A DNA stretch of 43,143 nucleotides from an uncultured Lachnospiraceae bacterium (GTDB lineage: Bacteria; Bacillota; Clostridia; Lachnospirales; Lachnospiraceae): assembly GCA_902781215.1 (NCBI GenBank), contig CACZIO010000022.1, forward strand, positions 1 through 43,143, written 5' to 3'. Shown here one piece after another: positions 1 through 43,143 of this stretch. Made by a program: the position numbers and the translations under genes. The notes beneath the pieces were generated by a model, which saw only the letters and a program-made list of their open reading frames with translations, had not been told where the DNA came from and made no database searches. Each line of letters starts with the position of its first letter. Position 1 is the first letter of the stretch.

Positions 1-353
1 CCGGTCAAACGGGACAGCGGGCAAGTGTCTGCCCAGTGTCCGCGTAAGCGGCGCGAAGCCCCCGCCTCTAAGCGTATGCGTAGGCGGTGGGTCATTCACA
101 TACTACAGCACTGATCCGGATGATATGGAACTGAGTTTATGACAGATGAAGGTGTTTTGCGGGTGAGCGATATGGGATGAAATAACAATTGTGAGCGGTA
201 AGCTGATTGTTTCCACCATGGAAATTGATCAGAGCTTACCGCTCACATGATACAGTCCTTATAGATATTGGAAAAAGAACAGCCATTCCTCGATGAGGTT
301 TTACGGGGAATGAGTAATGCGAGCCGCCCTTGAACTGTGTATTGCCTCGCCGG
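1..353. other. Noncoding left edge with hairpins
   Basis: No gene is supported here. A compact hairpin lies at about 13-42 (GGACA-GC-GGGCA paired with TGCCC-AG-TGTCC). A much longer one lies at 190-247, where TGTGAGCGGTAAGCT (190-204) is exactly complementary to AGCTTACCGCTCACA (233-247) and the inner part pairs partly. Neither is followed by a T-run, so they do not look like intrinsic terminators. The stretch downstream of plsY on the minus strand falls here, so the long hairpin could protect or end the degV-plsY message, but this is inference. Confidence 0.5.
190..247. repeat. Long inverted repeat (15-bp perfect arms)
   Basis: The two arms at 190-204 and 233-247 are perfect complements, separated by a 28-nt spacer that can itself pair partly (GATTGTTTCC against GGAAATTGATC). 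The left arm follows AACAATT, which gives a chance resemblance to a LacI-family operator. There is no U-tract on either side. It could act as a 3' mRNA stabiliser for plsY, a protein binding site or a weak terminator. Confidence 0.6.
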
Positions 354-971
354 TCACAGCTTTGGGATCCAGGAGACTTTATTCTCACAGTGATGGATGA
401 TGCGGTCGATATTGGACCGGTGCCTGACGATGATCAGGACACAGTAGATGAGCTGGACGGCCTTGATGACCGGAGCCTCGGGCTGCAGGCAGATATAGAT
501 GGTGGCCGCAACAGTGGAGACCATGCTGGCCAGAGAGGTCATTCTGCCGGGGATCAGGACGAGCATGAACACGATCAGGGGCAGGATGAAGTAAAAGGGG
601 CTGCGGCCGGCGAATGCGACGAGGCCGAAGAGGAAGCCGTACATGGAGGCGACCGCTTTGCCTCCGCGGAAGCCCGCATAGATCGGGTAGCAGTGGCCGA
701 TCCCGGCGGCGAGGGCGCCCAGGGCGATGACATTGTCATCGCCGCCCATGAGGCGGACCAGCAGGATGACAAGAGAGACCTTCAAAAGGTCAAGGGCCAT
801 AGTGGACAGGCCGGCGCGCTTGCCCAGGACGCGGCCGGTGTTGCCGCCGCCCAGGTTTCCGCTGCCGTGCTCCCGCACGTCGGTGTGGTAAAAGACCTTG
901 CCGATGACCAGGGCGAAGGGAATCGAACCGATCAGATAACCTGTCACAATCGCAAAGATCAGTGTCAGCAT
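354..971 (-). CDS. plsY: Glycerol-3-phosphate acyltransferase PlsY
   Basis: This is a membrane acyltransferase that transfers the acyl group from acyl-phosphate to sn-glycerol-3-phosphate, the first committed step of phospholipid synthesis. The 205-residue protein has the family motifs: GSGNLGGGNTGR near residues 36-47 and a GHCYPIYAGFRGGKAVA block around residues 90-105, both on loops between hydrophobic helices. The length is normal. I chose the ATG at 971 rather than one 63 bases upstream because AGGAGG at 981-986 sits 9 nt before it and the protein then begins directly with a membrane helix (MLTLIFAIVTGYLIGS). It follows degV by 34 bases on the same strand, so the two are probably co-transcribed. 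Confidence 0.93.
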   Translation of the reverse strand: MLTLIFAIVTGYLIGSIPFALVIGKVFYHTDVREHGSGNLGGGNTGRVLGKRAGLSTMALDLLKVSLVILLVRLMGGDDNVIALGALAAGIGHCYPIYAGFRGGKAVASMYGFLFGLVAFAGRSPFYFILPLIVFMLVLIPGRMTSLASMVSTVAATIYICLQPEAPVIKAVQLIYCVLIIVRHRSNIDRIIHHCENKVSWIPKL

Positions 972-1005
972 GATATGAATCCTCCTGTTACGAAAAATCG
1001 ATACT

Positions 1006-1839
1006 TTACACCGTATGAACAGTCTGCACGACAATGCAGCCGGGGCCTCCGTGCGTGATCAGGGAGGGGGCGAGCTGCAGGATCTCCGTCTGTGTCTCCG
1101 GGAAGCTCTCGCGGATCTGTTTCACGACACGGCAGGCCAGGTCCCGGTCCTCCGCGTAGGCGACCGTGATGAGGTATCTGCTGTCCACGCCGATGGATTT
1201 GAGACTGGAGATGATGGTGGCAACCGCCGTCTTCCAGGTCCTGCGGATGGTCATGAAGGAGATCCGCTTATGGTCCTCGGACTGGGTCAGGACAGGCAGC
1301 AGGTGGAGAGCGCCGCCAATCATGGAAGTCATGTTGTTGATCCTGCCGCTTTTTTTCAGATAATTAAAATCAGCGGGAATGACAAAGGAGACATTGGAGC
1401 TGGCACAGGAGCGGATCCTGTCCAGGATTTCCTTCGGGGATATTCCCTCGTCTCGAAGCTGGGCTGCGCGAACCGCCATATAGCGGAGCGGACCGGCCAG
1501 AGACCGGGAGTTGATGATATGGATATGCTCTTTCCTGTCAAGGCTGTTGCGGACGCCCATGGCGGTCATGTATTCGCCGGAGAGGCCGTCCGCGACCGTG
1601 AGCATGAGGGTATCTTCTTCCGTATTTTCAAAGGCGGACATGATGTCTCCGACAGAGGGCTGGGAAGAGACGGGCATTTCATCCCCGTGCAGCAGCTCGA
1701 CGAATTTGTCCGGTGTGATGTCGATATAGTCGCGCATAGAATTGGAACCGAGGGAGACGGAGACGGGCAGGACTGTGATCCCAAGACGTTCTCCGTCACT
1801 CTGCGTCAGTGAAGAAGCTGTATTCGTGATGATTTTCAT
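1006..1839 (-). CDS. DegV family fatty-acid-binding protein
   Basis: DegV proteins bind a fatty acid and, as FakB, present it to a fatty acid kinase for phosphorylation, feeding acyl-phosphate to PlsX/PlsY. The 277-residue product starts MKIITNTASSLT and has the usual two-lobe pattern, with a SSQPSVGDIMSAFE stretch (S/T-Q-P motif) near residue 55 and a LTVADGLSGEY segment that corresponds to the family's S-x-L-SGTY motif. The ATG at 1839 is preceded by an AGAGGAAA ribosome binding site; the longer frame to 2064 has no good site. Lying directly upstream of plsY is fitting, since both act on acyl-phosphate flow. Which fatty acid it prefers cannot be read from the sequence. Confidence 0.9.
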   Translation of the reverse strand: MKIITNTASSLTQSDGERLGITVLPVSVSLGSNSMRDYIDITPDKFVELLHGDEMPVSSQPSVGDIMSAFENTEEDTLMLTVADGLSGEYMTAMGVRNSLDRKEHIHIINSRSLAGPLRYMAVRAAQLRDEGISPKEILDRIRSCASSNVSFVIPADFNYLKKSGRINNMTSMIGGALHLLPVLTQSEDHKRISFMTIRRTWKTAVATIISSLKSIGVDSRYLITVAYAEDRDLACRVVKQIRESFPETQTEILQLAPSLITHGGPGCIVVQTVHTV

Positions 1840-2171
1840 GGTCGATTTCCTCTTTTTCAACCCGGCAGAAGCATGTGAGATGGAAATGTTCGTGCAGAGC
1901 ATTTCACCCGACTTTCTCCGGCTTTTTTCAGAAAAGACGTAAATCTGTGGTTGTACATGTTTCAGAACTATTATAAGATTGTATCCGGATTCCTGCAATC
2001 GGATTTGCGGGAATTGGATAATTGACAGCATAAAGACCGACTGTGAGAAAGCATGTTTTATCAATGGCTAATCTCCAGGCCGATCCTGAACGGACGCCTG
2101 GAGGAAAATGGCTGACTGGCAACGATCTGCAAACATTCGAACCGCAGATTTGCATGTGACGGGAGAGACGG
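1840..2171. other. Divergent intergenic region degV / histidine phosphatase
   Basis: No gene is seen. It separates the minus-strand degV-plsY pair from the plus-strand phosphatase gene. A strong candidate promoter for degV is present (see 1970-1998). For the plus strand there is a TTGACA at about 2022, but I see no matching -10 box at a normal distance. Confidence 0.6.
1970..1998 (-). promoter_or_regulatory. Sigma-70-type promoter for degV-plsY
   Basis: On the minus strand a TTGCAG -35 box (1993-1998) and a perfect TATAAT -10 box (1970-1975) are separated by exactly 17 bases. The predicted transcript would have a leader of about 125 nt before degV. Confidence 0.7.
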
Positions 2172-2852
2172 ATGAAAAACACGACCATTTATCTGGTGCG
2201 GCACGGCACGACGGCCTGGAACCAGCAGCTCCGCTATCAGGGGCGGGCGGACAATCCGCTGGATGAGGCGGGAGAGCGGCAGGGCGCCCTGCTGGAGGCA
2301 TATTTTTCGGAGATCGAGGTGGATCTGGGCATCTCCAGTCCCCTGCAGAGGGCCAAAAAGACCCTGGAATATGCCCTGTCCTCGCAGAAAAAGCCCGTGC
2401 CCGTCCTCATTGACCCGGACCTGACGGAGATGGATTTCGGTGAGGTGGACGGCCTGACCAAGGAAGAGATCCATGACCGCTTCCCTGTTTTTTATGATCA
2501 TTATGTGATGAACCGGGACCGCTCCAAGTCCGCGGCGCCCGGCGGAGAGACCCTGGTCGGTGTCTACAACCGGATGCGGGACGCGATCCTGAGGATCGCG
2601 CGGGACCATCAGGGGCAGACCATCGTCATCGCATCCCACGGGACTGCCATCCAGACCTTCCTGAACTATGCGTCCGGGATCCCGGCAGAGCAGATGAGGC
2701 GCTTTCTGCTCTTCAATGTGAGCGTAAGCTGCGTGGATATCCTGCCTGACGGCACCCCGCAGGTGCGGTTCATCGGAGACCGCCACCATGTGCCGGAGGA
2801 GCTGCAGTTCTCGTACGGCAATCCCGAGAATGAACCGGAAAACAGACCGTGA
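2172..2852 (+). CDS. Histidine phosphatase family protein (phosphoglycerate mutase-like)
   Basis: A cytosolic branch-1 histidine phosphatase. The 226-residue protein begins MKNTTIYLVRHGTTAWN, where H11 in the RHG motif is the expected phospho-accepting residue. The LDEAGERQG segment near residue 35, a central glutamate in LTEMDFGEVDG (about residue 89) and a second catalytic histidine in IASHGTAIQTF (about residue 160) complete the active site. These enzymes include cobalamin alpha-ribazole phosphatases, broad phosphatases and cofactor-dependent mutases; no neighbour points to cobalamin, so the substrate is open. A GGGAGAG site precedes the ATG. It lies upstream of apt with 168 bases between them. 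Confidence 0.9.
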   Translation: MKNTTIYLVRHGTTAWNQQLRYQGRADNPLDEAGERQGALLEAYFSEIEVDLGISSPLQRAKKTLEYALSSQKKPVPVLIDPDLTEMDFGEVDGLTKEEIHDRFPVFYDHYVMNRDRSKSAAPGGETLVGVYNRMRDAILRIARDHQGQTIVIASHGTAIQTFLNYASGIPAEQMRRFLLFNVSVSCVDILPDGTPQVRFIGDRHHVPEELQFSYGNPENEPENRP

Positions 2853-2944
2853 CATCAGGGGGCATGGCAGGAAACTGCTTGAAGACAGCTGATCTGCTGT
2901 GAATGTGCACAGGAAAAAGAACTTCCGGCACTATAAAAAAGCAC

Positions 2945-2960
2945 TTTAACATGTTAAAAT
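2945..2960 (+). promoter_or_regulatory. Palindrome overlapping a possible apt -10 box
   Basis: TTTAACATGTTAAA (2945-2958) is a perfect 14-base palindrome, flanked by GCAC (2941-2944) and GTGC (2962-2965), which extends the symmetry. Its right half merges into TTAAAAT, which could serve as the -10 box for apt, about 60 bases before the start codon. This arrangement resembles an operator over a promoter, but it could be an unrelated hairpin. Confidence 0.4.
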
Positions 2961-3020
2961 AGTGCAGTGGCTGCGCCCTGAGGAGCGCAGTGTCATCTTT
3001 TTACATGAGGAGGAAAAGAC

Positions 3021-3545
3021 ATGAAGACACTTGATGATTATATCCGCGTAATTCCCGACTTCCCGGAGCCCGGTGTTTTGTTCCGCGATATCACGACCGT
3101 TTTTCAGGATGCGGACGGCATGCACCTGGCCATCGATGAGATGCAGAAGGCCGTCGCCGATCTGGACTTTGATGTGATCGTCGGAGCGGAGTCCCGCGGT
3201 TTTATCTACGGTGCCGCGATGGCTTACAATCTTCATAAGCCGCTGGCATTGGCACGCAAAAAGGGCAAGCTTCCCTGGAAGACCGAGTCTGTCGACTATG
3301 ATCTGGAGTATGGCAAGGCCACGCTGGAGATGCATGTCGACGCGATCAAGCCCGGCCAGAAGGTCCTGCTCGTGGACGACCTGCTGGCGACCGGCGGCAC
3401 GGTCAAGGCAGCTGCTGAGCTCATTGAGAAGCTGGGCGGCGTTGTCGCGGGCATTCTGGTCATGATCGAGCTCAAAGGCCTTGAGGGCAGGAAAAAGCTC
3501 GAGGGCTACAGGGTCGACAGCGTGATCGCCTACGACGGAAAGTAA
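3021..3545 (+). CDS. apt: Adenine phosphoribosyltransferase
   Basis: Converts adenine and PRPP to AMP and pyrophosphate, salvaging adenine in the cytosol. The 174-residue length is typical. The N-terminus has the family signature IPDFPEPGVLFRDIT (residues about 10-24), and the PRPP-binding loop VLLVDDLLATGGT lies near residues 115-127. The start is set by AGGAGG a few bases upstream. The phosphoglycerate dehydrogenase gene follows closely and may be co-transcribed. The gene matches the nucleoside-salvage theme of the window (udk, nucleoside importer, nucleoside hydrolase). Confidence 0.97.
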   Translation: MKTLDDYIRVIPDFPEPGVLFRDITTVFQDADGMHLAIDEMQKAVADLDFDVIVGAESRGFIYGAAMAYNLHKPLALARKKGKLPWKTESVDYDLEYGKATLEMHVDAIKPGQKVLLVDDLLATGGTVKAAAELIEKLGGVVAGILVMIELKGLEGRKKLEGYRVDSVIAYDGK

Positions 3546-3594
3546 ATAGTTCTTTATTATTTTGAAGCAGGAAGGAAAAGGAAAGAGAAGTAAT

Positions 3595-4764
3595 ATGTTC
3601 AAATATGCCTGTCTCAACAATATTTCGCAGAAGGGTCTGGATAAGTTCTCCGACCAGTATCAGCTGACGGAGAATCTGCAGGAGGCAAACGGTATCCTGG
3701 TCCGCAGTGCGTCCATGCACGGAATGGAGCTCTCGGATGAGGTTCTGGCGATCGCCAGGGCGGGCGCCGGCGTCAACAATATTCCGATCGACGAACTGGC
3801 GAAAAAAGGCATCGTCGTCTTCAACACGCCGGGCGCCAATGCAAACGGCGTCAAGGAGCTGGTCTTCGCCGGCATGCTGCTGGCGTCCCGCGACATTGTC
3901 GAGGGCGTCGACTGGGTCCGGGCCAACTGGAACAATGAGGATATCGCCAAAGTCGCGGAGAAGGAGAAAAAGCGCTTTGCCGGGACCGAGCTGCAGGGCA
4001 AGAAGCTGGGCATTATCGGACTTGGCGCCATCGGCGTCCAGGTCGCCAACACCGCTGTCAACCTGGGCATGGAGGTCTACGGCTATGACCCCTATGTCTC
4101 CGTCGATTCCGCATGGCACCTCTCCAGCCGGATCAACCATGTCATCCGCCTCGAGGATATCTATGATGTCTGCGACTATATCACGATCCATGTGCCCGCG
4201 CTTCCCTCTACAAAGGGGATGATCGACGACCACGCGATCGCGATGATGAAGACAGGCGTGATCCTGATCAATATGGCACGCGACGTCCTGGTCGACGAGG
4301 AGGCTGTCGTCCTGGCTCTGCGCGCGGGCAAGATCCGCCGCTATGTGTCGGATTTCCCCAACTCGACCGTCGCCGGCCGCAGGGGCTGCATCACGATCCC
4401 CCACCTGGGCGCTTCCACCGAGGAGGCCGAGGACAACTGCGCGGTCATGGCCGTCGAGCAGCTCTCCGACTACCTGGAGAACGGCAACATCAAAAACAGC
4501 GTCAACTATCCCAACTGTGATCTCGGCGTGTGCGAGACCGGCAACCGGATCAGTGTCTTCCACGAGAACAAGGCCAAGATGATCACCCGTCTGACCGGCA
4601 TTATCGGCAGCTCTGACACCAACATCGCCGGCATGTCCAGTAAATCCAAGGGAGAAGTGGAATATACCCTGTTTGATCTGGACAGCGCACCTGCGGAAGA
4701 ACTCATCGAAGAGATCAGTCAGATCCCCGGCGTTTTCCGGGTCCGCGTCATCTGCCGCAGCTGA
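3595..4764 (+). CDS. serA: D-3-phosphoglycerate dehydrogenase (with ACT domain)
   Basis: Oxidises 3-phosphoglycerate to 3-phosphohydroxypyruvate with NAD, opening serine synthesis. The 389-residue protein has a Rossmann NAD-binding motif GLGAIGVQVANTAV (about residues 143-156), the dehydrogenase motif with the catalytic arginine (ILINMARDVLVDE), the catalytic histidine in IPHLGASTEEAED, and a C-terminal ACT-like segment starting near KMITRLTGIIG, which commonly binds serine. The ATG at 3595 follows a GGAAAGAGAAG site. The stretch where a catalytic glutamate is normally found reads SDFPNSTVAG, so that residue is not evident. The gene ends 40 bases before a strong terminator. Another 2-hydroxyacid dehydrogenase activity is possible, but the ACT end favours SerA. 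Confidence 0.88.
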   Translation: MFKYACLNNISQKGLDKFSDQYQLTENLQEANGILVRSASMHGMELSDEVLAIARAGAGVNNIPIDELAKKGIVVFNTPGANANGVKELVFAGMLLASRDIVEGVDWVRANWNNEDIAKVAEKEKKRFAGTELQGKKLGIIGLGAIGVQVANTAVNLGMEVYGYDPYVSVDSAWHLSSRINHVIRLEDIYDVCDYITIHVPALPSTKGMIDDHAIAMMKTGVILINMARDVLVDEEAVVLALRAGKIRRYVSDFPNSTVAGRRGCITIPHLGASTEEAEDNCAVMAVEQLSDYLENGNIKNSVNYPNCDLGVCETGNRISVFHENKAKMITRLTGIIGSSDTNIAGMSSKSKGEVEYTLFDLDSAPAEELIEEISQIPGVFRVRVICRS

Positions 4765-4798
4765 CAGTTTCAAACGACATATCTGAATCAGACCATGT

Positions 4799-4837
4799 AA
4801 AAAGGCAGTGAACCCGCCCGGGCTCGCTGCCTTTTTT
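4799..4837. terminator. Intrinsic terminator between convergent genes
   Basis: GGCAGTGAACCCG pairs with CGGGCTCGCTGCC around a short loop, flanked by an A-run on the left and TTTTTT on the right. It can therefore end transcription of serA on the plus strand and of the LOG-family gene on the minus strand. Confidence 0.85.
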
Positions 4838-4888
4838 ACTGGAAATATGTCTGTATAAGTTTGGCTGACTGCCTTGAGCGAGAGCCTG

Positions 4889-5425
4889 TCAGGTATGCTC
4901 GATATGCCAGGCGGCTGATTCTACAGTGCGGGCGAAAAAGGTCTTATCCATATCCTTCCTTGTCAGGAAGCCTTCCTCCACCATTTTCCGGAAGAGCGCT
5001 TCCAGATGATCATAATAGCCCTCGATGTTCAGGACAATGACAGGCTTGGAGGTGTGTCCGAGCTTTTTGGCGGAGATCACCTCCGAAATCTCTTCCAGCG
5101 TTCCGGTGCCGCCTGGAAATGCCACATAGGCATCCCCCATTTCGATCATCTTTGCCCGGCGCTCTGTCATGGTATCGGTCACGATCAGCTGCGTGATCCC
5201 TTCATGCTGCACTTCCGCATCGATAAAAAACGACGGTTCCACGCCGATCACTTCTCCGCCGGCCTCCAGAACGGCGTCCGCCAGGATCCCCATGAGGCCT
5301 GCCCGGCTGCCGCCATAGATGAGGCGGTGTCCGGCGCTGCCGATCCAGGATCCCAGTGCCTTTGCCTCCATTGCATATGTTTTATCCGTGCCCAAATTGG
5401 CACCCAGGTAAACGGTAATATTCAT
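4889..5425 (-). CDS. LOG family protein (nucleotide 5'-monophosphate phosphoribohydrolase-like)
   Basis: A 178-residue Rossmann-fold protein of the LOG/TIGR00730 family. It shows the two hallmark segments: GGSRAGLMG near residues 38-46 and PGGTGTLEE near residues 102-110, which carries the catalytic glutamate and nucleotide-binding loop. Relatives remove the base from nucleoside monophosphates (cytokinin riboside monophosphate in plants, AMP and others in bacteria); the bacterial role is mostly unsettled. The start at 5425 is chosen because AAAGGACAG lies just upstream; the longer frame to 5512 has no such site. It is convergent with serA and shares its terminator. Confidence 0.88.
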   Translation of the reverse strand: MNITVYLGANLGTDKTYAMEAKALGSWIGSAGHRLIYGGSRAGLMGILADAVLEAGGEVIGVEPSFFIDAEVQHEGITQLIVTDTMTERRAKMIEMGDAYVAFPGGTGTLEEISEVISAKKLGHTSKPVIVLNIEGYYDHLEALFRKMVEEGFLTRKDMDKTFFARTVESAAWHIEHT

Positions 5426-5551
5426 GTTCAGCTGTCCTTTTTGATGAAAGATACTATGCATGCCAAAAGAGATGGAGCAGAGCAGCATGCCTGTACGACG
5501 GTATTTCCGCAATGTCAGTCATTATAGCAAAGGATCCTTCGCTTTTACAAG

Positions 5552-5756
5552 CATCACGTGATGTCAACGAGGAATCGCCTTCGCGAATTTCTCGGACAAA
5601 TGCTTTGCATTTGTTGACGATTGCCTGCGCAATTACATGCTCCGGCACAGGCAGCTGTGATCGCACCGGAAAAATCCGTTCCGGTCCTTCTCCTCGTGTT
5701 TCTCAGCGCAGGAGCGCTTCGACATGTTCGGAAAGGAGAAAAGATGGGCGGGCCAA
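5552..5756. repeat. Intergenic multi-hairpin array, locus 1 (upstream of udk)
   Basis: The 423-base gap before udk is filled with short inverted repeats in a row. They are CATCACGTGATG (5552-5563), CGAGGAATCGC/GCGAATTTCTCG (5568-5594), ACAAATGC-TTT-GCATTTGT (5596-5614), ATTGC/GCAAT (5620-5633), CACAG/CTGTG (5646-5659), ACCGGAA/TTCCGGT (5665-5685) and AGCGC-AGGA-GCGCT (5705-5718). The right part, from TGATCGCACCGG to CGCTTCGACATGT, is nearly the same as 36197-36264. The array ends in AAAGGAG followed by an ATG (5744) that opens only an 11-codon frame. It is one of four related arrays in the window. Confidence 0.75.
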
Positions 5757-5848
5757 TTGTAGTTGATACACCAAAGTGATACAATAATTATGTATGTTTA
5801 GGATTGAAGAGAATCAACATTTGTGAACTGACAGGGGGAATAAACGGA

Positions 5849-6475
5849 ATGGACACGATCCTGATCGGAATCGCAGGGGGCACCGGCAGCGGCAAGACGA
5901 CCCTGGCCAACAACCTGGTCAATTACTTCGGCAGAGATGAGGTCAGTATTCTGCGACATGACAATTATTACAAGCGGCATGACGAGCTGACCTATGAGGA
6001 GAGGACCCGGCTGAATTACGATCATCCGGACGCCTTTGACACAGAGCTTCTGTGTGACCACATCCGGCAGCTCAAGGCGGGAAAGCCGGTGGAGATGCCG
6101 GTCTACGATTATACCATCCACAACCGGTCGGACCGGACGACGCTTGTCCTTCCCAACCCGGTCATCATCCTCGAAGGGATCATGATCTTTGCGGAGCCGG
6201 CCCTTGTGGATCTGATGGACTTCCGGATCTTTGTCGACACGGATGCCGACGAACGCATTCTGCGCAGGATCCTGCGCGATGTCAAACAGAGAGGCCGGTC
6301 GCTGGACAGTGTGATCGATCAGTATCTCAATACGGTCAAGCCCATGCACGAACAGTTTGTGGAGCCCAGCAAGCGGCGCGCCAATATCATTATTCCGGAG
6401 GGCGGCAGAAACGAGGCGGCTATGCAGGTCATCGTCGATTTCATCCGGCACCGCCTGCGGTCAAAAAGCGGCTGA
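5849..6475 (+). CDS. udk: Uridine kinase
   Basis: Phosphorylates uridine and cytidine to UMP and CMP in pyrimidine salvage. The 208-residue protein starts MDTILIGIAGGTGSGKTT, where G10-T17 form the Walker A loop. The HDNYYKRHDELT segment and the FDTELLCDHIRQL segment around residues 50-70 contain nucleoside-binding residues typical of the family, followed by a VIILEGIMIF strand. An AGGGGGAAT site precedes the ATG at 5849; an in-frame TTG 45 bases upstream lacks one. Length is standard. It precedes the nucleoside importer operon by 154 bases, which supports a salvage cluster. Confidence 0.95.
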   Translation: MDTILIGIAGGTGSGKTTLANNLVNYFGRDEVSILRHDNYYKRHDELTYEERTRLNYDHPDAFDTELLCDHIRQLKAGKPVEMPVYDYTIHNRSDRTTLVLPNPVIILEGIMIFAEPALVDLMDFRIFVDTDADERILRRILRDVKQRGRSLDSVIDQYLNTVKPMHEQFVEPSKRRANIIIPEGGRNEAAMQVIVDFIRHRLRSKSG

Positions 6476-6629
6476 CAGAGAAAACGCAGCGCGGGATAAG
6501 GGACGGAGGCCGGAACGACAGACGGAAGCAACGGAAAAGACCCGCGCGCAGGAATACCGGATACGGCATGACAGATATCATATATAGAACCTGTTCACAC
6601 AATCATCACTGCATCAGAAGGAGGGTACT

Positions 6630-8741
6630 ATGAAAAAGTGCACCAGAAGGGCGCTGATTGCCCTGAGCCTGTGCCTTATGCTCCTGCTTCCGGCCTGCCG
6701 GTTTGTCAGACCGGGTGAGCTGACGGGAGGCAGCGGCGCGGGCGGCGCAAGCGGCGCGGCTTCATCCATCGATCTGGCGATCCAGAACGTGGATGGAACC
6801 GGATGGAAGATCGCCATGATCACGGATACGGGCGGCATCAACGACCAGTCCTTTAACCAGAGCGCATGGGAGGGACTGCAGGAGCTGCGCGATGATACCG
6901 GCGCAGAGGTCGCCTATATCGAATCCAAACAGAGCGGTGATTTTAACACGAACTTTGAGACCCTGATCGACAATGGCAACAGCATGTGCTGGGGCATCGG
7001 CTTTGCCTGCGCGGATGCTGTCCTGGAAGCTGCAGCAGTTAATCCGGATGTGAGCTTTGCCTGTGTCGACAATGCCTTTGCGGATACGCCTGCCAATGTG
7101 ACCGGCGTCGTCTTCCGGGCGGAGGAATCCTCCTTCATGGTCGGCTATATCGCCGGTGCCATGTCCGAGACCGGCAAGGTCGGTTTTGTCGGCGGCATCA
7201 AGAGCGAGGTCATCGAGCAGTTCCAGTTCGGCTATGAGGCCGGCGTGGCCTATGCCAACAGGATCCTGGACAAAAACGTCGTTGTCACGTCCCAGTACGC
7301 GGAGAGTTTCTCCGACGCGGCCAAGGGCAAGAGTATCGCCAACAAGATGTTCACCGACGGCTGTGATATTGTCTATCACGCGGCCGGCGGAACCGGAACG
7401 GGCGTCATCGAGGCGGCGAAGGAAGCCGGAAAATACGCGATCGGCGTTGACCGCGACCAGGCTTACCTGGCACCGGACAATGTCCTGACCTCGTCCCTCA
7501 AGAACGTCAACGTCGCCGTCAATGCAGTCTCCAAGCGTCATATCGCAGGCCTTGAAATCGGCGGCCAGACGCTTTCCTTCGGTCTGTCCGACGGCGCGGT
7601 CGGTATCCCCGAGGATCACCACAACTATCCGGACGCTGTCTATGAGGCGGCCCTTGAGTGCGGCGAGAAGATCAAGGCCGGCATCATCGCGCCTCCCGCT
7701 ACGGCGGATGACCTGGCTGCCTTCAAGGAAACGATCGCCAATACGCCTGTCGAGGAGCTCATGAAGAAGGCCAATGATTTCTCGGATGTAGACGGCACCG
7801 GCGCGAAGATCGCCATGATCACGGATACGGGCGGCATCAATGACCAGTCCTTCAACCAGAGTGCATGGGAGGGCCTGCAGACGCTCCGTGATGATACCGG
7901 CGCAGAGGTCGCCTATATCGAGTCCAAGCAGAGCGGCGATTATACGACCAATCTCGCGACCATCATCGACAACGGCAATACCCTCTGCTGGGCCATCGGC
8001 TATGCCTGTGCGGACGCTGTTCTTGAAGCAGCGGCTGCCAACCCGGATGTCAACTTTGCCTGTGTCGACAATGCCTTCGGAGATGTGCCTGCCAATGTGA
8101 CCGGCGTCGTATTCCGGGCCCAGGAGTCCTCCTTTATGGTCGGTTATATCGCGGCAGCCGTTTCCAAGACCGAAAAAGTCGGCTTTGTCGGCGGTATCTC
8201 AAGCGAAGTCATCGAACAGTTCCAGTACGGTTATGAGGGCGGTGTGGCCTATGCCAACAAGCAGCTGGGCAAGAACGTCCAGGTCGTCTCCCAGTACGCG
8301 GAGAGCTTCTCGGATGCGGCCAAGGGCAAGAGTATCGCCAACAAGATGTTCACAGACGGCTGTGACATCGTCTATCACGCGGCGGGCGGCACCGGAACCG
8401 GCGTCATTGAGGCCGCAAAGGAATCCGGTAAGTTTGCGATCGGCGTCGACCGCGACCAGGCTTACCTGGCACCGGAAAACGTCCTGACATCGTCCCTCAA
8501 GAACGTCAATGTCGCGGTTGACCTTGTTTCACGCCAGCACATCGCGGGCCGCGAAGTCGGCGGCAAGAACATGGGGTTCGGCCTCGTGGACGATGCAGTC
8601 GGCATCCCCGAACACCACGAGAACTACTCGGACGAGATCTACAATGCCGCGATCGAGATCGGCGAGCAGATCAAGAGGGGGACCATTGTCCCGCCCGTTT
8701 CCAAGGCGGAGCTCGAGGAATACAAGGCATCCCTGCAGTGA
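6630..8741 (+). CDS. Tandem-duplicated BMP family lipoprotein (nucleoside-binding protein)
   Basis: Predicted substrate-binding lipoprotein of the adjoining ABC importer. The N-terminus has a lipoprotein signal (KKCTRRA, hydrophobic core, LLPAC with the lipid-modified Cys at about residue 24). It then carries two complete BMP/PnrA-type domains in one 703-residue chain, about twice the usual 330-370. IAMITDTGGINDQSFNQSAW occurs at residue 61 and again at 394, a period of exactly 999 bases. Both copies keep the nucleoside-contact features seen in PnrA-like proteins (NDQSFNQ, YHAAGGTGTG, GVDRDQ). Domain 1 ends about residue 375 and a short linker ending FSDVDGTGAK leads to domain 2. A GGAGGG site precedes the ATG. 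Relatives bind purine nucleosides; that is inferred here from context. Confidence 0.93.
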   Translation: MKKCTRRALIALSLCLMLLLPACRFVRPGELTGGSGAGGASGAASSIDLAIQNVDGTGWKIAMITDTGGINDQSFNQSAWEGLQELRDDTGAEVAYIESKQSGDFNTNFETLIDNGNSMCWGIGFACADAVLEAAAVNPDVSFACVDNAFADTPANVTGVVFRAEESSFMVGYIAGAMSETGKVGFVGGIKSEVIEQFQFGYEAGVAYANRILDKNVVVTSQYAESFSDAAKGKSIANKMFTDGCDIVYHAAGGTGTGVIEAAKEAGKYAIGVDRDQAYLAPDNVLTSSLKNVNVAVNAVSKRHIAGLEIGGQTLSFGLSDGAVGIPEDHHNYPDAVYEAALECGEKIKAGIIAPPATADDLAAFKETIANTPVEELMKKANDFSDVDGTGAKIAMITDTGGINDQSFNQSAWEGLQTLRDDTGAEVAYIESKQSGDYTTNLATIIDNGNTLCWAIGYACADAVLEAAAANPDVNFACVDNAFGDVPANVTGVVFRAQESSFMVGYIAAAVSKTEKVGFVGGISSEVIEQFQYGYEGGVAYANKQLGKNVQVVSQYAESFSDAAKGKSIANKMFTDGCDIVYHAAGGTGTGVIEAAKESGKFAIGVDRDQAYLAPENVLTSSLKNVNVAVDLVSRQHIAGREVGGKNMGFGLVDDAVGIPEHHENYSDEIYNAAIEIGEQIKRGTIVPPVSKAELEEYKASLQ

Positions 8742-8749
8742 TAGGTGGA

Positions 8750-9046
8750 CTGCCGCACAAAGTGCGGCAGAAATGGAGTAATCAACAGAAAACACGCTGA
8801 TGCGCTGTTTTCTGTTGATGGAAGGTTCGCACAAGGTGCGAACCTTCCCGGATCCCATCAGAGAAATTGCCTTCGCAATTTCTCTTCGGGTTCTGAAACG
8901 CATTGCGTTTCAGAAAGGAGGCAGCATACATAAAACACGCTGATGCGCTGTTTTATGTATGCCACAGCCCGCGCGGCGGGCTGTGAAGATCCCATCGGAG
9001 AAACCCTGCGGGATTTCTCCTCGGGCTGCCGCACAAAGTGCGGCAG
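8750..9046. repeat. Intergenic multi-hairpin array, locus 2 (inside the importer operon)
   Basis: Nine hairpins follow each other with almost no spacing. H1 8750-8770, H2 8781-8819, H3 8820-8848, H4 8861-8884, H5 8892-8914, H6 8924-8962, H7 8963-8985, H8 8997-9020, H9 9026-9046. They form two copies of a four-hairpin unit of about 140 bases (H1-H4, H5-H8) plus the first hairpin of a third copy (H9). H2 and H6 have the same 11-base apical sequence CGCTGATGCGC and the same AAAACA/TGTTTT top, but different, still perfectly paired lower stems (ATCAACAG and GCATACAT). H1 and H9 are identical (CTGCCGCAC-AAA-GTGCGGCAG). H1, H5 and H9 are each followed by AGAAA(T)GGAG, which before the ATPase gene is its ribosome binding site. 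Lying between the lipoprotein and ATPase genes, it could set their relative expression. Confidence 0.9.
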
Positions 9047-9058
9047 AAAGGAGAAGAT

Positions 9059-11101
9059 ATGTCAGCTGAAGTCAGCAGTAAATATGCTGTACAGATGCAT
9101 GGAATCACCAAGAGGTTTGGTGCCTTCTATGCGCTGACCGACGTTGATCTCGACGTGGAGCGGGGAACGATCCATTCGATCCTCGGCGAGAACGGCGCCG
9201 GCAAGAGTACACTGATGAACGTCCTGTACGGTCTGTATCAGGCGGACGAGGGCGAGATCTATATCAACGGCAAAAAGGTCAATATCAAAAATCCGACGGC
9301 CGCGATCGAAAACGGCATCGGCATGGTGCACCAGCACTTTATGCTGGTGGAGAATTTCACGGTCACGCAGAACATAATCCTGGGTTCCGAGCCCAGGTCT
9401 GCAGGGATCGGCGTCAACATGCGCAAGGCCCGACAGAATGTCCGCGAGATCGTCGAGAAGTACGGACTCGAGGTCGAGCCGGATGCCAAGATCCGGGATA
9501 TTTCGGTCGGTATGCAGCAGCGCGTTGAGATCCTCAAGGCTCTCTATCGCGGCGCCGAGATCCTGATCTTGGATGAGCCGACGGCAGTCCTGACGGAGCA
9601 GGAGATCGATGAGCTGCTCGCGATCATGAAGAACCTGATCGCCGACGGCAAGACCATCATCATCATCACCCACAAGCTCAAGGAGATCCAGGCTTCCTCA
9701 GATGTCTGCACGATCATCCGCCGCGGCAAATACATCGATACGGTCCCGGTCAAGGGTGTCACGGAGGATGACCTGGCGACCATGATGGTCGGCCATGCCG
9801 TCCAGCTGGTCGTGGACAAGACGCCTGCCAAACCGCAGGATGTCGTCCTGGATATCCAGAACCTCTATGTCAAGAACGAGCAGGGCATCAACGCTGTCAA
9901 GGATTTCAATCTGCAGGTGCGGGGCGGCGAGATCGTCGGCATCGCCGGCATCGACGGCAACGGCCAGCAGGAGCTCATGGAGGCGGTCAACAACCTCAAA
10001 AAGTGCAAGGGCAAGATCATTCTCTGCGGAGAGGAGATCCAGAACAAAAATCCCAAGTACGGCATCGACCGCGGTATGGCGACCATTCCGGCGGACCGCC
10101 ACAAGGACGGCCTGGTCCTGGGCTTTTCCGTCTATGAAAATGCCATCATGGAGAAATACCGCACGGATGAGTTCTCTCCCGGCGGGCGGATCGACCGAAA
10201 AAAGATGCGGTCCTTTGCGGAGGAGCTGATCAAGGCCTACGACGTGCGTCCGGAGGACTGCGGTCCCAAGCTGGCCGGCGGCCTGTCCGGCGGCAACCAG
10301 CAGAAGGTCATCATCGGCCGTGAGATCGCCCAGGAGCCCAAACTCCTGATCGCCATCCAGCCCACCCGCGGCCTGGACGTCGGCGCGATCGAGAATGTGC
10401 ACAAAATGCTGATCCGGGAGCGCGACAAGGGCGTCGCCGTCCTGCTCATCTCCTTCGAGCTGGATGAGGTCATGAATGTTTCCGACCGCATCGCGGTCAT
10501 CTATGACGGACATATTCAGCAGATCTTCCCCCACGGAACGGTTGACAACCGCACCCTCGGCCGCGTGATGGCCGGCGGCAAGGTGGAGGAGTCCGAGCTG
10601 AAGGAGATCCAGGAGCAGCAGGAGGCAGCGGCAGCTGAATCTGCGGCTCCGGCGGAAACTGAGAAGGAAGCTGCTGAAGCGGCAGAGCCTGCGGCTCCTG
10701 TGGAAGCTGAGAAGGAAGCAGCGGCAGCGGAACCTGCGGCTCCTGTGGAAACTGAGAAGGAAGCTGCCGAGGCGGCAGAGCCCGAGGCTCCTGTGGAAGC
10801 CGAGACGGAGACTGAGGCAGCAGAAGCTGCAGCACCGGTGGAAGCTGAGACAAAAGCTCCTGCGGCGGACGATGCAGAGGCAGTGGTTCCGGCTGAAACA
10901 GTGACAAAAGCCTCTGTGGCAGAAGATGCCGCTCCGGCACTGATTCCCGCGGAGGATCTTGCGGAAGAGGCGGCGGATAAGATGCCGACGGCGGCAGAGT
11001 TCGCACAGCTGAAGCGCGACTACGCGCAGATGCAGCAGACCCTGGCGGGGCTGCAGGAACAGATGGCAGAGCTGCAGAAGCGTCTGGCTGACATGCAGTG
11101 A
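9059..11101 (+). CDS. ABC transporter ATP-binding protein, two ATPase domains plus long C-terminal tail
   Basis: Energy-coupling subunit of a BMP-type nucleoside importer (NupA/YufO-like). The first ATPase domain has Walker A GENGAGKST (about residues 43-51), signature ISVGMQQR and Walker B ILILDEPTAVL. The second has GIAGIDGNGQQE in place of a standard Walker A, signature LSGGNQQK and LLIAIQPTRGLDVG; a degenerate second site is usual in this family. The conserved part ends near residue 514, a normal full length. A further 165 residues follow: an Ala/Glu/Pro-rich stretch with repeats of about 45-48 bases (AAPVEAEKEAA-like) and a last 35 residues with a coiled-coil heptad pattern. The ATG at 9059 uses AAAGGAG, which directly follows the last hairpin of the upstream array. 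Confidence 0.93.
   Translation: MSAEVSSKYAVQMHGITKRFGAFYALTDVDLDVERGTIHSILGENGAGKSTLMNVLYGLYQADEGEIYINGKKVNIKNPTAAIENGIGMVHQHFMLVENFTVTQNIILGSEPRSAGIGVNMRKARQNVREIVEKYGLEVEPDAKIRDISVGMQQRVEILKALYRGAEILILDEPTAVLTEQEIDELLAIMKNLIADGKTIIIITHKLKEIQASSDVCTIIRRGKYIDTVPVKGVTEDDLATMMVGHAVQLVVDKTPAKPQDVVLDIQNLYVKNEQGINAVKDFNLQVRGGEIVGIAGIDGNGQQELMEAVNNLKKCKGKIILCGEEIQNKNPKYGIDRGMATIPADRHKDGLVLGFSVYENAIMEKYRTDEFSPGGRIDRKKMRSFAEELIKAYDVRPEDCGPKLAGGLSGGNQQKVIIGREIAQEPKLLIAIQPTRGLDVGAIENVHKMLIRERDKGVAVLLISFELDEVMNVSDRIAVIYDGHIQQIFPHGTVDNRTLGRVMAGGKVEESELKEIQEQQEAAAAESAAPAETEKEAAEAAEPAAPVEAEKEAAAAEPAAPVETEKEAAEAAEPEAPVEAETETEAAEAAAPVEAETKAPAADDAEAVVPAETVTKASVAEDAAPALIPAEDLAEEAADKMPTAAEFAQLKRDYAQMQQTLAGLQEQMAELQKRLADMQ
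10641..10870 (+). repeat. In-frame imperfect repeats encoding the ATPase tail
   Basis: Units beginning GCGGCTCC(T/G)GYGGAA recur at about 10641, 10691, 10736 and 10784, at spacings of roughly 45-50 bases. They encode AAP-E-EKEAAEAAEP-like peptides. The unit length is always a multiple of three or nearly so and the frame stays open, consistent with slippage-driven growth under coding constraint. Confidence 0.7.
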
Positions 11102-11122
11102 GACAGGAGAAAGGAGTAAAAG

Positions 11123-12292
11123 ATGGAATCTCTCAGAAAGAAATTTTTCAGTAATCCCTTTGTCCTGACCATTATTGCCATTGCGCTCGGCTTCTGCGTC
11201 GCGGGACTCATCCTGCTGCTGGCGGGATATCCGCCCGTGGAATCGATCCGTACCCTGGTCGAGAGCATGATCGGCAGGCCAAAGGACATTTCCAGCGTGA
11301 TCATCCGCTCCACCCCGATCATCTTTACGGGTCTGGGTGTCGCGTTCGCGATCAAGACCGGCCTCTTCAATATCGGGGCCGAGGGGCAGTACATCATGGG
11401 CTGTGTCGTCGCCACCATGGTCGGCAGTATGTTGGATTTTCCCAAGCCGGTGGCAGTCCTCATGGTATTCGCGTCCGCGATGCTGGTCTCCGCGCTCTAT
11501 GCCGGCTTTGTGGGGCTTCTCAAAGCGCATCTGGGCATCCATGAGGTCATCAGCGGCATCATGCTCAACTGGATTTCCCTGTATTTTTCCAACTGGGTGT
11601 GCAATCTCGCATTCTTCCACAAACCGGGCACGGTCGGTATGTATCCGGTCAATGACTGCACCTATACCATGATCCTGCCTGCGTGGAAGCGGAGTGAGGA
11701 AGGCCAGGCCTGGCTGGCCCAGTACCCGGTCCTCAAGGAGACACTGGGCAGGACGGATGTCAATATCGGATTCGTGATCGCGATCATTGCCGCGTTTGTC
11801 ATCACCTACCTGCTGAACCACACCCGCAAGGGCTTTGAGCTTCGCGCGGTCGGTCAGAACATTCATGCGGCGCGCTTTGCCGGCATAAATGTCAACCGCA
11901 GTATCGTGCACGCCATGATGATCTCCGGCATGCTGTGCGGAATAGGAGCAGCCTCCTATATCACAGGTCAGTCCCCCCACACGGTCTCGACACTCTCGGC
12001 ATTTGAAAATGTCGGCTTCAACGGCCTGGCGGTCGCTTTCATCGCCTTCAGTTCTCCCATCGGCTGCCTGTTTACGGGCCTTCTGTTCGGCGGACTGCTC
12101 TACGGCGGTGCGGGACTCCAGTCCCGGGTCGGCGCCCCGACGGAAATCATCAATATCGTCATCGGTGTCATTGTTTTCTTTGTCGCACTGTCCTATCTGA
12201 TCCCCCGCTTTGTGGACCGCCTCGACGCGTCCAGGCTCAACAGGAAGAGAGCAAGGGAGGCAAAGAAAGCGCAGAAAGCAAAGAAAGGATAA
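11123..12292 (+). CDS. ABC transporter permease (NupP/YufP-like)
   Basis: Membrane subunit of the BMP-type nucleoside importer. The 389-residue protein has about nine to ten hydrophobic helices and the family's conserved NIGAEGQYIMG segment near residue 85, where the permease packs against the ATPase and substrate path. The HEVISGIMLNWIS and GFNGLAVAFIA segments are also typical. It ends in a strongly basic tail (RLNRKRAREAKKAQKAKKG). It starts 21 bases after the ATPase gene with an AGGAG site, and the next permease begins 10 bases after its stop, so the three are one operon. Confidence 0.92.
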   Translation: MESLRKKFFSNPFVLTIIAIALGFCVAGLILLLAGYPPVESIRTLVESMIGRPKDISSVIIRSTPIIFTGLGVAFAIKTGLFNIGAEGQYIMGCVVATMVGSMLDFPKPVAVLMVFASAMLVSALYAGFVGLLKAHLGIHEVISGIMLNWISLYFSNWVCNLAFFHKPGTVGMYPVNDCTYTMILPAWKRSEEGQAWLAQYPVLKETLGRTDVNIGFVIAIIAAFVITYLLNHTRKGFELRAVGQNIHAARFAGINVNRSIVHAMMISGMLCGIGAASYITGQSPHTVSTLSAFENVGFNGLAVAFIAFSSPIGCLFTGLLFGGLLYGGAGLQSRVGAPTEIINIVIGVIVFFVALSYLIPRFVDRLDASRLNRKRAREAKKAQKAKKG

Positions 12293-12302
12293 GGAGGTAC
12301 GT

Positions 12303-13229
12303 ATGTCTCAGGATACTATTCTGCTCCTTGCGGGCATCACACTCATGTACTCCACGCCGATGGTCTTTGCTGCACAGGGAAGTGTCATCTCCGAGGTCTC
12401 AGGTGTTGTCAATATCGGTATTGAGGGCATGATGACGATCGGGGCCTTTACCGGTGCGGCCATCGGATACTTCTCCGGCAACCCCTGGCTCGGGTTCATC
12501 TGTGCGGGTATTGCGGGCGCGCTGTTCGGCCTGATCCACGCCTTCGCTTCCGTGACCTGTAAGGCGGACCAGACGGTCTGCGGCATCGCCATGAACCTGA
12601 TCGGTCCCGGCCTGGCCCTCTTCCTGTCGCGTGTCTTCTTTGACGGCGCGACACAGACCCACCCGGTCACCAACAAGATCCCCAAGCTCTTTGGCAGCAG
12701 AGGACTTCCCGGCAGCCTCAACAACCTCAATGTGGATATGACGACCCTGATCGCCCTGATCGTCTCCATCCTCATGATCTATATTTTCTATTTCACGACA
12801 TGGGGACTGCACCTGCGCGCTGTCGGTGAGCATCCCGCAGCGGCGGACACGCTCGGCATCAACGTCTACAAGGTCCGCTATATCTGTGTGACCATTTCCG
12901 GCCTTCTGGCGGGTCTGGGCGGCGCGGCCATGACACTGGCCATTGTCCCCCAGTTCATGCCGACCGCGATCAGCGGCCAGGGCTTCATAGCCATCGCCGC
13001 AGTCATTTTCGGTAAATGGACGCCCCACGGCGGCTATCTGGCCTGCCTGCTGTTTGGCTTTGCCCAGGCACTGACGGTCGTCCTCGGCGGCGGATCGTTC
13101 GCGGTCCCCTCCGAGATCCTGGCCATGCTGCCCTATGTCCTGACCATCCTCATCCTGATCCTCTTTGTCGGCCGCGCCTCGGCCCCCAAGGCCAACGGCG
13201 TGCCCTACAACAAGGGATCCAGGGTATAA
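12303..13229 (+). CDS. ABC transporter permease (NupQ/YufQ-like)
   Basis: Second membrane subunit of the nucleoside importer. The 308-residue protein has multiple hydrophobic helices and the paired motif NIGIEGMMTIGAF near residue 38, parallel to NIGAEGQ in the first permease. Later segments such as LRAVGEHPAAADTLGINV and GQGFIAIAAVIFGKW are standard for the family. The ATG at 12303 is set by a full AAGGAGGT site; a longer frame overlaps the previous gene and is not needed. No clear terminator is seen after it. Confidence 0.93.
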   Translation: MSQDTILLLAGITLMYSTPMVFAAQGSVISEVSGVVNIGIEGMMTIGAFTGAAIGYFSGNPWLGFICAGIAGALFGLIHAFASVTCKADQTVCGIAMNLIGPGLALFLSRVFFDGATQTHPVTNKIPKLFGSRGLPGSLNNLNVDMTTLIALIVSILMIYIFYFTTWGLHLRAVGEHPAAADTLGINVYKVRYICVTISGLLAGLGGAAMTLAIVPQFMPTAISGQGFIAIAAVIFGKWTPHGGYLACLLFGFAQALTVVLGGGSFAVPSEILAMLPYVLTILILILFVGRASAPKANGVPYNKGSRV

Positions 13230-13482
13230 GCTGAGAACGGGCATAATCATAGCATATGCACAACCTGGCATGTGTTTAACTGAGCAGGGGCGTAAGCGGA
13301 AGAAGCGTGTATGCGTAAGCTGAGAACAGGCAATGTCAGAAGGCAGGCCTGTGCGCAGGCTCATTAAAATCGATTGACTGATTGAGACCGCAGGGATGTG
13401 TGTACATTCATCTCTGCGGTCTCAAATGTCTCCGGTGGACCGGAGTGACCAAGAAATGACGTAGAAATGACAGGAGAAGACA
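13230..13482. other. Spacer with strong hairpin before pepF
   Basis: No gene is seen. TAAGCTGAGAAC followed by (G/A)GGCA occurs twice (about 13227 and 13316). A 16-bp hairpin at 13382-13425 pairs TGAGACCGCAGGGATG with CATCTCTGCGGTCTCA (one G-U pair), and a second small one follows (CTCCGGT-GG-ACCGGAG). Neither has a U-tract, so they may be leader structures for pepF or processing sites rather than terminators. Confidence 0.5.
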
Positions 13483-15384
13483 ATGGCAGAGGAATTGAAA
13501 GAACGTAAAGACATGGATCCTGCTTTTCAGTGGGATCTGACAACACTGTATCAAGACGATGAAGCCTGGGAGGCGGCCTTTCAGGAGCTGGATGGGAAGG
13601 TGGATGCCGTCGCTGCATTTGACGGAAGGCTGACGCAGGCGGGAGAGGGCAGTTCCGCAGGTTCTCCACAGTCTGCAGATGAAACAGGCGGGGGATTATC
13701 CGGTGTGAAAGCATCCGGGACCGTTGCGCTGGCTGCGGCCCGGACGATCCGCGCCCTGCTGGATGCGGAGACAGACCTGGACCTGCTCCTGAGTGATCTC
13801 TTTGCCTACGCCAATCTGCGCAGGAGCGAGGACACCCGGGCGCCGCAGGCTCAGAAGATGTATGCCCGTATCTACGCAAAATATGTGGAGGCGGTGACCC
13901 GCACTGCCTTCGCGCAGCCGCAGATCCTGGCCCTTCCCGAAGAGACCCTGCGGGCGGCCATGGAATCAGAGATGCTGGCGCCCTATCACTTTGTGATGGA
14001 AAAACTGCTGAGGCAGAAGCCGCACACCCTTTCGGAGAAGGAGGAAGCCCTGCTGGCCCGCTTTGGCGAGGTCTTCGCGGCGCCCGGCCAGATCGCCGAC
14101 AATCTGCAGGACGCGGACCTGGTCTTTGATCCCGTCAAAGACGCGCAGGGACAGGAACATGAGCTGACAGGTTCCAATTTCATCCTGCTGCAGACCAGTC
14201 CGGACCGGACCCTGCGGGAGAATGCCTTCCGCAGCTTTTATAAGGGCTACCGTCAGCATATCAACACCTTTGCGTCCACTTACGCAGGTGCCGTCAAGGC
14301 TGCGGCGGCGGAGGCACAGGTGCGCGGCTACGAGAGCTCCCGGGCCATGTCCATGGCCGGAGAGAATATTCCGACGGAGGTCTACGACACCCTGATCGGG
14401 ACGGTCCGCGCCCACCTGCCCGCCATGTACCGCTATGCCGAGCTGCGCAGGGAGATCCTGGGCCTGGATGAGCTCCACTACTATGATCTCTATACACCCC
14501 TGACCGGCAGCAGCGGCCGGCACTACACCTATGAGCAGGCGCAGCAGATGGTCCTGGAGGCGGTCAGGCCCCTGGGAGAAAACTACGGCAGGATCGTCCG
14601 CCGGGGCTTCGATTCCCGCTGGATCGATGTCTATCCCAACCGCGGCAAGAGCGGCGGCGCCTTCAGTTCGGGGACCTATCACTCAAATCCCTTTATCCTG
14701 ACCAACTTCACAGGCACCCTGGACAGTGTCTCCACCATTGCCCATGAGATGGGGCACTCCATGCACACCTGGCATTCCAACCAGGCCCAGCCGCCCCAGT
14801 ATGCCGAATATACCCTCTTTGTCGCGGAAGTCGCGTCCACGGTCAATGAGAACCTGCTGATTGAACATCTCCTGAAGACAGAGCAGGATCCGCGGGAGCG
14901 TCTGGCCCTGCTCAACCAGTATCTGGAAAACTTCAAGGGGACCGTCTACCGCCAGGTCATGTTTGCCGAGTTTGAGAAGAAAGCGCATGAGATGGCGGAG
15001 CGCGGCCAGGCCCTGGATCCTGAGAGCCTGAACAGCCTCTACGAGGGGCTGGTCCGCGACTATTTCGGACCGGCGCTGACCATGGACGAAGAAGTCCGCT
15101 ATGAGTGGGCCAGGATCCCGCATTTCTACCGGCCCTTCTATGTCTATAAATACGCGACAGGCTATACGTCTGCTGTCGCCCTGTCCGAGGCTGTCCGGAA
15201 CGGTGGTGACCAGGCCGTGACAAGCTATCTGGAGTTCCTGTCCATGGGCGGCAGTGCCGACCCCCTGGACGAACTCCGCCATGCAGGCGTCGACCTGGCG
15301 ACCCCTGCGCCCGTCCATGCGGCCCTGGAGAAATTCGAGCGCGTGCTGGCGGAGGCACAGGAGTTGGCGGGAAAGCTGTCCTGA
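13483..15384 (+). CDS. pepF: Oligoendopeptidase F
   Basis: Cytosolic zinc metallopeptidase of family M3 that cuts short peptides. The 633-residue chain contains the zinc-binding HEMGH motif at about residues 421-425, followed by the downstream helix with a further glutamate (EYTLFVAEVASTVNE). The C-terminal EYTL and PHFYRPFYVYKYATG segments are typical of PepF. The N-terminal region carries a short Gly/Ser-rich insertion (about residues 47-75, GEGSSAGSPQSADETGGG) not usual in the family. The ATG is preceded by AGGAGA. It is followed by its own terminator. Confidence 0.95.
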   Translation: MAEELKERKDMDPAFQWDLTTLYQDDEAWEAAFQELDGKVDAVAAFDGRLTQAGEGSSAGSPQSADETGGGLSGVKASGTVALAAARTIRALLDAETDLDLLLSDLFAYANLRRSEDTRAPQAQKMYARIYAKYVEAVTRTAFAQPQILALPEETLRAAMESEMLAPYHFVMEKLLRQKPHTLSEKEEALLARFGEVFAAPGQIADNLQDADLVFDPVKDAQGQEHELTGSNFILLQTSPDRTLRENAFRSFYKGYRQHINTFASTYAGAVKAAAAEAQVRGYESSRAMSMAGENIPTEVYDTLIGTVRAHLPAMYRYAELRREILGLDELHYYDLYTPLTGSSGRHYTYEQAQQMVLEAVRPLGENYGRIVRRGFDSRWIDVYPNRGKSGGAFSSGTYHSNPFILTNFTGTLDSVSTIAHEMGHSMHTWHSNQAQPPQYAEYTLFVAEVASTVNENLLIEHLLKTEQDPRERLALLNQYLENFKGTVYRQVMFAEFEKKAHEMAERGQALDPESLNSLYEGLVRDYFGPALTMDEEVRYEWARIPHFYRPFYVYKYATGYTSAVALSEAVRNGGDQAVTSYLEFLSMGGSADPLDELRHAGVDLATPAPVHAALEKFERVLAEAQELAGKLS

Positions 15385-15444
15385 AATGACATCTTTCATT
15401 CGACCGTCTGCAAAACATCCGGCATGAAGCCGGGTACGCAGAAA

Positions 15445-15479
15445 GCAGAGAGACAATGACCGGTCTCTCTGCTTTTTTT
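15445..15479 (+). terminator. Intrinsic terminator after pepF
   Basis: GCAGAGAGACA pairs with GGTCTCTCTGC around a short loop and is followed directly by TTTTTTT. Confidence 0.88.
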
Positions 15480-15569
15480 AAGGATTCAAACATAAGAAAA
15501 ACTTTTAGATGTATCATAAATCATGATTTGCATTCGCTGTGGATTCTTATTAAGATGAAAATAGAAACA

Positions 15570-15601
15570 GGTCTTATGTTAAATTGAATTAACATAAGAC
15601 C
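15570..15601 (+). promoter_or_regulatory. Perfect 13-bp inverted repeat upstream of the LysR gene
   Basis: GGTCTTATGTTAA (15570-15582) and TTAACATAAGACC (15589-15601) are exact complements around a 6-base loop. The region is AT-rich and lies about 210 bases before the LysR start. No U-run follows, so a protein binding site or an mRNA leader hairpin is more likely than a terminator. LysR regulators usually bind interrupted palindromes with T-N11-A at the core, which this could supply. The rest of 15481-15808 shows nothing I can name. Confidence 0.45.
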
Positions 15602-15808
15602 GGTGTTTAAGCGAAAAGATTGCGACAGAGTTTACATAAGTTTATTTAACGGTTGAAAGAGAACGCTATAACGCTTAATAGAAAGAAAACGGGCAACTGT
15701 CATAGACATAAATATTATTTATTATTACTGGCGATGCATAAGCGTAAATTTTGCTGCATTCACTATGGCCCGCGCGCTTCCGGAAAAAGCGAAGAAAGAG
15801 AGGTTGCC

Positions 15809-16696
15809 ATGCTGTTGGATACAAAGATTCTTTCTCTGTTAAAAGTAGTAGAGACAGGGAATTACACACTGGCTGGCAGAGAGCTGAATCTCACGCAGCC
15901 TGCGATCAGTCAGCACATACATGCGCTCGAAAAGGAATTCAATATCCGGATCTTTGAGCGCGTGGATAAAAAACTACTCCTGACCAGGGAGGGGGAGATC
16001 CTGGTGCGTTACTGCCGCCGCATGCAGGCACTGTACAGCAATCTGAGTCGTGACCTGCAGAGCGGCGCGGACAGGATCCTGTCGCTCAACATCGGAATTA
16101 CCCACACCATGGAGAGCAATCTCATCTCGGAGTCACTGGCCAAGTATGCCAGTACGCACAAGGGCGTCACCATCACTCTGATCACGGATACCCTGACGGG
16201 GCTGCGGGAACGCCTCAAACATTACGAGCTGGATTTCGCCATCATCGACGGCAAGATCAACGACAACGGTCTTTCAAATATGCTGCTGGACACGGACCAG
16301 CTGATGCTGATCGTATCGCCGGAGCACCCCTATGCGGGACGGGAATACGTGACCATCGATGATATCCGCGCTGAGGACCTGATCCTGCGTCTGCCCAATT
16401 CCGGGACTAGAGACCTCTTCCGCGCATCCATGGAGAGCAGAGGGATCCACGTGGACGAGATGAATGTCCTGCTCGAGGTAGAGAATATCGCCACCATCAA
16501 GGACCTCATCCGTCACGGCTACGGCGCCTCGGTCCTGGCGCGCAGCGCCTGCATGGACGAACTGCGCAAGAAAAAGCTCATCGCCCTCCCGTTTGAGAAC
16601 CTCGACATGGTCAGAGAGATCAACTTCGTCTACTCAAAGGATTACACAAATACACAGATCCTCGAGGAGATCGCGCAGATTTACAATGAAATGTGA
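15809..16696 (+). CDS. LysR family transcriptional regulator
   Basis: A 295-residue DNA-binding regulator. The N-terminal winged helix-turn-helix (residues about 5-60) contains the typical AGRELNLTQPAISQHIHALEKEF recognition region, followed by a linker helix and a LysR substrate-binding domain of about 200 residues. The ATG at 15809 is preceded by AGAGAGG; a longer upstream frame is AT-rich and unlike coding sequence. The effector and target are unknown. It is not obviously tied to pepF or to the oppositely oriented thi operon, which ends 153 bases away. Confidence 0.92.
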   Translation: MLLDTKILSLLKVVETGNYTLAGRELNLTQPAISQHIHALEKEFNIRIFERVDKKLLLTREGEILVRYCRRMQALYSNLSRDLQSGADRILSLNIGITHTMESNLISESLAKYASTHKGVTITLITDTLTGLRERLKHYELDFAIIDGKINDNGLSNMLLDTDQLMLIVSPEHPYAGREYVTIDDIRAEDLILRLPNSGTRDLFRASMESRGIHVDEMNVLLEVENIATIKDLIRHGYGASVLARSACMDELRKKKLIALPFENLDMVREINFVYSKDYTNTQILEEIAQIYNEM

Positions 16697-16710
16697 AACC
16701 GGGGGCCCAC

Positions 16711-16730
16711 GGGGACGGTTCTATGGTCCC
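16711..16730. repeat. REP-like element (GGGGACGGTTCT type)
   Basis: GGGGACGGTTCT-ATG-GTCCC forms a small hairpin and matches the short extragenic palindromes of the form GGGGACGGTTCT...GTCCC known from many genomes next to REP-associated transposases. No such transposase is in this window. A related pair lies at 18926-19006. Confidence 0.55.
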
Positions 16731-16749
16731 ATTTCATGAAACCACCGGG

Positions 16750-16811
16750 AAAAACCACCGGGGACGGATCCGGCCGGCACTTTCTGAACCGGCCGGGTCC
16801 GTCCCCGGTGG
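16750..16811 (-). terminator. Very stable hairpin ending the thi operon
   Basis: Arms of 23 bases at 16755-16777 and 16789-16811 pair throughout (one G-U). On the minus strand the hairpin is followed by TTTTT (complement of 16750-16754), so it can terminate the thi transcript just past thiE. The arms contain GGGGACGG, the same core as the REP-like elements nearby. Confidence 0.7.
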
Positions 16812-16849
16812 TTTCTGAAGGTTTCTGATGGTTTTAAGAGAGAATTCAC

Positions 16850-17413
16850 TCACATCTGCATAAAACCTGACATCATGCATCCGCCGGCGGCGCCTGCTTC
16901 GATGACTGATTGAATATTTGAAAGTTTGATACCTCCGATGGCATAGACCGGGACGGGACATGCCCGGCTGATCTCCCGGACAAAGGAAAGGCCCTTCCCT
17001 CGAAGGCCTTTTTTACATGCTGTCTCGAAAATAGTCCCGAGGATGATCCGGTCCGCACCGAGGGAGACTGCCTGCTGCATGTCTTCCATGCTGTGGCTGG
17101 AGCAGCTGACACATGCGAAGCCATCCGGGCGTCCGTTGAGATCAGCCAGGACAGGAAGCGGGAGATGGATATTTCTGCATCCGATTTCTGTGGCGACGGC
17201 GATCCGGCTGTGGACAAAAAATGGAACCTGTGCCCGGAGGCAGATCTCCTGTACCTCGCCGGCAAGCGTCATGTATTCCTCGTCGCCAAGATCGCGTTCC
17301 CGGAGGATCAGAGCGCAGGGCTGCATCCTGACCACCTTCCGGATCTGTGTCAGAAAATCAGTCTCGCAGATACTGCGGTCAGTGATGGCGATCATTTTAT
17401 CATAGGGATGCAT
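16850..17413 (-). CDS. thiE: Thiamine phosphate synthase / TenI family protein
   Basis: Expected to join the thiazole and pyrimidine phosphates to give thiamine phosphate. The 187-residue TIM-barrel protein begins MHPYDKMIAITDR, has LILRERDL near residue 36 where ThiE has its phosphate/substrate-binding QLR-K type segment, and ends with the phosphate-binding loops YAIGGIKLSNI and GAAGGCMMSG. It is shorter than many ThiE proteins (about 210), and the close relative TenI (thiazole tautomerase) cannot be excluded; the thi operon context fits both. AAAGGA precedes the ATG. Last gene of the operon, followed by a strong hairpin terminator. Confidence 0.8.
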   Translation of the reverse strand: MHPYDKMIAITDRSICETDFLTQIRKVVRMQPCALILRERDLGDEEYMTLAGEVQEICLRAQVPFFVHSRIAVATEIGCRNIHLPLPVLADLNGRPDGFACVSCSSHSMEDMQQAVSLGADRIILGTIFETACKKGLRGKGLSFVREISRACPVPVYAIGGIKLSNIQSVIEAGAAGGCMMSGFMQM

Positions 17414-17619
17414 AAGGGTGGTCCTTTACTGAATTGGCCTGCCGCCGGCATCCGGGCCCTGATAGGACAGGACCCGGACGGGGCTGCGTAAGATATGACA
17501 TCCGGCCGGCTGGATTTCTCTGAAGTAGTGTGATATATGAGTTTGAAATACTGGATGATCAGCTAATGAAATCATGCAGCCGGCCGTCAGACCTGCATCG
17601 GACTTTCAACAGGCTGACA

Positions 17620-18879
17620 TCAGACGTAGATATAATCGTTCAGCACCGGCTGGAGTCCGCCAGCTTCCATATCCGCGTACATATTGGCAAAGGAACGGCT
17701 GTCGCTGATCTCGAACTGCTCGTCGCCGGCCTCTGCCTCCTGGCTGCCTTCGTACTTCTCCTCGTGGTCGCCGATCCCGGTCGAGACACCCGCCGAGACC
17801 TTGGTGGCACAGATCTTGGCAATGCCGTTGCGGAAGGCTGCACTCTCGCGGCTGGAGACTGTAATGCCGGCAAAAGGCAGGAAAATACGGTAGGCGCAGA
17901 GTACCTGGCAGAGCTGGCGCTCGCCAACATCACGCGGATTGATCCGGTCATTGTTGACAATGGGGCGCAGGCGGGGACAGCTCAGTGAAATCTCCGCGTG
18001 CGGGTACTTGCGGTTCATGTAATAGGCATGAAGTGCGGTGGCCAGGGCGTCTTTGCGATAGTCCGCCAGGCCCAGCAGGGCAGAGAAGGCGACGCCGCGC
18101 ATGCCGCCCATGATGGCTCGCTCCTGGGCGTCAAAGCGGTAGGGCCACACGCGCTTGTGGCCCAGCAGGTGGAGCATCTCATATTTGTCGGTGTCGTAGG
18201 TCTCCTGGAAGACTGTGACGTAATCGACGCCGCACTCGTGCAGATAGCGGTATTCATCGACGTTTACAGGATAGATCTCGATCCCGATATTGCGGAAATA
18301 TTTGCGCGCGATCTTCACTGCCTCGCCGATGTACCTGACATCCGAATACTTGCGGCTCTCGCCCGTCAGGATCAGGATCTCCTCCATGCCGGTCTCCGCG
18401 ATGACCTTCATCTCGTGCTCGATCTCGTCGAAATCGAGCTTTTTGCGCCGGATATTGTTGTAGCAGTTGAAGCCGCAGTAGATGCAGTAGTTCTGGCAGT
18501 AATTGGCGATGTAAATGGGCGTGAAAATATAGACCGTATTGCCGAAATGGTTCCTGGTCAGGAGCTCCGCCTTCCGGGCCATCTGCTCCAGATAGGGCGC
18601 CGCGGCGGGAGAGAGAAGGGCTTTGAAATCCTCGATGGAGCAGCTTGTGTTGCTGAGGGCCCGCTCGACATCCTTTGCCGTGTACTGATCAGGTTCAAAG
18701 GCCTTCATCTGCGCCAGAACCCTGTCCTTGATGTCCGACTCGATGACCTCCATGCCCTGCATGTACTGCATGTGGTCCGTCCGGAAGGAGGGATCCTGTT
18801 CCAGACGGTGTTTGCGCTCCAGCACAAGCGGCGGAAGTGTGTCGCTGTCTACAAAATATACCTGGTTTTCTTCATTCAT
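17620..18879 (-). CDS. thiH: 2-iminoacetate synthase ThiH
   Basis: Radical-SAM tyrosine lyase that makes 2-iminoacetate (dehydroglycine) for the thiazole ring under anaerobic conditions. The 419-residue protein carries the cluster-binding motif CQNYCIYC (CX3CX2C) near residue 120, followed by the typical GFNCYN and RRKKL stretch. The C-terminal GVSTGIGDHE and end of the barrel match ThiH. HydG is a close relative, but it needs an extra C-terminal cysteine cluster, which is absent. The ribosome binding site is weak (AAGAGACAGAAG). It lies between thiG and thiE with unusually long spacers (about 174 and 206 bases). Confidence 0.92.
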   Translation of the reverse strand: MNEENQVYFVDSDTLPPLVLERKHRLEQDPSFRTDHMQYMQGMEVIESDIKDRVLAQMKAFEPDQYTAKDVERALSNTSCSIEDFKALLSPAAAPYLEQMARKAELLTRNHFGNTVYIFTPIYIANYCQNYCIYCGFNCYNNIRRKKLDFDEIEHEMKVIAETGMEEILILTGESRKYSDVRYIGEAVKIARKYFRNIGIEIYPVNVDEYRYLHECGVDYVTVFQETYDTDKYEMLHLLGHKRVWPYRFDAQERAIMGGMRGVAFSALLGLADYRKDALATALHAYYMNRKYPHAEISLSCPRLRPIVNNDRINPRDVGERQLCQVLCAYRIFLPFAGITVSSRESAAFRNGIAKICATKVSAGVSTGIGDHEEKYEGSQEAEAGDEQFEISDSRSFANMYADMEAGGLQPVLNDYIYV

Positions 18880-18925
18880 TTTCTTCTGTCTCTTTTCTTA
18901 AATGGGAAAGATGCCGGAGTGCCAT

Positions 18926-19006
18926 GGGGACGGTTCTCCGGCCCCTGTGGTAACCGATGCGGAGCCGGGGAACCCTCTCCATGGTCAGAACCGGAGAACT
19001 GTCCCC
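18926..19006. repeat. Paired REP-like element between thiG and thiH
   Basis: GGGGACGGTTCTCCGG (18926-18941) is followed 49 bases later by CCGGAGAACTGTCCCC (18991-19006), the inverted copy with one difference. The head-to-head pair resembles a BIME-type arrangement of extragenic palindromes. It occupies the 174-base gap inside the thi operon and could affect the relative expression of thiG and thiH. Confidence 0.6.
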
Positions 19007-19053
19007 GTGGTTTCCCCGCGGTTTTCCGTGGTTCCTCCGTCGGGTTCTAATAT

Positions 19054-19824
19054 TCAGTTCTCTCCTAAAAATCCGGTCAGGGGATCGGAAGCGCTGCCGC
19101 CGCGGGCCAGGACGCGGCCCATGCCGGTCAGGTAGGCCTTGCGGCCGGCTTCGATCGCGAGACGGAAGGCCTCCGCCATGGCGGGTACATCGCCGGCGGT
19201 CGCGATGGCTGTGTTGGCCATGATGGCAGCTGCGCCCATCTCCATGGCTTCGCAGGCCTGGGAGGGCTTGCCGATGCCGGCATCCACGATGATGGGCAGG
19301 TCGATTTCATCGATCAGCACCTGGATCATGTCCTTTGTCGCGAGGCCGCGGTTGCTGCCGATCGGAGCGGCGAGCGGCATGACCGCCGCCGCTCCGGCAT
19401 TCATCAGGTCTCTGGCTGTGTTGAGATCGGGATTCATGTAAGGGAGAACGATGAAGCCCTCCTTCGCGAGGATCTCTGTAGCCCTGACCGTCTCATAATT
19501 ATCCGGGAACAGGTATTTCGCGTCGTGCATGATCTCGATTTTGACAAAATCACCGCAGCCCATGGCGCGGGAGAGCCGGGCAATGCGGACGGCCTCTTCG
19601 GCATTTCTGGCACCGGAAGTATTGGGAAGAAGCGTGACGCCCTTGGGAATGAAGTCAAGGATGCTTTCCTTTTCCTGGGTGTTGGCCCTGCGCAGGGCCA
19701 GGGTGATGATCTGGGCTCCGCCCTGTTCCACGGCTGCCTTGATCAGCTTCATGTTGTACTTCCCGGAGCCCAGGATGAAACGGCTCTGGAATTCATGCCC
19801 GCCTAAAACGAGAGTATCTGCCAT
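19054..19824 (-). CDS. thiG: Thiazole synthase ThiG
   Basis: Forms the thiazole phosphate ring from deoxyxylulose 5-phosphate, ThiS thiocarboxylate and dehydroglycine. The 256-residue TIM-barrel protein starts [23 protein letters not shown] and has FVKIEIMHD, where the lysine forms the imine with the sugar, and the ending phosphate loops VDAGIGKPS and [12 protein letters not shown]. The ATG at 19824 is used because AAGGAG lies 9 nt upstream; an ATG 18 bases earlier would contain that site. Downstream of thiF, upstream of thiH in the operon. Confidence 0.95.
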
Positions 19825-19892
19825 CTTTCTATTCTCCTTCATTAAAAAAATGTGGTTGCTATGGTGCGTATTGGAATTGCCTTGCGATCAGC

Positions 19893-19989
19893 TCACCTGA
19901 CGGGGGAGTCCGGCCGGGCTGCCGGGTCCGGCTGCGGGTCGCAAAACGCTGATGATGAATGTCTGTTCACCTGACGGGGGAGTCCGGCC
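19893..19989. repeat. 23-base direct repeat duplicating the end of thiF
   Basis: TCACCTGACGGGGGAGTCCG and the next three bases (GCC) occur at 19893-19915 and again at 19967-19989. The second copy contains the thiF stop codon and its last codons (PDSPVR, minus strand). The first lies in the spacer towards thiG and would encode the same ending in another frame. This is consistent with a local duplication or deletion scar at the 3' end of the gene. Confidence 0.75.
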
Positions 19990-20737
19990 CGAGGATCAGC
20001 TGCAGCACCTTGTTGGCCTGGTGGCCGGCGCAGACAGCGACGCGGGGCGCCATGAGGCCGGCACCTGCCGTACTGTCCGTCTCTCCGTCGCCGCAGACGT
20101 AGAGGCGGCGCATTTTCTGCTGCGTACGTATGTCGTTTGCATCGCCCAGGCCCGCCATCCCGTTGCCGGAGACGATGACCGTGTCCGGGCACTGCGCCAG
20201 CAGGGCAGTGGTCAGCATGGCCTTCTGGTCGGGCCGGTCAAAGGCTTCACAGACAATGGGCCAGTGCCCGAACAGCCCCGGCGCATTCTCCCTTGTAACG
20301 CGGACCTGACAGGCCTGAACATCAAGCCAGGGATTGATCTGTGACAGGATCTGCCGAAGCGCATCTGTCTTCGGCATGCCCAGATGGGGGATCAGATACA
20401 TCTGTCGGTTGAGGTTGGTGACATCTACGACATCAAAATCGACCAGGAGCAGATGGCCGACGCCCGATCGGGCGAGACTCACGGCTATATTGGAGCCCAG
20501 ACCGCCCAGGCCTGCGATCGCCACCCGCGCAGCAGACAGTTTCTCCTTCATCCGGGCCGGGAAGCGCTCGTCGAAAGCCCTGTCCAGGTCCTCGCGGGAA
20601 ATGGACGATGATGCCCCATCGCATCCCCTGTATGAGAATACATGGGACCGGTCTTCCTGTGTCCCGTCCTGTGTTCCGTCCCTGACAGGCCCGGCAGAGC
20701 AGGCTATTTCGGGCCCCTTTATCTCTGTATTTTCCAT
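19967..20737 (-). CDS. thiF: Sulfur carrier protein ThiS adenylyltransferase ThiF
   Basis: Activates the C-terminal glycine of ThiS with ATP, ready for sulfur transfer. The 256-residue protein has the nucleotide-binding motif AIAGLGGLGSNIA (about residues 73-85), followed by VDFDVVDVTNLNRQMY, the adenylation-site block of the E1/ThiF/MoeB superfamily. The first 50 or so residues (GPVRDGTQDGTQEDRSHV...) are an unusual polar extension. The ATG at 20737 lies 1 base after the thiS stop and uses GGGAGGAGG. The zinc-binding CXXC pairs of long ThiF/MoeB proteins are not seen, as in short clostridial ThiF. Confidence 0.92.
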   Translation of the reverse strand: MENTEIKGPEIACSAGPVRDGTQDGTQEDRSHVFSYRGCDGASSSISREDLDRAFDERFPARMKEKLSAARVAIAGLGGLGSNIAVSLARSGVGHLLLVDFDVVDVTNLNRQMYLIPHLGMPKTDALRQILSQINPWLDVQACQVRVTRENAPGLFGHWPIVCEAFDRPDQKAMLTTALLAQCPDTVIVSGNGMAGLGDANDIRTQQKMRRLYVCGDGETDSTAGAGLMAPRVAVCAGHQANKVLQLILGPDSPVR

Positions 20738-20738
20738 T

Positions 20739-20933
20739 TCAGCCTCCTCCCACAAAGCGCAGGATCTCTACACTGTCACCGTCCTGCAGGATGACCTTGT
20801 CCAGGTCTTCGCGCGGGATGATCGCAAGGTTGCGCTCCACTACGACAACATCCGGCGAAAAGCCTGCCTGCCGCAGATAGTCCATGACACACAGGCCCGC
20901 GGCGTTTTCTTCTTTTCCATTGATCTTGACCAT
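20739..20933 (-). CDS. thiS: Sulfur carrier protein ThiS
   Basis: A 64-residue ubiquitin-like protein that carries sulfur as a C-terminal thiocarboxylate to ThiG. It ends in EILRFVGGG, with the required terminal Gly-Gly, and begins MVKINGKEE, the usual first beta strand. GAGGAG precedes the ATG. It is the first gene of the thi operon, about 430 bases downstream of the riboswitch terminator, and its stop nearly abuts the thiF start. Confidence 0.95.
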   Translation of the reverse strand: MVKINGKEENAAGLCVMDYLRQAGFSPDVVVVERNLAIIPREDLDKVILQDGDSVEILRFVGGG

Positions 20934-21364
20934 TGTTCTCCTCGTCTTTCAAAACATAGTGCACATAGTGCTGTCCAAAGCAGCCCTGTAAATACAGCGA
21001 GGGCACACGGTCTGGCCGTGTGCCCTCATTTCGATCGCTGTGATCTCCCCGGATCCTGTTTTTTATCCGCATAAGCATGTGGCTGTGCGTAAAGGGGCAC
21101 CGGACATCAGATGCAGCGTGAAACCTGCATCCTCATGTGCGGCGCCTGATTGTAAATGCATGTCCTGTGATCTCAGGAAGCAGTGGTTCCGGAACAGTGG
21201 AATCATAAAGCAGTATCCGGAACCATGAATGAAAAATCTGCCTGAAGATGGAGCAGTCCCCGGCAGAGAGTGGTGCCCCCGGTCTGCCGGAGATGATGTT
21301 CCGCCATCATCTGTATGTGCATGGCGCATTGCGCACGTGCATATGCATGGCTCATTGCGCACAC
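20934..21364 (-). other. Long thi leader between riboswitch terminator and thiS
   Basis: No gene is supported. It holds a 12-bp hairpin at 20999-21027 (GAGGGCACACGG/CCGTGTGCCCTC), an inverted repeat GGTTCCGGA...TCCGGAACC at about 21184-21225, and a direct repeat TGCATGGC(G/T)CATTGCGCA near 21319 and 21344. None has a U-tract in the direction of the thi genes. A leader this long after the decision terminator is unusual and may hold a second control element. Confidence 0.55.
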
Positions 21365-21396
21365 AAAAAAACGGTACCTGCCAACGACAGGAACCG
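21365..21396 (-). terminator. Attenuator terminator of the TPP riboswitch
   Basis: Read on the minus strand, CGGTTCCTG pairs with CAGGTACCG around TCGTTGG (one T-T mismatch) and is followed by TTTTTTT. It begins only 16 bases after the aptamer, as expected for a transcription-terminating expression platform. Confidence 0.8.
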
Positions 21397-21411
21397 CAAA
21401 CAAATCACATA

Positions 21412-21508
21412 CGATATCTCCCTACGTTGGCATTATCCAAATCAGGTTCAGGGTCTGGACGATTCAGTCCACTCTCAGCAAGCTCCGTGCAAGCTCCCCT
21501 TTTTCTTT
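21412..21508 (-). promoter_or_regulatory. TPP riboswitch (THI element)
   Basis: On the minus strand the conserved blocks occur in order: GGGGAGC, then GCTGAGAG, ACCCTGAACCTGATTTGG, ATAATGCC and CGTAGGGA. These match the thiamine pyrophosphate aptamer, with the spacing of the P2/P3 and P4/P5 arms intact. It precedes thiSFGHE, so thiamine pyrophosphate should reduce expression through the terminator just downstream. The closing P1 stem is hard to draw from the sequence. Confidence 0.93.
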
Positions 21509-21684
21509 CAAATTCCAAAAGTTATTTTAAGCAGATGAAGGACTCGTGTCAAGTGCGGAATCTGTCCGCCTTCCGGTCGTAAGTCGGTCCCGGTGTGCCC
21601 TGGAAACAAAGTTCCGGCTGTATACCGACCGGAAGGCCCGGGAAACAAAGATCCGGGACCGTCCCGCGGCTCCTCCTTAATTCA

Positions 21685-21860
21685 GCGGTTCCTCCCCGTA
21701 TTTATTCAGCAGCAGGTTGGCGTCGATCACGCCGGCCTTCTGATTGATGGCGACGGTCAGGATAATGTCGCGGCGGCTGCGGGGATAGAGGACAGCGTTG
21801 CCGGAGAGCTCCAGGGCCCGGCACCTGAAGGAGGTACAGCGGGGACATTCGGAAACGCTC
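21685..21860 (-). pseudogene. Possible C-terminal gene remnant
   Basis: On the minus strand an open frame reads SECPRCTSFRCRALELSGN, then continues to a normal-looking end ...LLLNKYGEEPLN and a stop at about 21685. There is no start codon or ribosome binding site, and a stop lies just upstream in frame at about 21860, so it looks like the tail of a lost gene. The CXXC plus further cysteine (CPRC...C) suggests a small metal-binding segment. I do not recognise the family. Confidence 0.3.
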
Positions 21861-22037
21861 CCTCAGAAGCTGCCAAGCCGGTACAGGATCTCCCTGCATA
21901 TCGATGATGAGGCCATCGTCTGCACATCGGGCCGTCAGTACGGATACAATGTTTATCAGCTCGAGGCCCAGGACGATGACTGGAAAGAAAAGATCATCGC
22001 GCGGGCGGAGCAGATCAGGAAGAGGGAGGGCCGGTGA
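21798..22037 (+). CDS. Uncertain small ORF / gene fragment
   Basis: A 79-codon frame with a TTG start. The last 52 residues (RYRISLHIDDEAIVCTSG... ending EQIRKREGR) have the composition of a real protein, with strands, a charged helix and a highly basic end. The first part looks unlike coding sequence and overlaps a different possible remnant on the other strand. It may be the 3' end of a decayed gene. No family recognised. Confidence 0.3.
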   Translation: MPESSRARHLKEVQRGHSETLPQKLPSRYRISLHIDDEAIVCTSGRQYGYNVYQLEAQDDDWKEKIIARAEQIRKREGR

Positions 22038-22057
22038 TTTGCGGATCGGATTCTCTG

Positions 22058-23002
22058 TCAGAACAGCCTCAGCTGATGGTCGATCCAGCTGACCTGCTTT
22101 GCCTCATGGACCTGGTCCTCCGGGCGGAGATGCCCGATGAGGAGCGGGGAGGCGGGATCATGGAGTCTCATATTCCTGCGGACGGTCGCGTGATCCACGT
22201 TGGCGTAGCAGTAGCGGCACAGGTGCCCGCAGGTGTTGTACTGGCCGATGTCGTTTGCCAGGTAGCAGGCGCACTCCTTCCTGTTCCTGGGATTGGGAGG
22301 CAGGATCAGGTTTTCACCGATGGCCTGCTCGAAGGTAGCCTGAGTGATGCAGCCGGAGCAGTCCGCGCCGACGGAGGCGAGGTGGGGATCCTCTCCGCAG
22401 GGCTTGACGGTCATGCCGTGACAGCCTGCGATCCGGACCAGGCGTTCCGTCAGTGCAAGCTGAGTCTCGAAGGAAACCGTGCGGGCTTCCGGGAAGTTTT
22501 TCCAGACCTTTTCATAGAGGTCAATATAACTGATGACGCAGGTTCGGGTGGAGCCATCCAGAGCCCGGCACATGTCGGAGAAGGCGTCGATATGGTGCTG
22601 CACCGTCCAGCTTTTGTCGATCAGGATGGGGTCATATCGCCAGCATATGTTGTCGGGACCGATGATCTTCGCCAGCCTTTGGAAGCTGTCGAGGATCCGG
22701 GCCTTTTCCGGCACATTGGGTTCGATGTCCCTGCCGTAGGGTGTGATGGTCACAAACCAGTACTGGCGGTATTTCATCAAGAGTTTTTCGTTCCGGAACA
22801 GGTCTCTGTGCTGCAGGGCCGGTTCCGGATTTTTCGTGCAGAAAACGATCAGGTCTACGACGGACGGATCGAGCCGGTATTTCGTGACCGAGACCTGGTG
22901 AAAGGGGTTGCGCGCCATGACCATCCCCTCGCGGAGTCGGTTTGCAAGCCACTCCGAATAGAAGGCAGGTATATCGGTTCTGTTGCCGGTCTGAATGATC
23001 AT
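22058..23002 (-). CDS. DUF1848 family protein
   Basis: A 314-residue protein of a widespread but uncharacterised family. It begins MIIQTGNRTDIPAFYSEW, has the family's RNPFHQVSVTKYRLDPSVVDLIVFCTKNPEP block and, near the C-terminus, CGHLCRYCYAN, a CX3CX2C motif of the type that binds the iron-sulfur cluster in radical-SAM enzymes. The latter lies at the end rather than the start of the domain, a known peculiarity of this family. Other conserved cysteines (DCSGC, ECAC) may bind a second metal. Function is unknown. A GGAG site precedes the ATG. Confidence 0.85.
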   Translation of the reverse strand: MIIQTGNRTDIPAFYSEWLANRLREGMVMARNPFHQVSVTKYRLDPSVVDLIVFCTKNPEPALQHRDLFRNEKLLMKYRQYWFVTITPYGRDIEPNVPEKARILDSFQRLAKIIGPDNICWRYDPILIDKSWTVQHHIDAFSDMCRALDGSTRTCVISYIDLYEKVWKNFPEARTVSFETQLALTERLVRIAGCHGMTVKPCGEDPHLASVGADCSGCITQATFEQAIGENLILPPNPRNRKECACYLANDIGQYNTCGHLCRYCYANVDHATVRRNMRLHDPASPLLIGHLRPEDQVHEAKQVSWIDHQLRLF

Positions 23003-23241
23003 ATAAGGTCTCCGTAAGTGTTAGAACTGCGGGAGAACGCAGTTTTGCGTGTTCTCTTGTCAGTGTTCTTTGCCAGTGGGTGGCGGTAAAAACGGGAAGT
23101 ACCGGTCAGAACCGTCTCAGGTGGTTCCTGTTCTTCCTTTGTGTTATACTGGTAATGATACGCAGCGGATTTTTGTCATTTTAATGCTTTTTCAATACGA
23201 ATACAAATATATCATTCATCGGCAGGAGAAAGGAGGAAATC

Positions 23242-24036
23242 ATGCACGAATATCTTCTGGTCCTATTGGCGGGACTGGTCTTCAGCGCCTGCGGCTTTTA
23301 TATGTATATCTACTTCTTTTCACTGGGATACGGTTTTTCAATCGCGGCGATCGGGGTGATGCTCCTGATCCTGTTCCGGCAGGGCATGACGGCCGGCGTG
23401 GCAGTGCAGTGTCTTTTGCTCATCGCCTACGGCATCCGCCTGGGCGGGTACCTCCTGCTCAGAGAGGTACGGAGCCCGGCCTATAAGAAAGTGCTCAATC
23501 CCGAGCTGGACCGGAGCAGACAGATGGGGATCGTGCCCAAGGTGGCATTATGGATCAGCTGCGCCCTGCTTTACACGATGCAGACCTCGCCGGTCTTTTT
23601 CCGCCTGCTCAACGGGGACGGTACAGGCGCGACGGTCATTGCAGGTGCAGTCATCATGGCGGCGGGTCTGTTGCTGGAGGGTGCCGCAGACTTACAGAAA
23701 TCCGCGGCCAAAAAAAGAGACCCCTACCGCTTTGTGGATACGGGCCTGTACAGGCTCGTTCGCTGTCCCAATTATCTGGGGGAGATGATCTTCTGGCTGG
23801 GCGTCCTGATCTCCGGTGTCGGTTCTCTGCACGGCGCGCTGCAGTGGGTGGTGGCAGCTGTCGGTTTTATCCTGATCGTATTCGTCATGTTCAGCGGTGC
23901 GCGCCGTCTTGAGATCCGCCAGAACCGCAACTACGGAGAGGATCCCGAATATCAGAAATACGTGAAGACGGTTCCGATCCTGCTGCCCTTCGTTCCCCTC
24001 TACAGCGTGGAAAAATACAAGTTCCTGATGGCGTAA
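23242..24036 (+). CDS. DUF1295 / isoprenylcysteine methyltransferase-like membrane protein
   Basis: A 264-residue integral membrane protein with about seven hydrophobic segments. The C-terminal part has the block YRFVDTGLYRLVRCPNYLGEMIFWLGV, the signature of DUF1295 and of the related steroid 5-alpha-reductase and isoprenylcysteine carboxyl methyltransferase families, and ends with ARRLEIRQNRNYGEDPEYQKY, also typical. The substrate is unknown. AGGAGG precedes the ATG. It stands between the divergently oriented DUF1848 gene and the nuclease-ATPase gene. Confidence 0.85.
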   Translation: MHEYLLVLLAGLVFSACGFYMYIYFFSLGYGFSIAAIGVMLLILFRQGMTAGVAVQCLLLIAYGIRLGGYLLLREVRSPAYKKVLNPELDRSRQMGIVPKVALWISCALLYTMQTSPVFFRLLNGDGTGATVIAGAVIMAAGLLLEGAADLQKSAAKKRDPYRFVDTGLYRLVRCPNYLGEMIFWLGVLISGVGSLHGALQWVVAAVGFILIVFVMFSGARRLEIRQNRNYGEDPEYQKYVKTVPILLPFVPLYSVEKYKFLMA

Positions 24037-24126
24037 GCTGATATACGCAGGCATCCGGCTGTCACAGTACTAAAAACGTTCCCATGGCGTTGCTTTAAAG
24101 AAATATTCAGCATATCAGGTGTGCAT

Positions 24127-25869
24127 ATGAAGGCATTCAATCTTTATACACTTACAAGAGTCAGGGACAGTGTGAATTTTTCCATGCTGGCGCAGGCTCT
24201 GTCCGGGCGCACCTGGCACAAGGCCTTCAGCGCCCATGAGACGGCGTCCCTGTGTGCGCTTGTGGATGGGCTGGTTCCACTGCTGTCTGAAAAAGGAGAG
24301 GAATGGGTCCGGTTTCTGGACGGCTTCTATTTTTCATATACCATCGAGCATATCAGCAAGGAATTTGACCTGCTCAAGCTCTCGGCAGATGCCGACTGCG
24401 TGCTGAACATCGAACTCAAGAGCGAATCGATCGAGGAGGACAGGATCCGGAAGCAGCTGGAGCAGAATCGCTATTATCTGTCCCACATCGCCAGGACGAT
24501 CCTGTCCTATACCTATGTCATGGAGACGGATACCCTGTACTTCCTCAATGACCACGGATACCTCGGAGTCAGTTCATTTGAAGACCTGGTCAGCGCCCTG
24601 CAGCGGCCGGTCCTGCAAACCTTCGTGGAGGAGAATATCCAGGAGTGGTTCCGCGCCCAGGACTACCTGATCTCTCCGGTGGCCAATCCGGAAAAGCTTC
24701 TGACAGGGAGGTATTTCCTGACCAACCAGCAGGCGGATTTCCGCCGGCAGATCCTGGAGCTTTTGACCGGTGACGGGCAGACGGCTGATTATCCGGCCTA
24801 TACGGGTGACAACGACATTAAACCCAAACAAGAGGGAAAAGAAAAGTCAGCCGATGATCCGTCCTGTGCGGATGACAGCGATACGAAACCCGGGCAGGAG
24901 GAGAAGGAGCCGGAAAATGGCGGACCTGCTGTGACACCGGTCATCTCACTGACGGGCAGCGCTGGTACGGGCAAGACGCTCCTGCTCTTTGATCTGGCGA
25001 TCGCCCTGTCGAAAAAGAAAAAGGTCCTCTTCCTGCACGGCGGACCCCTGCGGGAGGGTCACAGGATCATCGATCAGAGACTGCACAAGGTGACGGTCCT
25101 CTCGGGAACAGAATCTGCGGACACGATGCCGGAAGTATCGGCAGGAACGGAATATTCATCCGCACAGGCCGCAAGGGCTCCACAGACATGCAAGGCCATC
25201 AAAAAGGGAACTTCACCGGAATGTGACTTCCTTCAGGAAAAATACATCCGGGAATTTCAATATATCCTGGTGGATGAGGCCAACCGCTTCGTGTCCGGAA
25301 CCCTGGAAAAGCTCCTGATCCGGAGTGCGGAATTCGGGATCCCCTGTATTTTTTCCTATGATCCGCACAGCATCCTGGGCCAGATCCCGCCCATGGAGGA
25401 TGCGGAGGCGGTCATCGCAAGGCATGAGACCCTGCGCCTGGAATTGTCCGGCAACATCCGGATCAATCGTCCGATCTTTTCCTTCCTTCGGACACTTTTC
25501 CATCAGAAGGACCGGGCCGGCCATGTCAATTATGACTGTATCGATGTCCTCTACGCCGGAAACCGCAGGGAGGAGAAGCTCCTGACGGACTATTATCTGA
25601 AAAAAGGGTACATCCTGCTGAACGGATCCCGCGGGCGCGGTATTCTGCGGTCCGAGGACCTTATCAGCCGTGAGTACGACCGCGTCCTGATGGTCCTGGA
25701 TCACCGCTTTTACTATGATGAATCGCTCCATCTCTGCGCGGACGGGACGCGGGGCGCCGCCATTGCCCCTCTCTACGAGGGACTGTCGCGGGCCAGGGAG
25801 AAGCTGTGCCTCCTGGTCGTAGACAATCCGGAGCTCTTCTCGCAGATCCTCGCGATCCGTGAATTGTAA
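24127..25869 (+). CDS. PD-(D/E)XK-like / P-loop ATPase fusion (DUF2075-like)
   Basis: A 580-residue protein I can only assign by parts. The N-terminal third has DCVLNIELKSES (D90, E96, K98), spaced like the D...ExK core of PD-(D/E)XK nucleases, followed by a helix with QLEQN. The C-terminal half is a superfamily-1-helicase-like ATPase: Walker A GSAGTGKT (277-284), Walker B ILVDEAN (D383-E384), and a late GLSRAREKL segment like helicase motif VI. Between them lie low-complexity acidic linkers (about residues 220-265). Start: ATG 24127 or GTG 24121; the ribosome binding site is weak. The layout recalls NERD/DUF2075-type DNA-handling or defence proteins, but no partner genes adjoin it, so its role is open. 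Confidence 0.75.
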   Translation: MKAFNLYTLTRVRDSVNFSMLAQALSGRTWHKAFSAHETASLCALVDGLVPLLSEKGEEWVRFLDGFYFSYTIEHISKEFDLLKLSADADCVLNIELKSESIEEDRIRKQLEQNRYYLSHIARTILSYTYVMETDTLYFLNDHGYLGVSSFEDLVSALQRPVLQTFVEENIQEWFRAQDYLISPVANPEKLLTGRYFLTNQQADFRRQILELLTGDGQTADYPAYTGDNDIKPKQEGKEKSADDPSCADDSDTKPGQEEKEPENGGPAVTPVISLTGSAGTGKTLLLFDLAIALSKKKKVLFLHGGPLREGHRIIDQRLHKVTVLSGTESADTMPEVSAGTEYSSAQAARAPQTCKAIKKGTSPECDFLQEKYIREFQYILVDEANRFVSGTLEKLLIRSAEFGIPCIFSYDPHSILGQIPPMEDAEAVIARHETLRLELSGNIRINRPIFSFLRTLFHQKDRAGHVNYDCIDVLYAGNRREEKLLTDYYLKKGYILLNGSRGRGILRSEDLISREYDRVLMVLDHRFYYDESLHLCADGTRGAAIAPLYEGLSRAREKLCLLVVDNPELFSQILAIREL

Positions 25870-26015
25870 GGCGGATGAAGACCGGGACTGCAATGGACTT
25901 CTATTATGCAGGACCTGCAGGAAAATAATCGATCGGAAACAGCCTGAGCGCTCCATTTGCCGGAGCACTTACAGCGGTCAGGCGACATAATCAGGGGAAG
26001 ATAAGGGAAAGCAGT

Positions 26016-27662
26016 ATGACAAAGGATCCTTCGGTAAAAACACGCATTCCTCATTTGAATAAAGTCCGCAGAGCCGGGGGGTCCGGTAAAACCGGAAAAG
26101 GTGAAAAGCCTGTCCGTGATCCCGCCGCAGAAGCGCGGGCACTGGAATATGCACATAAGCTCTCCCGCATGGTTCAATATGATACGACCTCCTACCCCTA
26201 TTCGGATGAACATCCGCAGGCGGTCCAGCACGCCAGGTATCTGCAGTATCATAAGATCCTGGAGGACCTTTTTCCGCTTGTCCACAAGTATCTGGAGAAG
26301 ACGGAGATAGACGGAAGCCTTCTCTATTATTGGAAGGGGGCTTCCTCCGACAGACCGATCGTGCTGATGGGGCACCAGGATGTAGTGCCCGTCGCCGGGG
26401 CCTCCTGGGGCAGCAGGGAAAATGCGGCAACTGCAGCACCGGGCACGGGCAGCTCCGGTCGGGAGGAAGAATCCGCAGCACCGGGCACGGACAGCCCCGG
26501 TCAGAAGGAAGAATCCGCAGCACCGGGCACGGGCAGTCCCGGTCAGGGGGACCCGGTCTCCGCGGAACCCGCCTCTGCCTGGGAGCATCCCCCTTTTTCC
26601 GGGGAGATCGCGGACGGCAAGGTCTGGGGCCGGGGGGCTGTGGACACCAAGTGCTCCTGCATGGCCATCTTTCAGGCCATGGAGGAACTGTTAGCCGGGG
26701 ACGCGTCCTTCCAGCCGCCGCAGGATATCTATTTTTCCACTTCCTGTACCGAGGAGTGGGGCGGGCCCGGCTGCCCAGCCATCATTGAGGAGCTCAGGCG
26801 CCGCGGGGTAAAGCCCTGGATGGTCTGCGACGAGGGCGGCGGGATCTACCCGGATCCCATGCCCGGTGTCCGCGCGCCGTTCGCCATGATCGGCGTGGGA
26901 GAGAAGGGCCGCGCCAATGTGCGCTTTATCGCCCGCGGGACGGGCGGCCATGCCAGTACACCGAAACGGAATACACCCATTGCCAGGATCGCGGCCTTTG
27001 TCAGCCACGTCGAGCGCCACAGCCCCTTCCGCAGCCGGATGCAGGCTGAGACCCGCGCCATGCTGGAGTCTGTCGCGCCGGAGGCGGTCCTGCCCTTCCG
27101 TCTGGCCCTGCAGAACCTCTGGCTCTTCAGAAAACCCATCGAGATGGTCACGCCGAAGGTCAGCGGGCAGGCAGCTGCCATGCTGGAGACGACCATCACC
27201 TTTACCATGATCTCCGGCGGGGATGCCTTTAATGTCTTTCCCCAGGAGGCGTCCGTGGGCGCCAACCTCCGCTTTGTCCACCACGAGGACATGGAGGAGA
27301 GCCTGGCTGTCATCCGCAAAACAGCGGACAGGTTCGGCCTGGAGACCGAGGTCGTGCACGCCGCGCCCTGCACCAGAATGGTTGATATCTACGGGGATGC
27401 CTATCGATATGTGGTGGAGACCGTGCATAAGACCTTCCCGGGTCTCCGCACGAGCCCTTATGTCCTGACGGCCGCGACAGATGCCGCTTTCTACGATGAG
27501 ATCTGCGACAACTGCATCCGCTTTGCACCCATCGTCTACGGACCGGCAGAAAAGAAGGGCATTCACGGGACCAATGAGGCCTTGCCCTATGACTGTCTGC
27601 CCGGCGCAGTGGACTTTTACAAAAATCTGATCACAGACGCCATGGATCTTGCATCTCACTGA
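26016..27662 (+). CDS. M20 family dipeptidase with repeat insertion
   Basis: Zinc metallopeptidase of the M20 (carboxypeptidase/dipeptidase) family, likely cytosolic. The metal ligands are seen in VLMGHQDVVPV (H120, D122), WGRGAVDTK (D210) and CTEEWGG (E-E pair), and a dimerisation domain follows. The 548-residue length exceeds the usual 460-490 because about 55 low-complexity residues are inserted between the first two metal motifs, encoded by three 42-base tandem units. The ATG is preceded by AAGGGAAAG. Substrate (dipeptide or acylamino acid) cannot be told. Confidence 0.9.
   Translation: MTKDPSVKTRIPHLNKVRRAGGSGKTGKGEKPVRDPAAEARALEYAHKLSRMVQYDTTSYPYSDEHPQAVQHARYLQYHKILEDLFPLVHKYLEKTEIDGSLLYYWKGASSDRPIVLMGHQDVVPVAGASWGSRENAATAAPGTGSSGREEESAAPGTDSPGQKEESAAPGTGSPGQGDPVSAEPASAWEHPPFSGEIADGKVWGRGAVDTKCSCMAIFQAMEELLAGDASFQPPQDIYFSTSCTEEWGGPGCPAIIEELRRRGVKPWMVCDEGGGIYPDPMPGVRAPFAMIGVGEKGRANVRFIARGTGGHASTPKRNTPIARIAAFVSHVERHSPFRSRMQAETRAMLESVAPEAVLPFRLALQNLWLFRKPIEMVTPKVSGQAAAMLETTITFTMISGGDAFNVFPQEASVGANLRFVHHEDMEESLAVIRKTADRFGLETEVVHAAPCTRMVDIYGDAYRYVVETVHKTFPGLRTSPYVLTAATDAAFYDEICDNCIRFAPIVYGPAEKKGIHGTNEALPYDCLPGAVDFYKNLITDAMDLASH
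26433..26558 (+). repeat. Three 42-base in-frame tandem repeats in the M20 gene
   Basis: Units begin GCAGCACCGGGCACGG at 26433, 26475 and 26517, an exact 42-base (14-codon) period, encoding AAPGT(G/D)S(S/P)G(R/Q)-EES-like units. The repeats fall between two metal-ligand motifs of the enzyme. Confidence 0.9.
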
Positions 27663-27744
27663 CTGACAGGCGTACATACGGGACGGATGACGAAACGTTC
27701 TTCATTCAGGCATATACAGCTACTGGTAACACTGGAGGCAGCAA

Positions 27745-29424
27745 TTGAACCGTAAAAATGAGAAAAGCAAATTCCGGATCTGGCAGGCATGGGCAGCTGT
27801 CATCGCCATTCTGCTCGTAACAGAACTGATCGCTGCCGGTATCGAACACGCCGGGCTGATCAAAGGACAGGGGCAGGCGGCAGACACGGGCCTGACCGTG
27901 CAGGCCGCAGAGGAGACCCCGCAGGCAAAGGACACGGAGAGTGGACAGCCGCGGGCAGATTCGGAAGATCCTCAGAGACAGGCCGCGCAGGATCCTCCGC
28001 AGGCAGAGGGCGGGAAGGATGCCCCGCAGACGAAGACAGACCGGAAAGATTCAGAGGAACAGGCCGCACGGGGATCTACGCAGTCGACGGCAAAGAATGA
28101 ATCAGCGCAGTCTCAGGGCGTGCAGGAATCGCAGAAATCTGTGGAGGAGGAATCCGGCAGCCGGACGTCAGCTGCGGCAAGCCTCTCCCACGAGGGCTAT
28201 ACCCTGAACAAGGTCGTCATCCTGAGCCGTCACAACATTCGGTCCCCGCTCAGCGGGTCGGGATCCACCCTGCAGACCATGACGCCCCACGAATGGCACG
28301 CGTGGTCCTCCAGTCCGTCCGAGCTGTCTCTCCGGGGCGGTGTTCTGGAGACGGAGATGGGACAGTACTTCCGCAAATGGTTCGAGGCGGAGGGGTTCTT
28401 CCCCGAGAATTATCATCCCGGAGAGGAGGAAGTCCGGATCTATGCGAATTCCAAGCAGAGGACGATGGCTACTGCCAAATATTTTACGGCGGGACTCCTC
28501 CCGACAGCGGACACCTGGACCGAGACCCAGGTCGAATATGATCAGATGGACCCGGTTTTCACACCGCAGTTTGTCTTTATGAATGATGCCTATGCCAAGG
28601 CCGTCACCGACCAGGTCCTCACCCTGTATTCGGAGAAACTTGCAGGTCTTTCGGACAATTGCGACCTGCTTGCCAGGGTGCTGGACCTCGAGGATTCCGA
28701 GGCCTTCCGAAGCGGGGAAGTTCCCGGATTCCGGACAGATGATACAGCCCTGGAGCTCAAGGCGGATGCGGAGCCAAGGATGACCAGTTCGCTGAAAAAT
28801 GCCTGCTCCGCCAGTGACGCACTGGTTCTGCAGTATTATGAAGAACCCGATCTGGACAAGGCTTCCTTCGGAGAGGGGCTGAATCATGAGGAGTGGGAGA
28901 AGATCAGCGAGATCAAGGATGTCTATATAGATACCCTGTTTACAGCGCCGCTGGCTGCCCCGCACCTCGCCAATCCCCTGCTGGAGGAGATCCAGAGCGA
29001 GCTTGAAGATCCGGGCCGGCGCTTCACCTTCCTGTGCGGACATGACTCCAACATTGCGAGTGTGACCGCGGCGCTGGGCGTTGAGGACTATCAGCTGCCC
29101 GATGCTATTGAGAAGCGGACACCCATCGGCTGCAAGATCGTGTTCTCCGAGTGGCGGGACATGGATGATTCCTCCTGGATGTCTGTCGACCTGGTCTATC
29201 AGACCGACGAACAGCTGCGGGAATGCCCGCTTCTGGACCTCGAAAATCCTCCCGCTGTCTATCCCCTGACTCTGGAGGGACTGGAGCGCAATGCGGATGG
29301 TCTCTATGGCACGGACGCCGTCATGGAGCGGCTGTATGACGCGATCGGTGAATTTGACCGGATCATGCAGGAATATGCCCCCGATGTGTGGCAGCAGCTG
29401 GAGCTGGAGGATGAGGCCGCCTGA
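27745..29424 (+). CDS. Histidine-type acid phosphatase (branch 2), exported
   Basis: A 559-residue protein with an N-terminal signal-anchor (basic start, hydrophobic AWAAVIAILLVTELIAAGI) followed by about 100 residues of Gln/Glu/Ala/Pro-rich linker. The catalytic domain has the RHNIRSP motif (R162, H163, R166) and the HDSN motif (H433-D434) of branch-2 histidine phosphatases, which include glucose-1-phosphatase and phytase-like enzymes. It should act outside the cell on phosphate esters. The start is a TTG at 27745, chosen because GGAGG lies 6 bases upstream. It ends before a clean terminator. Confidence 0.9.
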   Translation: MNRKNEKSKFRIWQAWAAVIAILLVTELIAAGIEHAGLIKGQGQAADTGLTVQAAEETPQAKDTESGQPRADSEDPQRQAAQDPPQAEGGKDAPQTKTDRKDSEEQAARGSTQSTAKNESAQSQGVQESQKSVEEESGSRTSAAASLSHEGYTLNKVVILSRHNIRSPLSGSGSTLQTMTPHEWHAWSSSPSELSLRGGVLETEMGQYFRKWFEAEGFFPENYHPGEEEVRIYANSKQRTMATAKYFTAGLLPTADTWTETQVEYDQMDPVFTPQFVFMNDAYAKAVTDQVLTLYSEKLAGLSDNCDLLARVLDLEDSEAFRSGEVPGFRTDDTALELKADAEPRMTSSLKNACSASDALVLQYYEEPDLDKASFGEGLNHEEWEKISEIKDVYIDTLFTAPLAAPHLANPLLEEIQSELEDPGRRFTFLCGHDSNIASVTAALGVEDYQLPDAIEKRTPIGCKIVFSEWRDMDDSSWMSVDLVYQTDEQLRECPLLDLENPPAVYPLTLEGLERNADGLYGTDAVMERLYDAIGEFDRIMQEYAPDVWQQLELEDEAA

Positions 29425-29560
29425 GTTCCGCTCTTGTATTCTTACCGCAGATATGATACAGTTGCAAAGCTGACCGGGCCATATCTCTGTAGAGCCCCGG
29501 AGCAATGCTGGTCGTGGACCCACCCAGGATAAAAAACAGGCAGATACAAAAACTATGTCT

Positions 29561-29587
29561 AATGCCGCAGGTTCCTGCGGCATTTTT
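29561..29587 (+). terminator. Intrinsic terminator after the acid phosphatase
   Basis: AATGCCGCAGG pairs perfectly with CCTGCGGCATT over a two-base loop, followed by TTTTC. Confidence 0.88.
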
Positions 29588-29592
29588 CTATT

Positions 29593-29772
29593 TAAAGAGT
29601 TCCCGCCGGCATGAATACTGTCTGACATGTAAAAAAAGAGGTCCGGCGGGATGATTGTGATCCGGCATGAAAAAGAAGAGGACCCGGCGGGATCGAAACT
29701 GACCTGTGAACAAATGGAACCCGCCTGTACATATTACTGATTGGCACGGAAAAAGACGAAGACGAACAAAAA
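29593..29772. repeat. Spacer with direct and inverted CCGGCGGG repeats
   Basis: No gene. The stretch CATG-A-run-GAGG(T/A)C(C)CGGCGGGAT is present at about 29626-29660 and again at about 29666-29702. CCCGCCGG at about 29602 is the inverse of these. The nucleoside hydrolase that follows has only a weak ribosome binding site. Confidence 0.5.
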
Positions 29773-30768
29773 ATGAGAAAAAAAGTAATCATCGACTGTG
29801 ATCCGGGAATCGATGACAGCCTGGCTTTGATGCTGGCCCTGTCGATGGATGAACTGGATCTGCTCGGAATCGTAGTCACCGCCGGCAATTCGCCCGTTGA
29901 AATGGGCATGGGCAATGCCGGAAAGGTGCTGCGCTTTATGAATCGCCTGGACATTCCGGTCTTCCGGGGGGCGGAAAGACCCTTGAAGAGACCTTTTGTC
30001 AATGCCCTCGACACACACGGTCCGGACGGTCTGGGCGGAAGCTTTCTGCCGGAGGTCCCGGAATCGGAATTCGTCCGGCAGGAGAAGGATGCCGTTACTT
30101 TTTACAGGGAGATCCTGTGCGGGCAGCGGCCTGACACGGTGAGCGTCATCTCACTGGGGCCCATGACGACCCTGGCCCGCCTGATCGAGCAGGATCCCGA
30201 AGCCTTCGGTAAGATACGGGAGATCGTCTCCATGGGCGGCTGCTTCCGAAGCCATGGCAACTGCACCCCGGTCTCGGAGTACAACTACTGGTGCGATCCG
30301 GATGCCGCGGCAGCGGTCTACCGGGAGACAGACAGGATCGGGAAGATGATCCACATGGTCGGACTCGATGTCACAAGACGGATCGTCCTGACACCGGATC
30401 TTCTGACCTATATGAAGCGCCTGGATCCGGAGATCGGCGGATTTGTCGAGAAGATCACGGATTTTTACATGGAATTCCACTGGGAGTGGGAGCACCTGAT
30501 CGGCTGTGTCATCAACGATCCGCTGGCGGTCGCCTATTTTGTTGACAGAGCTCTCTGCTCCGGTTTTGAATCCTATGTACAGATCGAGACAGAGGGAGAC
30601 CTGGCGCGGGGCCAGAGCGTCGTGGACAGTATGGATTTCTACCGGCATGCTCCGAATGCCATCGTGCTGACAGAAGTAGATACGGAGGGCTTCTTCCGTA
30701 TGTTTTTGACGAAACTTCTGCGGCTCCGGGAGACGCCGGATCTTCTGGCGGACCTTTGCAGGCGGTGA
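29773..30768 (+). CDS. Nucleoside hydrolase (IunH family)
   Basis: Cleaves ribonucleosides to base and ribose. The 331-residue protein starts MRKKVIIDCDPGIDDSLAL, whose DCDPGIDD calcium-binding motif (D8, D10, D14, D15) defines the family. A further family block is SLGPMTTLARLIEQDP, and a late INDPLAV stretch contains the remaining calcium-binding aspartate. Specificity (purine versus pyrimidine) is not decidable. The next gene, an ECF transporter S component, begins 122 bases later and could supply its substrate. Confidence 0.93.
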   Translation: MRKKVIIDCDPGIDDSLALMLALSMDELDLLGIVVTAGNSPVEMGMGNAGKVLRFMNRLDIPVFRGAERPLKRPFVNALDTHGPDGLGGSFLPEVPESEFVRQEKDAVTFYREILCGQRPDTVSVISLGPMTTLARLIEQDPEAFGKIREIVSMGGCFRSHGNCTPVSEYNYWCDPDAAAAVYRETDRIGKMIHMVGLDVTRRIVLTPDLLTYMKRLDPEIGGFVEKITDFYMEFHWEWEHLIGCVINDPLAVAYFVDRALCSGFESYVQIETEGDLARGQSVVDSMDFYRHAPNAIVLTEVDTEGFFRMFLTKLLRLRETPDLLADLCRR

Positions 30769-30890
30769 CTGCCCGGCTGTATATATATTCTTGCAAAATC
30801 ATTTGCAAAACCATTTGTGGAAACCATTTGGGAAAAACATGTTTAAGCGAAAAAGCGCCTGGATGAATACGTGCTTTGGAGGACAGGAAA

Positions 30891-31484
30891 ATGAATGGAA
30901 ACAATCAGGAGAGACAGGGCATGAATCAGAACGTGCAGGAATCCGGCATATCGGCCAAAAAGCTCAGCATTATTGCACTGGCCATTGCCCTGAACGTCGT
31001 GGGGGGACAGATTGCCCTGCTCCTGCACCTGCCGGTCTATCTGGACAGTATCGGGACGATCCTGATCGCGGTGATCTACGGGCCTTTTTACGGGATCCTG
31101 CCTCCGCTCCTGTACGGAATGGTGATGGGCTTTACGCTTGATATCTACTCACTGTATTTCATGCCGGTCGGGATCATTCTCGGCCTCACGACCGGTATTG
31201 TTTCGCGCGCTCTCAATCTGCGGGGCAGGTTGATCGTTCCGGGTGCCCTGATCATCACCATCCCGGGGACCATCACCAGCGCCCTGATCACGGCCCTTCT
31301 GTTCGGAGGCATCACTTCCTCCGGCTCCACCGTGATCGTCCAGATCCTCAACAAGGCAGGAATGGGGCTGACCGCCAGCGTCTTTGTCGTGCAGATCCTG
31401 ACGGACTATCTTGACCGCCTGATCTCTCTGGCCCTGGTGGCAGCGCTCCTGAGGGCGATCCCCGCCCGGCTCTACAAAGAGTGA
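30891..31484 (+). CDS. ECF transporter S component
   Basis: Integral membrane substrate-binding subunit of an energy-coupling-factor importer that would use a shared EcfAAT module encoded elsewhere. The 197-residue protein has about six hydrophobic helices after a polar start, and begins KKLSIIALAIALNVVGGQIALLLHLPVYLDSIGTILIAVIYGP in three parts typical of S components. Its substrate is not given by the sequence; the neighbouring nucleoside hydrolase suggests a nucleoside or base. The ATG at 30891 follows GGAGG by 8 bases. The stop codon lies inside the first arm of a hairpin array. Confidence 0.8.
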   Translation: MNGNNQERQGMNQNVQESGISAKKLSIIALAIALNVVGGQIALLLHLPVYLDSIGTILIAVIYGPFYGILPPLLYGMVMGFTLDIYSLYFMPVGIILGLTTGIVSRALNLRGRLIVPGALIITIPGTITSALITALLFGGITSSGSTVIVQILNKAGMGLTASVFVVQILTDYLDRLISLALVAALLRAIPARLYKE

Positions 31485-31700
31485 AAAAAACGCTCGATAG
31501 CGTTTTTTCACTCTTAGAGCTTTGTGCCGCGAGACGGCCCAAAGCTCTGCAGATCCTTCAGAGAAATCGCCTTCGCGAATTTCTCTTCAGGCTGCCGCTC
31601 TTACGAGCGGCATGGTCGGAAAGAGTGAAAAATCTTGTCGATACAAGATTTTTCACTCCGGTGCCTGTGCTGCGGACCCCGGACCGGACAGACATGCAGA
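31479..31700. repeat. Intergenic multi-hairpin array, locus 3
   Basis: Five hairpins follow in a row. (1) AGAGTGAAAAAA(A)CGCT-CGAT-AGCGTTTTTTCACTCT, 31479-31514, which includes the stop of the ECF gene. (2) AGAGCTTTG...CAAAGCTCT at 31517-31548. (3) GAGAAATCGC-CTTC-GCGAATTTCTC, 31561-31585. (4) GCCGCTC-TTAC-GAGCGGC, about 31593-31610. (5) AGTGAAAAATCTTGT-CGAT-ACAAGATTTTTCACT, 31624-31657. Hairpins 1 and 5 share the CGAT loop and the AGTGAAAAA foot but differ in the middle of the stem, where pairing is kept. Hairpin 3 with its flanks (GATCC-TTCA, CTTCAGG) equals the fourth module of locus 2. The tail CCGGTGCCTGTG matches locus 4. Confidence 0.85.
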
Positions 31701-31730
31701 GTATTTTGAAGAGGAGGTCATTGCAGGGGT

Positions 31731-32408
31731 ATGAAGGTTGTCATCACCGGAACATCGCGCGGGATCGGCCGCGCCTGTGCGCTCCGCTACCTGGAGGAAG
31801 GGCACGAGGTCATCGGCATCGATCTCATGCCGGCCACGATCGCACAGGCAAAAGGATCGGCCGCTTCTGATACGCCATATGCGAACTACAAACATTATAT
31901 CGCCGATATCACCGGAGAGCTGCCGGAAATTGATGGCGTGGAGATCCTGGTCAACAATGCCGGTGTTCAGGAGGGGGGCGATGAGATCAGGGTCAATCTC
32001 GAGGGGACCATTGCAGTGACGGAAAAATACGGTCTGACGCCGTCCATCCGGTCCATTGTTTTCATGGCTTCCTCCAGCGCCTCCAACGGAGCCGAATTTC
32101 CCCGCTATGCAGCCAGCAAGGGCGGCGTCGTCGCCTATATGAAGAATGTGGCGCTCCGCGTCGCCCAGTACGGCGCGACCTGCAACAGCATTTCCGCGGG
32201 CGGCGTCCGGACAGAGCTCAACCGGCATATCCTGGAATCTCCAGACCTCATGGAACAGTGTCTCGACGAGACCCTTCTCCACCGCTGGGCGGAGCCGGAG
32301 GAAATCGCGGACCTGTGCTGGTTTCTGACCTGCGTGAACCGCAGCATGACCGGCCAGGACCTGCTTATCGACAACGGCGAGCAGCTGCGGTCCAATTTCA
32401 TCTGGTAG
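31731..32408 (+). CDS. Short-chain dehydrogenase/reductase
   Basis: NAD(P)-dependent oxidoreductase of the classical SDR family. In the 225-residue chain TGTSRGIG (residues 6-13) binds the cofactor, NNAG stabilises the core, and SS...RYAASKGG gives the catalytic Ser, Tyr and Lys (YxxxK). A 3-oxoacyl-ACP reductase-like role is possible, but many substrates fit. GAGGAGG lies upstream of the ATG. It follows hairpin array 3 and ends at its own terminator; no cofactor preference is evident. Confidence 0.88.
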   Translation: MKVVITGTSRGIGRACALRYLEEGHEVIGIDLMPATIAQAKGSAASDTPYANYKHYIADITGELPEIDGVEILVNNAGVQEGGDEIRVNLEGTIAVTEKYGLTPSIRSIVFMASSSASNGAEFPRYAASKGGVVAYMKNVALRVAQYGATCNSISAGGVRTELNRHILESPDLMEQCLDETLLHRWAEPEEIADLCWFLTCVNRSMTGQDLLIDNGEQLRSNFIW

Positions 32409-32421
32409 GATATAATCGATC

Positions 32422-32467
32422 ACTCCCGTAAGCATGGGCTCTGCGCGGCCGTGCGGCGGGAGTTTTT
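32422..32467 (+). terminator. Intrinsic terminator after the SDR gene
   Basis: ACTCCCG and CGGGAGT pair around a long loop that contains further pairing (GCATGG/CCGTGC), followed by TTTTT. Confidence 0.75.
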
Positions 32468-32549
32468 GCAAGATAATGTAGTATCAGGAAATAAACAGAA
32501 CACATTTCTCCATATTGGAACAGGCGGTATCGATATTATCATTAGCAGA

Positions 32550-32570
32550 CAGAACATTTTTTATGTTCTG
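32550..32570 (+). promoter_or_regulatory. Inverted repeat upstream of the GH4 gene
   Basis: CAGAACAT-TTTTT-ATGTTCTG forms an 8-bp hairpin ending 33 bases before the start codon. Its position and AT-rich loop suggest an operator or leader hairpin. The adjacent AT-rich bases may include the promoter, but I cannot place both boxes. Confidence 0.4.
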
Positions 32571-32603
32571 AAAATCTGGTGAAAATAGAAATGGAGGAAG
32601 AAA

Positions 32604-34031
32604 ATGCCGAAGATCACATTTATGGGCGCCGGCTCCACAGTATTTGCCAAGAATGTACTGGGGGACTGCATGATGACCCCGGCACTCGAGGAGAGCGAGA
32701 TATCGCTCTATGATATCGATCCCGTCCGTCTGCAGGAATCCGCGCAGATGCTGGAGGCGATCAACCGCAACAACGGGTCAAAGGCTTCGATCCGGACCTT
32801 CCTGGGTGCGGAGAACCGCAAAGAGGCCTTCCGCGGCGCGAATTATGTCGTGAATGCCATCCAGGTCGGCGGTTATGATCCCTGCACCATCACGGATTTC
32901 GAAATCCCGAAAAAATACGGCCTTCGCCAGACCATCGCGGACACCCTGGGTGTGGGCGGTGTCTTCCGCGCCCTCCGCACGATCCCGGTCATGCTTGACT
33001 TTGCCCGCGATATGGAGGAGGTCTGCCCGGACGCCTGGTTCCTCAACTACACCAATCCCATGGCCATGCTGACAGGTGCCATGCTGCGCGAGACGGCAGT
33101 CAAGACCGTGGGGCTGTGCCACAGCGTGCAGGTCTGCGCGCCCACCCTCCTCAATGAGCTGGGCATGGGATATGATGACCAGGTCCAGGCAAAGATCGCC
33201 GGCATCAATCACCAGGCCTGGCTCCTGGAATGCACGAGGAACGGCGAGGACCTCTACCCCGAGATCAAGCGCCGCGCCCGCCTCTACAACGCCGGTAAAC
33301 TCGATATCGGCAGCTGGGAGGAGCGCCGTCAGATGCTGACAAACGGCGAGCCCAGACCCGGCGAGTGGGAGGACAGGATGAAGGAGGAGTACGACCTCTA
33401 TCAGAAGACCGGCCGCCACGGCGACATGGTCAGACTTGAGCTCATGCTCCGTTTCGGGTATTATATTACAGAGTCCAGCGAGCACAATGCGGAGTACACA
33501 CCCTACTTTATCAAGGACCGCTATCCGGAGCTGATCGACCGTTTCAACATTCCGCTGGATGAGTATCCGCGCCGCTGCATCCGCCAGATCAAGGACTGGA
33601 AGGAGCGCGGCCATGAACTGACCAAAAATCCCACACTTCAGCATGAGCGCTCCAGAGAATACGCCAGCTACATCATGGAGGCCATGGAGACGGGTAATCC
33701 CACAAAGATCGGCGGCAACGTTCTCAATAAGGGCCTGATCACCAACCTGCCGCAGAATGCCTGCGTCGAGGTCCCCTGCCTGGTGGACCGCAACGGGATC
33801 CAGCCCACTGTGATCGGCGACCTGCCTGAGCAGTGCGCCGCCCTGAACCGCACCAACATCAACGTGCAGCTCATGACCATTGAGGCGGCCAGGACCCGCA
33901 GCAGGGACGCCGTCTATCAGGCAGTCATGCTCGATCCCCACACCTGCGCGGAGCTGTCCATCGACGACATCGTCGCCATGTGCGATGAGCTCTTTGAGGC
34001 CCATAAAGGCTGGATGCCGGAATATCACTGA
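32604..34031 (+). CDS. Glycoside hydrolase family 4 (alpha-glucosidase/alpha-galactosidase)
   Basis: GH4 enzymes hydrolyse alpha- (or 6-phospho-) glycosides by a redox mechanism using NAD and a divalent metal. The 475-residue protein has an N-terminal Rossmann fold (FMGAGSTVFAKN) and the metal-binding CHS motif in GLCHSVQ (C172, H173). NYTNPMAM and INHQAWLLE are further GH4 blocks. The CHS variant is the one of alpha-galactosidase/alpha-glucosidase (MelA/AglA-like) members rather than the 6-phospho group. GGAGG precedes the ATG. It is followed by an uncharacterised gene that may be co-transcribed. Confidence 0.9.
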   Translation: MPKITFMGAGSTVFAKNVLGDCMMTPALEESEISLYDIDPVRLQESAQMLEAINRNNGSKASIRTFLGAENRKEAFRGANYVVNAIQVGGYDPCTITDFEIPKKYGLRQTIADTLGVGGVFRALRTIPVMLDFARDMEEVCPDAWFLNYTNPMAMLTGAMLRETAVKTVGLCHSVQVCAPTLLNELGMGYDDQVQAKIAGINHQAWLLECTRNGEDLYPEIKRRARLYNAGKLDIGSWEERRQMLTNGEPRPGEWEDRMKEEYDLYQKTGRHGDMVRLELMLRFGYYITESSEHNAEYTPYFIKDRYPELIDRFNIPLDEYPRRCIRQIKDWKERGHELTKNPTLQHERSREYASYIMEAMETGNPTKIGGNVLNKGLITNLPQNACVEVPCLVDRNGIQPTVIGDLPEQCAALNRTNINVQLMTIEAARTRSRDAVYQAVMLDPHTCAELSIDDIVAMCDELFEAHKGWMPEYH

Positions 34032-34138
34032 CCGGCGCCGCGGCGGGAAGGTGCGGGCGGGGACGCGTGATGCCGCCGGCTGCGGGTCTGGAAAAATACG
34101 GTCATGACGGGAAAACGCCGCAAAAAACAGGAGGAGAC

Positions 34139-35140
34139 ATGAAAGCGAACGTCAGCAGAGGTTACCTGGAATACAGCGATGAGAGAGGTTCCTACCGGAT
34201 TCCTCTCGGGAGACGTACCAGAAAGTGCCTGGCTGTCCTGGATCGAAGGGAGGGCGAGTACGTCCGCAGCCTGGAGATGGACTTGTTTACGGGTTTTGTC
34301 TACTACTCCGTGGATAACGAGACCAGCGGCGGCCTCTCGTATTACTATGATATGTCCAGCAAGAAGGTCGGGCATTATTTCATCCACCGCTATCTCCGCA
34401 CCGCCAAAAACCATGGCTTCACAGCTTCTCCGCAGGAACTGGAGATTTTTGAAAAGCTCCCCTGTGACAACTGGGTGGAGGAGATGGAAAAGCTCCCCGG
34501 CTGGAAAGACGCCATTGAGAACCGTGTCGAGAACCTCCTTCTGCCGGGACGGGAAGTGGTCCGGATCAGAGGGGACGAATCCGAAACGGATGCAACTGTT
34601 GCAGCAGGTAAAGCGGCAGCCGATGCGGAAGGCGCTGCTGCAGCCTCTGCGGATGATTCCATGATGAAGAAGACGGAGATCGCATCCGTCACCTTCATGG
34701 AGATTCCGGCCGCCTTCCCCAACCTGAAAAGGGAGTTCAGCTTCCACTTCGCTAAGGCGGGGGACAGAACTTTAGTGCAGTACCGGAACGACAATGTGGG
34801 TAACGAGTTTTTCGGAGAAAACGAGGAATTTGACCGCTTCCTCTCTGACAGGGAGAAAGCCTGGATCGAGCGCCTGACAGCCGGCGTCGCAGCAGACCCG
34901 ATGGCGGGAGCGACAGGCACAGCCGCGGGAGAGGCTGCGGACTTCTGTACAGATGAAGAGGCGGACCGGCTCCTCGACCTGCTGGCAGGAGAGGACCTGC
35001 GCATGGAGGAAGTCCGCGTGGAATACAAGGACGGCGGGCAGACCAGCCTGAAGACAGAGACGCAGGAGCAGAAGAGAAGGGCGCAGATCCTCAAGGCCGC
35101 CCTGCGCGGGCTGATGCGGCGGGAGGTCGAGCTGGTGTAA
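34139..35140 (+). CDS. Uncharacterised protein
   Basis: A 333-residue protein I do not recognise. It is cytosolic by appearance, with no signal or membrane segment. The N-terminal 140 residues are a mixed, aromatic-rich segment (YLEYSDERGSYRIPLG, FTGFVYYSVDNETSGGLSYYYD). An Ala/Asp-rich low-complexity insert (about residues 165-188, VAAGKAAADAEGAAAAS) follows, then a second mixed segment and a charged C-terminus with helices. The ATG at 34139 is set by AGGAGG; a longer frame exists but has no site. It lies 107 bases after the GH4 gene on the same strand and is followed by a shared terminator. Confidence 0.75.
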   Translation: MKANVSRGYLEYSDERGSYRIPLGRRTRKCLAVLDRREGEYVRSLEMDLFTGFVYYSVDNETSGGLSYYYDMSSKKVGHYFIHRYLRTAKNHGFTASPQELEIFEKLPCDNWVEEMEKLPGWKDAIENRVENLLLPGREVVRIRGDESETDATVAAGKAAADAEGAAAASADDSMMKKTEIASVTFMEIPAAFPNLKREFSFHFAKAGDRTLVQYRNDNVGNEFFGENEEFDRFLSDREKAWIERLTAGVAADPMAGATGTAAGEAADFCTDEEADRLLDLLAGEDLRMEEVRVEYKDGGQTSLKTETQEQKRRAQILKAALRGLMRREVELV

Positions 35141-35264
35141 AAGACCGGCGGGATGATGCCGTAATCAAGTCCACGACCTGGTCCGCTGCCTGAAAAGACC
35201 AGTCTGCAGAGGACGTCCGATCGTTTATTGATGAGAAAACGTCAGAAAAGATGAAACAAAGAAA

Positions 35265-35312
35265 GATCCCGGCGGGAAGAGGCTATGTCATCTCTTTCTG
35301 CCGGGATCTTTT
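35265..35312. terminator. Intrinsic terminator between convergent genes
   Basis: GATCCCGGCGGGAAGAG pairs with CTCTTTCTGCCGGGATC (G-U pairs included) around a 10-base loop, followed by TTTTA on the plus strand. The minus strand has a shorter T-run, so it may also serve the HIT gene. Confidence 0.8.
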
Positions 35313-35373
35313 ATCTCATTTATAGGAAGTTGTGATCTCTGATCAATCAGACAGCTGCTGTTCAACAGCGGGA

Positions 35374-35796
35374 TCAGATGCCCAGTTCTTTCTTCAGGGC
35401 TTCGATCATCTCCGCATATTCCTCATCCTTGAGCAGGACGGGCTCGGGATTGGTGATGGCAAAGCTGCCGCCGAACTCAAAGCCGCCCTCATACTTGGGG
35501 ACGATATGGAAGTGGAGGTGAGGGTTGGTATCGCCGAAGGAGCCGAGGTTGATCTTTGTGCAGCCCCAGAGCTTCTTGATGGCGCCGGAAGCTTTCGCCA
35601 GATCCTCACAGAAGTCGTTTCTCTCCTGAGGATCGCACTCGCAGAGTTCCTTTTTGTGGTTCTTAAGTGCCAGCGCGCAGCGGCCTTTGTGTGCCTGATC
35701 CTTGAACAGATACAGGACGCCGGCCTTCATATCGCCGACCTTGAACATGATCCCCTCGCGGCCTTCGTGGTGTTCATCACAGTAAAAGCATCCCAT
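35374..35796 (-). CDS. HIT family protein
   Basis: A histidine-triad nucleotide-binding protein, usually a nucleoside phosphoramidase or dinucleoside polyphosphate hydrolase. The triad HLHFHIVP (H93, H95, H97) is complete near the C-terminal half of the 140-residue protein. An N-terminal CFYC motif (C3, C6) with a nearby His pair recalls the zinc-binding ends seen in some family members. AGGAGG precedes the ATG. It is a single gene convergent with the unknown protein gene. Confidence 0.9.
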   Translation of the reverse strand: MGCFYCDEHHEGREGIMFKVGDMKAGVLYLFKDQAHKGRCALALKNHKKELCECDPQERNDFCEDLAKASGAIKKLWGCTKINLGSFGDTNPHLHFHIVPKYEGGFEFGGSFAITNPEPVLLKDEEYAEMIEALKKELGI

Positions 35797-36130
35797 TGTA
35801 AGTACCTCCTGTTTTTTCTCTGTTTTTCATTTGCCCCGGAACCGCAGCGCAGTAGAATGACCTGACGGATCTGTCTGCGGCTTCGCCTTGTCCGGGGACT
35901 GTCCGTCAGCCTCCGGAGGACAGTCAAACTGTCCAGAAGTTATTATATAGCAGACGGACGCGGAATGCTACAAAGACTTGTTGAAGAGAAGCAAAAGAAA
36001 ATAGTCCCTTTTGACAAGTTCGCGCCATCAGGAGGGGGAACGGCATGGAACTGAACCATTTCTCAACCGTTTCCACGGTCTGATTTACGCAAAACCGCAT
36101 GTAGAGCCGTCGATATTTTGATATAATAAG
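35797..36130. other. Intergenic region HIT / hairpin array 4
   Basis: No gene. A small hairpin GACTGTCC...GGACAGTC lies at about 35898-35928. Near the right end TGATATAAT (36119-36127) is an extended -10 box pointing to the plus strand, about seven bases before the start of hairpin array 4. Confidence 0.5.
36119..36127 (+). promoter_or_regulatory. Extended -10 promoter element before array 4
   Basis: TG-A-TATAAT is a perfect extended -10 motif. Transcription would begin around 36133, inside the foot of the first array hairpin (36131), making the array the 5' leader of the SH3-protein mRNA. No good -35 box is seen, which extended -10 promoters often lack. Confidence 0.5.
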
Positions 36131-36265
36131 AGTGAAAAAAATGCTCGATAGCATTTTTTTCACTCCGGTGCCTGTGCCGCGGGCCCAGGCACCTGTGATC
36201 GCATCGGAGAAACCCGTCCCGGGCTTTCTCCTCGCGTGTCTCAGCGCAGGAGCGCTTCGACATGT
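36131..36265. repeat. Intergenic multi-hairpin array, locus 4
   Basis: AGTGAAAAAAATGCT-CGAT-AGCATTTTTTTCACT (36131-36164, 15-bp stem) is followed by GGTGCCTG...CAGGCACC (about 36167-36193), TGATCGCATC, GGAGAAACCC...GGGCTTTCTCC (about 36206-36231) and AGCGC-AGGA-GCGCT (about 36243-36256). The first two modules match the end of locus 3, and the last three match the end of locus 1 and module 4 of locus 2. The array forms the leader of the next gene. Confidence 0.85.
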
Positions 36266-36332
36266 ATGTAAAAGTGTAATACAGCCATATTTAAAGGGCG
36301 TTCTGCCTGCAGTTTTTTCGGGAGGTGTATTG

Positions 36333-37307
36333 ATGAAAGCGAATGCATCCGCAAAGAGAAAAATCCGGCTCTACAGTATCGTCTTTTTGATCGCTGCCAT
36401 GCTGTTCGCGGGCAGTTACCGCTTCACGGCGCGCCAGCCCGCCTTTGCATGGAGCCCGGTGCTGTCGACCTATACCGTGAAGGTGGAAAAGGGCTATCTG
36501 GCGCTCCGCAGGAAGCCCTCCGGGGAGGACAGCAATATCATGGCGGAGCTGTATACGGGAGAGACTGTCGTCGCCTGCCCCATCCCTTCCGAGAAGGACG
36601 GCTACAGGTTCGTTTATTCCCCCAAGGTACACAAGGTAGGCTATGTCAACGGCAATTACCTTGTCTACAAGGGAACCTACGATGAGAGCAATCTCATGTA
36701 TGCGAAGGTCAGTAAGAATTATCTGGCGCTGCGCAGCGGTAAGGAGACGAAAGTTGAAAACGAGACCGGCAAGCTCTATACGGGAGATCCCGTGGTCGTC
36801 CTGGACAGGAGCGATTCCACCTTCTGGATGGTCTATGCGCCCGAATTATCGAAGGCGGGATATGTGAATAGAAACTACCTGGTCAGTGCCGGTGTGTCCA
36901 CCAGCAGCTCCGGCGTTGAACCTGATTTCCCGATGGCCTTCCCGCCGGGCAGCTACTGCGATTACAAATGGGACAGTGATGCAACTGATCTCCTCAATTT
37001 CCGGATGGAGGTCACCAATTATTCGAATTCCAAAACGATCACAGCCTTTGAGGTGGTCTATTACGGAACGGATGTCTGGGGTGAATGGCTCAATGGCGAG
37101 GATCATTTCTATGCCATTACGACAGAGAAGACGGTCAGGCCGGGTGAGACGGTGACGACGGACTACATGCCCATCAATGGCAGGTCAAGACTGGACAGGA
37201 TCTACGCCGTCATACGAAAAGTCAGATACTCGGACGGGACGGTTGAGCAGGACTATTCGATCGATGAAAACAGCTTCTACTACTGGGATATTGATATTGA
37301 GCAGTAA
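36333..37307 (+). CDS. Secreted SH3-repeat protein with C-terminal DUF5780-like domain
   Basis: A 324-residue exported protein with a signal or signal-anchor (KRKIRLYSIVFLIAAMLFAGSYRF). Two bacterial SH3-like repeats follow: YTVKVEKGYLALRRKPS...GYVNGNYLV (about residues 42-110) and YAKVSKNYLALRSG...GYVNRNYLV (about 118-180). The rest is a beta-rich domain around VTNYSNSKTITAFEVVYYGTD that looks like DUF5780/FxLYD-type modules. SH3 repeats of this kind usually bind cell wall peptides. The ATG at 36333 uses GGGAGG; the upstream frame through the hairpin array is not coding. Expression is expected to run through array 4. Confidence 0.8.
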   Translation: MKANASAKRKIRLYSIVFLIAAMLFAGSYRFTARQPAFAWSPVLSTYTVKVEKGYLALRRKPSGEDSNIMAELYTGETVVACPIPSEKDGYRFVYSPKVHKVGYVNGNYLVYKGTYDESNLMYAKVSKNYLALRSGKETKVENETGKLYTGDPVVVLDRSDSTFWMVYAPELSKAGYVNRNYLVSAGVSTSSSGVEPDFPMAFPPGSYCDYKWDSDATDLLNFRMEVTNYSNSKTITAFEVVYYGTDVWGEWLNGEDHFYAITTEKTVRPGETVTTDYMPINGRSRLDRIYAVIRKVRYSDGTVEQDYSIDENSFYYWDIDIEQ

Positions 37308-37439
37308 ACACCTGCGGACCATGACACGCGAATCATGCAGACGAACGGATGAATACAATGAAGCGTCACATGACGGTTACCACACGTCTGCTGACTGTTG
37401 AGTAGTCGGGCGCATGTGGCGGCTTTCTTTCAAAAACCG

Positions 37440-37483
37440 AACACCGGCCGGAAGGGCATATAGCCCGACCGGCCGGTGTTTAT
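37440..37483. terminator. Bidirectional terminator-like hairpin
   Basis: AACACCGGCCGG pairs with CCGGCCGGTGTT, with an inner GGGC/GCCC stem. TTTAT follows on the plus strand and a T-rich stretch (complement of CAAAAAC) on the minus strand. It sits between convergent genes. Confidence 0.75.
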
Positions 37484-37485
37484 CC

Positions 37486-37513
37486 GGGGTGAATTTATTG
37501 GGGTGAATTTATT
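37486..37513. repeat. Two 14-base tandem repeats
   Basis: GGGGTGAATTTATT occurs twice head to tail, just past the terminator hairpin between the convergent genes. It looks like a recent slippage product and has no evident role. Confidence 0.8.
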
Positions 37514-37560
37514 CAATACTGCTTTTCAGTGACATTTTGCGGACGATTCCGGAGGGATCC

Positions 37561-39390
37561 TCAGCGCTCCAGGTCAGTTGCCTGGAAATACCGCACAGCG
37601 CGGTCGAGGGCCTTGATCGTGTCCTCACCTTTGTCCTTGATATATTTGGCGGTATAGGCCACGGTGTGCTTGCCGGAGGAATCATAGAGCCTCACCTGTT
37701 CGATCGTATAGTCGCCGAGCTTGTACTGGTAGACGCCTGCGGGGAGCTTTTTGCCTCCGATGGAGTACTCCTTTTCCTCTTCATAGCTGATCAGGTCATC
37801 CCCGTATTTTTTCTGCATATAAGGGGTGTACTGCTCGTTGATGTATTCGAAGGGCTCCGCGATCAGGTCTTCGCCCTGGTAGACGATCACATAGGGAATG
37901 CTGTCCTTGACATCCGTATAGATGGTGATGCCGGTGCCGACCTGGTAGTCCCAGGCATAGGATTTGTCGGCCTTGATGCTGAAGCCCTGCTGGGGGCAGT
38001 CGATATCCTGCAGATCAGCAAGCCTTTCCGCGTCATAGTTTCTCTCAGTAGAGGTTTCTGTTTCTCCTTCTCCGACAGCTTCCGCTTCATCCTTCTGACC
38101 GGAACTGGCGGCATCCTGGTCGGAGGAAGCAGAAGAATCTTTTTCCGTAGAGCCAGCGGTGTCTTTCTCAGAGGAAGCAGTGATATTGGAGACCGAGAGG
38201 GCGCCCGGATCCAGGATCAGGTCACCGGAGATGTTGGCGAGCTCCGCGATCTGCTCCGCCTCTTTCTTCAGGGCATCCTCGTAGTCGCTGCTCTTTTTGT
38301 CCAGGACATCCATGGTCCCGATGATCTTGTGGGTGCCGTCCTTCGTCCAGGTCCCCAGGATCGTGGTGTCGGGGGCAAATTCATCACTCTCGACCGTGTA
38401 GTAAGCGTTCTGGTCCTCATCCGGTCCGTAGACAAAATAGATCCTGTAGCAGAGAGTCGCCGCATCGGGCTCGGGAAGCTCGATCTGGACCAGCTCCATG
38501 GTCTTGTTGTCCGTGTACCAGTGGGTGATATAATCCTTTTCCGCATAGAAGGGCTCCGCCTCGTTTTCCTTGCAGACCAGTTCCCAGAGGTAATAGAGAC
38601 CCTGCTTATAGATGCCGGCCAGGAGCGATTCAGGCCTGTCATAGAAATACTGGGGAAGCATCTTGTGCTCAAAGAAATAACGGACGTCCTGTGCTTTCCA
38701 GGCGCTGTCCGCGCCGGCCTTCCCGGCATTTTCGGCCGCGTCTTCGGGCGTCACCGCATCCGTGCCCGACAGGCCGGTGGTCATCCCGGCGGAAGCTGCA
38801 TCCTCCACCGTCTCTATCCTGGGGGCTTCAGTGGCGGTTCCTTCTTCCTTCTGTTTCGAATCGCCCGAGGCGTCGTCTTTGGAATCGTCTGATGACTCTG
38901 AGCCGCTGCTGCGGTCGCCGTAGAATTTCACGTTTTTGACGACGTAGTCGATCTGGCCGGCCATCTTGTCGTACTCCTCGCGGATGTCCGGCTCATTGTA
39001 GGCGGGATAGTCCGTGGGGAGGCGGAGATAGTAATTCATCGCCGATTCCTCACAAAAACCCAGGTACTCGAATTTGGGCAGCTGCGAAAAGCTCTGGTTG
39101 ACGCTGGCGCCGACCTGGAAGAGAAAACCACCGTTTTGAATGCCTTCCTCCAGGTACTTCTCATGACTGGATTTCTGATAGAAGGAGACACCGTTGTCCA
39201 GCTGCTCTGTCATGATCTTCCCGCGCCACTCGCCGGGAAGCTGCAGGGACATCTCCTGGAAGTAGTAGATCAGGTCTCCGTTTTCCAGAATGTCGTCCGT
39301 GAAGTCAAAGAATGAACCAGTTGTGGATGTCGCATACACTGGTGAGATGAGAAGCACCAGTGCGATCAGCAACGCTAAAAACCTTTTCAT
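37561..39390 (-). CDS. Large secreted protein of unknown function
   Basis: A 609-residue protein with a clear signal peptide (MKRFLALLIALVLLISPVYA, cleavage near residue 20). It has a first domain with LPGEWRGK and SFSQLPKFEYLGFCEES, a second low-complexity acidic region (about 155-190, GSESSDDSKDDASGDS), a middle domain, another Ser/Glu/Asp-rich linker (about 405-450), and a C-terminal domain around YAWDYQVGTGITIYTDV. I do not recognise a family; similar exported proteins of unknown function are common in gut Clostridia, as far as I know. The ATG at 39390 uses AGGAGG. Its function is open. Confidence 0.8.
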   Translation of the reverse strand: MKRFLALLIALVLLISPVYATSTTGSFFDFTDDILENGDLIYYFQEMSLQLPGEWRGKIMTEQLDNGVSFYQKSSHEKYLEEGIQNGGFLFQVGASVNQSFSQLPKFEYLGFCEESAMNYYLRLPTDYPAYNEPDIREEYDKMAGQIDYVVKNVKFYGDRSSGSESSDDSKDDASGDSKQKEEGTATEAPRIETVEDAASAGMTTGLSGTDAVTPEDAAENAGKAGADSAWKAQDVRYFFEHKMLPQYFYDRPESLLAGIYKQGLYYLWELVCKENEAEPFYAEKDYITHWYTDNKTMELVQIELPEPDAATLCYRIYFVYGPDEDQNAYYTVESDEFAPDTTILGTWTKDGTHKIIGTMDVLDKKSSDYEDALKKEAEQIAELANISGDLILDPGALSVSNITASSEKDTAGSTEKDSSASSDQDAASSGQKDEAEAVGEGETETSTERNYDAERLADLQDIDCPQQGFSIKADKSYAWDYQVGTGITIYTDVKDSIPYVIVYQGEDLIAEPFEYINEQYTPYMQKKYGDDLISYEEEKEYSIGGKKLPAGVYQYKLGDYTIEQVRLYDSSGKHTVAYTAKYIKDKGEDTIKALDRAVRYFQATDLER

Positions 39391-39601
39391 AGAAACACCT
39401 CCTCTCAAAGACCTGCAGACAGTCAGCTATCCCTGTTATTATACAATAAATCAGTAAAAGACTGACAAAAAACAGAGAATAAGGAAGTATAGGAATAGTA
39501 TAGGCAGGGCCTGGTGGCTCTTCCCGGGTTAAAAGAATACAGGTATATGTATACAGGTAATCGAAAGGTTTCCGCGAATTTTAAAAGGTTTGGTGAATCA
39601 C
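39391..39601. other. Divergent spacer, secreted protein / XRE regulator
   Basis: No gene. It lies between two divergent transcription units and is AT-rich. I see no further structured element apart from the promoter that follows at 39602. Confidence 0.4.
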
Positions 39602-39629
39602 TTGACAAATTTTCGGAGAGTAGTATAAT
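39602..39629 (+). promoter_or_regulatory. Strong sigma-70 promoter for the XRE regulator
   Basis: Perfect TTGACA (39602-39607) and TATAAT (39624-39629), 16 bases apart. The transcript would have a leader of about 125 bases before the start codon at 39764. Confidence 0.85.
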
Positions 39630-39722
39630 TCACGTAAATGGATGGTGCCTTGCAAATAAGAGAAGGTTCATCCGGCGTAATATGACGGAATGCAGAAGGG
39701 AAGTGCAGAACGGGCAAATTTG

Positions 39723-39736
39723 GTACAGATCTGTAC
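39723..39736 (+). promoter_or_regulatory. Palindrome, possible operator in the XRE leader
   Basis: GTACAGATCTGTAC is a perfect 14-base palindrome, flanked by G and A on each side, 27 bases before the start codon of the XRE gene. Its shape suits a homodimeric helix-turn-helix protein acting on its own leader, downstream of the promoter. This is inference. Confidence 0.5.
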
Positions 39737-39763
39737 AGACTGCAGCGAACAGGGAGGGTAACA

Positions 39764-40114
39764 ATGACAATCAGCGAACGGATTTTTGAGAGGCTTGTGG
39801 AACTCCACATGACCCAGAAACAGTTTTCCGAGGAGACCGGAATCCTGCAGAGCACCATCAGTGAATGGAAGAAGAAAAAGACCAATCCCACGTCCGAGAA
39901 GATCATGGTCATCTGCAAGGTTCTGGATGTGACACCGGAATGGCTTCTGTCCGGCATTGAGAAGAACGGATCCCGCAAGAGCCGCGCGGACTGGTATGTC
40001 GTCGGCAAGAAAACAGAGCTTGGACACCTGATCAACGCTTACAATAACATGGGCAAGGACCGCAGGAACCGTCTCATGGGCTATGTCGAGGCCATCGAGT
40101 CACTGGATGACTGA
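39764..40114 (+). CDS. XRE/HTH-family transcriptional regulator
   Basis: A 116-residue DNA-binding protein with a helix-turn-helix in the first 60 residues (RLVELHMTQKQFSEETGILQSTISEWKKKK), followed by the usual EKIMVICKVLDVTPEWLLSG. The C-terminal half is a short charged region (RNRLMGYVEAIESL) that may mediate dimerisation. GGGAGG lies upstream of the ATG. The strong promoter and palindrome in front suggest autoregulation. Target genes are unknown, though the reverse rubrerythrin gene follows directly. Confidence 0.9.
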   Translation: MTISERIFERLVELHMTQKQFSEETGILQSTISEWKKKKTNPTSEKIMVICKVLDVTPEWLLSGIEKNGSRKSRADWYVVGKKTELGHLINAYNNMGKDRRNRLMGYVEAIESLDD

Positions 40115-40180
40115 TTCGATGTTTGTCCGGTGCGGTCAACGCGATGTTCCTGAACGACTGCACTCTTCATATTAGATCAG

Positions 40181-40212
40181 CAAGGGGTGACGGTCACGGA
40201 CCGTCACCCTTG
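40181..40212 (+). repeat. Hairpin between XRE and rubrerythrin genes
   Basis: CAAGGGGTGACGGT pairs with ACCGTCACCCTTG (one bulged G) around CACGG. There is no U-tract, so it is a processing or leader hairpin or a weak terminator, placed 36 bases before the next start codon. Confidence 0.55.
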
Positions 40213-40248
40213 TCAGATATTCACCATTATAAATCAGGAGGAAAACAG

Positions 40249-40821
40249 ATGAAGTACAAATGCAGTGTTTGCGGTCACGTCTACGATGAGGAGAAGGAAG
40301 GCGTAAAGTTTGCGGATCTTCCCGAGGATTGGAAATGTCCGATCTGCAAGCAGCCCAAATCCAAATTCGAGCCCGTTGATGAGACCGCTGAGCTGACCTG
40401 GGCTTCCGAGCACAAGATCGGCATTGCCTCTGACCTTGACGAAGAGATGAAGGATTTCCTTCGCGCTGAGTTTGCCGGCGAATGTTCCGAGGTCGGCATG
40501 TACCTGGCTATGTCCAGAGCAGCCATCCGCCAGGGTTATCCCGAAGTCGGTGCCTTCTACCGCCAGGCAGCCTTTGAAGAGGCTGACCACGCTTCCCGCT
40601 ATGCCGAAATGCTGGGTGAAGTGGTCTTTGCATCCACCAATGGGAACCTTGAGGCACGCGTCGCAGCTGAGAACGGCGCCTGCGCAGGCAAGACCGCCTT
40701 TGCCAAGAAGTGCAAGGAAATGGGTCTGGACGCCCTTCATGACAGCATCCACGAGATGGCTCGCGACGAGGCGAGACACGGCCAGGGCTTCAAGGGCCTC
40801 CTGGACAGATATTTCAAGTGA
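40249..40821 (+). CDS. Reverse rubrerythrin (N-terminal rubredoxin plus ferritin-like diiron domain)
   Basis: An anaerobic peroxide/oxygen defence enzyme. Unlike classical rubrerythrin, the rubredoxin domain is at the N-terminus: CSVCG (C5, C8) and CPICK (C30, C33). The remaining 150 residues are a ferritin-like four-helix bundle with diiron ligand motifs (AEFAGECSEVG, EEADHASR, EMARDEARH). The 190-residue length is typical. The ATG at 40249 uses AGGAGG. It follows the XRE regulator, with a hairpin between, and is ended by a terminator. Confidence 0.93.
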   Translation: MKYKCSVCGHVYDEEKEGVKFADLPEDWKCPICKQPKSKFEPVDETAELTWASEHKIGIASDLDEEMKDFLRAEFAGECSEVGMYLAMSRAAIRQGYPEVGAFYRQAAFEEADHASRYAEMLGEVVFASTNGNLEARVAAENGACAGKTAFAKKCKEMGLDALHDSIHEMARDEARHGQGFKGLLDRYFK

Positions 40822-40889
40822 TCCCTGGCCGGCAGCGGGGCTTACCCGGGACCTTGATTCTATGATTTGAATATGATTTGAAAGAAGAT

Positions 40890-40928
40890 CGGACGAAACA
40901 GGTTAACAGCTGTTTCGTCCGGTTTTTT
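40890..40928 (+). terminator. Intrinsic terminator after reverse rubrerythrin
   Basis: CGGACGAAACAG pairs perfectly with CTGTTTCGTCCG, followed by GTTTTTT. Confidence 0.9.
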
Positions 40929-41092
40929 CGCAGCCGGCCTGTGTGCCCTTTGTCTGTCGTGGTGATATAAAGCCCGATGTGTTAAAATGATGAGGCAGCG
41001 ACAGGACGGATGCAAAGCGTGATCAATTATGTGATCAATGAAGATTGTGTTCATGTGAACCGAAAAACCGCTCATTGGCAAGGAGAGGTGCG

Positions 41093-42376
41093 ATGGCAAA
41101 TATTCTGGATTATCTTGACTGGAGAGGTGACATACCTTTTTCGACAGATCCTTTCAATGAAGTTGACAGCCTGGTACTTTCGGAATTGTCTTACTGTGGC
41201 TTTGAAGGCATCGTACCCGGACTTCCTGAATCGAAGGCGACCGGTCAGGATACCGGCGCCGGGATAATTGCGGAAACGAATATAAATGAGAATCTACATG
41301 AGAATATACAGGAAATAAAATCTGTTACGATCCGCGAAGTAGCGCAAGCATTTTGGAATATCCACACGATGAAGGAAATTCAGGACAGCGGAACTCTGTT
41401 CAAACGTGCCCCTCTGCTTCTGGATAAGCTCTGCAGCGGCGCCCGCTTTGGTCATATGCGCCTGACGGGTTATGTAAACAGGGTCTCTTCCGAAAAAAAT
41501 GAGCAGATGTCCGCCATTACTTTCCTGCTGGATGATGAGACTACCTACGTCGCTTTCCGGGGGACGGACGATACCATGATCGGATGGAAGGAGGACTTTT
41601 GTTTCGGCTTTCAGAAGGAGACCTCCGGCCAGAAGAGCGCTGCGGAATATCTCAACAGTATGTTCTGTAACTCTGCAGGCCGGAATGTCATCGGAAACAG
41701 CCGGATCATAGTCGGAGGTCATTCCAAGGGTGGAAACTTTGCCGTCTTTGCCTCCGCCTTCTGTGATGCATGGGTGCGGGACAGAATCACGGACGTCTAT
41801 ACCCATGACGGACCGGGGCTTCTGGAAGAGGTAACGGACACCAGCGAGTATCAGGAGATTCTTCCCCGCATCCACAGCATAATCCCCGAGGAATCCATTT
41901 TCGGCCTTCTGCTGGAATGCGGATATTATCACAAGGTGATCAAGAGCAGTGCAAAGGGGATCCTGCAGCACGACGCACTGACCTGGAAGGTGAAACGCAA
42001 CCGCTTCGAAGAGGCAAAAGCAGTCTCAGAGCTGAGCCTACTCATGGAACGAGCAGTCGAAAACTGGATTCGGGGGATGACGATCGAGGAGCGTCGGGAG
42101 GTCGTTGATACGATCTTTTCATTATTTGATGAAACAGGCGTGGAAAACCTTTCTGAGATTACAACTGATCAGGTCCGCGGTATAGCAGAACTTTTCCGCA
42201 CTTACAGGGATATGAATCAGGAAGAAAAACATGTTCTGCGAGAGACGGCCCGACGTCTTTTCCGCAGCGGTGCGGGCACGTTGTCGGAAGAACTGCAGGG
42301 GAAGCTCGCGGCGCTGAAGGAACGCAGAAAAAACAAAACGAAATCCAGCCATCTGACCGAGGCAGATGAGTCATAG
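41093..42376 (+). CDS. DUF2974 / Mbeg1-like alpha-beta hydrolase
   Basis: A 427-residue predicted lipase-like alpha/beta hydrolase. The nucleophile elbow GHSKGGN (S211) sits after a VAFRGTDDTMIGWKEDF segment that is typical of class-3-like lipases, and a conserved DGPG with a late aspartate/histidine may complete the triad. The C-terminal 130 residues are charged and helical. The first part begins MANILDYLDWRGDIPFS, the standard start of DUF2974 proteins. The ATG at 41093 uses AAGGAGAGG. Substrate unknown, and it stands alone before the rRNA operon. Confidence 0.88.
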   Translation: MANILDYLDWRGDIPFSTDPFNEVDSLVLSELSYCGFEGIVPGLPESKATGQDTGAGIIAETNINENLHENIQEIKSVTIREVAQAFWNIHTMKEIQDSGTLFKRAPLLLDKLCSGARFGHMRLTGYVNRVSSEKNEQMSAITFLLDDETTYVAFRGTDDTMIGWKEDFCFGFQKETSGQKSAAEYLNSMFCNSAGRNVIGNSRIIVGGHSKGGNFAVFASAFCDAWVRDRITDVYTHDGPGLLEEVTDTSEYQEILPRIHSIIPEESIFGLLLECGYYHKVIKSSAKGILQHDALTWKVKRNRFEEAKAVSELSLLMERAVENWIRGMTIEERREVVDTIFSLFDETGVENLSEITTDQVRGIAELFRTYRDMNQEEKHVLRETARRLFRSGAGTLSEELQGKLAALKERRKNKTKSSHLTEADES

Positions 42377-42499
42377 TATCAGAGTCATAGTATCATTCGG
42401 AGTTTTGTGATCATTTCATCGCACTGAAGCACTAAATAAATCAGAAAAATCAGTGATTCCGGCCAAGCTGACCGGAAATTAAAAACTTCAAAAAAGTGC

Positions 42500-42528
42500 T
42501 TGCAAAGGCCATTTGGAAGTGGTAGTAT
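42500..42528 (+). promoter_or_regulatory. rRNA operon promoter P1
   Basis: TTGCAA (42500-42505) and TAGTAT (42523-42528) are separated by 17 bases. The alternative -10 is TATACA slightly downstream. Confidence 0.6.
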
Positions 42529-42650
42529 ACATTTCGCTGCTGAAAAACAGCAGCTGGACAACAGAGGATTTCCTGCCGGATCCGGCACAGAAAAGTTGCA
42601 CTGAACTGCGAGTTTCTGAAAAAGATCCGAAAAGAAAATGAAAAATGTTG

Positions 42651-42679
42651 TTGACAAAGCCGCGGTCCGGTGATAACAT
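42651..42679 (+). promoter_or_regulatory. rRNA operon promoter P2
   Basis: TTGACA (42651-42656) and TAACAT (42674-42679) are 17 bases apart. The -35 box is perfect, as for strong rRNA promoters. Confidence 0.75.
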
Positions 42680-43049
42680 ATCGAATGTTGTCGCGCAGAA
42701 CAAAACAGAGCGGCACAAACAAAAACGGAGACCTGCCCTGCAGGGGTCCGGAACACATTTCCAACCTTATAGGAGAACAAGACAGAAATGCAACCCTGAA
42801 TATATTCCTTATATTTAGAAGCTTTCGAAAGAAAGCAGCGGTCTTATATCTTAAAGGACCGTGCCATGAAACGACATGGCGAATGAGGAAATTCAGAGAA
42901 CATGAATTGTCGAGAATCATTTGAGCAATCAAGTAATTCAAGAACAACCCAATTCAGTAAAAGGATAAAAATGGAAGCCAAGTCCATTTTGACCTGGAGA
43001 ATTTCTTTCATATTAAGATCTTAAACGTTTTTGAGGAAACGTTACATTT

Positions 43050-43143
<94 letters not shown>

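Follow-up and report, generated by a model that had tools for sequence, protein, structure and literature searches.

REP, BIME and REPIN sequences, which go with RAYT (Y1) transposases, are palindromes dispersed through intergenic DNA. The element described here resembles them in being palindromic, dispersed and intergenic; it differs in having four hairpins and a Shine-Dalgarno sequence (SD), and in occurring in genomes that carry 20 to 37 matches to its third hairpin (SL3) and no Y1_Tnp domain. Riboswitches and other 5'-leader RNAs offer a second point of comparison. Like them, the unit has a covarying fold beside an SD and a candidate alternative pairing with that SD, but it goes with no fixed class of genes (ten tested), its sites are species-specific and it has no match in Rfam.

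MITEs, in the definition quoted in the part of PMC3049150 considered here, are like the unit in being small, hairpin-rich and flanked by short direct repeats; those of the unit are imperfect and more similar than in 500 of 500 shuffles. It differs from MITEs in lacking terminal inverted repeats, and no parent insertion sequence was identified for it. BOX elements of Streptococcus pneumoniae, as the same excerpt describes them, have terminal inverted repeats and are over-represented between convergent genes (PMC3049150). They share with the unit a short, modular, intergenic build, a structured transcript, many copies, a variable number of modules, proposed mobility and the formation of reading frames, a likeness of architecture only and judged by description, whereas the unit has no terminal inverted repeats and lies preferentially in sense before start codons. 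In Beggiatoaceae, TAACTGA repeats, for which a role in translation has been suggested, lie like the unit in forward orientation directly before the start codons of unrelated genes; in the excerpted account they consist of 7 nt alone, are predicted to form little structure and mostly lack an SD, in contrast to a 140-nt fold that brings its SD (PMC4679880). As far as these excerpts describe them, neither BOX elements nor TAACTGA repeats combine a multi-hairpin fold, the absence of terminal repeats and an own SD at start codons (PMC3049150, PMC4679880). We regard the unit as a new family within the small dispersed structured repeats; our searches of open-access literature and of Rfam returned no description of it.

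Results

The array between the BMP lipoprotein and ATPase genes

The window is the whole stretch of 43,143 nucleotides that was analysed, and positions refer to it. All nine hairpins that the first-pass annotation had placed at 8750-9046 were recovered there, and they resolve into a 5'-truncated remnant followed by two tandem full units. The region 8742-9060 folds at -179.1 kcal/mol, compared with -99.8 ± 4.23 kcal/mol for shuffled sequences (z -18.75; none of 100 shuffles equalled it). The centroid fold keeps the nine hairpins separate. At minimum energy the first SL4 instead pairs, over the length of the array, with the last, whose sequence is identical. Each unit is composed of SL1 (a long stem with a YGAU loop), SL2, SL3 (a 3-bp GC outer helix, an imperfect junction and then a hairpin) and SL4 or a pairing tail, after which comes a Shine-Dalgarno sequence.

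The array lies on the plus strand. Its remnant, unit 0, retains the SL4 hairpin (8750-8770) and, immediately left of unit 1, the closing SD-like AAATGGAG (8771-8778, read from the letters); the 27-nt block 8747-8773 occurs again at 9023-9049 with 96% identity. Unit 1 (8782-8924; 106.8 bits with the whole-unit covariance model, R2) is a full copy with four hairpins and an SD. It has SL1 at 8781-8819, with an apical loop of the YGAU tetraloop class inside CGCTGATGCG, SL2 at 8820-8848, SL3 inside 8851-8890 (57.9 bits with the SL3 model, R1), with an outer CCC/GGG helix and an ATC/TC internal loop, SL4 at 8891-8915 and the closing SD-like AAAGGAGG at 8914-8921. Unit 2 (8925-9059; 90.8 bits with R2), also full, is the gene-proximal copy. 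Its SL1 (8924-8962) has the loop of unit 1 and different stem letters, and is followed by SL2 (8963-8985), SL3 with an outer CCC/GGG helix (inside 8988-9025; 58.2 bits with R1), SL4 (9026-9046) and AAAGGAG (9047-9053), the SD of the ATPase gene, whose ATG stands at 9059 and whose product matches Pfam ABC_tran. Loops and spacers previously reported as common to the copies have the letters quoted. The word AGAAA(T)GGAG, one of those spacers, is common to the copies as claimed, but it is the SD-like closing sequence of each unit rather than a spacer; units of the array end in AAATGGAG, AAAGGAGG or AAAGGAG.

Elsewhere in the window, also on the plus strand, are a full unit of the CGC/GCG type at 36130-36271 (118.9 bits), another full unit at 31479-31626 (109.2 bits) with a partial one in tandem at 31623-31720 (44.9 bits), and a degenerate unit at 5590-5733 (44.5 bits). 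At gathering scores Rfam matched only a TPP riboswitch (RF00059, 21401-21510, minus strand, 61.3 bits) and 16S rRNA in the window, where the start of the 16S gene is found at the contig end (43050-43143, plus strand), and only SRP RNA in eight unit loci. Within the array there were nine sub-threshold matches, the lowest E being 0.19, and models of group II intron RNA gave no match at gathering scores in the window or the eight loci. The statement that no named family has this layout agrees with the absence of an Rfam match to the array. As side observations on the flanking genes, translation of the BMP-type lipoprotein ORF (6630-8741, plus strand, 703 aa) shows by eye two similar tandem halves in one chain, and the ATPase ORF (9059-11101, plus strand) has a long repetitive Ala/Glu-rich C-terminal tail (EAAEAAEPAAPVEAE...).

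The fold covaries among copies

From 98 full units, 53 were non-redundant and 46 were aligned (alignment A2), with L057, L149, L058, L152, L167 (twice) and L077 left out by eye for unclear ends or divergence. Changes on both sides were seen at 37 of the 48 pairs of A2, and 83.9% of its cells were paired, against 69.6% after shuffling and at most 53.3% after sliding. Because kinship among copies can mislead counts of pair changes, we applied a phylogeny-aware null, a test of our own that is similar to R-scape (it is not R-scape itself); for every branch of the tree, it places the substitutions anew at columns drawn at random. Under a strict threshold, the same for all pairs, 9 of 39 nested pairs passed with 46 sequences and 12 of 45 with 177 sequences, compared with none of 10,248 and none of 10,243 other pairs, respectively; the structure tested on the 177 sequences was the fold of a single unit, L209. 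Under a loose threshold, with a multiplicity equal to the number of structure pairs, 12 of 39 and 20 of 45 nested pairs passed, and outside the structure 14 of 10,248 and 10 of 10,243, near chance expectation. Some pairs of an SL4 stem that is absent from the tested structure (columns 167-202, 169-200 and 170-199) also passed the loose threshold; this stem has one strand in common with the pseudoknot described below. Covariation of the stems, which the first-pass annotation had read from the copies of the array, therefore exceeds a phylogenetic null in this R-scape-like test. One locus, L201, which is the same as L314, is counted twice in the 177-sequence covariation set and in the sets used below for tail parsing, reading frames, terminal repeats and SD openness.

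Among 141 matches, the SL3 outer helix reads CGC/GCG in 46, GGC/GCC in 43 and CCC/GGG in 38 (127 of 141 in total). It is complementary in 136 of 141, duplicates included, a proportion biased upward because the search model scores the outer helix. Where outer helix and stem meet, the genus of the window has an ATC/TC internal loop and other genera have a bulged A. SL1 could be parsed in 111 of the 141 units and carries the loop YYGATR in 93 of them; a bulged C in its stem is kept in one group of subfamilies. Pairing between the SL2 loop and the tail is stronger than in shuffled sequences (-11.1 compared with -9.2 ± 0.32 over 53 units; reached in 0 of 200 shuffles), and in A2 both partners change at 6 of its 9 pairs. 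Against the phylogenetic null, 0 of 9 of these pairs passed with 46 sequences and 0 of 8 with 177, and for this reason the data suggest, at most, a pseudoknot between SL2 loop and tail.

Copies are dispersed in Lachnospiraceae genomes

With blastn, the array matched its own genome at scattered places. R1, built from 20 copies of SL3, detected 39 matches there at E ≤ 1, and R2, built from 46 sequences, at least 86 at E ≤ 0.01 and at least 57 at E < 1e-10, when 150 of 1250 candidates were scored; in a few cases R2 also matched one palindromic unit on its opposite strand. Within the genus, 29 of 61 genomes had R1 matches, the own genome included, as did 14 of 299 genomes of a family draw. The covariance-model search of Lachnospiraceae that had been proposed as a check returned dispersed matches: R2 detected the unit in 51 of 397 genomes and 45 of 334 genera, with a best E below 1e-10 in 47 of the 51 (above it in G063, G076, G307 and G385), and the sequence was read for part of these 51. 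Per-genome counts from R2 saturate, since 8 candidates were scored per genome in the family and class searches. A class draw of 391 genomes gave six with matches, four of Lachnospiraceae and two outside the family at 27.3 and 23.3 bits. Inspection of the weak matches found no recognisable unit in L284 (G531, outside the family) or L283 (G794, Lachnospiraceae); L285 (G639) was set aside as too short.

The exact SL3 motif was found in 51 stretches of public genomes, with titles naming Lachnospiraceae, Eubacteriales or Clostridiales assemblies, and had 0 matches in viral contigs. Other genera show the same layout, namely SL1 (for example GTGTGAAAAATCACAC-TGAT-GTGCTGATTTTTCACAC), SL2, GATGGC-SL3-GCC, the tail CGCTCCGG, AATGGAGG and ATG. 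Near-identical copies lie at many unrelated loci within genomes. An origin from phage or plasmid was rejected, as the window array had no match in phage records and a unit of G358 none in plasmids. Partial matches of 73-79% to the G358 unit occur in the unannotated gut 'Bacteriophage sp.' records MT836788.1, MT837007.1 and MT838414.1.

Units tend to precede start codons and are flanked by repeats that include the SD

Placement was scored with open frames of at least 80 codons, and 5 of the 141 units were set aside as too short. In other genera a sense start codon with an SD lay within 110 nt downstream of 39 of 48 units (divergent control, 2 of 48), and in 38 of these 39 the start codon stood 30-37 nt after SL3. 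In the own genus this was so for 49 of 88 units (divergent control, 6 of 88), and 39 of the 88 copies lay away from any start codon with an SD. When any start codon was accepted, sense and divergent counts were 41 and 3 of 48 in other genera and 62 and 40 of 88 in the own genus, so that the sense contrast in the own genus depends on the SD. Ten genes behind units, chosen by us, belong to unrelated Pfam families. We observed by eye that a unit lies between spoIIAB-like and sigma-F-like genes in two sister species (L227 and L294), and that a CbiK-like gene of the own genome may have its start codon within the closing ATGGTCGGAAAA of a unit (L036, about 1460-1480, minus strand).

On the left side, an SD-like word flanks 99 of 116 units, as a raw count, and TA is preferred directly before the unit. 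The two flanks of a unit are more alike than shuffled pairs in two sets (7.57 compared with 5.85 ± 0.29, n = 37; 6.33 compared with 5.14 ± 0.21, n = 61) and also with shuffling within genomes (5.58 compared with 4.33 ± 0.17, n = 106), the real value being reached in 0 of 500 shuffles each time. The direct repeats are short and imperfect, include the SD of the gene and have letters specific to the locus, as in GAGGCATA, AACGGAGAATA and GGAATGGAGAGTA. Such repeats would be expected from target-site duplication at the SD, of about 8-13 nt by eye, a length that is unsure because the repeats are imperfect and part of the SD may be the element's own.

Sites occupied in one species are empty in others

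The gap between the BMP lipoprotein and ATPase genes could be read in 11 close relatives (a twelfth has a contig that begins at the ATG, and relatives with an ATPase identity of 62% or less were left out). R2 detected no unit in 11 of these 11. In G014, G052, G011 and G008, TAA and ATG are separated by a short gap that contains one SD, for example AAATAAAGGGAGGTAAATATGG; G018 has one SL3-like hairpin, of which R2 recognised just a 31-nt fragment at E 0.0048. Since the 11 readable relatives have no unit there, we take the window array to be an insertion and not a regulator of the BMP transporter. The suggestion that the element sets the ratio of binding protein to transporter, and any reading as a locus-specific regulator of BMP transport, was given up on the basis of these empty sites and of the ten chosen genes behind units, which are unrelated.

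The rplI gene of this species has two tandem units upstream, and 28 of 29 relatives compared have no unit in that leader. Arrays similar to that of the window, which the first-pass reading called for in related genomes, do occur: the rplI leader of G040 (L129, 1116-1498) has three tandem unit matches that by eye mix subfamilies, and the array looks as if it had been built by serial insertion. In G031, a genome outside the 29, an SL3 match ends 34 nt before rplI. In G052, rplI is preceded by three copies of another direct repeat, about 37 nt long (GAGCGCTTTGATCCGGAGACAGA...; L119, upstream of 1501). G072 and G358, which are sister species, have copies of the unit in common before gatC and three other genes. 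Between the two species these four copies differ at 9 of 556 positions and their flanks at 67 of 1609 (Fisher p 0.0046); constraint, recent insertion or gene conversion would each account for this slow divergence.

Terminal repeats and candidate movers

Terminal inverted repeats are absent: the 5' end compared with the reverse complement of the 3' end scored 3.33 in 143 units and 3.33 ± 0.06 after shuffling. Of 61 genomes of the genus, 43 encode the Y1 transposase domain PF01797 (Y1_Tnp), the own one among them. It is not supported as the mover, being absent in G031, G038 and G040 despite 37, 20 and 22 R1 matches; these assemblies are drafts of 80-96% completeness. Reverse transcriptase (PF00078) is found in G031 and G038 and only below the cut-off in the own genome. 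It is not supported as the mover either, being absent in the element-rich G014, G040 and G055, likewise drafts; it may act from elsewhere. Target-primed reverse transcription was considered for the 5'-truncated copies. Among those viewed by eye an SD-like word stands at the truncated end in L218 only, which makes later deletion an equally likely origin of the truncation.

Predicted accessibility of the SD

The SD has a predicted openness of 0.251 in the presence of the unit, compared with 0.543 in a modelled empty site (94 loci). Shuffled leaders likewise gave 0.251 (130 of 143 units parsed), and the proposal that the unit is an insulating leader that frees the SD was rejected on this equality. 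Blocking the SD-adjacent strand in silico raised openness from 0.251 to 0.391, and blocking another stretch gave 0.275 (105 units). A complement of the SD lies directly upstream of it, in the form CTCC...GGAG in most parsed tails (106 of 119 units parsed) and CTCA...TGAG in 13 of the 106, with the register set by eye; covariation of strand and SD may rest on one subfamily. Promoter and intrinsic terminator were rejected as functions, as there was no promoter and one terminator-like site, on the minus strand, compared with 0.5 ± 0.8 in shuffled sequence.

Discussion

We observed dispersed copies, presence and absence between species, sense placement, flank repeats that contain the SD and compensatory changes; no event of transposition itself was observed. 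The array of the window probably consists of two units and the remnant of a dispersed and likely mobile element of the Lachnospiraceae, and our best reading of the unit is a new family of structured 5'-leader elements that occur dispersed at ribosome-binding sites and are probably mobile. One option raised in the first-pass annotation, a mobile or recombining structured repeat, has thus gained support from the dispersed copies and the empty sites in relatives. In the mechanism we propose, a new copy would insert in the spacer between the SD and the start codon of a gene. Insertion would duplicate the SD site, so that the gene would retain a ribosome-binding site. Arrays would grow by repeated gene-proximal insertion as upstream copies decay. 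The fold would be retained because RNA or folded single-stranded DNA is needed for propagation, and perhaps also because the unit tunes translation of the gene behind it.

The sense placement, together with a covarying fold in the 5' leader, could also be explained by a cis-regulatory RNA (a riboswitch, thermosensor or protein-binding leader) that has its own regulon, spread by duplication and controls translation of the next gene. In a possible mechanism, CGCTCCGG, the 3' strand, would alternate between pairing with the SL2 loop and pairing with the SD next to it. The complement of the SD directly upstream, the effect of blocking this strand in silico and the excess of SL2-loop/tail pairing over shuffles agree with a cis-regulatory role, as does the lower divergence of the four copies common to G072 and G358 than of their flanks. 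We nevertheless regard this account as rather unlikely, because insertion sites vary between close species, with no unit at orthologous sites, and the ten downstream genes define no class; moreover, the pseudoknot fails the phylogenetic null, shuffled leaders give the same SD openness, and the CTCA/TGAG change may have arisen once and been passed on within one subfamily. A combined reading is doubtful and somewhat less probable. It is a mobile class of RNA leaders, found across the family, that would land on ribosome-binding sites, copy them and give every gene so entered a new and switchable start region for translation, in which the SD-adjacent strand would pair with the SL2 loop (open) or with the SD (shut).

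Correction of imperfect inverted repeats by template switching at replication would make the covariation mutational, with no RNA selected, and it would account for SL1 and SL2 being near-perfect palindromes whose letters vary among copies and for the strongest covarying pairs lying mostly in the hairpins SL1 and SL3. We think it improbable, since the SL3 outer helix flips among CGC/GCG, GGC/GCC and CCC/GGG yet its junction remains imperfect, the conserved SL1 loop is non-palindromic, and the bulged C of SL1 persists in one subfamily group. That the leader is translated, GTG AAA AAT ... opening a short frame of some 48 codons with coupling to the gene behind it, would fit the 74 of 177 units that have a start codon in the first 9 nt and then 40 or more open codons. 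It would also fit the difference among frames, one of which stays open over 40 codons or more in 89 of 177 units, compared with 19 and 37 for the others. However, 28 of 177 have no start codon and in 75 of 177 the frame closes earlier, and some copies in G121 have changed GTGTGA to GTGTAA together with the opposite arm, so that pairing is kept and the start lost. With the frame open in under half of the units, coding is not the conserved feature, and we rejected this very improbable reading. Even slightly less credit goes to an ancestral leader with non-mobile local duplication and many losses; the copies before gatC and three other genes common to the sisters G072 and G358 would suit it, but near-identical copies at many unrelated loci within genomes, the absence from all 11 readable relatives at the window locus and the mixture of subfamilies in the G040 rplI array speak against it.

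If the preferred reading of a dispersed, probably mobile leader element is correct, many genera of a dominant gut and rumen family carry a mobile element between the ribosome-binding site and the start codon of their genes, with the site retained. This would be a new mode for a repeat to coexist with coding DNA and a possible source of ready-made translational control, and it raises the question of what inserts DNA at Shine-Dalgarno sites. It would also call for caution in annotation, as the 74 of 177 units with an open frame could be called as spurious small proteins. Should the doubtful proposal of a mobile and switchable leader hold as well, its spread would rewire the translation of housekeeping genes in many gut bacteria.
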